From the NCBI RefSeq assembly GCF_016906535.1, contig NC_057373.1:1364001-1428000 (forward strand): a stretch of DNA of 64,000 nt, read 5' to 3'. Position 1 is the first letter of the stretch, and every line of letters begins with the position of its first letter. Shown piece after piece: positions 1-64,000 of this stretch. The notes under the pieces were generated by a model. It was not told where the DNA came from, ran no database searches, and saw nothing but the letters and a program-made list of their open reading frames with translations. The translations under genes and the position numbers were made by a program. The DNA comes from Rhizoctonia solani. Its lineage: Eukaryota; Basidiomycota; Agaricomycetes; Cantharellales; Ceratobasidiaceae.

Positions 1-1296
1 CTGCAAATACCTGTAATTTTGACGGAGTTGAAGAATGTCTAGCATGTGCGCATGGCCTGGGCCTTACCTTAACCGATTCCGATCCGGCACGTATTTTCCC
101 CCAGGATATAGCCTCATCTGGACGTGCTCCGGAGTCCGAACCATCAAACTCCTGCCCAGTATTCTGCCAAGATGGAATGTAAGGCTAAACCTTAGAACTA
201 TGGTAATTACTCACGATGTACACCGAAAAATCGGCACCATTCCTCTGCGAATTGTACGACTGAATTCCGGGTTTGATAGGGCACAAATGTGGGCTTACCA
301 TGAGCATTGCATTTGCTATTTGATGCTTGCATACACCCCCGCCTAATATAATCATACCCGCTTTCCGAGCCTTGAGCGAAATATCGTTCAGTGCTCGAAT
401 ATCTCGAACGATATCGATCGTTAGACCAGGGTTTCGGAACGAATGGAAGTAGATCATGTCGCCCAAGGATCCATCAGTCAATGCTGGACAGAACACTGGG
501 ATATCATTCTGAGAACACCATGAGACCAGGTGCGAGAGCGTGGAAGAGCAACGTACTTTATACGCCCAATAGTATACCGACTCTTCGTGGTTGATCTCTT
601 TACCCAGCCTCCTAATGACCTTGCTTGGGGTCCACACTTCGCCTGTCGCATTCTGTTCTTCTAGCATCTTATTCAGAATCGGAGTTACCCAATCCTCAAA
701 TTTGCAGTAGTTGTCATTCGGTACGACTAGATTCCCAATCCTGTTCATTCCCTTGCGCCGTAACTCCGCGCCATCAAGATGAAAATCACCAAGATATGTT
801 GGGTTAAGACACTTGATAAAATCTTCTTCGATGCCACCGGCAGTCGTAACAATTGCGGAGAGATGTTTGTGCTTGACTAGGTGGAGAATGACTTCTCGTA
901 AACCTGATGAGATTAGGTTCGAGGTGTACCCCAAGAAGACGGTGCACTTGGTTGCTGCTCGGACCTCGGGTGATGTATAGTCGGGAGATTCATCCTCAGT
1001 CAGTGGCTCGTCGGAAAGGCGCCATTTGCGCTGGAGATAATTAAGTCCCAAGCTCACAATTTAATTCTGTGTAATACCCACCATCTTGTTCACAATATCG
1101 ATAGCCTTCCCGAGACTTGTTGCCTGAAACCCAATACGCTCATATCCCCCAGCAATGCGTTCAAATCTAGGGGAGAATCAAAATCGGGTCCCTTAATCGG
1201 CATGGCATTGTCGGGCACGGGGTGCGATTGAACTAAAACTGCGGCCGCGGCTGTTGCAGGGGGTGCAGGCGCTTCAGGTTGTAGTTGGCTAGACAT
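1..1296 (-). CDS. Deoxyhypusine synthase, 3' end off the window
   Basis: This enzyme transfers the aminobutyl group of spermidine to a lysine of eIF5A, the first step of hypusine formation, in the cytosol. The ORF ending near 215 carries the family blocks [30 protein letters not shown] and [11 protein letters not shown]. After an intron at 214-164, exon 163-68 gives [16 protein letters not shown], and a donor at 67 leads to a final exon outside the window. I place the start at 1296 (MSSQLQ), not at the longer upstream ATG. An intron at 1081-1031 joins VNKM to RKWRL. The first exon is out of frame with the conserved GFQAT block unless one G is added to the G run at 1146-1150; see findings. The family identity is certain, the exact 5' model less so. 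Confidence 0.93.
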
Positions 1297-1702
1297 GATA
1301 CCTGGCGGTGAAAGTTTAAACGATTTGGAGCTGCATAGAACCCCATTCATCACGTGAACAATTCATCTTGTTCACCAGTACCTTTTCTCGGTCAAACTTC
1401 GTCGAGCTATTAAATTACGATGACTGGTTCGGGCCGCTGTAGCCGTCAGTAAGCTAAATTTAGAGGTATCGACTGGGATGAAGTCATGAGGTCTTGCTTC
1501 TATGGTCTGGAATCCCCATTTTAACCTTGGAATCCCGGTATGAGTACCTTGGTTTGCTCCAACGTGAACGTTCGTAGGCATGATCGACGGGCCGCTGGTA
1601 TGTACTGGCAATTGTTACATGGGAGCCCCAGCGATATGCTATGGACATGTATATAAGAGCTTTACCACCAAGCTTGTTGGCTATTGTACCTCTTCGTGAA
1701 CG
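1297..1702. promoter_or_regulatory. Divergent intergenic region with TATA box for the first pectate lyase
   Basis: This region separates deoxyhypusine synthase (minus) from the first pectate lyase (plus). A TATATAAG box at 1650-1657 lies 53 nt before the pectate lyase ATG, a normal spacing for a strongly inducible secreted-enzyme gene. An ORF of 79 codons on the minus strand at 1372-1611 has no recognisable features and I do not call it a gene. Confidence 0.55.
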
Positions 1703-3143
1703 ATGAAACTGGCTGTTCTCGCACTTTACTTTTCGGCCCTAGTAGGTAGTGCATCAGCCCAGGACTTTAAGTTGTATGGCTACGCAACTCTGGGTGGAGG
1801 TACGAACCCTATAGTAGTGCTTAGCAGCTTTGCTAAAATTCATTCAGGAACGACTGGTGGAGCTGGAGGAACAGTCACCAATGTCACAACTAGAGATGCG
1901 CTCATTGCGGCTGTTAAGGTATCTCGACACATAAACACTGTGTGCATCCTCTAAACTCTAGCTAGGGAAATTCTCCCAAAACTGTTTATGTGTCGGGAAA
2001 CCTGGGAAGTAGTTCAACGCGTATCACTGTAGGGAACAATACGTAGGTAACCCTAAAACATACCCACGCGCAGCGTCAAATTATCACTATAGGTCTATTA
2101 TTGGCATTGGGAGCTCAGCAATTGTTGAAGGAGGAGGATTCAACATCAATAAAGCTTCTAACATCATCATTCGTAACCTTGTCATTCGCAAGGTCAAGGG
2201 AAATGACGGAATCACAATCCAAAAGAGCAACCGTATATGGGTTGATCATAACGAGTTCTACTCCGATACTGCACATGGATTCGATTACTACGATGGACAG
2301 GTTGACATCACACATGCAGATGACTACATTACGGTTTCCTGTAAGCACCGAACTAGTTCCACTTCATACGGACATTAATATGATAATAGGGAACAAATTT
2401 CATGATCATTACAAGTCGTCTTTAATCGGAGGTGACCCTGGTGGTGCCGCTGAAGACACTGGGCATTACAAGATCACGTAGTAGGTAATCCTATTACTTG
2501 AATTAGATTTGTAGCACTGATAGGATGATCACAGTCATCACAACTCCTGGAATAACGTACATACCCGAACCCCAGGTATCTAAACTCTTATTCTGTTCAT
2601 ATTCTGGTGCGCATATATACTCGTGAAATTGGCAGCCATTCGCTTTGGAGCGGTGCACGTTTACAACAACCTATTAGAAAACGTGGTCTCCCAGTAAGCT
2701 TTCAGGGTCTATGTACTTTCAGAATACTAACACTCCCTAGAGGAATCCATACACGCTCGTATGGGCAGGTGCTCGCCCAGGCAAACGTCTTTATCAACGT
2801 TACAGAGCCGATTAGTTCATATGGATTCGTTATCCCAGATGATAGTCCAGTAATTGTTGTTCATTTAAGTGCAAACTAACTAGACTCATATTCTCGCGTT
2901 CACAGGATGATCCTAAAGGAGATTATGAACCCGATGGTTATGCTAACGAATCAAGTATGTAGTTTTTAGTATGGCGGATTACTCTGTGTTCATACTATTT
3001 CAGATAACCTTTACATCAGCTCTGGTCCCAACAACATTACTCGCACGGGTACTTTTACAACTGTGCCTTACTCATTCCCCACAGACGCTCCTTCATCGTT
3101 GAAGGCGATCGTAGATAAGTATTCGGGTGTAGGAAAGATATAA
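1703..3143 (+). CDS. Secreted pectate lyase, PL1 family, copy 1
   Basis: An extracellular enzyme that cleaves polygalacturonan by beta-elimination. The protein starts with a signal peptide (MKLAVLALYFSALVGSASA) followed by QDFKLYGYATLGGG. Introns of about 50 nt break the gene; the first, at 1800-1847, keeps GGG-TTGGAGG in frame. Spliced text gives the PL1 landmarks: WVDHNEFYSD (calcium-site Asp region), DYYDGQVDIT, VSWNKFHDHYKSSLIG and the catalytic-arginine motif RTPAIRFG. The C-terminus is DKYSGVGKI with TAA at 3141-3143. Exon-by-exon alignment with the downstream copy confirms the model. All family motifs are present, so I expect a functional enzyme. PL1 membership is clear; pectate rather than pectin lyase is an inference from the motifs. 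Confidence 0.9.
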
Positions 3144-3575
3144 AGGAATAAGAACTGTATCTTACATTGAAATTTACTACATTGGCATTAATATGGATAA
3201 GCAACATGCAATCGTTGTTTCACACCTTGATCGATCGAATTTCTAGCAAGCTCCCGAGACCCCGGCTGCTGATATTGTCTATCCCTCCCAGAAAACCGGT
3301 GGCTGATATGCTACGGCCCGCCGCACCGTCGTGAGCTCTGAATTGTGGGTTCTGTATTAACTTCTGGAAGAACTTCTTAACACTCTCCTTCAATTTAACT
3401 TACCAATCATTCACATCACGCACGAGAACCTAGCCACATAAGCGGATATTCGATGCTCGCCGGCGATAATATTACATATAAGGGTATATTTAAGTCTTCA
3501 GGCACTTGTGCTGAATACCCAAGGCCCCTCCTAGTAAAACCCCTTACTTTGAACTGCCAGACTTTTGAAAGAAAG
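3144..3575. promoter_or_regulatory. Spacer and promoter between the pectate lyase copies
   Basis: This is 432 nt between the stop of copy 1 and the ATG of copy 2. An AT-rich TATA-like stretch (TATATTTAAG, 3485-3494) lies about 80 nt before the second ATG. An upstream ATG at 3453 is in a longer open frame but lies before this box, so I take the ATG at 3576, which begins a signal peptide. Confidence 0.45.
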
Positions 3576-5032
3576 ATGAAGCTTAGTTGTGCTGCTATTG
3601 TCTATGCATGTCTACTGAGTGATGTCCTGGCCCAAATACCAGACTTTAGACTCAAGGGTTATGCAACCCTGGCAGGAGGCACGAGGGCACCTATTTGAAT
3701 AACGATAAGTTGGCTAAAATCCATGTAGGGACGACGGGTGGAGCTGGAGGGGCAGTGGTAAACGTTACCACCAGAGATGAGCTGCTTGCAGCCGTCAAAG
3801 TATGTCGAAAACCTTGATGCACACACGTTTGAATGACAAACCCATATTTTATAAGGGACATCTGCCTAAAATAGTATATGTACTGGGAAATGTTGGTGGT
3901 AATACCACAACGCGCATGAGTGTAGGAAACAACACGTATGTCCTCGTTCCGGGACGTATCGTGATATCCAGGCTTATATCGTTCAAACAGATCCATTATT
4001 GGTGTCGGAAAGTCAGCTATTATCGAGGGAGGAGGATTCAGCGTCAACAAGGCCTCAAATGTTATCATCCGAAACTTGATCATCCGTAAAGTCGTGAACA
4101 ATGACGGGATCACAGTCATTCAAAGCAACAACGTCTGGATTGACCACAATGAATTTTACTCGGATACTGAGCATGGGTTCGATTACTATGATGGGCAGGT
4201 AGATATTACGCGTGGTTCAGATTATGTTACTGTGTCTTGTGAGCACTTCAGTTGGCGATGGATTTTAAGCTAATATGAGAGGATAGGGAATAAGTTTCAC
4301 GACCACTACAAGTCATCACTTATCGGATCTAGCGAGAAGAATGGAGATGAGGATACTGGTCATTTCAAGATTACGTAGTATGTATTTTGGTCAGCTTTTC
4401 ATGACGCATATATCTAATCACAAGATCCTAGCCATCATAATTCTTGGAACAATGTCCACACGCGGACTCCAGGTAGGTATCAAGCCGTGTTCTCTGTTCT
4501 ACGAGTAAACATCATCCAGCACTCCGTTTTGGAACTGTGCACCTTTACAATAACCTGATCGAGAATGTCGTCTCTCAGTGAGTTAGCACATTACCCCAGA
4601 CACAAGACAACTCACCCATTTTGTTCGAGGGGTGTCCATACACGGTCTTATGGACAGGTATTGGTTCAAGCCAACGTCTTCCGCAACGTCAAGGAACCCA
4701 TTAGTACTTATGGATTTGTTATTCCCGACGACAGCCCTGTAAGCTGCAAACCAAGGCTAGCAAAAGTCTACGACTGACATGACACCTATTCAGATTGATC
4801 CTAGTGGAGACTACGAACCCGATGGTTTTGCCAACGCATGGAGTCAGTTAGTTTAATGACTCCCATTTTCGTCCGTCCTCATCCGTTTTCAGATAACCTG
4901 TACATCAACTCGGGTAAAAATAACATAACGCAAATAGGTAACTTTACCAAAGTGCCTTACTCCTTCAAGCCCGACGCGCCTTTCCTAGTGAAGGCTATCG
5001 TGGACAGGTACTCGGGCGTAGGAAAGATTTGA
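3576..5032 (+). CDS. Secreted pectate lyase, PL1 family, copy 2 (tandem duplicate)
   Basis: A paralogue of the preceding gene in the same orientation. Signal peptide MKLSCAAIVYACLLSDVLA is followed by QIPDFRLKGYATLAGG. The same exon order gives TTGGAGGAVVNVTTRDELL, WIDHNEFYSDTEHGFDYYDG, NKFHDHYKSSLIGSS, RTPALRFGTVHLYNN and VDRYSGVGKI, with TGA at 5030-5032. The first intron lacks a GT donor: the equivalent of the copy-1 donor GGAG/GTACG reads GGAG/GCACG, so it must be a GC-AG intron (about 3688-3733 to the AG before GGACGACGG). All other splice sites checked are GT-AG. Catalytic landmarks are intact. Compared with copy 1 the loop after SSLIG differs (SSEKNGDEDTG against GDPGGAAEDTG), so the copies have diverged and are not a recent identical duplication. 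Confidence 0.88.
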
Positions 5033-5090
5033 AAAAAGGGTATCACCATTATACACGATCTGTACTATAAAATACACACAAAATCGATAA

Positions 5091-6305
5091 CTAAGGTGTA
5101 TGTTGAAGAGAAGCGGGGCTGTCATGAAATGTTCCGTCTTTACTTACTACAGAGTGAGCCTTAGTTTTAGATGGAGTGGCAGGTTGGGTTTGACTGCCTA
5201 GCAAGGGTGCCTGTGGGATCGTCAACCGAGGAGGCTGTTGACCATGTAGAGTGGACGGCGAGGGGCGTGTTTTAGGGTGATGTACTAGTCCTGGATGGGT
5301 GGGTGGCGGCACAGTGAGCATCGAGGGTTTCGGTGGCGTCTGAGGTGCGGCCGGCAACGTTTGTTGCCGAGCAGGGGAAATAGGAAAAGTAATCTCAGGA
5401 GTTGGGAGTTGGTGAAAATCAGAGATTTGCTGGGAGAGTTCAGAGAGCTGTAGACGTGTTATTCTCCAACATATGTAGATAGTGGGGTGAATGTTACAAC
5501 CTTTTTCATGATGTCTTGGATGGCGTCTTTGCGCTTGGCAAAGTGTTCACTAGTATCGAGGCCTGGTGTTGCAAGCACAGTTGTTGCTTTATTTCCCTGA
5601 CGAGTGTCCTTTCCACTACCGGCATGGTCGGTATCGCTCGCGCTCTGACCCGCTTCTTGATCAGTCCCGGCGCTCGTCCCAGCACGACCCGACGTCTGCC
5701 CACGGAATTTACGGGGTTTATCCTTGTCTTTTTCCTTTTCCTTTTCTTTCGTCGGAGGCTGGGGCTCAGGCTGTCTACCAATGGACTCCATAGCAATATG
5801 CATCCTAGCAACCTAAATACAAAACTGCGTCCATACGACAAGATAAATAAACCAACTACGGTGCCTACCTCGCTTTGTAGCTCCCGAATCCTCGCTACAT
5901 GCGACCAGAACTTTTCCTGTGTGGCCATATCTGTGCCACAGCCTTCGAACAATAAGAACGGAGATTCAAGTGCGCTGGGGTGGTCAGGAACTAGCCGCGC
6001 TTTTGGTTCTCCGGTATACGGATCGTTGATTAGAGTTGAACGTGACTGGACGGTGGCGTCGGGTGCATGAGTAATTGTAATGGTACTTCCAACGGACTTT
6101 TCAGGTGGCATCGCGATGGGAGTACCTCTATGGTAGTACGAATGTCGGATGGGTGTGAGAGAGCAGTGGGCTGAGGCGAAGGAGGCGGTGCGGGCGATGT
6201 GGGAGTCAATGACGTCCCCGAACGAATCGTGAGTTCATGACTCGCACGCCCGAGGAGTCCCTCCTCTTCGCCACGTGTGGATAGCCTATGAGATCGCGAG
6301 AACAT
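5091..6305 (-). CDS. Coiled-coil, low-complexity protein of unknown function
   Basis: I do not recognise a family. From the N-terminus the protein has a Ser/Pro-rich segment (LTPTSPAPPPSPQP), a conserved-looking block DPYTGEPKARLVPDHP and ALESPFLLFEGCG, then a helical heptad region EKFWSHVARIRELQSEVARM, a charged tract (KEKEKEKDKDKPRKFRGQ), a second helical segment DAIQDIMKK-LSELSQQIS and a Pro-rich tail ending at 5091. Two introns fix the model: one near 5870-5815 joins QSE to VARM, and one around 5480-5430 joins MKK to LSEL. Between the first exon (start 6305) and MPPEKS the frame shifts by one base near 6150-6175; either a roughly 80-nt intron there or a lost base would repair it. A shorter protein starting at 6111 is the alternative. 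The coiled coils suggest a structural or scaffold role, which is inference only. Confidence 0.6.
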
Positions 6306-6766
6306 AATACTGGTACTGGTACTGTATAATACACTGGCCCAGTCTGAATGAGCGCGCCACGAGGTTGGCGCTTAAATGCTATCTGGGAGCCAATCGGAAG
6401 AGTGGGGGTCTACACGTGATGGATGTGGCCCGTGCGCCACCCCATCCGATAAGGTGGCTTGGAGGGTCGTGATTGCCACATCAACATCAACAACTGGGCT
6501 TAAATTCCCCCTTGCTCCAATCCGGAAGTCCCTCTTCCCAAACTACATCGTCTGCGAAAATCCTGTTTTGCTTAAGAAGATGGTGAGCTACGATGATAGA
6601 ATATACTCCCTTGATTAGCCACTCATACTCCTGACCCTAGCCACCTCAAACCCGCTCCAGACTGCAAAGTAAGTCGCCGTGGCTCCAAAGTGGGCGCTGC
6701 CAACTGAGGGGTCAATTGGTATCATCGCTAGTCACTCTTCCTGTGGGTTCGCTGTCACCGAATACT
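6306..6766. other. Intergenic region between divergent genes
   Basis: About 460 nt separate the coiled-coil gene (minus) from the zinc-finger gene (plus). I see no clear TATA box, RNA gene or repeat. An 80-codon plus-strand ORF at 6376-6618 has no recognisable content. Confidence 0.4.
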
Positions 6767-8574
6767 ATGGATACCTCCGATGAATCCTCAACATCCATGT
6801 GAGAATTTTTTTTCTGGGACTGGGGGAGCAGCTACTGACCTAGCCACGGTGTACAGGTACCGCCAGAAGGAGACTGGAGACTGGGACGAACGCTATGGAG
6901 CACCCATACGTCCACCTGTGTAAGTAGTGGTCCAATTATCCCCTCTGGGGGGTAAGTGCCCAACGGGTGCGAAGGAACGAAGACGGTCGTAATGGATCCT
7001 GCGACTCACGTGTTGTCCCAACAGCCGCTAGGCTACAGAGCAACGACGTGAGTGGCAGAATACATTAGGACTGTCGTCGTCCCTTCGCACTCGCTCCTAA
7101 CAGGCCTTTAGCCACCTCCTACTAACCCTAGCCACGATCAACCGATCAGTTCCAAGCGCAAGTTTGTGAGCATCTCAGTTCAGACATCTCCTGTCGAAGA
7201 GGTCTGCCCGCCCCTCTGTCGCGACAACGGCAGCTCCAGCGGCAGCTCACCCGACCCGGAAACCGATGAGGAGGGCCATGCCAACAAGACCGGACTCAAG
7301 CGTGCCAGGTATGTCAATATTTCACATAACACTAGCCAGTAGTTCACAACCGATTGCGTTGCTAGCTCGACTACAAGCAGCCAGACATCCAAGAAGGCCA
7401 AGGTTGCCAAATCATCCACATCGCCCACCAAGGCTCCGGCCGCGAAGCAACCCCGTCGCGATACGATCATCTCTCTCGATGGGGCCTCGCCCAAGCCTCG
7501 TTCCATCTATGCACCTTCTCCTACTCCTCTCCAATGCACTTATGTTTACCCGCGTGCCCTCGGCCCTCCCCGCCGGCCGATGGATCTCCGTCGCAACAAG
7601 GGTGCAAAGCCCATGCCGGACATTCCTGTGCTCTCTGAGCTCGCCCCCAAGGCCCCCACCGATCCCAGTCCTTCCGCTCCTACTGGTGGTGCGGAACCTC
7701 AGGCTGAAGGTGCTCCAATGGACGTTGATGATTCGTACGTGATTACCCATCGATGCCCCATCACTTTTTCTCGCGAGTTCGAAATGCGTCGCCATATCCG
7801 GACGGTGCACATTGCCGAGGAGGTTCGTGCTGTGGTCGAGGGTCGTCTTGCCCGATCCGATGCCAAGGTAAGTCCTGCTATACAGTCATTATGGGCATCT
7901 GCTGATCAATTATAGGTTATCCCGGAGAACTGGGACGGCAAGAGCTTGATTAGCAAGCCAACCTGCGCAGGGTGTGGTACTACCTTTTCCCGGCCGGATG
8001 CGGTCCGTAGGCATCAAACCGAGGTGAATGCAAAGATGGAGAATGGTATCTGTGTCGAGTGTCCTGGACCAAAGGTAAGTTTACAAAATGGATATGTTTT
8101 GTCCAAAACTCATTCGCTATATAGGTGCACATTCGTCGAGGGCCCCGCAAGGACGTCCACTTGCCCACGCCTGATGCCTCGCCGGCGCCACCAACGTTAG
8201 CCCCAGCACCAATCCCTGCGCTCATGATGCCAATGAGCACAGGGATTGGCGCTGGGAGTCACGTCCCAATCGCGCCTGCACCGGCTCCAGCCCCCGGCCC
8301 TCTGGTGATTCCTGCGGCCGTCTCGATGCCAGCTCCTTCAACTTTGGCTCCGGCCCCGGCCCCTATTTCTGGTCTAGTTCCCATCGCTCCAGCAGCCCCT
8401 GTCGTTGCCATACCATCTCTCCCCTCTGCCCCTCTCGTATCTGGCGCTGGCGCCCCCAGCGACGCGGCACCCGCGCCAGTCGCTCCGGTCGTCGCCCCAC
8501 AAGCCCCACCGGCTGCGAGAGATCACGCTGAACTGGCTGAAGTCGAGCTAGAGAGCGAGGATGAATGTAACTAG
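6767..8574 (+). CDS. C2H2-type zinc-finger protein with Ala/Pro-rich tail
   Basis: A likely nuclear DNA-binding protein. I start it at the ATG at 6767 (MDTSDESSTSM). Exon 2 (YRQKETGDWDERYGAPIRPP) joins across a roughly 200-nt intron with a perfect TACTAAC branch point at about 7118 to VHDQPISSKRKF. A Ser/Lys-rich basic region (SSQTSKKAKVAKSSTSP) could be a nuclear signal. One clear finger reads CAGCGTTFSRPDAVRRH near 7965-8020, with further cysteines in ICVEC. An upstream finger-like segment HRCPITFSREFEMRRHIRTVH lacks the first cysteine of a normal pair. The tail from 8125 is almost entirely Ala/Pro with acidic end ESEDECN and TAG at 8572-8574. The stop codon lies inside the left arm of a 35-bp hairpin. 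Target genes cannot be inferred. Confidence 0.7.
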
Positions 8575-8643
8575 GTTAAAAAATCAAACATTTTTGTTAC
8601 ATACGTCCTATGTAACAAAAATGTTTGATTTTTTAATCTAGTT
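8569..8643. repeat. Near-perfect 35-bp inverted repeat spanning the stop codon
   Basis: The left arm 8569-8603 and right arm 8609-8643 pair at 34 of 35 positions around a 5-nt loop (8604-8608). The single difference (G8575 against T8637) is a G.U pair in plus-strand RNA. The inner 28 bp are perfect. The arms are flanked by TA dinucleotides at 8572-8573 and 8639-8640, so a palindromic TA-target mini-element is possible. A hairpin that shapes the 3' end of the zinc-finger mRNA is the other reading. Removing the stretch between the TAs would still leave a TAG after AAC. Confidence 0.85.
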
Positions 8644-8779
8644 GCAGAACCCAATCTCGGCCCCTTGTTTTTCCTCACATGGCTTCAACGTGCTCCCCAT
8701 CGCAACTCACTGAGGACCCGGCCCCCCCGACTCTCGACATCCTCAAGCCATCAACGACCCATATTCAGTGATGTGACTC

Positions 8780-8884
8780 GCTCAGTTGGAAGGGTTTGGG
8801 TACCCAATCCCGTGTTTGTTTCAATTTTTCTAGTACTAATTGAAGTGAATGTGAGGTTGGGTGCCCAAACCCTTCTGACTGAGC
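8780..8884 (+). repeat. 47-bp imperfect palindrome with G.U-type mismatches
   Basis: The left arm 8780-8826 and right arm 8838-8884 flank an 11-nt loop (8827-8837). Of 47 paired positions, 36 are Watson-Crick, 10 would be G.U wobbles in plus-strand RNA and one is C.A. There are no transversion-type mismatches. It lies about 200 nt beyond the zinc-finger stop codon, probably within or just past the 3' UTR. It may be the foldback of a small-RNA precursor or a decayed inverted-repeat element; the sequence alone does not decide. Confidence 0.8.
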
Positions 8885-9239
8885 AAGACTTACCAATGTC
8901 TATCGACCATTGATTGTTTTTCGATGCCGTCAAAACCATTAAACCCAAGATCATATGTTTTACTTTGTTCCTGTATATCTCCTAGTACTTTTCGAGGCTT
9001 TCACACTTGTCAGCGACATGGCATGGGCTTTGACGTGATGTTTCGCTTTTACGTGCGTTTCCGCCTGGTTTTGTACTGCCCCCATGCCTAATTCACTCCA
9101 TCTTGTATACTGCATGCCCCCAATAATTCAATATGAACTTTGCATCTGTTTGTACCATGCAAATCATTTCCTTTTATGGGCGGTGTGTAGCTGGTGTGGC
9201 TCCAACTTGACCACCACATACATATTTGTTGTCGATAGA
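8885..9239. other. Intergenic region with no recognised gene
   Basis: This T-rich stretch of about 350 nt lies between the second hairpin and the RING gene. I see no coding signature or RNA gene. It presumably holds the promoter of the RING gene. Confidence 0.4.
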
Positions 9240-10221
9240 ATGAATTTCCTTCCCCCTTCGTCGTTTTTCAATGAGCTCTTGAGTATGGACTCGAGGTGAT
9301 TCGTTTCAGCCCGTCCAGTTGTCCTTGGAGCAAGATGCATACGTTCGGGAGCTTACGCGTCTGTTTCAGCTCTCGAGATGAGCGACAGTCGTTCATCCGC
9401 GGTCTACCCAGCATTCCAGAGAAAGACGTCTCGCGAGGTACATCTCCATTTTATTCCTCTCGAATTTATTTAACTTAATACATGTGTTTATAGACGATAC
9501 ATGCGCCATATGCCAAGAAACCTTTCTCGCGATCATCGCCACCCAAGAAATGGCGAGCGTAATGGAAACGCCCGGTCTACCGGAAGAAGACATGGGAGTC
9601 GTCGAGCTCCCCGGATGCGCACACCGGTTCTGTCGGAAAGAGTGAGTCCCCCTCGCTCTGCCTCTCCATACCGTCCACAGCGACCGACCGTGTGATGTAC
9701 TATGCATACTTGTTGGTGTCCCATGGGTGTAACTGTACTGATCAGAGTGATATATATTTTCCAGTATCGCAACGTGGGTTTACTCTTCGGTACGTTGTTG
9801 GTTTTTAATGTATCATATTCATGGTACCTCGGCTCCCGGTCTGATGCGGTGAGGGGCGGTGTGTATATGTGCGTGGTAACCTTGACAGCACTCAACGTGC
9901 CCCGCGTGCCGACACGAGTTTCTACCGTCGTCTTTACGAGAGGAAGAGCACGAAGAGGGCGCGAGCATACTAGATGCACGGGAGATGATTCGGGTGCTGC
10001 AGTTGAGAGCGTCGGGACTATACGATGACGCCGACGAGGCGCGGCATAACCCTTTCAACGAGGGCGGAACTGGGACCCGTGCGCGTTCCAACCCTGTCGA
10101 TCGGGAGGAGCAAGAATACTTGCGACGGATGCAGGACGAGTTGTTGAGTTCTGTATTTGGTAGAAGCGAGAGACCGAGGGAGGATAGTCCTCCCCGCGAG
10201 TCGTTTGGGATGTACTCTTAG
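9240..10221 (+). CDS. RING-H2 finger protein, probable E3 ubiquitin ligase
   Basis: A RING domain protein expected to recruit an E2 and ubiquitinate substrates; its targets are unknown. The RING begins after the intron at 9438-9493: DDTCAICQETF gives the first cysteine pair, LPGCAHRFCRKDI the central Cys/His set and HSTCPACRHEF the last pair, split over two further introns. Upstream is SFIRGLPSIPEKDVSRD, seen next to this RING type in other basidiomycete proteins. The C-terminus is charged (PVDREEQEYLRRMQDELL) and ends MYS at 10221. The ATG at 9240 (MNFLPPSSFF) with a 74-nt intron 9296-9369 keeps the frame. The skipped stretch encodes, in another frame, a very protein-like segment (VQLSLEQDAYVRELTRLFQL); see findings. 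The RING identity is firm, the 5' model uncertain. Confidence 0.78.
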
Positions 10222-10448
10222 ATGCGATGTTATACTTACATCCTCGATATCTGTTTTTTTTTTTTTTTGCAAGTTGTACAAGACCCAAATAGACTGGTAT
10301 AATTCGTAACGGAAAGGAAAGACTAGGGTGGGGGTGGGGAGAATTAAGCGGGACAAAAAAAAAACATAAAAAGAAAACAGAAAGCGCCCTGAGAGGAAAA
10401 CGGAAATCACGTCATAAAATTTAAAAAAGCAAATGTCTATAACAACGT

Positions 10449-11875
10449 CTATTGTTTCTTGAATACTTTTGGGGGTGTGGGGGATTGAGAACCTGCCAAG
10501 GTGTCGGAATCCGAGTCGGTGTTGGAGTTGGAGTTGGGAGCCAGGGTCGCGGATGATGAAGATCCAGCGCTGTTGATGGAAGTTAGTTAGGCTCAACCAT
10601 AGGAGGACAAACGCATAAACTCACTCTTCTTCATCGCTCCTCGTATCTTCCGCCGGCTTCCCGCGAAGGACATTAAACGCAACCGACAGATCATCCAGAA
10701 CCAGGCCCAGAGAAGGGCCAACAATGCGAGCAAAAAGGTGCAAAACCCGTAGTACGTATACTTGGACCAAAACCGACCATCCATAGGTCTAAAGTCCATA
10801 GCAACGTACTTGTTCGACTCGGTGAATGCGGACCAGACAACAAGGGTGAATGCGCCCTGACGAGTGACGAGCCAAGAGACGACAAACAGACCGAATACAG
10901 TGTCTGGCAAGACCGACGGGAGCTCGAGGTACAGAAGCATCTTGGCGAGCTGAAATGGGGAAATATGAGTACACACACACTTGGGAAAAGCTCATTTCGG
11001 CTGAAATTGGACATACGGGCAAAATGATATCGCAGAAATCCATAATGACCAAGACGGCAATCCCGATTCGTGTGAAATGGCTGATGTAGCTGCCTGTAAT
11101 AAGTGCGATGGTGATGATATGATGGGCGAGCATTTGAAAGTGATCTTTCCTGCGCTCCTCGATATTGAGGACGATCAGTTGGTGTACCCAGCATGCGAGC
11201 TGGCACAGATAATAAAACTTGATGGGACCAGGAAGAAATCGGACAGGGTAGTTGACCCAAAAGTGTTTAGTCTGAAGCAAGAAGCACGGCAGATTGATAT
11301 AAATGCCCTATTCGCGAGGAAAAAAAAAAAGTCAGCAAAAAAGATAAAAAGACTCCCGATTTGGACAATTTACCATGCCAAAGGCCCAAAAGACCGCATA
11401 GTAGGCCAAACTCCAGCCCTGTTCGGCAAAACGCACAACCTTGCGCTCACGCAGCTTGGCATCTCGTGCTTTTTTAGTCTCTGTCCAGGACTTGATCGAC
11501 TTGGGCGGTTTGCTCGAGGGCGAGACCTTTCGCTGTCTGACGGCCGGGACCGAGGGATGGTGCTTGGCGAGCTTGTCCCGGCCGAGGGTGGATCGCGTTT
11601 AGTGGCGCGTCTGTTCTGCTTGGCGCGTGCGAGCGAGTCGAATCTCCAGCGGGCAAGGGGCATAAAGAAGCCTCGCATAAGGGCTTCTCGACAATTGCGA
11701 GCAAGAGGACCCATGTGCCGACGAACAAGAGGTCCTTGGGGCCCTTGTTGTAGTACGTCGCATCGAAATACGAGTCTGTGTCCGCTGGGGTCGTTACCGG
11801 ATACGAGGGCGCGATGAATGCCTCCAAGTGTGCTGGAATCCGGAGCCGAGATGCTGCACGCACTATCGCGTCCAT
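10449..11875 (-). CDS. Ceramide synthase (LAG1/LAC1 type) with apparent frameshifts
   Basis: An ER membrane enzyme that N-acylates sphingoid bases with fatty acyl-CoA. The start is at 11875 (MDAIVRAASRLRIPAHLEAF), followed by a first membrane segment LLFVGTWVLLLAIV. The TLC domain is clear: GIYINLPCFLLQTKHFWVNY, then ERRKDHFQMLAHHIITIALI with the HH active-site pair of the Lag1 motif, MDFCDIILP, and further hydrophobic helices to WFWMICRL. An acidic Ser-rich tail ends KVFKKQ with TAG at 10451-10449. Introns lie after FGM (11373 downward), after DIILP and near the tail. Three one-base frame breaks (near 11682, 11599 and 10680) interrupt an otherwise conserved protein. I annotate it as a gene with probable sequence errors; a pseudogene is the alternative. 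Confidence 0.85.
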
Positions 11876-12087
11876 TTTCCACAGTTACGAGCTCGACAAT
11901 GGCCAGGGGGGGAAACAAACACAGAGAGAGAAACAGTGGGCTCGCCTGGGTTGGGGAGAAGAAGTCAACGTGGATGCGGGACCAAAGAGCAAAAGTCTTA
12001 TGCCCCTGGGCACTGTGCTTTTTCCGTGGTTTTCAAGTCGTCGATCACGTGCTTCTGTCGCTTGCCCCATTCATCCTAATCGCTGAC

Positions 12088-13053
12088 ATGTCCCAGCCCA
12101 ACAAGACGCTGTACATAAAGAACCTGAACGATCAGGTCAAAAAGGATGGTCAGTCAAGCCGTTGGATTTGCATCGTTTCAAAAAAAGATAGCATCAACTT
12201 ACGTGTAATTGGCTGTGGGGGACAGAGCTCAAGTCCCAGTTGTACGCGCTCTTCACGCCCTATGGCCGGATTGTCGATGTCGTCGCCATTAAGAATCCCA
12301 AGATGCGCGGACAGGCGTTTGTAGTATTCCAGGATCTCGCAGGTAACGTTTGTTCCTTCTCTAATCCATCCTTGCATAACGTCATCCGCGACCTCTAGGC
12401 GCTACGGCCGCAATGCGCGCATGGGACGGCGAGCTATTTTACGACAAGGAAATGAAAATCGAGTACGCCAAGACGCGGAGCCACGCAACTCGCAGGATCG
12501 AGGAGCCCGGCTGGGACCCATTAGCCGAGGCCAAAGCCAAAGCACTCGGACTGGGCTCGCGCTTGAAGAAGGAAGCAGGCAGGGAGACGGTGAGGCTATG
12601 GACATGGACGATGACCAGTCGTCTAATCCGAATCCTCAACAGAACTCGTCGGTGCCTAGTACCTGTGCGTGTTTTTCCCTTGCTACTCTGTATAATCTTG
12701 CTTTTCTCATTTGGGGAGGGCGGGTTGTTGTTACTGCTGCTGGGGGTTGAACAGATTCGGCGGTGACGATATCGTCTCGACTGTTGTGCACGAATATACC
12801 GGCCGAGACGTCGCAAGAGATATTGCAAAAGCTGTTCCAGCAGTGAGTGGCTCCCTTGTGGGGTTCTTGGATTATTTGGACTAACGGTGTGGCAAGGTAC
12901 CCCGGGTTCCAGTCTTTGGTGCTCACGCCTCCAGGGCAAGCCAAATCGGCGCAGGTGCAATTTGAACAACCGGACCAGGCTAAAGTGGCTAGAGAGGGAC
13001 TGCATGGGCATGCGTTGAAGACGGATTGGGCAATGAGCGTGGTATTTGTATAA
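12088..13053 (+). CDS. U1A/U2B''-type spliceosomal RRM protein
   Basis: A snRNP protein with two RRM domains that binds U1 or U2 snRNA stem-loops. The start [19 protein letters not shown] is the typical RNP2 region of the U1A/U2B'' family. After an intron, [21 protein letters not shown] and [11 protein letters not shown] supply helix 1 and RNP1, and [12 protein letters not shown] ends RRM1. A Met/Asp-rich linker ([12 protein letters not shown]) leads to RRM2: [43 protein letters not shown] and MSVVFV with TAA at 13051-13053. The frame changes by one base between KKEAGRE and GDGEAMD at the GGG run 12582-12584, probably a lost G. Which of U1A or U2B'' it corresponds to cannot be told; fungi often have one protein. 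Confidence 0.85.
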
Positions 13054-13433
13054 ACTCAAATTGCGCCCTAACTATGAATGAGCGTAGCTCTGCGCCCATA
13101 TAGTACAACAGCGCTAGTAGCAGTAGGCCTATAGGATGTATACCACAACCCCTCAACAAAATGGCAGTCGGTCATGAGATGATTTATTACGATTTATTAG
13201 AGTGTGATCTGCGAGGTTTGGAAGCCGAGAGTCAGGTGGCACGATTGTGGGCCCATGGCCAGCGCTAAGTTAGTCAGGTTCCCCAGACCCCAGCGAAACA
13301 ACCACGACCGAGCAAACGGCACGTGTGCATCCGAGTGGCAGCGGTAGGTGTTATCTCTCTCTGCGGTAAATAGAGGGATATTATGAGAGCTGAGATTGGG
13401 TGAACGATAGCTGGGGACTGGTAAGCTGCTAGC
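13054..13433. other. Intergenic region before the Nem1-like gene
   Basis: About 380 nt hold the 3' end of the RRM gene and the promoter of the next gene. I recognise no element apart from a CT-rich stretch (TTATCTCTCTCTGC) near 13350. Confidence 0.35.
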
Positions 13434-15037
13434 ATGAACACACTCGGATACATATCACGGCAATACGATGCAATTGCGAGCACGCCTACTACGCCTACTT
13501 CCGAGTCCCTGCCGCTCTCCTCACCCTTTGGCCAGCCGAGACCGAGCAGATCCCAGGATGATAGTGGTGAATTGGACCGACCGAGCCGACAGGATTCGCC
13601 GACGAGACGTTCCAATTCTCAGTCCCAGTCCCAGTCCCAGTCCTTGACCTTGTCACCCACCACCTCTGCTCCCGAGCCCACACCCACCGACACGCCCCAG
13701 CGCCGCAGATTTATTTTCATTCGTTTAATTCTTGGCATATGGACTGGACTGGGTACACTCTGGTCCCTGCTCCCTGTCGCATGGAAACGCGTGAGACACA
13801 ACTTTGGACTGATTGCTCTGGGTTCAGACGACGATGATGAAGAGGGAGAACAGCCAGAAGAGGACGAAGGAGAGGACGATCCACTTGTTGCCCGGGCTGC
13901 CCCCACCACGCCTGCTGTCTCACCGCAGCGAATATCATTCGGTTTGAGCACAGTCAGCAGACGGACGAACAGATCGACGTATGCCAAACCCCTTACCCCT
14001 GCTGTATCCGAACGACCCCTCGACGACGACGATCATCCGCTATCGACCACTTTGCCGACTACTCATGAGATTATTCTACCAAGCAGACCCCGAGCAGCAA
14101 GCACGCTCTTGCCCAACCCACTCTCCACCTCGCTCCTCACCCCTTCCGCCTCGGCCCTCCCCTCCCGCGCCCCGACTCCCCCCGTGCGCCGACAGACAGC
14201 GCTCCACAAGACCAAGACCCTCGTTCTCGACTTGGACGAAACACTTATCCACTCCACCTCTAGGCCTATGCACGCCCACGGTTCCATGGGCGGCGGCGGC
14301 CTCCTCGGGCTTTCCGGCCTCTTTGGCGGCAAGCGCCAGGGCGGCGGACACATGATCGAGGTTGTCCTAGGCGGCAGGAGTACGCTGTATCATGTCTACA
14401 AGCGTCCATTTGTCGATTTCTTTCTGCGCAAGGTCATTCGCTTTTTTTTTTGCTCTTGACTGGGGTATTCATTTCGGGTATTTAGGTTTCGTCGTGGTAT
14501 ACACTTGTTATTTTTACCGCGTCCATGCCAGAGTATGCGGATCCGGTTATAGATTGGCTGGATGCCGGACGGGGAATGTTTTCAAGGCGCTTTTTCCGTG
14601 AAGTGAGTCTCTGTCTCTAAATTCCTCAAGCACACACTCAACCTGTCCTCCCAGTCATGTACGCACCTCCCAAACGGAGGCTACAGCAAAGACCTATCTA
14701 TCATAGACCAAGACCTCAGCCGTGTCTGTCTAATCGACAACTCCCCGGCGAGCTATAGCATTAATAACGGTACGTGCCTCCTCCCTCATCCTTCCATTTT
14801 GCCCAACCCTCATCCATATCCATATCTGTCGGTGCTCTACGTCACTCTATCCCATCTCTCCTATCCTTCCACTTATCTCATATTACTCATCTTCTCTTTT
14901 TGCTAGCCAATGGCATCCCAATCGAAGGCTGGATATCAGACCCAGGGGACGAAGCGCTTCTCGACCTCTTGCCTGTCCTTGACTCGCTCCGATTCACGTC
15001 AGACGTCAGACATGTGCTCGGTCTGCGCGGGTTCTAG
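13434..15037 (+). CDS. Nem1-like nuclear-envelope phosphatase (NIF/HAD family)
   Basis: A HAD-type protein phosphatase. Nem1, with Spo7, dephosphorylates the lipin Pah1 at the ER/nuclear envelope and so controls triacylglycerol versus membrane lipid synthesis. The N-terminal half is Ser/Pro-rich with a Ser/Gln tandem (SQSQSQSQS) and one hydrophobic segment at about residues 95-115 ([20 protein letters not shown]), fitting a membrane anchor. The catalytic motif [13 protein letters not shown] (DxDxT) is near 14220-14250. Then come [13 protein letters not shown], an intron, [51 protein letters not shown] and the terminal [23 protein letters not shown]. All exons join in frame with no breaks. TAG is at 15035-15037. 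The membrane anchor favours Nem1 over soluble Psr/FCP1 relatives. Confidence 0.87.
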
Positions 15038-16047
15038 GCCGCGGGTTCTCCCTTTCCCTAGCGATTATATACTGTAGTACGGTTGTATGCTATAGAGTTT
15101 AATCTTCCTCCCCCTCGGATTTAGGCTCTCTGGTTTATTTCCTTATGCGGCCCGATTGCCGATGCTAGTAGTGCCCAATTATGTCTATTATTTGCTTTTC
15201 GCTGTTTTTCTTTTTTTGTTAGGATGATAAAGTATATTATATATATTACTTTATCCAGTTGTTATTTCCTGGGAACATCAACCTACGGCGAGCTCTCTTT
15301 AATCTACCCGGCATGTGGTATGTCAAGTTTAGGCGCCGGCGTGTCACCTTTTTTGTCCCCGAGTTCGGAACTACCACTTTCCGCGCGCCCGCGCGCGATC
15401 CAGGACAAAATACTCAGCCTCCCCTTATGCACGTTCGTTTTTTTTCCGTTGGGGGAAAATATATATACGTCCAAAATCGTACGACGGTACAGGACAAATC
15501 GCACCTGCCACGCGTTTACAGTACACCCGAATCTCAAGGACCAAAACTCAAGGCAGGCCCCGGGCGGCTAGTTTTGTGCACTTTAGTGGGTGTCCCCATC
15601 ATACGCGCTCTTTCCGGATTTGTGCTTGTTGCGAACCTCCCCTCTCCCCAAGGACAATGATTATCACAAAAAAGGCAGCTTATCGTAGCTGTGGTAGCAG
15701 AATTAGGCAAGTCGATGGACGTTGGGCTTGTTTGCCAAGCGGGAAACTTGTGGTGGGTTAATTAGCACCGGTGCCTGGAGAAGTTGGCTCGCGGGAACAT
15801 CCCCGCCGTACATACGTTTACATTTCGTTAGAGTTTAACCTTTCTTGTCTTGGTTCTCTTGTCTATCGATGTGCCACAGCTATTACCGCATTGACACATG
15901 AAGCGAAAAAAAAGCTTCATCTGCTCGGTTATAACGAGGACAAGAATACGATATTGTCCAATCTACCAACTACAATACAACAACGTTCATGGAACCTAAA
16001 CTCATAAAATCCAATGCGTCAAGTCATCACATCGATCTACTCTTTTT
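15038..16047. other. Intergenic region, convergent 3' ends
   Basis: About 1 kb between the Nem1-like gene (plus) and the carboxylate transporter (minus). I see no coding signature. An AT-rich palindromic stretch at about 15225-15257 has 9-bp arms (GATAAAGTA/TACTTTATC) and may help 3'-end formation. ORFs up to 133 codons here have no recognisable motif. Confidence 0.4.
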
Positions 16048-18062
16048 TTATACCCTCTCGATCGTCTTGACCTCGGGCTTTTCACCTTGAGAACCGTCAA
16101 AGCTGCCCGAGCCATGGCGAGGGGTCTCCTCAGTAATGCCATGACGGGACGGCTGTGGGAGTACGTCCTCCTGGACATAAGCATGATCATCTCCTCCACC
16201 TTCTTCAAACGCAGCCTTGTGCTTTTCGAATTCAGAACCGTGGTGTCTATGAATTTCATTAGAAAAAGCAGATGTCAAGGCGTAGGATACTCACTCGGCC
16301 CAAAGATCGTGACGACTACCAGGTAGGCAGCTACGCAGCCCAAGAAAATACCTTGGACCTTGGCGTAATCCGGAACATCCTTTCCTTGAGCAGTCGTACG
16401 CAAATGTTCACCACCAGCTACGCATGCATAATCAGTATTTGTCATCACACCATGATGTCAGTCACACTTACTAGCCTCGATTTGGGCAGATGCCGAAGAG
16501 ATCATCTATGAATAGAACCACATAAACACCGTTGTTAAGATCAAATTTACATATACTCACGTTACCCAACTGATAGGCGACACCAGGGAAGGTGGCACGG
16601 AAAGCCGGCGGGCTCATCTCGGCAAGGAAAATGGGAACAACACCCCATGCACCTTGAACACCAAATTGTAGGCAGAAGGCGCCGGCGGCAAGCTTGCTGA
16701 ATCCATCGGGAAGAATCCACAGCGGGATGAATGCGCCGACGACAAAGACAAAGATAATAATGGTTAGGCGACGGCCAATGTATTGAGAAACGTAGCCGGC
16801 AAATACACCACCACTAGATGAAATTGCATCAGTCAGCGGTCATCAGATGAACAGTTCAAAATGAATACATACGCAATGGCTCCACAGTTCCCAATGATGG
16901 TGGCAATAGTGGCCTGGTGGGGTGTGAAGAGCTTCGACTCTTGGAGGTAAGTAGGGTACAAATCCTGAGACCCATGGCTAAGGAAGTTGAAACCAGCCAT
17001 GAGTAGTACGGCGTAGATGCAAAGCAACCAGTGGGACTTGAGCATGTGTCCGGTTTCACGAAGGAAAACCCTAATATCAAATCAGTTAGATTTTAGCTTC
17101 ACACTAGCATTGATGATCAACCCACTTTGTCTTGCTTGGCCCTCCAGTCTTTTCGCCCTCACGAGCTTCAGCCTCCTTGCGAGCGGCCTTGGCACGCAAA
17201 AAGACAGCAGACTCGGGGAGCAATGAACGGATAACCGCCGCCACAAAGCTTACAGCAGATCCAAACCAGAAAAGGGCACGCCAGCTGTGGGGATTGTGGG
17301 GAACGAGCCCAAGATTGACGACAGCCGCGATCAAGTAACCGACAGCATAACCCTGTTGCAATACACCAGAGATAACACCACGTGCCGCGACTGGCATATT
17401 CTCCAGAGCAGTCGAGGCGGCTAAATGCGGGGCTGATTAAAACTGTGGGGTCACTGTTGTGATCGAGGAAATTGAACTTACAGAGACCCCAGATGCCGCC
17501 CATTGCGACACCGAACAAAGAACGCAAGGCGAGGAATTGCGTGTATGTTTGAACGAAACTGGAGCCAAGCTCGAGAGCTGTCAAACTTACACTTAGGCTA
17601 GGATTCATAGGGTTATTTGGCTTACACTAACCAGAGCAGAGAAGCAAGTTTCCAACCAACGGCCATTTACGGCCATATCGGTCTGAAATAACACCAAAGA
17701 CGACCGCTCCCAACGAACGGAAGAGTAAAGTAAGCGTAATAGAGGTCGTCTGCCCAGTCGTTAGATCACTTAAGGAGGGCGTTATGCACGGACATACCAA
17801 ATCATTCGTGGATCGATTAAAGGCAACTTGGAGTCGACTAACGCTCAGCGACACGCTGAAAAAGTCGATTGCGTCGCAAGTCCATGCGAGCCACCTGGAG
17901 AACGAATTAGACAGGACATTGTTAGCACAAAGCCTCGACTTACCCCGAGAAGAAGAGCGCCCATTGGACAAATGTGAGACTGCGAAACGTCTGGAACAAC
18001 GACTCCTCGCGCTCTGTCTTCTCACGACGAGGAATGAGGTTCTGAATGAACGCAGGGGCCAT
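16048..18062 (-). CDS. Jen1-like monocarboxylate (lactate/pyruvate) transporter, MFS
   Basis: A plasma-membrane proton symporter for short monocarboxylates. The start at 18062 gives MAPAFIQNLIPRR, then WLAWTCDAIDFFSVSLS (helix 1). Spliced exons supply GVISDRYGRKWPL (MFS loop 2-3 motif), LRSLFGVAMGGIWGL, WRALFWFGSAVSF and LPESAVFL. The family hallmark NxxSHxSQDxxPT is present as NFLSHGSQDLYPTYL near 16950-16985. About 12 hydrophobic segments are spread over at least seven exons. A hydrophilic tail rich in Glu/His ends KPEVKTIERV at 16048. A TATA-like box (TATAAATC on the minus strand, about 18112-18105) lies some 45 nt before the ATG. Jen1-type genes are normally repressed by glucose; no regulatory site was tested here. 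Confidence 0.88.
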
Positions 18063-20831
18063 GGTGGTGAGATGGACTGGAGTAGACCACTGGCTGAACC
18101 CAGGATTTATAGCAGCAGAGCAAATAAGAAGACACTGGCCCCTATCATCCGACCAATGACACTGCACACGAATAAATACGTCTTACCTAGGTGTCTAAAA
18201 ATAAGATCGAAGGTGGGATTCGGGGTCCTAGCACCCCAAATAGGCAATTCTCGCTTGGCGTTCAGCCGATAGCGCCTGCACTCGAACCCGAATCTGGAGC
18301 TATTTCATCTGATTCCAGCTTCGCCAGGCCCAACTGCGCACGCACGTAGCACGTTGCTCGTGGACTATCTTTTTCCGCGGCGGAGATGGTATGTTCTCGC
18401 TTATAATGTGTTCGATTAATTCGCAATAACCTGGACGGCCGTGGGCCACCCCGGTCATCCTATACGGCAGACCGATGACGCCAAGTATATAAATTGCGCC
18501 GGGCATGGAGTCGGAACGCTCGGATATTCTGATGCTTCACACAAATCGCCGTCTACCTTGCGCATGAACTTATTTGCCTAGAATACATGGAATTTTCTCA
18601 GCAAAGGAAGTATGCAGTAAAATCTACCTTCGATCAAATGAAATTATTAGAAATTGCGGGGCTTATCGTCAAGCCCAACCAGTGTCTTTACAGGCACACA
18701 GTATTAAGTACGCCCAATAACTATCGGATCTCTGTAGAAAGGTTCATAACTATGTGAGTTAATTTGGCTCTGAAATTTGGGCAGGATATCCCCCCTACCG
18801 CGCCCGTTTCAGGAACCCGACAAAATACGCTTACGGTTCAAGTTCCTATCGTTCTGGACCTGAGTTGTTGCCGACGAAGTGCTTATGGGTTAACTCGGTT
18901 CACACAACTAGTCACATGGCCGCGTTCTCCAGTAATCCCGACAAACCCACACGAGATGACCCGGACACAAGTAAAGTTTAAGGCACCTTCCGTACACCAG
19001 AACAGTTCAATTGCAAACGGAAGGCCGGGTTATATTTGGCCACGGCAATTAGAGTTTTTGATTAATTAGTACATTCATATTTCCAGAGAAGTTGATTAAC
19101 AGATCATTGTATAAGTCAGCAGAGAATCTGATCACTAGAATAGCATTACTTACAATTAATATGTTACTGAAGATGATTCAATCAAGCAAACTTATCTGAG
19201 GTTCAGATTACAGCTGTGGACTATATAGCCAAACTACCCTAAACGACCACAAGATAAACGACCCTTCGAGTGAACTTGAACTTGGGATTGCTTTTTATTT
19301 ACCAGTATTAGATAACTCACGTTGGCCGAATAAGAAATTCCCATAAAGTCCTATAAGACCCTAGCATTATGCGCATCAAGTCGGAACTCGGTCGATGTAA
19401 ACTGTATATATCACACTATCCGCCTCTACGTGTGACATTGAAATGAATGAGAGAGACCCCTAGTGTATGTGTATAACACTATATGGTACATAGTGACCGT
19501 ATTTTAACCTGTTGACCAAACCACCGCCGCTAATGCATGCCTAGTGGCACTAAATGTATCTAATACTAAGGGATCCTTCGTCACAATGACTTCGAGCTCG
19601 TTCACTACTAGAATATCATGATCATTGTACGACCCAGGTCAGGAACCTGGCTTTGCTTTTAGTTTAATAACTTAACAGACGATAGCCAGTGAATCACTTT
19701 CGTGACTGTTTTGCCACAAGCATGCAACACTAAATCCTAAATCGGTGGTACGATTTCACTATTGTTTGCTTGCATGGTATCGTTAGGCATGTTCAAATTC
19801 GCGTCTCGGGAGCGACGCCGCCTCCGTAGGGTCATGGTTCGGCCGAAGGAAGGTCCACCTGACCTAACTTATTCAAGAATAATTCTCTGAAAAAAGCTAT
19901 AGTTGAGTGGTGAGGAGTTTTGCCTGAAAATTGCTCTCTTTGGCCAAGAGTGTGAGAGTGAACATAGGATCTGAATTAGACTTTAGATAGATGGGCTTCT
20001 TGGATTCTGAAATGGCAATATTAGACCAAGGGATAAAACAGTCACTGGTGTCTGCATCAGTGCATACACAGAGGTTACCTAGGATGGCAAATATAGTAAT
20101 AGCTTGGAGTTGTTCTAGACCCGCGTTCCCAAGACTCACGAGCGGACGAGCCGAAGTATTAAAACCACGGTTCACGATTGCAGTTGACGAACTCCAGATC
20201 TTGTGTAGGATCCGGCCCCCCCAAGAGCCTACCGACTTATTGGTTGACAACAATGGCTGTCCCTTTAACAAGAGGGGTCTAACCCGGTTGAACGTATCTT
20301 GAGCTTGTGTCAAGTCGTTTCGTCCAGATCAGAAGGTCGTGGGACCAGGTGGTACGGCTTGAAAATTTCTCAAAAAATTCTGCAGGTAGATGGATGTTCA
20401 AGGGCTCATCGATGATCCCTTAGATCTATATGGATCAAGTTGGCAACTGGTGAGCAGTATGAATGGTAGAGCAAGGGAAAGCGGTGATCACGTTACGCAG
20501 GTGACCTTATTTTGCAGTACACAAACCTAAATTGAAGCGTGTGACCTTGTCATATGCCGAAAAAAGGCGTAGTGTTTATTTAGTCATTGGGCGACTTAAA
20601 CTTGGTCTCTTCCGCCATTGCAATTGTTCAGGTCGGTGGACCGGTGAGTTGCAGTGCTGAAACTTGAATTCGTGTGAAATAGTCTGATAAGCGATCACCC
20701 GTACTAAGGCATTGTTTCCTTCAAAGGCTGCACCTCTGACTTTCTGTACACCGTTGCCCTCGGCCACACCCTCACCTGCCTCCCACTCAAACCTACCCAC
20801 TTTCTTGACGTCAACGAAGCACAAAGTCATC
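18063..20831. other. Gene-poor stretch of 2.8 kb
   Basis: AT-rich sequence between the Jen1-like gene (minus, upstream side) and Rheb (plus). Its left end holds the transporter promoter and its right end (from about 20700) the Rheb leader. I find no ORF with convincing protein character; the longest, 138 codons on the minus strand at 19897-20313, has no recognisable motif and no splice-compatible neighbours. No tRNA, long tandem repeat or terminal inverted repeat was seen. It may hold old, unrecognisable transposon remains. Confidence 0.4.
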
Positions 20832-21643
20832 ATGGTCAACGATCCTTTGAAGAAGCGCAAGATTGCTGTGCTTGGTTCTCGCTCAGTGGGTAAGCGAGGA
20901 CGGTGCTTGCCACTGTATGATGCTGAATACCACCTGCAGGAAAATCATCCTTGGTCGTTCAATTCGTGGAGGGACACTTTGTGGAATCATACTATCCCAC
21001 CATTGAAAACACGTTTACGAAATCTATCAAGTTCAGGAATATCGAATACGATTGTGACATCATTGACACTGCCGGCCAGGTTAGCAACGTCAGGGGTCTT
21101 ATTGGTTCAGTACTAATGATATTATAGGATGAATACTCGATATTAAACAACAAACATGCCATTGGTATCCATGGTTACATTCTGGTCTACAGTGTCGCAT
21201 CTCGGGTTAGCTTTGACATGATTCAAGTAAAGTTATTTTGAAGCTTATGAATTTAAGTTGATCCTAACAGTCCAGGTAGATCATTCACGAAAAGATCTTG
21301 ACTTATTCTGGAACCCAAAGAATTCCTTGCGTTGTTGTAGGGCAGAAGAGTGACCTTGTAAACGCCCGGTGAGGCACAGCTTCTTGGTAGCTTACATCCT
21401 TCCTGACCTGCTAATAGGCAAGTGCCCACATCTGAGGGCGAAAAGCTTGCTACATCACTGGGGTGTGCATTCCTTGAAACCAGTGCACGAACTAATACCA
21501 ATGTTGGTACGTATGAATCTTGCTACTCCAACGCTAATACCAATTGATGTGGCTCAGGCAAGGCATTCGATACATGTTTGGCCCAAATTGAAGAATCAAC
21601 TAACCCTCCACCCGAGAATCCTTCCAAGTGCGTTGTTATGTGA
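20832..21643 (+). CDS. Rheb-type small GTPase
   Basis: A Ras-superfamily GTPase that activates TORC1 in many eukaryotes and affects amino-acid uptake in fungi. The start is MVNDPLKKRKIAVLGSRSVG; an intron falls in the P-loop and restores GKSSLVVQFVEGHF. The arginine in GSRSVGKSS is the position typical of Rheb rather than Ras. Switch I reads YYPTIENTF and switch II DTAGQDEYS. The guanine-specificity loop reads GQKSDL where most GTPases have NKxD. ETSAR follows, and the C-terminus CVVM is a CaaX box fitting farnesylation and endomembrane attachment. TGA is at 21641-21643. At least five exons join in frame. Confidence 0.92.
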
Positions 21644-22065
21644 ACCGGGACTAAGACTCCTCTATTTTGGATTGCTTTGGATTCAGGATCTTAGAAATTT
21701 GCCGCCGTTCTCAAGCGCTGTACATTGTATCTGTTTTTCACTTTTTCTGTCGAGTTGCGTATCCGAGTTGTTACATGTTAAATCTGATTCAGTCATCGTG
21801 ACGTACTGTGAAGTGTAGCTCGAGAAACCCGACAGCCATTTACCAATACTTCTCTAAACGAATCATATTTGTAGTTGATTTATGTACGCAGCTCTCGTTT
21901 ATCTTCATTTGCTGTGTTTATTGATGTTCCCGTTATTTCAACCATTTGTTTTCAGACTCATGTTTATTCGGTTAATTCAGTCAGCATCGCTGCCATATTT
22001 CAGTACAATATCGGGCAATGTGATCATGGGGTTCACTATGTGGATGTGGCCGCTTTGATGACTTC
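21644..22065. other. Convergent intergenic region
   Basis: About 420 nt between the 3' ends of Rheb and beta-mannosidase. I see no gene, repeat or structured RNA. Confidence 0.4.
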
Positions 22066-25000
22066 TCACGCGCTCCCATCGCCCAGATATCTCGCCTTGA
22101 CGTCACGTCCCTTCAGCCCTTCGACAACCACTGTTTGGTCATCTCCTGGTACCAGATCAATTGCCTGGTCGCTCCATTTGGCATCTTCCCCTTCCGTGTC
22201 CAGGATGATCCCCTTGATGGGAATGGACGTCGATAAAGTGACCAGGGTTTCGTTGGGGTTCTCGCCATTGGTCGTCGATATTCTCAATCCCACTTCCTCT
22301 GGAGACGGGAAATGAATGAACTTGAATGGTTCCGGCCTATTGAATAGCGGTCAATATATTTCAGGTTGTACAGATTAGAGGCCCTACCAATTGGAGTAAC
22401 GAGCAAGCACTTTGCTATCTGCGTCAAAGAGCCGCGCCTGGACAATGATTATTTTATGTGGATCGCTGTCACGGGTGCGTTTACCCTCCCCTGGCAATCT
22501 AGCTTTCCAGAGCTCAGTGCTCGAATTGGGAGCCAGGGTGACGTCCAGCCTCTGGGTATCGATCAATTTTCCGCCGTCCTCGAGGTCGAAACTACGGATC
22601 TCGAGTATAGCGTTCTTGGCCTCAAGTGTCGAGTTGGTTCCCCACATCTCTAGCCGTGTCTCGATAGAAGAGTAAAGTGCAGACCTAGGACCAAGTGGAG
22701 TTTTGATCGTCTTGCGGGTCATCCCTACGGTATATGGGCGTAGTTCTCGCGCAATAGTAAAGTATGCAGGCTTGGGTCGCAAAAAGTAGTCAACAATGGC
22801 CCAAGAGGTGACAGGCCAGCAGTCGTTAATCTAATGCGCCCGGACGTGGAACTTAGTCATGTATTCACGAGTCTGTTTGAAAATATCTACCTGCCAGACA
22901 AGTGCTCCTGCAGTGTATTCTTTGCCTCTGCCTCTCCATTCCCTTCTCCAGAGGCGGTAGGCCGATGCAAGGGTTTCAGCTTGCATAATTTGGGTGTAGT
23001 ACACATAGCTATGAGCCCGTTTTTTAGGTTTGCATCGCAGATATGATCATTTAGTTTCTCACCTCTCAATGTCAAAAGCGTGTTTGAAGTTCTCCACTAA
23101 GTAAAGTTCCAAACGGCGCTCAAACCCGTCGGCCTTGTTATGGTTGTTCATGATCCGGGATTGGGGATGGCGCTCATCCTTGTCCCCACCTAGCCAGTAA
23201 TCAACAGTGCGAATGTTCGGGAAGCCCTCCCTATACGGCTCAAAGGTTAGCAGATAATAGTGAAGCCTACTTTATATCACTTACATTCCGAACTCAGAAA
23301 CAAATCTTCCAGAGAGAATATCCCAATTGTGCCATGGCTCTTGGGATCCCTGTATGCGTTGATCTGAACCTCCAGTCTGATACTTTTTACGATTCACTTA
23401 CATGCCATACGTTCCCTATGAAAAAGATTCAGCATTCGTACCAACTGAGAATAATACGAAAGCTTTTACATTGGTGGATGTCCCCATAGGTACGATCGGT
23501 TGTTGGTTTCCCGTATCCACTGTAAGGACTTGCACGGTGGTAGTGCGTATCGGACAGCCGGTTTACGACCTCTGGGAGCACAACCTCATAAATGTACCTT
23601 GCTGGGAAGTTCGTCTTCCGGAAGTCTACTTGGGTAGGATCGGCATCATAGTCAAGTTCCAGCTTCAGCGATTCGGCAACTTGATAGTCTTCGTTATTTC
23701 CAGCTACGCATACATGGTGAGCTTAAGTTGATTACGTGCTTGAGTTTAGGACTTACCCCAGATGACCAAGGACGGGTGATGACGCATGCGCTTCACATTT
23801 GATTCGGCCTCCAGTTTAACAGATTCGATCAGAGAGTCGTACGCAGGGTACTAGACTCAAATATGAACGAGCATGTCCAGATAATCTTGAACAAGGTCGC
23901 ATACCTGCCCGCACCCGAACATAAAGTCTTGCCAGACCAAGATGCCAAGTTCATCACATGTATCATAGAATGAATCGTCCTCGTAGATTCCGCCTGCCCA
24001 AATTCGGACCATATTCTGGTTACCGTCCACGAGAAGTTGAAGCCATGCCCGGTATCTCTCGGGTGTAATAGTTGTGAGGAAATTATCCGCCGGAATCCAA
24101 TTCGAGCCTGTTTGTAATGGTGAATATAGGAAGTACATCATAATTGTTACCTCCACAGAATATCCGGACGTTGTTGATCTCAAACAGGAATGTTCGGCCA
24201 TCTTGTCCTTCGAGGGGATCCTCTACAACCCTCGCACGCCGTATGCCGATACGTTGCGAGTGCGTTGCAACTCGTGACCCGGACTAGAATCAAGATTTGA
24301 TCATTTATCATCCCTTGAACCAGTTAAGCTATTTAGCGTACTTTATCGGTTACTTCTACTTCAACCGTGTACAACGCTTGTTTTCCATAACCTACTGGAT
24401 ACCAAAGGTCGACCTCTCCTTTGGCGAGTTCAAACTCTGCTACGCTTTGGCCTCCTTTGACAGTGAGATCTGCAGCCTTCTTGATCACGGCTCCAGCTGA
24501 CGATTTAAGAACGACCATGGCCGAGAGATCGCCTTCTGAGAGGTACCTCAGGTTAGTTTATCCTTTAAAAAGATCTCAATAACACCTTACTCGACTTATC
24601 CGAGACTTCAAGGTCAACAGATAACTTCGCCGAAAGATCCTCCTTGACATCCTGGCGAACCCGGACATCTGATAAACGAACTGCGTAGGTTTCTAATTTA
24701 ATGGGCCGCCACGGGCCGATGGTTCGAAGTACTGGGCCCCAGTCCTTTTTGGAAAATCAGGAGTCTGCCAAAAGTCAATTACAATATAGGTTTACTTACC
24801 CAACCGTATGTGTATTGCGCTGTACGAACATGTAAACGAGATGAGTCCCCATTCCAGAGCCCAAATTTTCCGTGCTTTTCTTGAAGCTCACGGCCTGTTG
24901 ATCCATGCATAAGATATCGTAGTATTAAACGAAGGACTCTCAAGCCTACCTTTAACAAATGTTGACGGAAATGTAAGGAGTAGTTCGTTGGAGCCTTCTA

Positions 25001-25636
25001 CCAAATATTCCTTGACGGGCACCCGATACGATAGGAACATATTGTTGGCCTTTAATACAACCTTGCCATTCTAGCACTATGGCTCAATATCGATTATACC
25101 GTCTTCAACAATGTCGACTCACTAATTGAACCGTACAATATGTATCCAACCCGTCAAAAACGAGATCGGCGTTTGGATCCGACAAATCTTTTGATTGTAG
25201 CTGGAATGAGGTACTGAACGCCCAATCTGCCTCGCCAACCCCTGAAAAGTGATATCAGTCCTCACTGCCCTGAATCTGCATGTAGTAGCCGGTAATTAAC
25301 GCGATGCAGTGCCGAGATACATGCGCTGAATTTGTATGTAGGGAAACATTGCTCCATTATGCCTAGCTCGCATATATTCCCGAATATCTCACTTGCAATG
25401 ATATGGCGAGGTCGTGAAAGAGTGGATCTTGATACCGAGAACTTACACTGCACGTCCCATTCGTTTAGGCCAATATATGGATCGGGAATCTTTCCGAGCT
25501 TTATGAGTTCAACGTGGACAGAAGTAGGGAAGGTAGATGCTGGGATCCATTCGCCTTTGGCTATTACTGACACATCGCCACGCTCATCCACTTGGGTGAA
25601 AGACCAGCCCTCATGGATCGGTAATGAGGTAGGCAC
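22066..25636 (-). CDS. Beta-mannosidase, glycoside hydrolase family 2
   Basis: Releases mannose from the non-reducing end of beta-manno-oligosaccharides. The start at 25636 ([20 protein letters not shown]) has no signal peptide, so the enzyme is probably intracellular. The jelly-roll N-terminal domain includes [10 protein letters not shown] and [16 protein letters not shown]. In the barrel are [59 protein letters not shown] and the acid/base motif WAGNNED near 23700. The nucleophile motif SEFGM lies near 23290-23300, followed by [11 protein letters not shown] and the C-terminal beta domain ending near 22066. Many short introns interrupt the gene. Both catalytic glutamates are present. It is divergent from a sugar transporter across 0.9 kb, which fits uptake of manno-oligosaccharides followed by intracellular cleavage. 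Confidence 0.92.
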
Positions 25637-26565
25637 TATGTAGGTCAGGAATCAAGTGGTTATTGAACAGCCCTGTACGAATATTGATGATGACACGCAC
25701 TTCTCGTTCAAAAGAGAGTTGGAGTAGCCAGGGCAAGGTGTCGACAAGGGCAGGCGATGTCCTCAAGTGGCCAACCAGTTCCAGATACCAGGGGGAGCTT
25801 GACGGAGAAATATTGTGCTGGTTGGACTCAATTTGGGATGCAAGTATCGTGATATATGAGCCATCATCAATTTCTCAATCTCCCAATCACGAGAGCCGCC
25901 GGTCCTCTGCTATGATTGTTCTTGCGAACAAGCTTCGAGAACCAATCGGGATGGTTTCCATCGACGCCGATAATTATCCGAGCGCCTCGCTCTTGGTTAC
26001 GTCATCCTACCTTGCTTCAAGAGCCAGATTGGCTGCCTTCATCGAGCTCACCCAGGTACCAAATGAAAAGAGCGCTGGGCACGGGTGCTGTTATTTGTAA
26101 AAGAGGCGTCAATCTGGGCGAGCGGCGAATTCTCGGGTGGTGTGCCCTCGGAGAAACCTGGGTCACGCAGGCCGCAACCGTCCGAGCCGAATTCAGCAGG
26201 GAACGGGTGATGATGAGGGCTTAGCTAACGCATCATTGGTGGTATACCTCCCGTAAACGGTTGTAATGAGGTGGTGATTATAGTTTCTCCCGTTGCCCCC
26301 TGGTCGAGGTACGCTCTTGCCTACACGAGGTCCTCTTAAGGTCGCGACTTGTCCCGACATTCCCCCGGTGGGCCAACCCAACAGTCTTCGGCTTATGTGC
26401 TAACTTCCTATAAATATGCAAGGCTTGAGATGCTTCGATTCTTCGCGGCCTCTGCTTTCCTGCCTCCCCAGCTTAGCCCCCACACTCTTCCCCAGGTAGG
26501 TGTCAAAGTCTCCAGCAATTGTTGATATGTTGTTTGACAAAGAAGTCTTCAGATAGCCGTAGGCT
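25637..26565. promoter_or_regulatory. Shared divergent promoter region of beta-mannosidase and sugar transporter
   Basis: A 0.93-kb region between two head-to-head genes. A TATAAATA box at 26409-26416 lies about 150 nt before the transporter ATG. A 145-codon ORF at 25663-26100 on the plus strand shows no recognisable domain and I do not call it. Co-regulation of the two genes is an inference from the arrangement. Confidence 0.5.
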
Positions 26566-28435
26566 ATGTCGCATTCAAGCCACTCAGATCCTGAGAAGGT
26601 TATCGACGAGAAGGCCCCTCCAGCTGGCGGAGCCACTCAACTTGAACATGTTAACAATGTTGATGATGTGAAAGGTAGGACCACCACATACACTCTCCAT
26701 ACTCAGCTCACCGTCATTTCAGGCGTAAAGAAAGTCGTTGAAGTTCGAAACGCAGCCTACGTGGCTGCGACAACACAGTCCCGACTCGATCCTTGGTCTC
26801 GCGACTCTCTCTTCCTTTACTGGTGCTGTTTCGTATCTTTCCTATGTTCTTGCGCCAACGGTTACGATGGTTCACTGTAAGTAATGTTAATCGCTCAAAC
26901 CGCGTTTCAGCTCTGACCGCTCCTGCAGTATGACTGCGATTAACGCCATGGAGTACTACCAACATAAGTTTAGCTCGGGAACCCTTGGTTCCACTACCGG
27001 TATCATCTTTGCTATCTACACAGTTGGTGGTTTGGTTGCTCCATGGTTCGCGGGTCCCATCACCGATCGCTTTGGGCGTCGTGGTGGTATGTTTACCGGT
27101 GCGCTTATTATTTGCGTTGGTACTGCTATCATCGCCTCTTCCAACGTGAAGGGCCAATTTATTGCTGGCCGCTTCGTTCTCGGTTTCGGCGTTGCCATCT
27201 TAACGACTGCCGCCCCCTCTTATTGTATTGAGATTTGCCCTCCTCAATGGCGTGGTCGTATGACTGGCTTTTACAACTGCGGATGGTATGATTGAGTGCT
27301 TTGCTTCTGATATGTGAGAAACTAATTTATACGGGCAGGTTCGGAGGATCTATTCCCGCTGCTGGTATCACTCTCGGCACAAGCAAGATTAAGTCCGACC
27401 TCTCTTGGCGCTTGCCTCTGATTTTCCAGGCCGTCCCCTCCGTAGTCGTTATCCTTGCTGTTTGGTTCCTTCCAGAATCTCCCCGTTGGCTCATGGCCAA
27501 CGAACGTGATGAAGAGGCACGCGCCTTCCTCGTCCGTTACCACGGTGGAGGGGATGCCAACAGCCCACTAGTCGAACTTGAATGGCATGAATTTAAGGAA
27601 GGCATCGAGGTTGATGGTGCTGACAAGCGCTGGTGGGACTATTCTGCCCTCTTCAAGACTCGTTCTGCACGTTGGCGTTCTCTCATGGTTTTGCTCATGG
27701 GTGTCTTCGGTCAATTCTCCGGTAACGGCCTCGGATATTTCAACACCGAAATCTATGGTGCCGTTGGTTACGACAACTATATGCAGTTCGTGCTCAACTT
27801 GGCAAACTCGTTCTGCTCTGCTTTTGGAGCAGGATGTGGCGTGGCACTAGCTGACAAGATGCCTCGTCGCAAGGTCCTCGTTATTGGAACAGTTGTTTGT
27901 TCAGTGATGCTTGCCATCAACGGTGGCCTCTCTGCCAAGTGGGCACAGACCCCTGAGGACCAGAAGAACTTGAACGTCGGAAGAGGCGCTGTTGCTGCCT
28001 TCTTCTGGTTCAACATTATCTATTCGTTCGCCTACACCCCACTCCAGGCGCTCTACCCAGTCGAGTGTCTCCACACCAATGCACGTGCCAAGGGTATGGC
28101 TATGTATGCGTTCGTCGTTGGTGCTATTTCTTTCATCAACTTGTACGCCGGCCCCATCGCTCTTGAGAACATCGTGAGTATTATTTTAAAAATAAACCAA
28201 GGCTCCCATACTCATGTATCATTCCCAGAAACACAACTACATCTTCATTTTCGTCGGATGGGATCTGATTGAAGCCACGCTCTGGTACTTCCTTTGCGTC
28301 GAGACTGTCGGCCGAACTCTTGAAGAGCTGGAGGAAATCTTCAACACAAGCTACCCCGTGGCTGCCTCCACTCGCAAGAACAAGGTTGCCGTCAAAGATT
28401 CTGGTGCCGTTGCCGTTGTCGATCAAACCTACTAA
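26566..28435 (+). CDS. Sugar transporter, major facilitator superfamily (sugar porter)
   Basis: A plasma-membrane sugar:proton symporter. The start is MSHSSHSDPEKVIDEKAPP, with hydrophilic N-terminus. Introns follow DDVK, after GYDGSL, after YNCGW and within the last helices. Sugar-porter signatures are clear: GPITDRFGRRGGM (loop 2-3), FVLGFGVAILTTAAPSYCIE, PPQWRGRMTGFYN, FLPESPRWLMA and VETVGRTLEELEEIF after the last helix. Twelve hydrophobic segments fit the family. The protein style is that of the fungal lactose permease/hexose group, but the substrate cannot be read from sequence. Position next to beta-mannosidase suggests manno-oligosaccharide or mannose uptake. TAA is at 28433-28435. 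Confidence 0.88.
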
Positions 28436-29934
28436 ATTTGTTACGACAAAGATACGTGATTTGAATGTGTTTTTTTAGCCAGCCACTTTGTTATTTCTTT
28501 TTTGGTTTCACCCCACTTATTGGTTTACCTGTATGGTGCTTTGATTGTGGACTCGTTATGGATGTAGTTCGTATCTTCGGGAATAAAGTTCTCCTTATCA
28601 AAGTAACTCATAAGTAATAACACCCTGTAAAACGAAGCTTTCTCTCCCATTTTCTAGGGTACGAGAACTCCAGATATCGATGGATGGACACGTTGAAGAA
28701 GTTTGTGGCCTCTCATAGAAGTGATGCCTGGCGGATCCCGGCTATCGATGAAGGAATTTTCTGATAGCAATGTACTTCAACAACTAATAATAATGAGTCT
28801 GGAAATTTAATAGTTACATGAAGTAGATGCTCTCTCACACAATATGATATATAATCTGCTGCTTCCCCTATGTACATGCCCTACCTGATGAATGTAACCA
28901 CAGGCACCTAGTAGTAGATCAATCGTGAATCTTGCAAGAATGTCTGCCACAACCAGTGTCACAATCTCTCCGTAGGAAGTGCCAAGCTGGAATAGAACTT
29001 CATTTCGAGGCGAGGGTTAGCTCCCGAGTATGTGCGCAGCAACGTGTATTTCGATACTATAACGCTGCTGGGCGTGGGCACGCGACCGGAGATATAGACT
29101 TCAAAAGAAGTCGTATATTCAATCGGAAAAAAAACTTCGGAGTAGGGCGTGTGAGTGTAGGTTCTTGCTCGGATTTTTGCAGGGCATACAATGGCTATAT
29201 GCGGTCACGTGAAGGGTGGTTTACTCTGCCATTGTAGACGCTTCCTGGAAAGAGTTATTATGATAGCGTAATCCCTGCAAATTGAGGGGTCGCAAATCTG
29301 CCCGTAACTATAAACAGGCCCCAGCGGCAAACTCAACGATTCAGCACTGTGTTGGCAATGATCAACGGTGTCATCCAACTTCACCCCGCGTACCGATGCA
29401 GACTGCGATCAACTGATTTACACACCATGAACCTCGATTTGGGTTTACGGCTCATGCAAGCATCACATCGGCCTGTGCTCGCGCCCATTGTATGCGCCCA
29501 TGGGTTTCGTGTAAGCAGCTGCCAACCCACTAGGACTTGCCCTCGCGGCGTCTGGATTGGCCAACGTATATTTCACGCGGGTGCCTCTCCCGGTCTATTT
29601 CCCGAGCCCCGCTGTTATGATTATGCTTCAAGCTCTAATAATGATGTCGATGCTAAGGCCAGTGCCGAGTTCCCAGCCCTCGATGGTCTTTATTCTATTC
29701 CACCCACTGCGTCCCAGGGGTTTTTTTTTTTCAGAACCACATCCGCTTGCTTTACTCTTAAATGATTCAACCCCAAGCCTTCCGGCTCCAACTGATCCCC
29801 AGGTAAGCATCCAAGCTTAAGCCGGATCAATTTCGTTTGTGATGATTTTCACACTACTCCAGGAAAATCGAACCCTATCGGGGGGATAATCACGGGGGTA
29901 TCGTGTTGAAGAATCAGCCTCACGGTCAATAGTA
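28436..29934. other. Intergenic region up to the transposon
   Basis: About 1.5 kb. The first 200 nt are the transporter 3' UTR. A TATAAAC stretch near 29309 precedes an open frame at 29349-29765, and an overlapping frame at 29557-29820 is hydrophobic. Neither shows a known domain, so this may be the remains of a gene cut off by the transposon at 29935, or chance. Confidence 0.35.
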
Positions 29935-30141
29935 CACTTGCGCCCAAAAAGATTGAGCCACGTGAGCTCAAATCAATGACGCTCACGCGTCACCCGCACG
30001 ATTGAGAATTCGTTTACGATGTAATAGTAAATTATGTAGATACAGTAGTATAGAACATATGTACAAAGTTTTAGATCGAAACTAAGTCTCCTCGTGGAGA
30101 TACGCGTGAGCAAAATTTTTGGGCTGGCTCATTCTTTTTGA
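29935..30141. repeat. Left terminal inverted repeat of the Tc1 element
   Basis: A 207-bp repeat whose complement is 31344-31550. It contains an outer motif AAAAAGATTGAGCC and, near its inner end, an inverted near-copy (GGCTCATTCTTTTT), plus CTCACGCGT and ACGCGTGAG. These are candidate paired transposase-binding sites. Confidence 0.9.
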
Positions 30142-30218
30142 GCATTTTCAAATTGCACCTGCAACTGCATGCATGCACCCAAAATGACATGCAAAACTGA
30201 ATAATTTGGATACAAATT

Positions 30219-31256
30219 TTAGTATTTGGTGTTTCCACCTTTAGCTAAATACACAGCTTGTACTCAACGCGGTAATGAATCATACAAATTGCCGATATAT
30301 TTCGGGGAAATTTGTTTCCATTCGTCCCTCACTATTTTCCATAATTCTTCCTTATTCAAAGCGGGAGGTTGGTGAGTACGCACGCGCTCCTTCAGATGCC
30401 ACCAGACGTTCTCAATTATATTCAAATCCGGGCTTTTTGACGGCCATGGGAGGACGCTTACGCCCCAACTGGCAAGCCAACGTTGTGTCAGCCTGGCTGT
30501 ATGCTTTGGATCTTGGTCGTGCTGGAATGTAATGTTGAACGGGGTGATTTTATAGTCGGCGAGGGTTCCAAAGAAGGCGTCCCCAAGGATTTCAATGTAT
30601 CCCGGGGCGTTCAGCTTGCATCGTATAAGGTACAATCGCCCGACTCCCTCTTGGGTAATGCACCCCCAAATGAAGATACCCCCGCCACCATGAGATATCG
30701 TCTTTTTGGTGTATCGGGGATTATACAGGGACTCACTAGGCCGCCTCCAGTAATATTGGCCGCTGTTGGCCCCAAATAACTTGATTCGGACTTTGTCCAA
30801 GAAGACGATGTTGTCCCAGCGTGATTGTGGCCAGAATAATCAACTGTGGGCCCACGCGCGACGGGCTTTTCTATGCCGATAAGTGAGCAGGGGTACTTGG
30901 CGGCGTTTGTACGGCCGTAAACCCAGCTCTCGGAGGTAGCGGCGGAGGGTAGAGGACCCGACGGCAGGGAAGTACTGCCGTCTAATATTTGCTGCTGTTG
31001 GTACTCTACTCCAAGCTAGGGCCAAAGCAGCAAATCTGACGTTGCTGGGGGTTAATTTTTGTGGGCGCCCAGGAATGGGATCGTGTCGATCGAGTGGGCG
31101 GTCAGTAAGTCCATACTTGGCCCAGATACGACCGACAGTTGCGTGAGAGACCTTGGTCTGAGGTTGCAAAAGCTGAACAATAGCCCGATCTGAGTATTTG
31201 AGCTTTTTCAGCGCAATTATCTGAGCCTTAGTCTTGGGACTAGTGTATCAAGCCAT
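30219..31256 (-). pseudogene. Tc1-type transposase with three in-frame TGA codons
   Basis: The frame from ATG at 31256 to TAA at 30221-30219 is 345 codons, the usual Tc1 length. It holds helix-turn-helix sequence (KAQIIALKKLKYSDRAIVQL, then ATVGRIWAKYGL), the GRPQKLT hinge and a DDE domain: first Asp in NIVFLDKVRIKLFG, second in FQHDQDPKHTA, and the Glu in SPDLNIIENVWWHLK, matching DD34E spacing. Three TGA codons lie in the same frame: the third codon (31250-31248), after AHS (30842-30840) and before VQAVYLAKGG near the end (30266-30264). Each could derive from CGA by one C-to-T change. There are no frameshifts. It cannot make full transposase as it stands. Confidence 0.9.
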
Positions 31257-31343
31257 TCGCGCACTTTTGGCAGGTATTCGAGCGTAAAAAGGGGTGGTAA
31301 ATGGCACTCGATGAGGGAGGACCAAGTAGCTTATATAAAGTGA

Positions 31344-31550
31344 TCAAAAAGAATGAGCCAGCCCAAAAATTTTGCTCACGCGTATCTCCACGAGGAGACT
31401 TAGTTTCGATCTAAAACTTTGTACATATGTTCTATACTACTGTATCTACATAATTTACTATTACATCGTAAACGAATTCTCAATCGTGCGGGTGACGCGT
31501 GAGCGTCATTGATTTGAGCTCACGTGGCTCAATCTTTTTGGGCGCAAGTG
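31344..31550. repeat. Right terminal inverted repeat of the Tc1 element
   Basis: Exact complement of the left repeat as far as read by eye, ending with GCAAGTG before the TA target. The inner boundary at 31344 is where the arms diverge (TCACTTT against GCATTTT). Confidence 0.9.
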
Positions 31551-32021
31551 TATATAATCCTTACGAATGTATTTACTGATGTTTGGATGTATACTTACTA
31601 TAAAGTTCTGTTATCGGCTCTCAAGTACCTCAGTTTGACTGTAGAATAGTGAACTGAGGTACGTATTATCATTCTGTATCGTTCTATCCAATTTGCTTAT
31701 CATCATGTAGATAACTATCATTTAGATTCAATATAATTTAAAATATTGGGGCCAAGACTACAGCTCCATCATAACTGGCCTGGTAATCATTGGTGATTAA
31801 TTTACCAGTATTGTGTGCAAGCCGCAGAGAGAGACAGAGAGAGAGTAACCTGGATGAAATTCCTTTTACAACAAAGGCAAAGCGAGCCATATACATGTGT
31901 TCATGACTAAGACACTGACTAACAATCCGGCTAAACGTATGATCTCCACATGATGTTGTTTGATTATATCGAGTATCAATCAAGACAACCACAATAGTCA
32001 GCATATTGAGACAAAGCACCG
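31551..32021. other. Intergenic region between transposon and Fe-ADH gene
   Basis: About 470 nt of AT-rich sequence. A small hairpin with perfect 11-bp arms (GTACCTCAGTT at 31625-31635, complement at 31652-31662) is present. Otherwise I see only the promoter area of the next gene. Confidence 0.4.
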
Positions 32022-33401
32022 ATGGCCCAAATTCATGTACCAGCAAATTCATACTCGTATTCCAAACTTAAGTATCTTCATTATGGTTTGGGCTCTATCT
32101 CAAAACTCCCCGAAACTGTTAAAAATCTCGGTGCTAGTCGTGCATTAATCCTTACTGGCAAATTGGTATCAAAGTCACCAATTTTTGAAGAGACTAGCAA
32201 AGCTCTTGGATCCGTTCATGTTGCAAGTTTCACGGATATCGGGCAACACACGCCCGTCGCTGGCATTAGAGCCGCACTTGAGATCCTCAAAGAGAAGAAT
32301 GCCGACACTATTGTTGCTTTGGGAGGAGGTAGTCCTATCGATGCTGCCAAAGCCATCAGCTATTATAGGAACGAATCGACAAGCCAGGGATTTTTGAAGA
32401 TCATAGCAATTCCTACGACACTCAGTGCTGCTGGTACGTCATAATATGATCTTTAGCCAATCTAGGTAATTAACATAATCAGCAGAATACACACACAATG
32501 CCGGATATACTAATGAAGAAGGGAACAAGGTTTTTAGGGCTTTTGCTTGTATTAGGAGCATTGCTTACCAGTTGATAGGTGGCAGTTAGCAATCCAGAAC
32601 TGGTTCCAGACGTGAGTCAACGCATATAACAACTCTAACTAATTTGACAGCCTCCCTCTCGTTGGTAGGCCGTTATTTTAGACGGGAGCCTCACTGTGTA
32701 CACACCTATCCGACTCTGGCTTTCGAGTGGTATTAGAGCTCTGGATCACGGCGTAGAGGCTTTATACCGGTAAGTAAGCTAACGCTGAATTATATTGAGT
32801 TAATAACTAACCGCCAACCAGTCAACCACCAGTAGCATTCCCCATCATCGAATTAGCTTTGGCTTCAATCCCCCAATTATTTGAAAATCTTCTCAAGTCC
32901 CGTACTGACCCAAATAATCTCGAAGTTCGCCAACGATTACTAAACGCAGCTTACCTATCCCTATCGCCCAATCCAAAGCCTGGAGCTTTTGGTCTCAGCC
33001 ATTCTCTTGGGCATAAACTGGGAGCAACTTATCAGATTCCACATGGTATCACGAGCTGTTTGACTCTGGCCAAGTCAACTGCTTTGAAAGCGCGTTTCTC
33101 TGACCCATATAGCCAAGAAAACTTGACGCGAGCGGTAAAGCGACTCGAGGCTGAAGCCAAAAATATCTTACCCGATGTCGACGTGGAAGGTGAACCAGAA
33201 GCAAGCAGAGGAGGTGCAATTCTATCTAAGTACATCGAGGACTTGGTTCAAAAATTGGGACTCAGGAGTACATTGGAGGAATGGAAGGTCCCCAAGGCTG
33301 ATCTGGAGAGAATAGCCAAGGCGATAGAGAAAGAGGGATTGGCTGGGATCGAGGGGGGGCCCAGCGTCAGTCACGTTCACGAGCTGTTAGCTTCTATATA
33401 A
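32022..33401 (+). CDS. Iron-containing alcohol dehydrogenase / maleylacetate reductase-like enzyme
   Basis: A group III alcohol dehydrogenase fold enzyme using NAD(P)H. The start MAQIHVPANSYSYSKLKYLHYG leads to the Rossmann part GASRALILTGKLVSKSP and the nucleotide motif VALGGGSPIDAAKAIS. IAIPTTLSAAGTSEYTHNAGYT fits the maleylacetate reductase branch. The metal-site region SSGIRALDHGVEALY is followed by AFGLSHSLGHKLGATYQIPHGITSCLTL, whose histidines complete the family pattern. The C-terminus ends ELLASI at 33401. Introns lie after GTS, around SNPELVP and after EALYR. Maleylacetate reductases act at the end of resorcinol/hydroxyquinol breakdown, but no pathway partners lie beside it, so the substrate remains open. 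Confidence 0.85.
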
Positions 33402-33666
33402 TGTCCATCGAATCATTTGATGTGTACGCGTACAATACCCATTTTAACCGTAACATTTGGTCACAACAGATACTATCTTTCCAAAAGAGGCAAGCAGACG
33501 ATCACGCTCAATACGACGTGGTTCGGGCGCTTATGGGGCAGTGCCTCCTCAGGGTCCAGGAGCTTGTAGGTGACCTGTCTCTCACCTGCAATCGACTGTA
33601 TAGATTGTGGCTTCTCGGTTTAGGTCTCGGCCTCTAGGCATTTCACTTTCATAATTCACGCATAAT

Positions 33667-36600
33667 ATGGCGGAACCTTCCGAGTCTGCGCCGAATGCTC
33701 AGGCAGAGCCTTCAGTAATCTCCATCGACCAAGGTGTCGGCGCGCCCTCGAACCCAACAGAAATAGAGCCCGGTGTGGAAACGCAGCCTGATAGTATCGT
33801 CGACAAAACCGAGGAGTCCGTAAACACTGAAGGCATTCCCGAACCTGCTAATGACGACGATCTCGACCCAAATCCTGTCTCGGAGGAAGCATTAGCTGAA
33901 GTCTCGGTCACGACCAACACACCGGCAGCTTTGGCCACTAGCCACGAAGAGACCAAGGATAATAAAGAGGATGTCAAACAAGACGCAATAGAGGTTTCGG
34001 ACGCGTCTCAGAAGGATTTACCCATACCGCCCACTGACCGGCTGATTTCCACACCAGAGGTATCTGCAAATGAACCAGTGGACCCGCCTGCCCAATATGC
34101 TGAAGTATCAGACAAAGCAAACTCTGAAATGGCTCCTGTAGACCTTAACCCCCCGGAAGTTGTCGTTCGGGCACCTTCGACTGAATTGTCGCACACTCCA
34201 ACGACCAGTGTACCCACTCCCATAACCGAATCCGATTCCAGGCCTGGCTCAGTCCCTCCTCCTATTCCTGAAAAGATTAAAAGTCCGGTAGATAGGTCTT
34301 CGGCCGCGGGCTTTTCTCAGCATCGCAATTCATCTGTCTCTTCTGTGCGAACCTCTACTCCTGGTCCCGGCTCCCGTCCCTCTATATCATCACAGCTCGA
34401 TAGACGTTCTTCGATAGCCTCGCAAACTTCACATCGTACGAATGGGTCCCGCGCTTTTGTGTCTCCAGTATTCTTCACAACGGCCCTCGAAACTATTGCC
34501 GCGTCGCGTGAAGCAAAGCGATCAACGCCGTTCAAGAATTCCGTTGATCATGCATTGGAGTTGGTAAAATCTGGCAGAGGCGCCGAAAAGCCTAGAGAAA
34601 TCTTCGAGCCATTACAGATGGCAGTAGAGACGCAAAACGAAAAACTCATGATCACAGGGCTGGATTGTATCGCGAAATTAGTATCGCACGGATTTTTCGC
34701 TGAGGACATCTCGCCTGAACACGCGTACAATTCACCCCCAGCCTCCCCTGCCCCAGGAGCCACGCCTGGTTCCACTGAAGGTCAATCTACCACACAGATG
34801 CCTCTCGCCGATCTGATTACCAGCACAATCACCGCAGCATATACCGACACTACCCCCGACGCAGTATCCCTCCAGATTGTCAAAGCACTCTTGTCACTCG
34901 TTCTCTCTCCAACTATCTTGGTTCACCATTCATCTTTACTGAAAGCCGTCCGGACTGTCTATAATGTGTTTCTGCTTAGCAATGATCCGGTTAACCAGAT
35001 GGTCGCCCAAGGTGGTCTCACGCAAATGGTCAATCACGTTTTCGGTAGATGTAAGATAGGTGAAGATGGTTCGACTGATCCCGAAACGCCCGGTACACCT
35101 AGCTTGGTGGGCTCTCAGCATGCCAAGGATGATCTATCTCAAAACCCATCTGCGACTGGGTCCGTGATTTCTTTGTCAGCACCTCGTCCAAAATCCAACG
35201 GTACCCGACAGCATTCCGAGCCGGTTGACACCAATGGTCATCACCCTGCTGATTCCCCTAATGACGTTGAAGAGCATACAAACGATACAGAGCCAACATC
35301 AAATCCGGAAGCCACAGGGACCACTTCGCCGACTTCGCCTGTGCCTCGAGCTCCGTGAGTAGTTACCAACGCATTTGATTCGTCGCTCATCAGACACTCG
35401 TAGAGAAATGTTCGAGCAACCGAATCCGAACGATGCGTTACAGACGGGGATCTCCGGCCCGCTGACTCGACCTATTTCTAACAATGACTTGTTCATTAAG
35501 GACGCGTTCTTGGTGTTCCGTGCATTGTGTAAATTGACAATGAAGCCATTAGGCTCAGATAGGTTAGTTATTCAGATACCTTCAGGGGGATTTGCCTGAT
35601 TACTTGTCTAGTGAACGCGAACTCAAGTCACACGCTATGCGCTCCAAGCTTCTATCTTTACACTTGGTACTGACTGTTCTCGACACTCACATGCTGCTAT
35701 TTGTCGATCCACATGCATTGATATTCTCCAGTTCCAGTAACGAAGCAACACCCTTCCTCCATGCAGTGAAGCAGTACTTGTGCTTAGCATTAAGTCGCAA
35801 TGCGATCAGCTCTGTCCCCCAAGTATTCGATATAAGCGTTGAAATCTTTTGGAGAATTCTCAGCGGCCTACGGACGAAGCTCAAGGTACGAGCGACGATA
35901 ATATAGGATCACTCGGGCTTATGCTGTGGCTTTCAACAGAAAGAAATTGAAGTTCTCTTCGTCGAGATTTTTATCCCTATTATGGAGATGAGGCAGGCAA
36001 CCCCAAAGCAGAAGTCGACAATCCTGGTAATGTTTGCTAAGCTTTGTGAAGACCCGCAAACTCTCGTCGATATCTATCTCAATTACGATTGTGATCGGCA
36101 AGCGCTGGAGAACATCTATGAAAGGTTTGTCTCTCTAGTTGTTCAAGTTTATACCGACTGAGTAAACTCACCGTGTTAGGCTGGTAAATATAATATCCAA
36201 AACAGCCGCGTCACAGGCTCTGCCCCCAACAAAAGGTGCCGACCCTGGTGGTTCTACCTTGGCCACCGGACACACTGGACCCTCCTCTATGCCCCCATCC
36301 CTTAGCACTTCGGCTTTGACCCCTCAATCATCCGCTACACCACAGTCCGGAGATATACAACTTAACCGCCAAGGCCTTGAATGCTTGGTTTCGGTTCTAA
36401 AATCCTTGGTCGCTTGGGGAACAGGCAGCGATAAGGTTACTTCAGAAAGTGGCGATCGGACGAGCAGGTCTACTGCCCGGGAAGATTCGCGACACGATAG
36501 CCTCAGCGGTAGTGTCGGAGAGGAGGCTTCGCCTGTCACTAACGAAGCTGCTCGACAGTCCAATCCTGAGCTTGTCGATGATCCAGGGAAGTTTGAGACC

Positions 36601-39600
36601 GCCAAGCACAGGAAAACTTTGCTACTTGAGGGCATCAGACAGTTTAATTTCAAGCAGAAAAAGGTAGTTATTGTTATTCAGGCAGAAGGTAATTCTAACG
36701 TATTATTCAGGGCATTCAATTCTTTATCGAAAAAGGGTTTATTGATTCCCGGAGCCCAAACAGTATTGCAAGATTCCTAATCAGCACAGATGGGCTAAGT
36801 AAAGCCGCATTGGGGGAATATCTAGGCGAGGGGTAAGAGATTTCTGCCTAGTAAAGATTCAAGTACTGAGAAGTTATTATAGCGAAGAAGAAAACATTGC
36901 AATCATGCACGCATTCGTTGATCTGATAGACTTTACTGGCCTTACTTTCGTCGAAGCTCTTCGGGCGTTCCTGCAGGCATTCAGATTGCCCGGCGAATCT
37001 CAAAAAATTGATCGTTTTATGCTTAAATTTGCTGCACGATATGTTGCTCAGAACCCTCAGTCAGTTTTTAAAGATGCGGGTATGTACTCTTAGTTTACCC
37101 ATAATACGGCTTCTCTTATCGTTTTATACAGACCCCGCATATGTTCTTGCTTATTCAGTGATCATGCTTAACACCGACGCATATAACCCCCAAGTCAAAA
37201 AGCGCATGACTAAAGCCGATTTTATCAAGAACAATCGCGGAATTAACGACGGATCGGACTTGCCAGAGGAGCTACTCTCTGCCATCTTCGATGATATTCA
37301 TTCAAAGGAGATCAGGATGAAGGATGAGGAGGAAGCTATTGCTCTCCAATCTATCAATACAACGCCAGCTGGGTTGGTTGGGGCGATTGCCAATGTGGGT
37401 CGTGATATCGCAAAGGAAACCTATGTAATGCAAACCACTGGTATGGCCAACAAAACCGAGGTATGTGAAGGCACCCAGTAATATGCAGAAATTTAACGAG
37501 TACGCCTCAGGCATTGTTAAAAACTATGATGCGCTCACAACGCAAGGGCAACCCTACACCAGACCAGTTCTTTAGCGCGTCGCATTTTGTGCATGTTCGA
37601 CCCATGTTCGAAGTTGCATGGATGCCATTCATTGCTGGTCTATCCACTATGCAAAATACGGACGATATGGAGTTGATCGGACTCTGCCTTGAAGGGTTCA
37701 AATTGGCCATTCGTATTGCGTGTTTCTTTGATCTCGAGCTCGAGCGGAACGCTTTTGTGACCACACTAGCCAAATTTACCTTCCTGAACAACTTAGGAGA
37801 AATGAAGACAAAGAATATGGAAGCAATCAAAGCGCTGCTCGATGTCGCCGTTTCGGATGGGAATCACTTACGAGGCTCCTGGCATGAAGTACTTACATGT
37901 GTAAGTCAATTGGAGCGCATGGCACTGATTGGTTCAAAAGACGAGACGCGAAGAGGGTAGGTTCCCCTTTCTCTTACTGTTTTTAGAACTAATTATGGGT
38001 ATAGAAAAAACAAGAGTCGAAAACTACCCGCGGAGGAGCTAGCCAACGAAAGCCGGTCCCGACATATCACAGTCGCTGCAGACATGGTCTTCTCTTTAAG
38101 CCATTATCTCTCTGGCGTGAGTGTTGCAGTATATGAATATTAAAATAGGACCGTAACTCAACCTGTACTCCTACAGACTGCCATACAAGATTTTGTCCAA
38201 GCGTTGAGCGATGTCTCCTGGGAAGAAATTCAGACCTCAGGATTGTCTGAACAACCTCGACTTTTCAGTCTGCAGAAGCTCGTCGACATTTCATACTATA
38301 ACATGAACCGAATTCGTATGGAGTGGTCAAATATGTGGCATATCCTAGGCGAGCACTTCAATCGGGTGTGCTGTCATACCAACCCTACTGTCTCCTTTTT
38401 CGCACTGGATGCCCTGCGACAGCTTGCTGCCCGCTTCCTTGAGAAAGAGGAGCTTGCGAACTTCAAGTTTCAGAAGGATTTTCTAAAGCCGTTCGAATAC
38501 ACCATGACACACAACCATAATCCAGACGCAAGAGATTTGGTACGTTTGATTTATGAATGATGTGCACCCCATTAATCTTCTATTAGGTTCTGCAATGTTT
38601 GCGTCATATGATCCAAACGAAAGTTCAAAATATTCGTTCTGGTTGGCGAACCATGTTTGGGGTGTTTGCAGAAGCTTCCAAAGTACTAACAGGTGAGCTT
38701 GACCCCGTAACCCGCTCAAAGGATCGATTCTGAGTTTTACCATAGAATCCGTGGCTCAACACGCATTTGAGATAGTATCTGGAATTAACAAAGACCATTT
38801 TGGCGCTGTTGTTCGGAATGGTGCTTTCGCAGATCTGACTGTATGCATTACGGATTTCTGCAAGGTCACAAAATTCCAGAAAATAAGTCTCCTAGCTATC
38901 AACATGCTTCGAGGAATAATTCCAGTAATGCTCAACCATCCCGAATGTGGCTTGAATCCGAACCCTCCATCGCCTCGCCCGGATGCAACTAGCGTTCAAT
39001 TGACCGAGGACCCACTTGTCAAGTTTTGGTTCCCCGTTTTGTTCTCTTTCTACAATATCATCATGGAGGCTGAAGATCTCGAAGTAAGGAAACTGTAAGT
39101 AAATAAATATTACTATCAGAAATACTTATCTGAATGTATGCACATGTAGGGCATTGAACTCACTGTTCAGTTCTCTCAAGACGCATGGAACAACATTTCC
39201 ACCCGACTTTTGGGATCATGTTTGCCAGAAGCTTCTGTTCCCTATCTTTGACGTTCTGAAGAACAGTCAAGAGATGAGTCGACTGGCTACTGCAGAGGAT
39301 ATGAATATTTGGGTGTCAACAACAATGATACAAGCGTTGCGCGAATTGGTTGATCTATATACCCATTTCTTCGAACTTTTGGCACGATCTCTCGGAGGCC
39401 TGCTTGACCTTCTCTCAGCCTGCATTTGCCTGAGTGAGTAGAAGCTAACTCTTTGTGATCGTGAAAGGCTGACGACCGCATAGAAAACGATACCATTTCA
39501 CGGATTGGAACATCTTGCTTACAGCAACTACTAGAGAATAATGCGCAAAAGCTCACTAACGCGCAGTGGGATACTGTTGTAATGACTTTCCTTCGTCTGT

Positions 39601-40570
39601 TTAAAGGCACTACCCCACACCAATTATTCGATGAAAGTCTACGCGCAGAAGGAGAAGTCGTCCCAGTTGCGGGAGACCGTGGTACGTTAACTTGGGTTGG
39701 TGCTTGTCGGAACTAACATAATTCATCAGAGCATCACGACAATGAGCCTTCAGGTCCGCTTTCCCCTTTGAACGACGGCGTGCCCATTTCGGGGCGTGAC
39801 AGATCTCGCATCTTCAAGGATATCATCATGAAATGCGTTATCCAGCTCCTGCTCATCGAAACCACCAACGATTTGCTTCAAAACAAGGAAGTGTACAGAA
39901 CCATCCCTCCGGACCAGCTTTTGAAATTACTTTCTGTCCTTGATCACAGCTATCAGTTTGCTCGTAGTTTCAATGCTGATAAAGAACTTAGGACGGGTCT
40001 CTGGAAAGTTGGTAAGTGCCGCTCAAGATTAACGACTGGTCGGAATCCTTACGACAATTTTAGGCTTCATGAAACATTTGCCCAATCTCTTGAAACAAGA
40101 GTCTTCTAGTGCGGCTTGCCTGATCAACGTTTCGCTTAGAATGTATTATGATAAACGCCCCGAGTATCAAGCTCAACATGCGCAGGTTGCTGACCGATTA
40201 ATGCCGTGAGTTATTTGCTCAAAATTCATCTATGAATCTCAACCAAGGCGGTTAATTAGATTGGGTCTCCAAATTATTGAAGACTTCAATGCTCTTCGCA
40301 CAGAAGGTCAAGGAAAAAATGTTGCAACTTGGACTCCCGTGGTTGCTGAAATCTTGCGCGGCTTCTATCATTTTGACGACCAAACGGTAAGCGCTTGTTC
40401 ACGCCATAAGCAAATGGTTGAATGTAAATCCACCTTAGTTTGCGAGGTATTTGCCGGCTTTGTATCCTCTTGCGACAATTCTTATAACGCGCGATGCGGC
40501 TATCGAAATACGACAACCGCTGTCTGATATTTTTGTCCGCATTGGGCGTACGAAAGGTATCACCGCCTAG
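33667..40570 (+). CDS. Large ARF guanine-nucleotide exchange factor, Sec7/BIG family
   Basis: Activates ARF GTPases at the trans-Golgi for vesicle budding. The N-terminal 270 residues are acidic and Ser/Pro-rich, then follow the DCB-type region ([54 protein letters not shown]) and HUS-type region ([31 protein letters not shown]). The Sec7 domain spans about 36640-37330: [38 protein letters not shown] with the glutamic finger in LPGE, and [19 protein letters not shown]-terminal HDS-type helices continue to [13 protein letters not shown] with TAG at 40568-40570. More than 20 introns are needed. The length of about 1,850 residues fits fungal Sec7. The exon junctions I checked keep the frame. Confidence 0.93.
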
Positions 40571-40780
40571 ACACCCACTTGTACCCCTCTCCCCCACCTG
40601 TATCGCTTTTAGTTGTTTTATTGATGTCAGATATCTTGTTCTAGTATTTTTTGCACATTTGTGGTAAATCCGCGTTTTCAATTCTGACTATGAGTGCCAA
40701 TGTAAGAGTATATGCAACAGGGAACCTCTCCATTCCAAATTATCCGGATAAATACAAGAAATATTAAATCCTTTGTACAC

Positions 40781-43700
40781 CTATCGATAGCCATTGAAAC
40801 CAGGCTGGAACTGGTTTTGAGGTTGAAATCCAAATCCAGTTTGCTGAGGAGCCATAAAGTTGGCACCGGTCGGTTGGCGAAGAGCATCGTATTTATCTAA
40901 GGACGTAAAATCAGACTTGGACCTTTTAGCGTTCATTGAAGTATGTACCTGCAGATTGAGGATCACTAGTGTTACCTCCAGCGAAGGTCCCAGCTTTCAT
41001 GGAGGCAAATACATTTGCCGCTGACAAGTTATTCTGTGGGGGCGCGTTGCTCGGTGGTGAATTGAAAGAGTTTTGTTGAGACTCTGTCCGAAAGAGAGTG
41101 GTTAATACCTATCTGACGGTACGGTAGTGATGGCAGGCTACGTACGTGGTTGGAATCCACCACCATTGAACATCCCGCCCATACCCGTTGGCTGCATGCT
41201 GAGAGGCGGTGATTGTGAAGCCATCGGGCTGGGCGAGAACCCAGTTTGTTGCGGTAGCATGAAATTGGGTTGGTTGGGTTGGAATCCGGTAGGCTGGCTC
41301 TGCAGGAAACTCGGCTGTGAAGGTTGGAACCCGGTAGGTTGAGATTGTAAGAAACTAGGCTGAGAAGGCTGGAAGCCTGTGGGCTGTGACTGAAGGAAAC
41401 TTGGCTGTGACGGTTGGAACCCAGTCGGTTGACTTTGTAAAAAGCTTGGTTGAGAAGGCTGGAACCCGGTCGGTTGGGATTGCAATCCACCAAAGGACGG
41501 AGTCGAGCCAGGGCGGGTAGGCACAAACGAATTGAATCCACTAGTAGTCGGGATTAGTGGCGTCAGCAATGATTGATTCGCGGGAATGGGTGCAGGTGGA
41601 CCGCGGGGTCCCAAGATGCCTGTTTGCTGGGCGGTGAGCAACTGGCCTATAGGTGCGGGCGAGTTACCCATCCCCAATCCAACTTGGAAACTTGAAGGAA
41701 CGGTGCCCGGTGACTGCATTCCCGTTGGTTGTGATACAATGGGGGCTGATGGAGGACGCATCTGCTGGATCTTTGCGAGGATATCAAATTGTGAAGACGC
41801 GGGCTGCGAAATTGGTGCTGCAGGAGGGTTCGTAGTAGCAGGTCGTTGAATCGGGGGTGAAGCGACCGGAGGGACTGACACGGCAGCTGGTGCTGGTGCT
41901 GGTGGTGCTGGTGGCGGCGTAGGTGCTACAGGCGCGACGGGCGCAACTGGGGCGGGAGGCGGTGCAGGCGCAGGAGGCGGAGGTGCAGGTGCAGGGGGAG
42001 CAGGTGCAGGAGCGGGGGGAGGAGACAGCGCAACAGCTGGAGCAGGAGAGGCTGGCTTTGCGCTGCTGGGCCTAGGGGTCCACGCATCGTCATCAAACCC
42101 ACTGGCCACAGGAGCAGCAATGGGAGCGGTAGAACGTTCTTCATTCGCAGCAGTTGGGGAACTTGTAAGGACACCTCCCGTAGGGCTAGTGATCTGCGGA
42201 GTACCACCACGGGAAATAGACCCAGTATTTCCGAGCACACTGCCATCGACTGCAATTGGAGCGGTCTTACTCGATGGAGGCGGGCGTCCCCTGCGAGTAT
42301 TCTTGAGCTGACCATTTGGCCCAGTGAACAAATTCGGTGCGGGACTGGTCGTAGCTGAGCGGCGGGGAGACGCAGCATTCTCTTGGGCCTGTAGCTGCCG
42401 TGCCAACTCTTCGTCCTTGCGCATTTGTTCTCGGCGAGCAGAGTCGTCTTCGTGTTTCCAGCCCTTCTTCTCAATCGCCTTCATCACACGAATGATATCT
42501 CCTTCGCGCAGGCCCAACGAACGCAGAGTAGAATCCTTAATATCAGCGACAATCGACTCGTCGATCTTATCCCTATTGAACGAAGCAGCATAGCGTGTGC
42601 AATCATCCATATCGCAGCCAGCGCTGAGGAAGAAATCGAACCAATCGATCTGTGGCTTTTTGGGCTGCTGTGGAACCGGTCGCGAAGGCGTGGAAGGAGG
42701 ACGCGAGTTGCGGCGTTCAGCAATGACTGACAGGGGCACGTTATCATCATCTGGGGCAGTCGCGGGACTCTTGCCAGCATTGATAAGCTTCTCGACATAT
42801 GCCATGTCTTCAGGAGACATCTTGGCCGAAGGCACATCGATGATTACACCGTTGGACTTGTGTAGCTTAATTTTGCCGTTCTCGATTCCAAGGAATTCGG
42901 CTTCAACCTTGAACTGACCAGTACGATCGTGCCAGATTCGAGTTTTCCCAGGCCCTGTCAATGGTTAAAATATCTTCATCTGCGCCTTCCATGCACCAAA
43001 CTTACGAGGACCGTTGTTCGACCTTCGCGGCTCAGAATCAGTAGACGGACGAGTACCTGTGGAGGACCTGGCAGCTTGTTTGGCGGCTCTATGGAGACAA
43101 TGAATTTTTCTGTCCATTTTATGAGTTGATCAACGCACTTTTCTTTCTCAAGTCTCTGCTGCTCTAGACGCTCGAGTTCACGAGCCCTCGCCTCCGCCTC
43201 TGTACGTTCTTGTTCGCGCTTCCGTCTCTTCTCGTCTGCAGCTCTACGCTCTGCCTCTTCGCGCTCTTTGATCTTTTCCAGGCGCCTCTGCTCCGCCATT
43301 GCAGCAGCTTGTTGTTCCGCAGCATTGGACGTAGTTAACTCTGTGGTAGTGTCATCTTCATCGTCTTGTGACTGTGAGCGGGCAAGTGTAGAACTACCTT
43401 GAAGCTGTAAAGAACTCGGGTTAGCGTAAAACAACAGCCCTTTCCGAGTATAACTCACTTCAATGTAAGAACTGGGAACAACGCCCTCTTCGCCTTTCAT
43501 ATTCCTGCATTTCCACCACTCTTCGCTCTCCTCACGATTGATAACAATCAGAGTCTCGCCTTCCTTGACACTCAGTTCGTCCGAAGCTTGGGCTGTGAAG
43601 TCGTAGAGCGCGCTAGCTTGCTCTCCAAGGGGGCCGTCGTCATCGTCATCCTCGGGGTTGGGAATAACAGAATCAGGAGACTTGGCAAATCGAACGCTAG

Positions 43701-44923
43701 CGCCATTCTTATGATGTTTCGGAACCTCGGTGTTGATTGGGTCGGGTATGGGAGCTGTTGGAGTCGAACCGGAGCCAGAATTAGCTATGCTTCTACTGGC
43801 TTCAACCTTTTGCAAAATAGCTTCAGAGACATCCCGAGAGCTGGCAACAAAGCGTAGAGTGGTGATTTCGCCCCCAGAAGCAATTTGAATATCTACGTGT
43901 TTGGCCTTATCTGAGGTAACAGTCACCACTGCAGATGTCTGCCACTGTTGAACCGGTGTCTAAGGCGGAAAGTACCGTCGGTAAACACCTAAAAGACACG
44001 ATTGGTTCGCCACTTCACCTTATCAGACTCGGACGAAAAGAAGATGGCACCATTCCCAACCCCGAGGGTACCTTTCTTCTTCTTGTCTTTCTTGTCGAGT
44101 ATCTAGCAATGATATAAGGGAGCAAGCCCGAATGACGAAGGAGGTTTTAACCTACAGACACACTCCATGTCTCCACAGGGTCGCTACGCGCTTTCGTGTG
44201 GGATGCCGCAACAAGTTCGGTGGGATCAGTGTATGAAGTTCGAGGCTATGCACGCGTCTTAGTAACAAACCAAAACAGGGTTATATATGTACGTACTACC
44301 GCAGCAGGTGGTGGAAGGACCGGGGCAGCAACTGCACTTTCTTCCTCTTTAACAGAGCCGGACTATGTTGTTAACAAAATCGTGAGATAGTTATATATAC
44401 TTTGAATGGAATAAACGTACCAGCTCAATATACGTTGCGGGTACGTAACCTGCCTTGCCCCCTGGCTTGGTGCTCTTGACGAGAGTCCACTCGGTCTCTT
44501 GATCAAATACTAAAAGCGATTCATCCTCAGTGATAGATAACTCCCCGTCGCCATTAGCAGCGTAATCGTAGAGTGCCTTTGCAGAGGTAATAGGCTTGGC
44601 CTAATGGATGTTATATTGGTTAGCTTGAAGCTAATAGATCAAGTGTGTACCCACTTCTTCGACATATGCTTTGGGAACAAGTCCAGAATCACCGTTGTCC
44701 TCCTGGGAATTTGTCTTGATCTTAACCTTCCACCACCTACGGACAGCCGTAGCCAACATTCAGGTTTTGACCCAATATTACCTCATTACATTACTTACTC
44801 GTCATCGGAGCCATCTAGGAGCAACAACAGCTGGTCCTCTTTAATCGCAACCTCATCTTCGGTGCCAGCCGGAGGGGCATAGTCGTAGAGGGCAACGAGC
44901 ACAGAGCCGTAGGTTGCAGACAT
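40781..44923 (-). CDS. Sla1-like endocytic adaptor with three SH3 domains
   Basis: An actin-patch protein that links cargo recognition to Arp2/3 regulation during endocytosis. The start at 44923 gives SH3-1 (VALYDYAPPAGTEDEVAIKE), SH3-2 (ALYDYAANGDGELSITEDE, near 44590) and SH3-3 (ALYDFTAQASDELSVKEGE, near 43610). A charged coiled-coil tract rich in Glu/Arg follows (43100-43330). SHD1, the NPFxD-binding domain, is TRIWHDRTGQFKVEAEFLGI to DMAYVEKL; SHD2, a SAM-like clathrin-regulating domain, is IDWFDFFLSAGCDMDDCTRY to AIEKKGW. A long Ala/Pro tract leads to five tandem 15-residue repeats LQSQPTGFQPSQPSF plus related LxxQxTG sites, the motif phosphorylated by Ark1/Prk1 kinases. The tail ends FQPGFNGYR at 40781. 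Domain order matches Sla1 fully. Confidence 0.94.
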
Positions 44924-46477
44924 ATCCCCCTTGAGAGTTTAGTAAACTGCTGCTATCGTCGGTGGGTCGAAGATTAGAGAAAATTTATCCGAAATGAGAG
45001 ACTCTCTTTGCACATCAACTGTGTAGCTGTCCGCAAGTCAACTCGATCGGAGGCGTTTCTCAACTTACCACTAAGCGCTGGGATTACATTCCCACGCGAT
45101 GCCCTGAGTGATTTTCCAATAACATTGGCCCTCTTTAGTTTCTCACCACAAATATCTCAATATATAACCACACTGAAGTACCATATATGACATATTCCAA
45201 ACGAGCACTTTCAATATGCGGTCTAATATATGGGACCTATTACTAACAAACAGCGGTAGAATCCGATTTGGAGCTCACGGCTACATATTCATGAGCTCGA
45301 CCCGGCACCGATACTGGCATTATTTTTCCTTAACTTACCCGACGAATTATATTGCCTATATATGTTGTCGGGTAATAGCTCAACATACGTAGCAGCTCTG
45401 TAGCTAACAGCTGCTAGGTTAGTATTCGTGATCATGGTGGCAAAAACGAGGGTAGTAGGAGAGCTGTATAAAGTATATACATACTGAGCGAACTCACAGT
45501 TCAGACCGCAAGAATACAATAAGGATGAGGTCGACCTCGGCTGATTATAGGGTGAACACTAACTTCAGAGTTAATTGAACGAATACCTTGGTTTTTACGC
45601 TATAGTTACATCAAGCCAACACACTAGTACAGTCCCACCAAACATGTTGCAAACCAATTGCCAGAGCACCAGTTGCCGTGCAGTCACTATTCTATTGGTC
45701 TCAAGGCAAGCGTAGTCCGATAAGCTATTGTGCTTTTAGCTCGCCTGGGTCTCTCTGACTTTGCGAAACAATCCACGTGTACTCAAACCTTCGATGGTTG
45801 ATAAAACATCTCAGCATGTTATCTGAGTGCTACTTGATACGAATTGAATATGTGTATTTATTGTGTTTCACGAACGAATCAACGAAATCGGCGCAATATT
45901 CAACAATGTCTACAATGTACCTGGATCTCACACCCGCATCTGAACGATCCAAATACACCGTGCACTGATCCTTTGTTCATCCTAGTAGTTATATGCATAG
46001 ACCCTTTTGTCTGAGCTAGGTTCTCAATGGACTATACGATAGGTACTTACAGTCTTGTGGGTTTACGAATTGTTTGAACACTTGCCCAACGATTGGTTTT
46101 ACAGAAGCACACCCGACCATTCATCAGATATGGGACGATGCAGAATAGCTTACAACATCTAAATTGCGCTCATTTAAGGCAAGAAGCTCATCCACCACTG
46201 TCACACTTTGTTCCTAGCAATTATTAATATATTTATTCGTTTAGATGTCTCCCTTCCTTTAGTGTAAGGATATATATCAAATTCGTGATCGGGCATGCAT
46301 GTTTCCGCGTCTGGAGATAGGTAGTACCTGTGGTTTCAAATTACCGAATCTGGATCTTGGGGTGGCTCACTATAGCACACGTTTTTTTATGATCCAGCAA
46401 CTAATGTACACTGATGCCCGCAAGTAAACAACGTGATACGACAAACAGATATTAAACATATTTGAAGCCTTATGATG
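44924..46477. other. Gene-poor stretch upstream of Sla1
   Basis: About 1.55 kb of AT-rich sequence. It contains the Sla1 promoter at its left end and the 3' flank of the small secreted protein at its right end. Small ORFs here (60-76 codons) have no recognisable content, and I found no RNA gene or repeat. Confidence 0.4.
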
Positions 46478-46810
46478 CTAACCTTGTTGGAGAAAATTAT
46501 GGGGTTGGAGCAACAAGCAAAGGGGTGCATGCCGCCATGCATGCTCCTTGTACAAAGAGCAAGCGGCAACGGCAGCAGGAATGCCAAGCCCGAGAGTGAA
46601 CGTTCCAGCAGTCACTCCCGCAACAGTGCAGCAAGTGACATAGCCTGGTATCGACCCTATCAGTTGAATGGCGCACAAAAAGCCAAATTCAAACGCACCG
46701 GCGTTGCATGCAGTATAGCACAAGCCCATCGCGATGGGACCGGCTTCCACTTGGCCAATGTTCAAAGAAAGGGCTGCAAGGGCTGCAGCAGAAGCGATAG
46801 AGAACTTCAT
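46478..46810 (-). CDS. Small secreted cysteine-containing protein (probable frame break near the end)
   Basis: A short protein with a signal peptide MKFSIASAAALAALSLNIGQVEA, then GPIAMGLCYTACNAG and alternating hydrophobic stretches (VAGVTAGTFTLGLGIPAAVAAC). This resembles the abundant basidiomycete small secreted proteins with a GPIAYxxCQTGCN start, sometimes labelled zygote-specific-like; the function is unknown. The open frame runs to 46478, but the family's usual cysteine-rich ending (GACMAACTPLL) lies in the next frame, reached by one extra T in the run read from 46556-46554, and would stop at 46499-46497. A TATA-type box (TATAAATA on the minus strand, about 46919-46912) lies about 100 nt upstream. 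Family resemblance is from memory and moderate. Confidence 0.7.
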   Translation of the reverse strand: MKFSIASAAALAALSLNIGQVEAGPIAMGLCYTACNAGAFEFGFLCAIQLIGSIPGYVTCCTVAGVTAGTFTLGLGIPAAVAACSLYKEHAWRHAPLCLLLQPHNFLQQG

Positions 46811-48387
46811 TGTGATGACAATACTATTCGTGTGTGAGTGAATAACTATTTAATAAGAGACAATGTATGGTTGGATGTTCTTGGACGAAGAGGTTGCCAC
46901 TAGCCACCCTATATTTATAAGTAACGAAGGCTGTGTTTCCGTACGCACCCCTATTTCTAATTTACCAACCCACAAACCTCCCCCCAGTTGCGCCCAGATT
47001 GCCCGATCAATTGGGAGCGACGCCCCCTGAGGGGCTACTGGGGCTCAAGGTGCCATGTAAGAGTTGACTTTTACTATAATAGCGACTCGGTCGATGGGAT
47101 ATTGTCGATTAAAGGCTTATATAGGATGTATGGTTGGAACAGCCACTGAAACCAATATGATTGACAATCAGAAATTTCCGCGTTGTGTGACTCTTTCTAC
47201 ACGACAACACCTTAATTTCCTTTTTCACATGGACTGTGGAGTTACGGCCATATGGTAGCATGTGCCATGTGCCATGAGCTGAAAGAAAATGCACCAACAA
47301 AGAAAATTAAAGGTCCAAAAATCAAGTAGGTGGCGGTTAGTTACTCACCCATGCCTGCGATCTAAGCAGCTCAAAAGACAAAGTCGTTAGTTGCATGGGC
47401 CACTGTGTATATACCACAAACCTTACAAATTGATTTTGAGGTCAGGTAGATTCGTTGATGTTAAATATCTGTACACAAGTTGCAGATGTTCAGCTGACTC
47501 AAGGCAAACCTTTGATTGTTAAATAGATGGACGCTCATGTCCTCCGTAGTTCCGTAGAGTTCATATATCTACTCCACAAACAATCGGTACTGATGACACT
47601 TGCTGCCACCCGATCGCCACGCTATGAACCTCGGATGAATACAGACCAACATGCCATTGTATTTTTTCGGAGCATAGCTACTAGAACCTTTCAAGTATTC
47701 ACGCAATTGAATCAATTTCAAGTAGAAGAGGACGAGTGTATCCGGATTCCACCAATAACTTATTTTAATAGAGCGAGAATATAGTTAAATGTCGCGTCTC
47801 CACTATCACCGACCTGTCTCGGGTAGAATGTAGATTTGGAGAGAGAAGCGAAGGGCGGCTGGAGAGAGCGTAACAATGAAGGCGAGCAATAGTCTTTGGT
47901 ATCAGAACATGGTCTTGATAAAATGGTTAAGTATATCAAGGAATAGGGGTAATGCCCGATAGGATTAAGAATGATATCTCCGACCAAAAGTCAGCTCCAA
48001 GAGTGGAGCACTGCTGCGTTCTCGACAAAGGAGGATTCACTATTATGGAACTTGTGGGGGTAATACCCACCTGATGACTCGTACATGATGACTCGTATGA
48101 GCGAATTAAGCCTACCAGTACCACCTCACGATTACGGGTGAGCCACTGTAGTTCATCTTGATACTCTGCAAAATCCGCGGGAACTCGTGAGCCCGAAATG
48201 CTCGAGAAACTTAAGCGAGGCGCCCGTGGTAATCTCGTTTATGCTTCTCGAGCATTTCGGGCTCGCGAGCTCCGATGGATTTTGCAGAGTGATATGTTTC
48301 GAATGGACTATTTCCCACCCAACGCACGTGACCGGCGATCGTAATAATTTACTTTTGTAGCCGACACATCTTCACTTAATTTGCAAC
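46811..48387. other. Gene-poor stretch before Rpc5
   Basis: About 1.6 kb. It contains the promoter of the small secreted protein, a direct repeat of TGATGACTCGTA at about 48073-48099 (two copies two bases apart), the hairpin element at 48164-48289 and the promoter of the Rpc5-like gene. No ORF here has recognisable content. Confidence 0.4.
48164..48289. mobile_element. MITE-like hairpin element, 126 bp, with TGATA target duplication
   Basis: The ends are CTCTGCAAAATCC and its exact complement. Arms of about 56 bp match with eight differences around a loop of about 14 nt. TGATA occurs directly on both sides (48159-48163 and 48290-48294), fitting a 5-bp target duplication. There is no coding capacity. 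The superfamily cannot be assigned from one copy. Confidence 0.75.
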
Positions 48388-49435
48388 ATGGACGAAAACG
48401 ACACAATCGAGACTACTTTGCCCATCTACTTATCTGGCTCCTTGGACCAAAACCTGCACATATTTCAGTACCCGCTATTGTCACGGCCTCTTGAGGTCCC
48501 CCCTTCAGCGGCTCTCACTGGCAAACGAATCAAAGCTCGACATAAACCCAAAGCTGGTCGATACGAAGTTCAAGTTCCTAACGATACTCGTGAAGAAGTC
48601 TGGAATGTGGACAGAGGAAGAGAGCTAGGTCAAGCACGAGCCGATGAAGATGCAGCACAGGCTGCAGCTGGAGAAGAGCAGGCTAAAGGCAAGAAGCGGG
48701 ATTACGAGAGGGAAGAACGAGAAAGGGAGGAGCAACGTCTAGGCGAAGTCAGACTAAGAAGCGAAAAATTGGAGAGTACCAGTGTATATATGTTAGGCGT
48801 AGTTCGCGATGGTGAGTCATCGGAAATTATGTGTATTGCGTATTTATTCATAGAAACAGGGAAACTATATCTACATCCCGTACATGACGTATTACAATTA
48901 CGCCCAAGCCTGACATATCTTGATGCATTGTCAAAGAAACAGAAACGAGCTCGCGGCGAGGACTCGGACGACGAAGGCCCTCCACCAGATCCCGACGAAC
49001 CAGCTCCTTCCTCAAGCGTGCCAAAGGTCAATTATCTAGTATGCCATGTTAAGGTTGTATAAGCAAGCTGAAAAATCGCAGGAAAAAAAGAAGACTGAAT
49101 CAAAGGAGGTCTTGGTTATGGCGCGGAAGACGGACGATAAATCTGGTAACCAAACCGTTGGAGGTTTAAGTGCTATCCGCCGTGAGATGCTCAATATTAT
49201 TCGGGAAGAACAGGAAGAACAATGGCGGAATCTAGATTATAAGGGGATACAGGCACGTAGACTCTATAGTTACTGCATGTGCTTCGCGCTCATACTTACC
49301 TCTTGTTCATAGACTCGACAGTCAGCTGAATGGCTTGATGAGATTTTCAGTACTAATGAGGAGGTTATGAAGTGTACGACTTCGGCCTCCGAAATGCTTT
49401 CATCTATAAATGGGTTGCTTCCGGAGCAACTTTAG
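48388..49435 (+). CDS. RNA polymerase III subunit Rpc5/Rpc37-like (Sin-type domain)
   Basis: Part of the TFIIF-like Rpc37/53 subcomplex that aids initiation and termination by RNA polymerase III. The N-terminus ETTLPIYLSGSLDQNLHIFQYPL is the family signature of an opening beta-strand region followed by a proline-rich turn (SRPLEVPPSA). Then come AGRYEVQVPNDT, a highly charged helix (REEREREEQRLGEVRLRS), STSVYMLGVVRDGE and LYLHPVHDVLQLRPSLTYLD. After a Lys-rich acidic linker and an intron the protein continues KKKTESKEVLVMARK and ends in INGLLPEQL, TAG at 49433-49435. Three exons are required. Naming rests on the N-terminal signature and domain order, so Rpc5 (human) and Rpc37 (yeast) are equivalents. 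Confidence 0.8.
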
Positions 49436-49527
49436 CTAGTGTATCCGTTGATTGTAGTAACATCGATAATTTACATTCCTCTACGTGCAAATTATAGGCA
49501 AGAGTGAAACTAAAGTAGCTATTTCAT

Positions 49528-51691
49528 CTAGTTCTCCTCTCTCGGTGGTACATCTGCATACGCAGGAGGTCCAGCAGTGACTGGGGCAGAAACACCTGTA
49601 TTAAGGTAAGGCGGAAGAGCCCCGTCAACATGAACCGGTTGAGGTGCTTCAGTTAATGCTCCGGAACCAGGCGCGAGTCCACCTCTTTGACGAAAATGGT
49701 CGTTTATGCTTGGTGGTGGGTCAGCAGGGTCGTCTAGTGCAGGTGGTGGTGGTGGGGCGGCTTCGTTTGTGTCAGAAGAGGCAGCAGCAATCAACTGCAA
49801 TCTCATAGTTAAGTTTGAAACGGGGTCATCGCCGACAGGCGTAAGAGGCGGAGGAGGATCTGAATTAATGTCGGCAAGGATATCCGGACTTAACACCGCA
49901 CGAGAGTGTGGGTGAGAGAACCCGGGGTCACTAGGAAGTCCTTGTTCATCATGTGATAGACCTAAGGTTAGTCCATCGAACTGGTCGTTCGGAGCAAAGC
50001 CGTAACTTGAGCCCTCTCCAGGGAACCTAAGCTCCATTCCCGAATCGGGGCTTGTCTGAGTCCACTCTCCAAATGTACCAGAAGGCGCAGGAGGAAGCAC
50101 TCGCGAGGCTGATGAACTCGAAGCGGCCACTGCGGCAGATTCCGACTCGAAAAACGTAGGTAAGCGCCCATCGTGTAAGTTGTCTTCATTAGCCCGGGAT
50201 TCTAATTCATGAAAAGTTGGCGGTTGGGACGAACTTGGGTGCGTAGGAGGAACAGCGTAAGGAGCATCAATAGAAGGTGGTGGTGCACCCAATTCACCTC
50301 CAATTATTGATGTACCTTCCTCGAATGCTGGAGGTGGTCCGTTGCTAGGGCCCTCGCCATGATCGGCATCAGCCGCACGCACAGTCTTCGCTGGAGGTCT
50401 ATCGTGCTTCTTCATGTATGCTTCTTCAATTTCTCCAGGGACTTCAACCTGAGGTATTACGCGGGGGATGATCGTAACTGGAATTCGTGCTTTGATTGTT
50501 TGTTCCTGTCCGTCGATTAGGAAGGATGCTCGGAGGATTACATGGAACGAGACATCGTGCATCAAAGTTGTTTGGGAAATCGAAGCACAAACTTCGTGAG
50601 TATTCTCTTGTCTTTGGATATCAGCGTGAGGATCGTGAGATAGACCGTGCAGGACCAAGCGGACTTGAATATGTTTCGTTGGATGAAATCGTGCAGGAGC
50701 ACCGGATCGAGTAACAATAGTAGGATGTATAGGACCACCGGAAGGAAGCGAGCTCGAAGCACTTTGTTGGTCAGCTTGCATAGATGAGCCCTTTTCAAAA
50801 CCGGCGGTAGGAGGTGGGCTATTGAACAAGTTCATATCGGGCTCGGCCGGTGCCCATCCCGTTTCATCCTCAGACACAAGCGACTCAGCATCTTCGTCTT
50901 CGTCACCGGTATCCACTCGGATCAAACGAACTAATTCTGCGCGAAGATTTCGTAAACGCACGCCCCTTTGTATCACGGCTCGATCTGGAGGTGGGATATC
51001 CCAATAAAGCGGAATGGGTTCCCCAGAACGAAAAATAGTGCGCGGTATTTCGACAGTGGTTGGTGTCGGGGCGTCAAGAGAGATACGGCGAGGGGCCACT
51101 GGTAAATAAGGAGATGTAATTGTTGTGTAGCGCCGAGTATGGATTTCAATAGACTTGCTAGTCGATGGGAGCGTAGGAGACTCTAGGGTGACAGTAAGAA
51201 TATGAGTTATACCTGAGGTTGAAGTGTGGAGGCACTGTGGTGTATCGGGTGTAAGAGGGATCGAAAATGGCAGTACCCCTGGCAAGGTACTGGTATCAGG
51301 GCTGGTTGACGACGATGGTGACTGTTCCTGCGAATACAAAACGTGTTTCGAAAACCCAAGCTCTACTTTGTTAATCCCAACATGTTCTTCCGATCGATAT
51401 GTGATAGTACTAGAATATCCCACCTCGTGAGTAAGTGAGACACCGGGGAAACGGATTGGCTTACACACTCTGCCATTTCTCTATTGACGCGCTTTTGATG
51501 TGAACCTCCCCCTCAAAAGAAGAAACGTCTCCCTCTGCTCCGAGAAACCCAGACTGAAACGTCGTTTTGCCCTCAGAGGGTGTGATTAGAATCAACGGCC
51601 GGTCGTCTGGTAGCGTCGAGTCTAATTGATGCCACTGTGGATCTTCAGAATAAAGCGGGGGAGGTATCTGGCTAGAGCTGTGTGCGTCCAT
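49528..51691 (-). CDS. Alpha-arrestin (ART family) with PY motifs
   Basis: An arrestin-related adaptor that recruits the Rsp5 ubiquitin ligase to plasma-membrane transporters for endocytosis. The start at 51691 gives MDAHSSSQIPPPLYSEDP, containing a PPxY motif. The arrestin N-domain follows: GKTTFQSGFLGAEGDVSSFEGEV, a short intron, then FPGVSLTHEVGYSSTITYR and GVLPFSIPLTPDTPQCLHTS. The C-domain includes VPAP-type and IFRSGEPIPLYWDIPPP strands and RVVPQVEVPG. The C-terminal third is disordered and Ser/Pro/Asp-rich; near the end LPPYLN and GPPAYAD supply two more PY-type motifs. The stop lies at 49528. With transporters at 16-18 and 26-28 kb as plausible clients there is no direct evidence of a link. 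Confidence 0.85.
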
Positions 51692-51948
51692 CGGTGAATA
51701 TAATAAACAAGAGATGGAAAGGGTGGCGTGATAATCGTTATGGTGGCTAAGTTCAGCTGTAGTGGGACGGAGCTGTAAGTGCGGACAGGATCACGTAAGA
51801 GTTCCGGTTCTTGTGGATCCACGTGACGGATGGTATATATGCCCTTGCACAGTATTGCACAGATTTTAATGATATGCACATTCAGATAAAGAAAGAACAT
51901 GAAAGTTTAAGAGAACGCATTAGTACCATATCATACTTAAACAACTAC

Positions 51949-54072
51949 TTAAATGTATCCACGACAATTCTGCGAACCACAAGAGCAAGGAATCGTTCCC
52001 TCTCCTGGCTCGGCATGTGGATGATAATCAAACCCGAGTTCTTCTCCTGCCGGTATGTCTTTCAATGCAACAACTGCGTGTCGTTCAAGTCCGGTCTTGC
52101 GTGTGTTAGTGATATAGATTTGTATGAAATAATAAGACCCTACATCAGGCAGTGTGTCATAAAGCACTGAAAAAATCTTCAGGTTAGGCTCACACTTGTG
52201 GCTTATTAAGATTCGTTTAGTGAGAAAACATCAAGTGACAAGCAGAGCAAACTCACTTGATAAAGCGCGTCCAATTCCCTACTGCCCAGCAATCAAGTGT
52301 GTATTTATTGTGTTGCGAATCTATATCAAACATGTAAAGATTGCGGTCCTTGAACGTCGTCTTTGGCCGCTAGACATTTCTGTAGTAGCAATATTGGACG
52401 GGATGCGCGACGCGGCTTCTTTAGTACTGCAATGAAAGTTCAATTATTTTGAGTATATGCGCTGACTGATTATTGTACAAACTTACATTATCTCTCTTAA
52501 CAAAGGGGAATCTGTTAATACTTAAAGTATAGGACTGGATAGAAATGTCACCCACCCCGTAAACGAGCCGAGGACTTGACCAGCTTTGATCCTCTCTCGG
52601 GCGCGAACCCCCCAGCCTCGAATCTCATACTTAACGATTTCGATATGGACACTTCGGGGACGCTGGAGAACACGATTCGGGCAACTCTGCGGACACCGAC
52701 AACTCTTAAACGCAATAGGCTACGGTGTTAGCAATTTAACAACAAAATTGGGTGCTTCATTTACCTGATTACACTCTACAGAGACGCCTTTAAATTTCAG
52801 GTTAAACCGACCCTAAAATGGATTCAGATGATTTCCACCATGATGATCGCTCCACTAAACTTACGTTCCGATCATAGCAAACTTATGCGCGACTCGGGGC
52901 GAGCAGGATCAAGTATAGGAGCTTGACAACCACACTTGTAGGGGTAATTAATATCACATTCGGAACAGTCACATCTAGTAAAATTTTCTGGTCCAAGAGG
53001 ATATCCTTCGCTTCGAAGTCTGGAGACCTTAAAGTTGTAATGTTTTTGGGCGTCATTGCAGCTTTGATTGAAAAGATAAAACTTACCAGCGAAGTTCCAT
53101 CTCACTGTATTCAAAATTTTTCTTCAGCGAGGGGATGGTTTTGTCTATATCATTTCTTAGCGTAATTGGACCAGCGCCTACATCAGACGCGGCTCGATTC
53201 CATTTTCTTTCCAACTCCTGGAGTGCAGTTAGGGGAATGTAGAGCAGGAGCAACAGGAGAACCTCCGAGACTAAGTGAAGTTGATCGCTCTGTTTTATAA
53301 GCACATTCCTAGCTCTAGGTGGCGACGGTCAGAACTTGGTCAGAATCCGAATCCAAATCATTGTCCTCGGGAATGAAATCCGGATCTGTCATGTAAAAGC
53401 GGGATACTGGAGCGTCTCCCATACCAAATATCCCGAGATAGTTGGTCTGATTCCAAAGGTTTTTCGAACATCCAGGAGCCCCGAAGTACAAATGAGAATA
53501 GTAGGTATCGTCCTTGGAGGATATACTAAAGGGCCGGGTTTCCAAGGGACCGAGTTTGCTAAACTCTCTAGCTCTGTACTTCTTGACTAGATTTGCGTGC
53601 GTTGAGCGGGTGTCTCTGGGTTCAGGTATCCTGCATATTCCCCAATAAACGTATCAGTGAAACTGGAAGAAAAAGAAGTGTATCCTCACCACTCTTCACT
53701 AGTACCATCTGCCCGTTGCCAATCGTCCTTGTTCCAGCGGATCTATGTACAATGAGCAATTGTACGTGTTAGGGAATGACATTACGGTAATACCTTGTAG
53801 CTGTGTGCCTATTCAGTCTTCCGAAATCCGTTTAATTGGGTGTTTAGCTACCTCATCCGCCCGTTTTCTCCCCAGTGTGAATCAACCACACCATCAATCT
53901 CCCATTCTTCCTGGCCATGAAGATCGCCGTAGTCCTCTGGCTCAGACTCAGACGAGTGGCAAAACTCAGGGTCGAGGGGGCCAGGAGCTTTCTCCTTCCG
54001 TTTCTCCTGAGCAGGCTGTGGGGGGACTGCAGAGGATTTTGATTTCCGCTTCTTGTTCTGACGCTGAGGCAT
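51949..54072 (-). CDS. Histone H3K9 methyltransferase, Clr4/SUV39 type (chromodomain, pre-SET, SET, post-SET)
   Basis: Writes heterochromatic H3K9 methylation. The start at 54072 (MPQRQNKKRKSKSS) leads to the chromodomain EEWEIDGVVDSHWGENGRM continuing into IRWNKDDWQRADGTSEEW. Pre-SET cysteines are in FTRCDCSECDINYPYKCGCQ and after an intron SCRCPQSCPNRVLQ. The SET core includes RGWGVRARERIKAGQVLGSF, MFDIDS, LDCWAVGNWTRFIN joined by an intron to HKCEPNL (the NHxCxPN motif), and ERHAVVALKDIPAGEELGFDY. Post-SET is CSCGSQNCRGYI with the stop near 51949. About nine introns are needed. Between the TKEAASRI segment and the FKDRN segment (near 52353) the frame appears to change by one base, or an intron is placed there. 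All catalytic motifs are recognisable. Confidence 0.88.
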
Positions 54073-54408
54073 GGCGTTCGATGTGGTGGAGAGGAATCGC
54101 GCGTGGCTGAGATTGCGGAGGGCAAATAGATAATTAATCTGAAATTGGTCAGGGTGATTGCGCCGGCGCTTATAGGTCCATTTGTCCGTTCCTTTGTGAT
54201 CATAGCTATCGTGGCAACAAAGGGAATGACGGTCCATCGGCATTCACGATCGCTCTCTATGTTCGGTACGGCCCAACAAAGACCGTCATACATGGAGCTA
54301 GAACAAACAGCTCCCGGTTGAGACACGAGGGCTTGTGCCAGAGCTATTTATCTAAAAGCGCACCGCGGCACTGCGAGCTTCAATCACTAGCACCGACATT
54401 CCTCTGCC

Positions 54409-56092
54409 ATGGTCCAATCCAAAGATTCCCAACCCCCAAAGCTTATGCTCAAGTCCACCAAAGATGCGCTTCTCATCATCGAAGCAGCCGAGCGTGGTTT
54501 GTTCCCCCGACTCGTCCGCCGTTTAACTGAGCAGGAACGCGCACAAAACATCTATTCTGGAGCTATATTTGTCTACGATGAGTTCGAGTCAAATATCCGG
54601 CGATTTACCGATACGTGAGCTTCTGCTTTACTGTTTATTAATCGCTTTCTTACCTTTCAAAAAGCTTGGTCTGGAGCCCTTCGCGCATCATCGGCAATTA
54701 TTTGGTAGGGTAGTTGATCTCGATTTCTAAAATCTTATCTTATACTATGATAGGTATATCGAGAAATGAAGAAGCATGAACCTCGTCCAACGTCGCGCGC
54801 GGGAGCAGCTTTGCCCCCTCAGCCGGCGTCTGCAAGAAGCCTCACACGCTCTCGCACAGATACTAACCTGGAGCAAAGCGGCGATCAAAAGAAGAAGGAG
54901 CAACTATACGTTGGTAGTCTCACCCATAACGAGAGGTTTAAGACCGATGGCCTTGTCAAAAGGGTAAGTGGTGGCTACGTATGAATCAAGACAAATCATT
55001 TATGGGAAAGGGTAGACCTTTTCTTTGATGACTGAAGGCAAACACATTCATGTCATAGGCTACTATACCTATGATGATGCGATGGAGGGGCGTTTCCTTA
55101 CGCCTTCGGAACATCCCGAGTTTACAAGCCTGATAATATCTCAAGAGCTCTTGAGAGACAAATCTGCTTATCGGGTGCCACCTCGTATTGAATTAGAAAA
55201 TGGGCTTTTGGTGTATGCGTGGGTTTTTGTTCACTTTTTGTCGCCGGAAGTACCTAACTTGAGCTATAGTGGCGAGGGCGAGAAACAGAACCCAGTCGAC
55301 TCTGAAAAAGTACCTCCAGAATCGGGTCGTACATCCCAGCCAATATCTTCGACCCAGGCTCCCACTGGGCTTTCTACTCTCTCCTCTTTCCCTCACCTTC
55401 CTTCTATAGGAATAGAGGAGCAAGATAGCCCTATACATGACCTCCCACCTCTTCGAAAACCCCCGTCAACCCGAGTTTGGGACCCCATGCCTATTGTGGA
55501 CTCTTTGGTATATTACGACGGCCCTGCTTATACTTGCCAGGCTCGGACCACTGCTGTGCAATACGAGTTCTCTCAATTCAATACTCCCGCGAGTGTTCAA
55601 GATCAAACCCCGCTTTTGTCGCCATCTATCATCCAATCGACTCTGAACCCTTCGTCTAGTCGCTCGACTCTCAGGCTACGAGATGGCCGTCAAAATCCAT
55701 ACCCGGGAAATCAAGATCGACCACTGGCGAAGAACTTGAACGTTGCGCGCTCCCTACGAGAGACAGAGTTCAACCGTACTAGATCACCCTTCTCACCTAC
55801 CCCTAATATAGAGTATGAGCTATTAGCACCTTCTCCAGAATATCTTGGCTGCTCGAATTGGCCCATTCCTCCATCAAATGTTGATAGAAGTGGGGGTAGC
55901 ACAAACCAATGTTATGCATACCCTGGGTCGACTAACGATGGATCTATACGGCTGGGGAATACCGAAACGACGTCAAACCACCTTGGATCTCTGTCCCGCG
56001 ACCCCGAAGTTGGGCCCTCAGGAGAGACGGTTGAGTATGAGGCTGTCCCTATGGGAAGATATGGAGGAGCCAAGAACACTAGCATAAACTAA
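54409..56092 (+). CDS. WOPR-domain transcription factor (Gti1/Pac2, Wor1/Ryp1 family)
   Basis: A DNA-binding regulator; relatives control morphology switching, sporulation and virulence programmes in other fungi. WOPR part A is LMLKSTKDALLIIEAAERG, FPRLVRRLTEQERAQNIYSG and FVYDEFESNIRRFTD, followed by an intron and LVWSPSRIIGNYL and VYREMKKHEP. Part B is NERFKTDGLVKR joined to TFSLMTEGKHIHVIGYYT. The linker between is Ser/Arg-rich. The rest (from about 55200) is low-complexity, Ser/Pro/Thr-rich and acidic, typical of this family, and ends NTSIN at 56092. Four exons fit. Which WOPR subgroup it belongs to needs a phylogeny. Confidence 0.88.
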
Positions 56093-56322
56093 TTAGTTTG
56101 GTTAAATTTATTCATCATATGTCTCGACATCAGGCGATTTTATTCGATATCCCGTCCAAATTGTATCTTTATAGTTATATTCTAGTTTATAGAGCAGCCC
56201 TTGTTATCTAAATTCAATCATTATTCGGTCCTCTATTCTGTGAGAAATGGACACGTGAGCCGGGATCGGCATGACGCTGGCGTCTTTCTGTAGCGACACG
56301 ACACGACTCCACATTCAGCCTC

Positions 56323-59300
56323 ATGGATGAAAGATACCAGCGTTGGGTTGACTTGTCTAACGAAGATATAAGTCCCGATATAATACGGGATGTACTTTTC
56401 CCTCTAGAAGATGAACTCTGGGTAGCTGCTGCCTGCGCGGATCGAATTCTCTCGGATGTCGAGGCACAAACAGCATTACTCGAGCTTGGGTTACTCCGCA
56501 CCTCGCAAGCCTCTGAAAAGATTCAAACTGCAGTTGACGAGTTGGTTAATTCTGGAGAAGACACCGACCCTGAAGAGCAACCCAACGAGGACGATAGGAG
56601 TGGGCGAGACTCAAAACATACCAGGCCTACAGAATCCGACCTACTCAAACGTGCACTGAATGAAGACGAGACAAGCAGGAAACTTTTGGGCCTCAGAGCT
56701 GTGCTGTTGCGGCGCTTGGACCTGACCAGAACATATGGCGAACTTTTGGCCTCCAGATCACTGAACCCGCTGGATGGCAATGAGCAAGTAGAGGACGACG
56801 ATCCTTGGGCTGAGGAGAAGCCACCCTCTGTTTCTTCTGGACCACCTTTTTTATCTCTCTTTGATTTCCTAACGACCGACATCGTTCATTTAGCACTTCT
56901 TTGCGCATCCACACAACGATTTAGCGCCCTTAAAACCTTATTCATTCACCATCTACGTGATTTGTTCCCTTTCCGGCTCCATGTGCTCGAAAGTATACCG
57001 GCGCATGCATCCCCTATCGAATACGTCGATCTACTTCCCACATGTAACTTCGCCATTGCCCAAGAAGAAACGAGACTTTCGCATCCTTGGCGTGAGGATT
57101 TAGACTGGGTGGAGCAACATCACGTTCGAGCCGCTTTAGCAGACACTGGGGTAGAGGATTTCCCCCAGTTCGAAACCATTACCGTCGAGAGGCCATCCAA
57201 CCCTCAACCTGAATTACTTTCGGGTGCAGAATTGACCGTGTGGTTTAAGCGACGTATCGAAGCCATAGACACGCTTGGCCTGATTGATATTGCTCTTACA
57301 TTTGTCCAGCATGCGGCTTCATTGGCTATACCCGACCTCGACGAAGAGGGCGAAGAGCTCACTCTCTTAGCGAGACTCGTTTACGATGCACCTATTTCGG
57401 AAGACAAACCTTTGGCAGCAGCGGACGACTGGAACTTATCTCGATGGCGTTCCATGGATCCTCCCGCGGTCATTCGTGCATACCTGACGCAGTCCACTCC
57501 TGAAACCGTAGCCGCAGACATTCGTCGCCTTGTTGTCCCATACTTATTTGTTCTGGATGCGCGGAAACAACGCAAACACGCGGCCGCTCCTGTACAAGTT
57601 GAGCAAGGCCTATCCGATGAGCTCTTATATGGCTGGATCCTCAATGCTTCCCTTGATCTCGCTGCCGCTGTATTCTTCGCATCCAAAGCCGACCTTCCGG
57701 AAACGACACGAATTATACAAAAAGACGAGGACCTTGCCCGTCTAGCCCTAGCTTGCTTGTATGGTTCAGATGCACTAAACGCGTGGCCCACTATGAGCTC
57801 GATATTTGAATGTCTTCCAGCTTGGGAAACATCCGAATCCGGAGAAAATAACGCAGACGCGGATGAAGCGGACACTACGTTGGCTTCACTTGCAGCATTT
57901 GTAACCCCTACCACCGCAAAACCTAGGACAGCGCCTGCCGATTTGTACACTTTTTTTAAGCCATTGTCAGCTCGTGCACTCAGTCGAGCACTGGATATAT
58001 TGGATGTACACTTGGAATCCGGGGAAGTGCTTTCTCGGTGGGGTGTTCCTGCACCGCTAAGATGGTTTGTCCAAAGCGCAGGCGATGCCACTCTCCAAAG
58101 ATCATGGGCGATTAAGATGGCGAGGCGTAGCGGAGCGGAGGGCGGGGAGGTGCTGTTGGATGATATGATTAAGCTTAGCGGAGGTGCACTGGGCGATCTT
58201 AGGGGTGCTTTCGGTGCACTGAAGAAAGATGAAGTGGTTAAGATTTTCTTTGAAGGGCTGCTAAGCTCCGGGAGTATGTTGCCACTACAAATGCGTGTGC
58301 TTGTTGTTTTCTAACTGCGTATTCATAGGATTCGACATGGCCCATGACATGCTTAATCCTCGAGGAATTCCGCCCCCGCTTCCGACTGATGTGGTCGAAA
58401 ACCTTTGTTTGAGGGTTTCTCGAGAGTTTTACGATAATGCCACCTCCGGCAATATACATAGTGGTGACATGAAATTGGCATACGAATGGTAAGAGTGTCT
58501 GCGATTATGGGTTAATATCCATACGCTTAACGTACTATAGTCTTAATGTTCCTCTTCCCACGCCAGTGGTCATCAAAGAGCGCGAATTTATCGAAGCGAC
58601 AAGCCGAATTTGCGCATTCAATGTAGTATCCCGACCAGGAGTACCTATCACACCGCTTGAAATTCGTTTAGTCAAAGACAGGCTCAGTCTGGTTGGACGA
58701 GTCCTGTCAAGCACCGAAGATGCATACAAACACACTCAAGTCATACTAGATCTCGTTGCAAAGCTTGGATTTAGGGGAGACCTAGCTGCAGAGGTCAAAG
58801 CACTTGCCATGATTGCCGACGCGGCTCTATCATCGGAGGACTTCGAGGTGGCGGCCGAGGTTAGCATTCGGATGGTTAAGACCGCTGTCAAATTACGTGC
58901 GTCAGACACCGCTGCCGCGCGCGAGGCTACTGAAGTCTGCTGGCATACATGTTACCAACTGGGACGGCAAACTGAGTTTACAGACACCAAGGCAAAGATG
59001 ACTCTGCTGGCCCACGTGCTCGAACTCTGCCCTCCAGAAAATGTGAACGATGTGTTGGCCGCCTGGAAGAGGTTAGAGGCGGAAAAATTGGAAGCCTTCA
59101 AAACACGGGAGCCAGCTACGAAAAGTTCACGAAGAACGCGCACAGGAAACGACCTTCTCGCGATACCCGATCTGTCCGCTCCTTTGATCAGTCCAGATGC
59201 CGCAGCAGCGGCAGCACGCACATTTAGTCGCGTTGCAGGTGCGGCTGCCAACTTCCCATTCTCCGTTCGTGGACGTTTGGGGTATGGAGGGGGCGGTGAT

Positions 59301-59426
59301 AGGGATAATGAATCAGTCGTATCGGGAATGTCCACGCGCTCGAGAAGTCCTGAAAGTACCGTATCAAATTCAGCAAGACATGCGCTTTCGAGAGGGGTCG
59401 GATGGCTAATTGGGGCTGGCGAATAA
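56323..59426 (+). CDS. Sec39-domain protein of the Dsl1 tethering complex
   Basis: Expected to tether Golgi-derived COPI vesicles to the ER (yeast Sec39, animal NBAS). The main exon 56323 to about 58275 is open for over 640 codons. It is helical throughout, with RLHVLESIPAHASPIEYVDLLP, REDLDWVEQHHVRAAL, FKRRIEAIDTLGLIDIALTF and IRRLVVPYLFVLD, matching the fungal Sec39 pattern. Two introns (around 58276-58328 and 58492-58540) join to DMAHDMLNPRGIPPPLP and ERE-FIEATSRICAFNV. Near the end RDNESVVSGMSTRSRSPES is a Ser/Arg-rich tail, ending WLIGAGE at 59426. I am confident of the family, less of each intron edge. Confidence 0.82.
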
Positions 59427-59532
59427 AAATTTTATTGGACGTTTTATGGTCAATTATTTGGGGAGGATGTGTTCCGATTAGATTGTATTGTATAACTATA
59501 GCATCAGGCTCTTTTCTATATCTCATAAACAT

Positions 59533-62500
59533 TCAGTAAGGCCGCAGTCTTCTAAGCTCTTGGGCCCTATCTTCAATGTCGTGCTCCCCACCTTCCACCT
59601 CAATCTCTGAATCTGAATCCTCTTCTGGTATCCAACCTACCAGCAGCTCTTCAACATCAGTCCGGGTACGTATTTGGCGTTCTGCCATGGCATTGATCCA
59701 GAAATCTAGCTGGGTGTGGGTAAAAACAGGCCGCAGCTGATTGAACGGGAGGAGATAAAAGTCCTTTACCCAAGGACAAACCCCTATAGCCTGATGAAGC
59801 AACGCCTTTGCGCGGGTAAGCTGACCGGCTCGAATCTCAAACTCCAAATAAATGCGCCATAAAACTGGAGATTGGCGTGTCCTTTTAAGATAGTTAGGTA
59901 CGCTGCGACCGCTCTAGTTATAATACCCCACTGACCTATGGTCACTAATAGCTTTGCTGAGTACGTTTCGTACACGCTCTTGCTCGTAGCTTCCATGCTC
60001 CCAGCTTTCGACCCATACAGCCCATAAAATTCTTGCGAGTGACACTTCGGTCTTCATATCATCTTTCAAGTCCTCCTGAAGGATGATGTCCGAGACTGCA
60101 GTTCGCACACGACCCCAGACCTTCTCTCCACGTTCAGACTCAAGGAAGAGTCCAAGCAGAGTAGTATTTCCTGGGTACAACTTGATGGCCGCAGTAGCCT
60201 GGTCTCGCAATATGTTGGGTGGACAGGGGTTTCCCAATGTACGTGAATAATGGAATGCGCATAATGTGGCTGACAACACAAGAGCTTCGTGTTCTGCTGT
60301 GTGATGGAGGAATTGCGGAGTTTGAAGGTGGTGATTGTAAATGGCCAGAGTAGAGGCCAGAGATTTGGTGGACAATAGTTCTAGTAGTGCACGTAGTTTC
60401 ACAAGCGCCACGCGAGCCATCGGATCGTTCGAGAAATCGTCCTTGAAAGACGCATCATATATCCGTTTCGCCCGGAGGATCTCTATTGGGGTTGGGGCCG
60501 AAGCGTCTGCAGCCATTAACACGACTTGTAGAGCATCTTCGCTTTTATCCTGAACCCATTCCATTTCTGACCAGTCCCACCAGAGCTCGAGTTCACCGGG
60601 CCTTCGTCGGTCGATCTTGACATTTGTCAAGTTGACCCGGTAAATCTTGCGAGCTTCTTCAGGTTTATTTCGGGCGCGCTCTAGGCGGGCGTGACCTGCC
60701 CAGCGGTACAGAGATGTTTGATCTTGAGCTAATTGTAACCGCGACAGTTTTAAAGCTCTTGCTCGACAAGTCAGAGATCTTTCTTAAAGCCCAATATAGA
60801 GCACTTGCTTACTTTTTCAAATTAGAGGCGGCTTCAAAAGCAAGCCAGTGCTCGTCCCACATTTCATCTTGAACCACAGGGCTTAGCATAGAAAATACGC
60901 GACTTTTCATAGCCCAAAAGTCAGTCCAGTGGATTAACAGCAACATACCTCGGACGCACCTTGTGAATTCAATATCCACGCCAACAAGATCCTCCGCTTC
61001 CCACATATGGCTTCCTGCTTTCATATCTGACTCTGCCCCGACCACTCTACCCACTCCCCATCCCCACTCTTTGACGCGTCCCCATCCAGGTCTCAATACC
61101 CTCTCATGGCCAATGAGTGCGCCTCCATCCAGAACACGGGGTCCCATAGACTTGAGTTGATCAGGGAACAAATCGCTCTCGCGCTTCATCCATCTGTCGT
61201 CTGCCCAGATATCGTCAGGCGGAGGGGTTGATCCAGGTGTATGCAAGCCAAGAAAATGTAAACACACAAACAGCAAATTTCGACGGGCGACTGGTGTGAC
61301 GAGCGGGGTTAGAATGGGCGAAAAGTCGGACAGGACGATGACTCGGTGAGGATCATCCAAGCGGAAATTGGCAGTACGAAGACGGAGTGGTTGAGTCAAA
61401 GTGCTATCCATGGTTTTCTCTCGTTGGGCCCAATGTAAGTATGGATCGGCTGGGGGATCCAGTAGCTGCTTAAATACTTGTCCCGCATCGTATACGTCCC
61501 CTGAACCGCCACCAGAAACCCAATTTGCCCATCCCTGTGCTCCTTCCTCCCCTATTCGCGGGACTTCTGAATCCCAAAATTCCTCGAACATTTTCAGAGT
61601 ATCTGGAAAGGTAGCTGGTCGGTCCGAAGGAGGAAAGAAAGTGCTATAGATCCAGTTAGCAGCATCGAATCTAAAAGAACAATAGCATACATTTCAATCT
61701 GAGCTTGCATAGCCGAAATTGCGCGCTCAATATACCCTGTATTCTCACCACAATAAGTAAAGAGCGCATAAATGCAACAAACAACTCACCAGCCTGACGT
61801 AGCCAGACACAAGCCTTCCAGAATAGCCTGAGCCTCTGCATTTCAAGTTCTTCCGTATTACCACGGAGAACTTCGAACGCATGCGCAATATCGCCGAGAG
61901 TATCATCAACACCGTTGATAACCCGTACAACCCGCATTCTCCATCCAACCCACTCGGTCCATACGTCCCCATCATGCGGAAAATCTCTCAAAACACCTTC
62001 CCATTCTTTTTCAAGTTGCTGAGAGGGCCAAATAATCTCTCCTGCACGCAGAAATCGTAACCTGAGCGAGGGAGATCGTCCATTGGCGGGGTGGGCAGCC
62101 AGAGCTTTAGATAACACCGATACAGCCATTTCGGCGCGAGCCAATTCGTTTTGAGCAGGCGCCACGTTGTGCTTTAGCAGTGCCATCCAGGCGGATATAT
62201 CCATTGGGTACTCCTTTACTCGAGCCGCCAGCTTTCCGGAACGAGTTAGTTCTGGAGTGACAAGCTCTGTATCGGATTCTGAGTCTGAAAAATCAGAGGC
62301 AGACGAATCAGAGTTGACACGAGTGATTTCACGGTAAACAGGGCCATCCTCCCGTCGTTTGACTTTGCCCAAGTCGTCCACCTCGTCTGCCAGGTCATCC
62401 TTTGTGATTGTATTAGCGGTTGAACCGGTAGTCGAGCAGAGAGATACACACATGTTTGAGCTTTCGGCGTTTGTTTACTCGAATGAACTCTTCTTCCTCT

Positions 62501-63431
62501 TCCTCTTGAGTGAATGAGTGAGTTGATTTGGAAGGAATGAGTCTTCGAGTTGTGGAAGGGATTGCTCGACGGTCAACGTATCGTTTTGCCTAAGAACAGG
62601 TTGGCCATGATGTTGTGGCGGAGGTCAAGTTCACATACCGGTGGACGACCGCCCTTGCCTAATTCAACCTGCCTATTGCTTCCTCTCCCACGTATAATTT
62701 TCCATCCATGTGGCGCTCCAAGTACATTCCCATCTTCGAAATTGCTGTCAGCTCTAAAATTCGCAAACCAGGTTACTCGACTCACACCCAGCCCTCATAA
62801 ACCTTGGAACCTTGCTCGATTCCAAATAACCAAACTGCATCAGTTGGCTATCACCTTTTCCATCGGCCATACACAGGTTCGACAGCTCCAGCGATTCATA
62901 CTCGGTTCGCTGTTTGTCCTTGAGTATCGTTTGTTGTTTACGCGCATGGGCAAGGTCCTGTTCGAAATTATATGTTTCCCCAAGTTCGTCCAGCTCAGAG
63001 CCCGAGTCAATATCCTTTCCCCTGTCTTTTTTATCCTTATCCTTTTCCTTTTCCCCATGCCTACTTTTGCGCTCTCGGCGCTTCTCTTCTCGATATGCCT
63101 TTTCTGCTTTCTTGGCCTTTGAGTGTTTGTCTCCATCGTCCCGCTCCCTGTGCTTTGAGCGCTCCTTTACATCCCGTGACTTATCCTTATCTCTCCGTCG
63201 TGGAGACCGAGAGCGCTCCCGGTCCCGCCTGTCCCGCCTCCTGTCCTCGTGTCGGTCTCGATCACCCTTCGACTTGTGTTCGTCCCGATCCCGCTCTCGT
63301 TCCCGCTCCTCACGTTTCGACCGTTTGTCCTTATCTTTGTTTTTATCCTTATCTTTTCCTTTAGATTTCGGCTCCTCGATATCAGGAAATGACGAAAAAG
63401 TGGGGAACGAAGAGAAAGATGGGGCTGACAT
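59533..63431 (-). CDS. NRDE2-like protein (nuclear RNA surveillance)
   Basis: NRDE2 homologues bind the exosome helicase Mtr4 and act in nuclear RNA surveillance; in nematodes and fission yeast (Nrl1) they connect to small RNAs and heterochromatin. The start at 63431 gives MSAPSFSSFPTFSSF, then a long Arg/Ser/Lys/Asp-rich tract (62950-63380). A conserved block DLAHARKQQT and MADGKGDSQLMQFG resembles the family's N-terminal motif. HAT-type helical repeats fill the rest: RVKEYPMDISAWMALLKHN, DGDVWTEWVGWRMRVVRVI, WKACVWLRQAGE, FWDSEVPRIGEEG, DMKAGSHMWEAEDL, LWWDWSEMEWVQD and WRIYLEFEIRAGQ. The acidic C-terminus ends ELRRLRPY at 59533. Ten or so introns are needed. The NRDE2 assignment rests on the overall design and repeats. 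Confidence 0.82.
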
Positions 63432-63623
63432 GAGAGCGACTCCCAGAGTGGTTCGTCATTCAGCGCCTACAGTAACACGGACCCTGAACAGATCTTCAAG
63501 CGCCTAAACAACAAGGAATCATGCGAGCTGAGTGTGCTATATATATTAAATGCATAGGATACAAAATGGAGTTGTTCTCGAACTAAAGAAAAAATTATGC
63601 ATTTGTATTTGAATCTAGTAAGT

Positions 63624-64000
63624 TCACGAGCGTACGTCCACCGCTTCGGACGCAACTGAGGGCTCGGGTTGAGGACCTTCGAACGGCGGAGGTGCACTCT
63701 TTTCACCCTGCTTGTCAAGGTACTTGTCCATGTCATCGCTCTGATTCTTGAACGGTCGCTTTCCGAGAAGCTCAATCATGTCTTGTCTATGTATTATCTG
63801 AATAGACAGCAAGAGTAACCAACGCAATATACGTACCGAGTGAGAATCTCCTTTTCAAGTAATCGCTCTGCGACCTTGACGACTTCTTCCCTCTTCTCTG
63901 TCAAGAGGTCCTTCGTGCGCTTATGTGCAGCCCTAGAAATTTTGACTTAGTAAAATATCGGCGTTTGGAAGGAAGCACGCATACACAATCATCTTTCGAA
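63624..64000 (-). CDS. C-terminus of a mitochondrial m-AAA protease (Afg3/Yta12 type), partial
   Basis: Only the end of the gene is inside the window. After an exon end RKMIV at the window edge and an intron (about 63981-63935), the text AAHKRTKDLLTEKREEVVKVAERLLEKEILTR is followed by an intron and QDMIELLGKRPFKNQSDD, then DKYLDKQGEKSAPPPFEG. The order LLTEK, VAERLLEKE, DMIELLGKRPF is that of the peptidase-domain end of FtsH-type m-AAA proteases, which degrade inner-membrane proteins in mitochondria. The catalytic HExxH lies outside the window. The stop is near 63624. Afg3 and Yta12 cannot be told apart from this part. Confidence 0.82.

Follow-up and report, generated by a model that had tools for sequence, protein, structure and literature searches.

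Downstream of a C2H2 zinc-finger gene in Rhizoctonia solani lies a DNA palindrome whose arms differ almost only at positions that can still pair, as G.U wobbles, in plus-strand RNA. The locus raises the question of whether this pattern is a chance outcome of decay, the product of biased mutation on one DNA strand or the mark of a folded RNA that is of use to the cell. We pursued this question in the 64,000-nucleotide stretch of DNA that contains the palindrome (hereafter, the window) and in further sequence of the same genome. Our preferred reading, to which we give a probability of about 0.5, is that a snap-back palindrome arose 3' of the zinc-finger gene and that selection has preserved its inner stem as a helix in plus-strand RNA, the probable user being an enzyme of the RNase III class. 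The gene and the parts of the palindrome are the following.

6767 to 8574, plus strand: C2H2 zinc-finger gene, a six-exon model drawn by eye, 454 amino acids
8735 to 8779, plus strand: outer 5' arm, pairing with 8885-8929, freely decayed
8780 to 8826, plus strand: inner stem, 5' arm of 47 nt, pairing with 8838-8884, differences nearly all G.U
8827 to 8837, plus strand: loop of the palindrome, 11 nt
8838 to 8884, plus strand: inner stem, 3' arm of 47 nt, pairing with 8780-8826
8885 to 8929, plus strand: outer 3' arm, pairing with 8735-8779, freely decayed

The palindrome starts 161 nt past the zinc-finger gene's stop codon, in the sense direction, and further along this strand, at 9378, lies the first ATG of what may be the next gene (read by eye only). 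Relatives of the zinc-finger protein come mainly from close quarters, with 20 of the 21 found being named Rhizoctonia solani or Ceratobasidium (best E 2.1e-279).

Recounting the inner stem reproduced exactly the tally of an earlier, sequence-only reading of this DNA, which had reported 36 Watson-Crick pairs and 11 transitions: the 47 pairs between 8780-8826 and 8838-8884 include ten G.U pairs and a single C.A (8810/8854), with no transversions. Standard pairs (Watson-Crick plus G.U) thus make up 46 of the 47, as in the foldable, well-paired hairpin of a milRNA precursor. While its inner pairing stands, the earlier reading stopped short of the palindrome's full extent, missing 45 further pairs on each side. 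With a milder mismatch penalty, the palindrome extends to 8735-8826 x 8838-8929, or 92 pairs without a gap around the 11-nt loop. Its outer 45 pairs consist of 27 Watson-Crick, two G.U, six A.C and ten transversions, and a complementarity of 27/45 was reached by none of 200,000 random pairs of 45-mers drawn from the window. Inner and outer parts differ both in overall divergence (11/47 versus 18/45) and, more sharply, in the share of pairs that disrupt the helix (1/47 versus 16/45). The main new fact about the locus is that a single palindrome has decayed in two modes, G.U-biased within and free without.

Folding predictions were strong for either strand. Plus-strand RNA of 8770-8894 reaches -68 kcal/mol (z -11.1) and minus-strand RNA -55.9 kcal/mol (z -9.4), with 0 of 200 shuffles as good in each case. 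The sequence-only reading had named a stable fold confined to the plus strand, together with 20-24 nt reads, as support for a precursor; such confinement is not what we observe, and the good fold of the minus strand counts against our preferred reading. The inner stem also forms within a folded sequence of 461 nt, alongside a second hairpin at 8566-8646. An Rfam search over the inner stem returned only matches below the gathering scores, the best being mir-H5, whose 32.4 bits fall well short of the gathering score of 90.

Among the alternatives, the one that survives best is that an unselected palindrome decayed in the ordinary way and that the abundance of G.U in its inner part arose by chance and was made conspicuous by the size of the search, the G.U feature having itself been selected out of a 64-kb window. 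We regard this as unlikely, though as a serious contender. As a neutral yardstick we took a palindromic foldback element of the same genome (window 48163-48290), for which a first look gave 37 candidate copies. We used 28 of these, some of them shortened where indels interrupt the ungapped reading, and omitted shorter or partial ones (some matching both strands, for example C16:3309749-3309857). Summed over the 28 copies, the arm differences comprise 98 G.U, 103 A.C and 101 transversions, with no significant heterogeneity (p=0.18). The premise of the earlier reading that random decay should produce both wobble types equally is thereby borne out.

Measured against this yardstick, at least ten G.U among 11 differences has a binomial probability of 1.0e-4, and the lack of any transversion among the 11, where one third would be expected, a probability of 0.0114. 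When only G.U and A.C are compared, the inner stem still departs from the foldback copies (p=0.0099). The 25 foldback copies with at least seven differences include none as one-sided, the top share of a single wobble class being 0.70 against 10/11 in the inner stem. A rank test that needs no boundary between inner and outer parts places the G.U differences closer to the loop than the other types (Mann-Whitney p=0.00036; G.U versus A.C alone, p=0.0098), and a permutation anchored at the loop matched the observation once in 20,000 trials.

Chance is treated more kindly by permutations in which segment and strand are freely chosen, which give p=0.009 (1756/200,000), or p=0.015 (2979/200,000) when the types are redrawn from the yardstick. 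Simulated neutral decay equalled or beat the plus-strand energy in 74 of 2000 runs, or in 138 of 2000 when the better strand was taken, and gave as large an energy difference between strands in 166 of 2000. Since neutral simulations so often match the fold energy, the stability itself is not exceptional and the energy test is weak proof of selection. Two of the 28 foldback copies are, moreover, strongly one-sided in the other direction, with G.U:A.C ratios of 0:7 (L034 1501-1625) and 0:8 (L050). Transversions are also present in these two copies, and their all-A.C wobbles could be due to chance or possibly to a mutational strand bias acting on individual copies. In six weak hairpins from other parts of our survey, the differences total five G.U, three A.C and seven transversions. 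On balance, the G.U bias of the inner stem is probably real, though this is not certain.

The palindrome is not the only hairpin in its gene. Three others were found.

8566 to 8646, plus strand: second (stop-codon) hairpin, arms of 38 nt, loop of 5 nt, 36 Watson-Crick pairs and 2 G.U
8194 to 8264, plus strand: third hairpin, in the coding sequence, arms of 32 nt, no G.U, 3 A.C and 2 transversions
6964 to 7093, plus strand: fourth hairpin, in intron 6920-7149, arms of 48 nt, 2 G.U, 2 A.C and 4 transversions

These emerged from a survey of 264 kb, comprising the window together with 20 stretches of contig 4, in which ungapped pairs were read and low-complexity arms excluded (dinucleotide entropy below 2.5 in the main survey and below 2.6 in the one with the milder penalty). 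Four of the seven palindromes detected lie in the zinc-finger gene or directly 3' of it, within some 2.2 kb (6767-8929). The other three are the repeated elements at 48163 and L016:5377 and a palindrome at 1917-2003 with arms of 21 nt. Against a background of one to three palindromes per 262 kb, four in 2.2 kb corresponds to a Poisson p of 2e-10 to 1.6e-8, uncorrected for the choice of place. The four-hairpin cluster in the zinc-finger gene is unusual, and its density far exceeds that of the remaining 262 kb surveyed on the contig.

Each of the additional hairpins overlaps a distinct part of the gene. The stop-codon hairpin takes in the end of the reading frame (the two final sense codons and the stop), and both of its differences are G.U. 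The protein ends in ECN, an ending common to P0001-P0010 (10 of the 15 aligned relatives), and the last two codons of this motif together with the stop form the start of the hairpin's 5' arm. PAPIPAL and STGIGAG are the peptides encoded by the two arms of the coding hairpin. At the place of the window's STGIGAGSHV, the relative P0008 has SAGIGAGANV, and by hand translation of this low-complexity stretch, arm 1 of the window, if reverse-complemented, would encode that P0008 sequence; a near-perfect coding palindrome may thus be older than the window's strain. At the intron of the fourth hairpin, itself part of the by-eye model, P0001 and P0003 have residues that, on a hand reading, could be translated from the hairpin stretch of the window, and in the alignment P0002 and P0009 carry different inserted residues at the same position. 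Possibly, an alternative exon lies inside the intron hairpin.

Several other repeats were observed in passing. The element at L016:5377-5483 is another repeated palindromic element, with 11 first-look candidates. Within the window, terminal inverted repeats of 216 nt, 99% complementary and 1188 nt apart, bound a stretch at 29933-31552 that looks like a young DNA transposon; 1829-5033 is a tandemly duplicated stretch with copies about 1.89 kb apart that are 71-80% alike in pieces, presumably pectate-lyase-like to judge from its motifs; and 41237-41461 holds a degenerate tandem array of a 45-bp repeat.

A second alternative concerns the birth of the palindrome, which on this account was a foldback MITE from the outset instead of a snap-back product; it would be compatible with later selection on the RNA. 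Such elements are present in this genome, as the repeats at 48163-48290 and L016:5377-5483 attest. The multiple copies that mark a MITE were found for 48163-48290, whereas 8735-8929, searched for in the 40.7-Mb genome both as DNA and by pattern, matched only the place itself. No target-site duplication was seen by eye at its ends, and the searches likewise returned no second copy of the stop-codon, coding or intron hairpin. The reach of these searches is limited in that strongly diverged relatives are missed, so the lack of a match does not prove rarity; those for the intron and coding hairpins missed even the hairpin's own opposite arm, and similarly diverged copies could escape. With these points in hand, we consider a MITE origin improbable. 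The palindrome instead has the character of a template-switch (snap-back) product, namely an inverted repeat with a short spacer and, within the sensitivity of the searches, without further copies. Because of this single occurrence, the short loop and the absence of gaps, we infer that it was born by template switching.

Strand-biased mutation is a less probable explanation still. It holds that G.U pairs accumulated without selection, either through C-to-T and A-to-G changes on the non-template strand of transcribed DNA or through deamination of methylated CpG on one strand. A C-to-T or A-to-G change on the plus strand, which is the sense strand of the gene, could have produced each of the G.U differences. 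The sequence-only reading had specifically proposed that several sites now TG in both arms were once CG in both; three sites are compatible with this history (8787-8788/8876-8877, 8813-8814/8850-8851 and 8817-8818/8846-8847), where the ancestral state is itself a reconstruction. Contexts of the CG/TG/CA type account for 7 of the 11 inner differences, compared with 72 of the 201 wobble differences in the foldback copies and two of eight in the outer arms.

A mutational bias of this kind should, however, also have struck the outer arms and the other hairpins of the same transcription unit, and the lack of a bias there disfavours it. The G.U:A.C ratio is 2:6 in the outer arms, 2:2 in the intron hairpin and 0:3 in the coding hairpin, the last being a poorer control because the protein also shapes its sequence; the stop-codon hairpin stands at 2:0. 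The inner stem differs from the other hairpin sequence of the gene whether the stop-codon hairpin is left out (Fisher p=0.0017) or included (p=0.006), and in total the remaining hairpin sequence, outer arms included, contains six G.U, 11 A.C and 16 transversions. CpG occurs at 0.94 of its expected frequency across the 264 kb read (TG 1.08, CA 1.07), and strand bias leaves the absence of transversions unexplained. The one-strand deamination of methylated CpG put forward by the earlier reading is thus disfavoured, although the changes in the inner stem may well have originated from the mutability of CpG.

The least likely account, that the inner 47 pairs are younger because one arm was copied anew in a subsequent template switch that restored the stem, after which the new differences became G.U by chance, draws on the lower inner divergence and on reports that template switching creates RNA stems and restores their pairing (as described in PMC8794818) and homogenises inverted-repeat arms in yeast coding genes (as described in PMC8604942), but it explains only why the differences are fewer and not why 10 of 11 are G.U.

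Selection against pairs that break the plus-strand helix would jointly explain the scarcity of A.C pairs, the absence of transversions and the border between inner and outer arms. Of the two causes that the sequence-only reading had offered, selection on the RNA fold is the one that gains support, from the inner-outer contrast (significant in the rank test and, less strongly, under free choice of segment and strand). On sequence grounds, we favour selection on the plus-strand fold over strand-biased CpG decay alone, and the pattern suggests that the folded RNA of the inner stem is useful to the cell.

In the mechanism that we propose, a template switch in the course of DNA replication probably gave rise to a palindrome with arms of 92 nt and a loop of 11 nt. 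Plus-strand transcription would then carry it as 3' untranslated or read-through sequence of the zinc-finger transcript, where selection on the inner 47-pair helix would have tolerated G.U changes and removed A.C pairs and transversions. RNase III-class enzymes recognise the shape of a helix more than its sequence and tolerate G.U pairs. For this reason we rate processing by such an enzyme as the likeliest use of the stem. The enzyme might be Dicer, producing small RNAs from the stem, or a Pac1/Rnt1-like nuclease, cutting the transcript ahead of the putative next gene. Domain matches to RNase III occur at four places in the genome and to Piwi at nine, where the matches are exon pieces and not gene counts.

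More tentatively, the zinc-finger gene as a whole could be a nursery of hairpins, with four separate births in the intron, the coding sequence, at the stop codon and at the 3' end, the last of which would be in service as an RNA helix. We find this broader idea doubtful. If it were true, the inner-outer border would record a small-RNA or RNase III site arising from a template-switch palindrome. The locus bears on how hairpin RNAs come into being and at what stage selection begins to act on them, since here the outer arms would provide a built-in control for the inner stem, making the onset of RNA-level selection readable from one sequence.

Published sequences offered little for comparison. 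Six short strings from the two 3' hairpins are absent from the main text of PMC8304579 and PMC8004440, both on milRNAs of R. solani, which print hardly any sequences. Strings of 14 and 17 nt from the same hairpins matched no papers, a result that means little because such sequences mostly sit in supplements. Nothing identified as this locus came up in literature searches either, by which we do not claim that it has never been published.

A comparison with known systems places the palindrome beside three classes of hairpin. Like the template-switch hairpins described in PMC8794818, it consists of reverse-complement arms set round a short spacer, has no second copy that could be detected and acquired differences later. 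The cases described there are mammalian microRNAs and rRNA stems. The candidate stem is longer than the 23-32 nt stems given in PMC8421224 for the Pac1 hairpins that follow snRNA genes. It resembles the Dicer-dependent milRNA and hairpin-RNA precursors of fungi in being a long, well-paired, G.U-containing stem that adjoins a protein gene, and the genome resembles fungal milRNA systems in having both Piwi and RNase III domains. Many milRNAs have been reported from R. solani, which according to PMC9757828 has the most confirmed and replicated milRNA loci among the fungi re-analysed there. The resemblance to Pac1/Rnt1 cleavage hairpins is that the stem exceeds 20 pairs and follows an open reading frame. 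Fission-yeast Pac1 is described in PMC8421224 as acting on stem-loops of at least 20 nt, at one of which it cuts nascent mRNA, and the inner stem is likewise a sense-strand stem of at least that length downstream of its gene.
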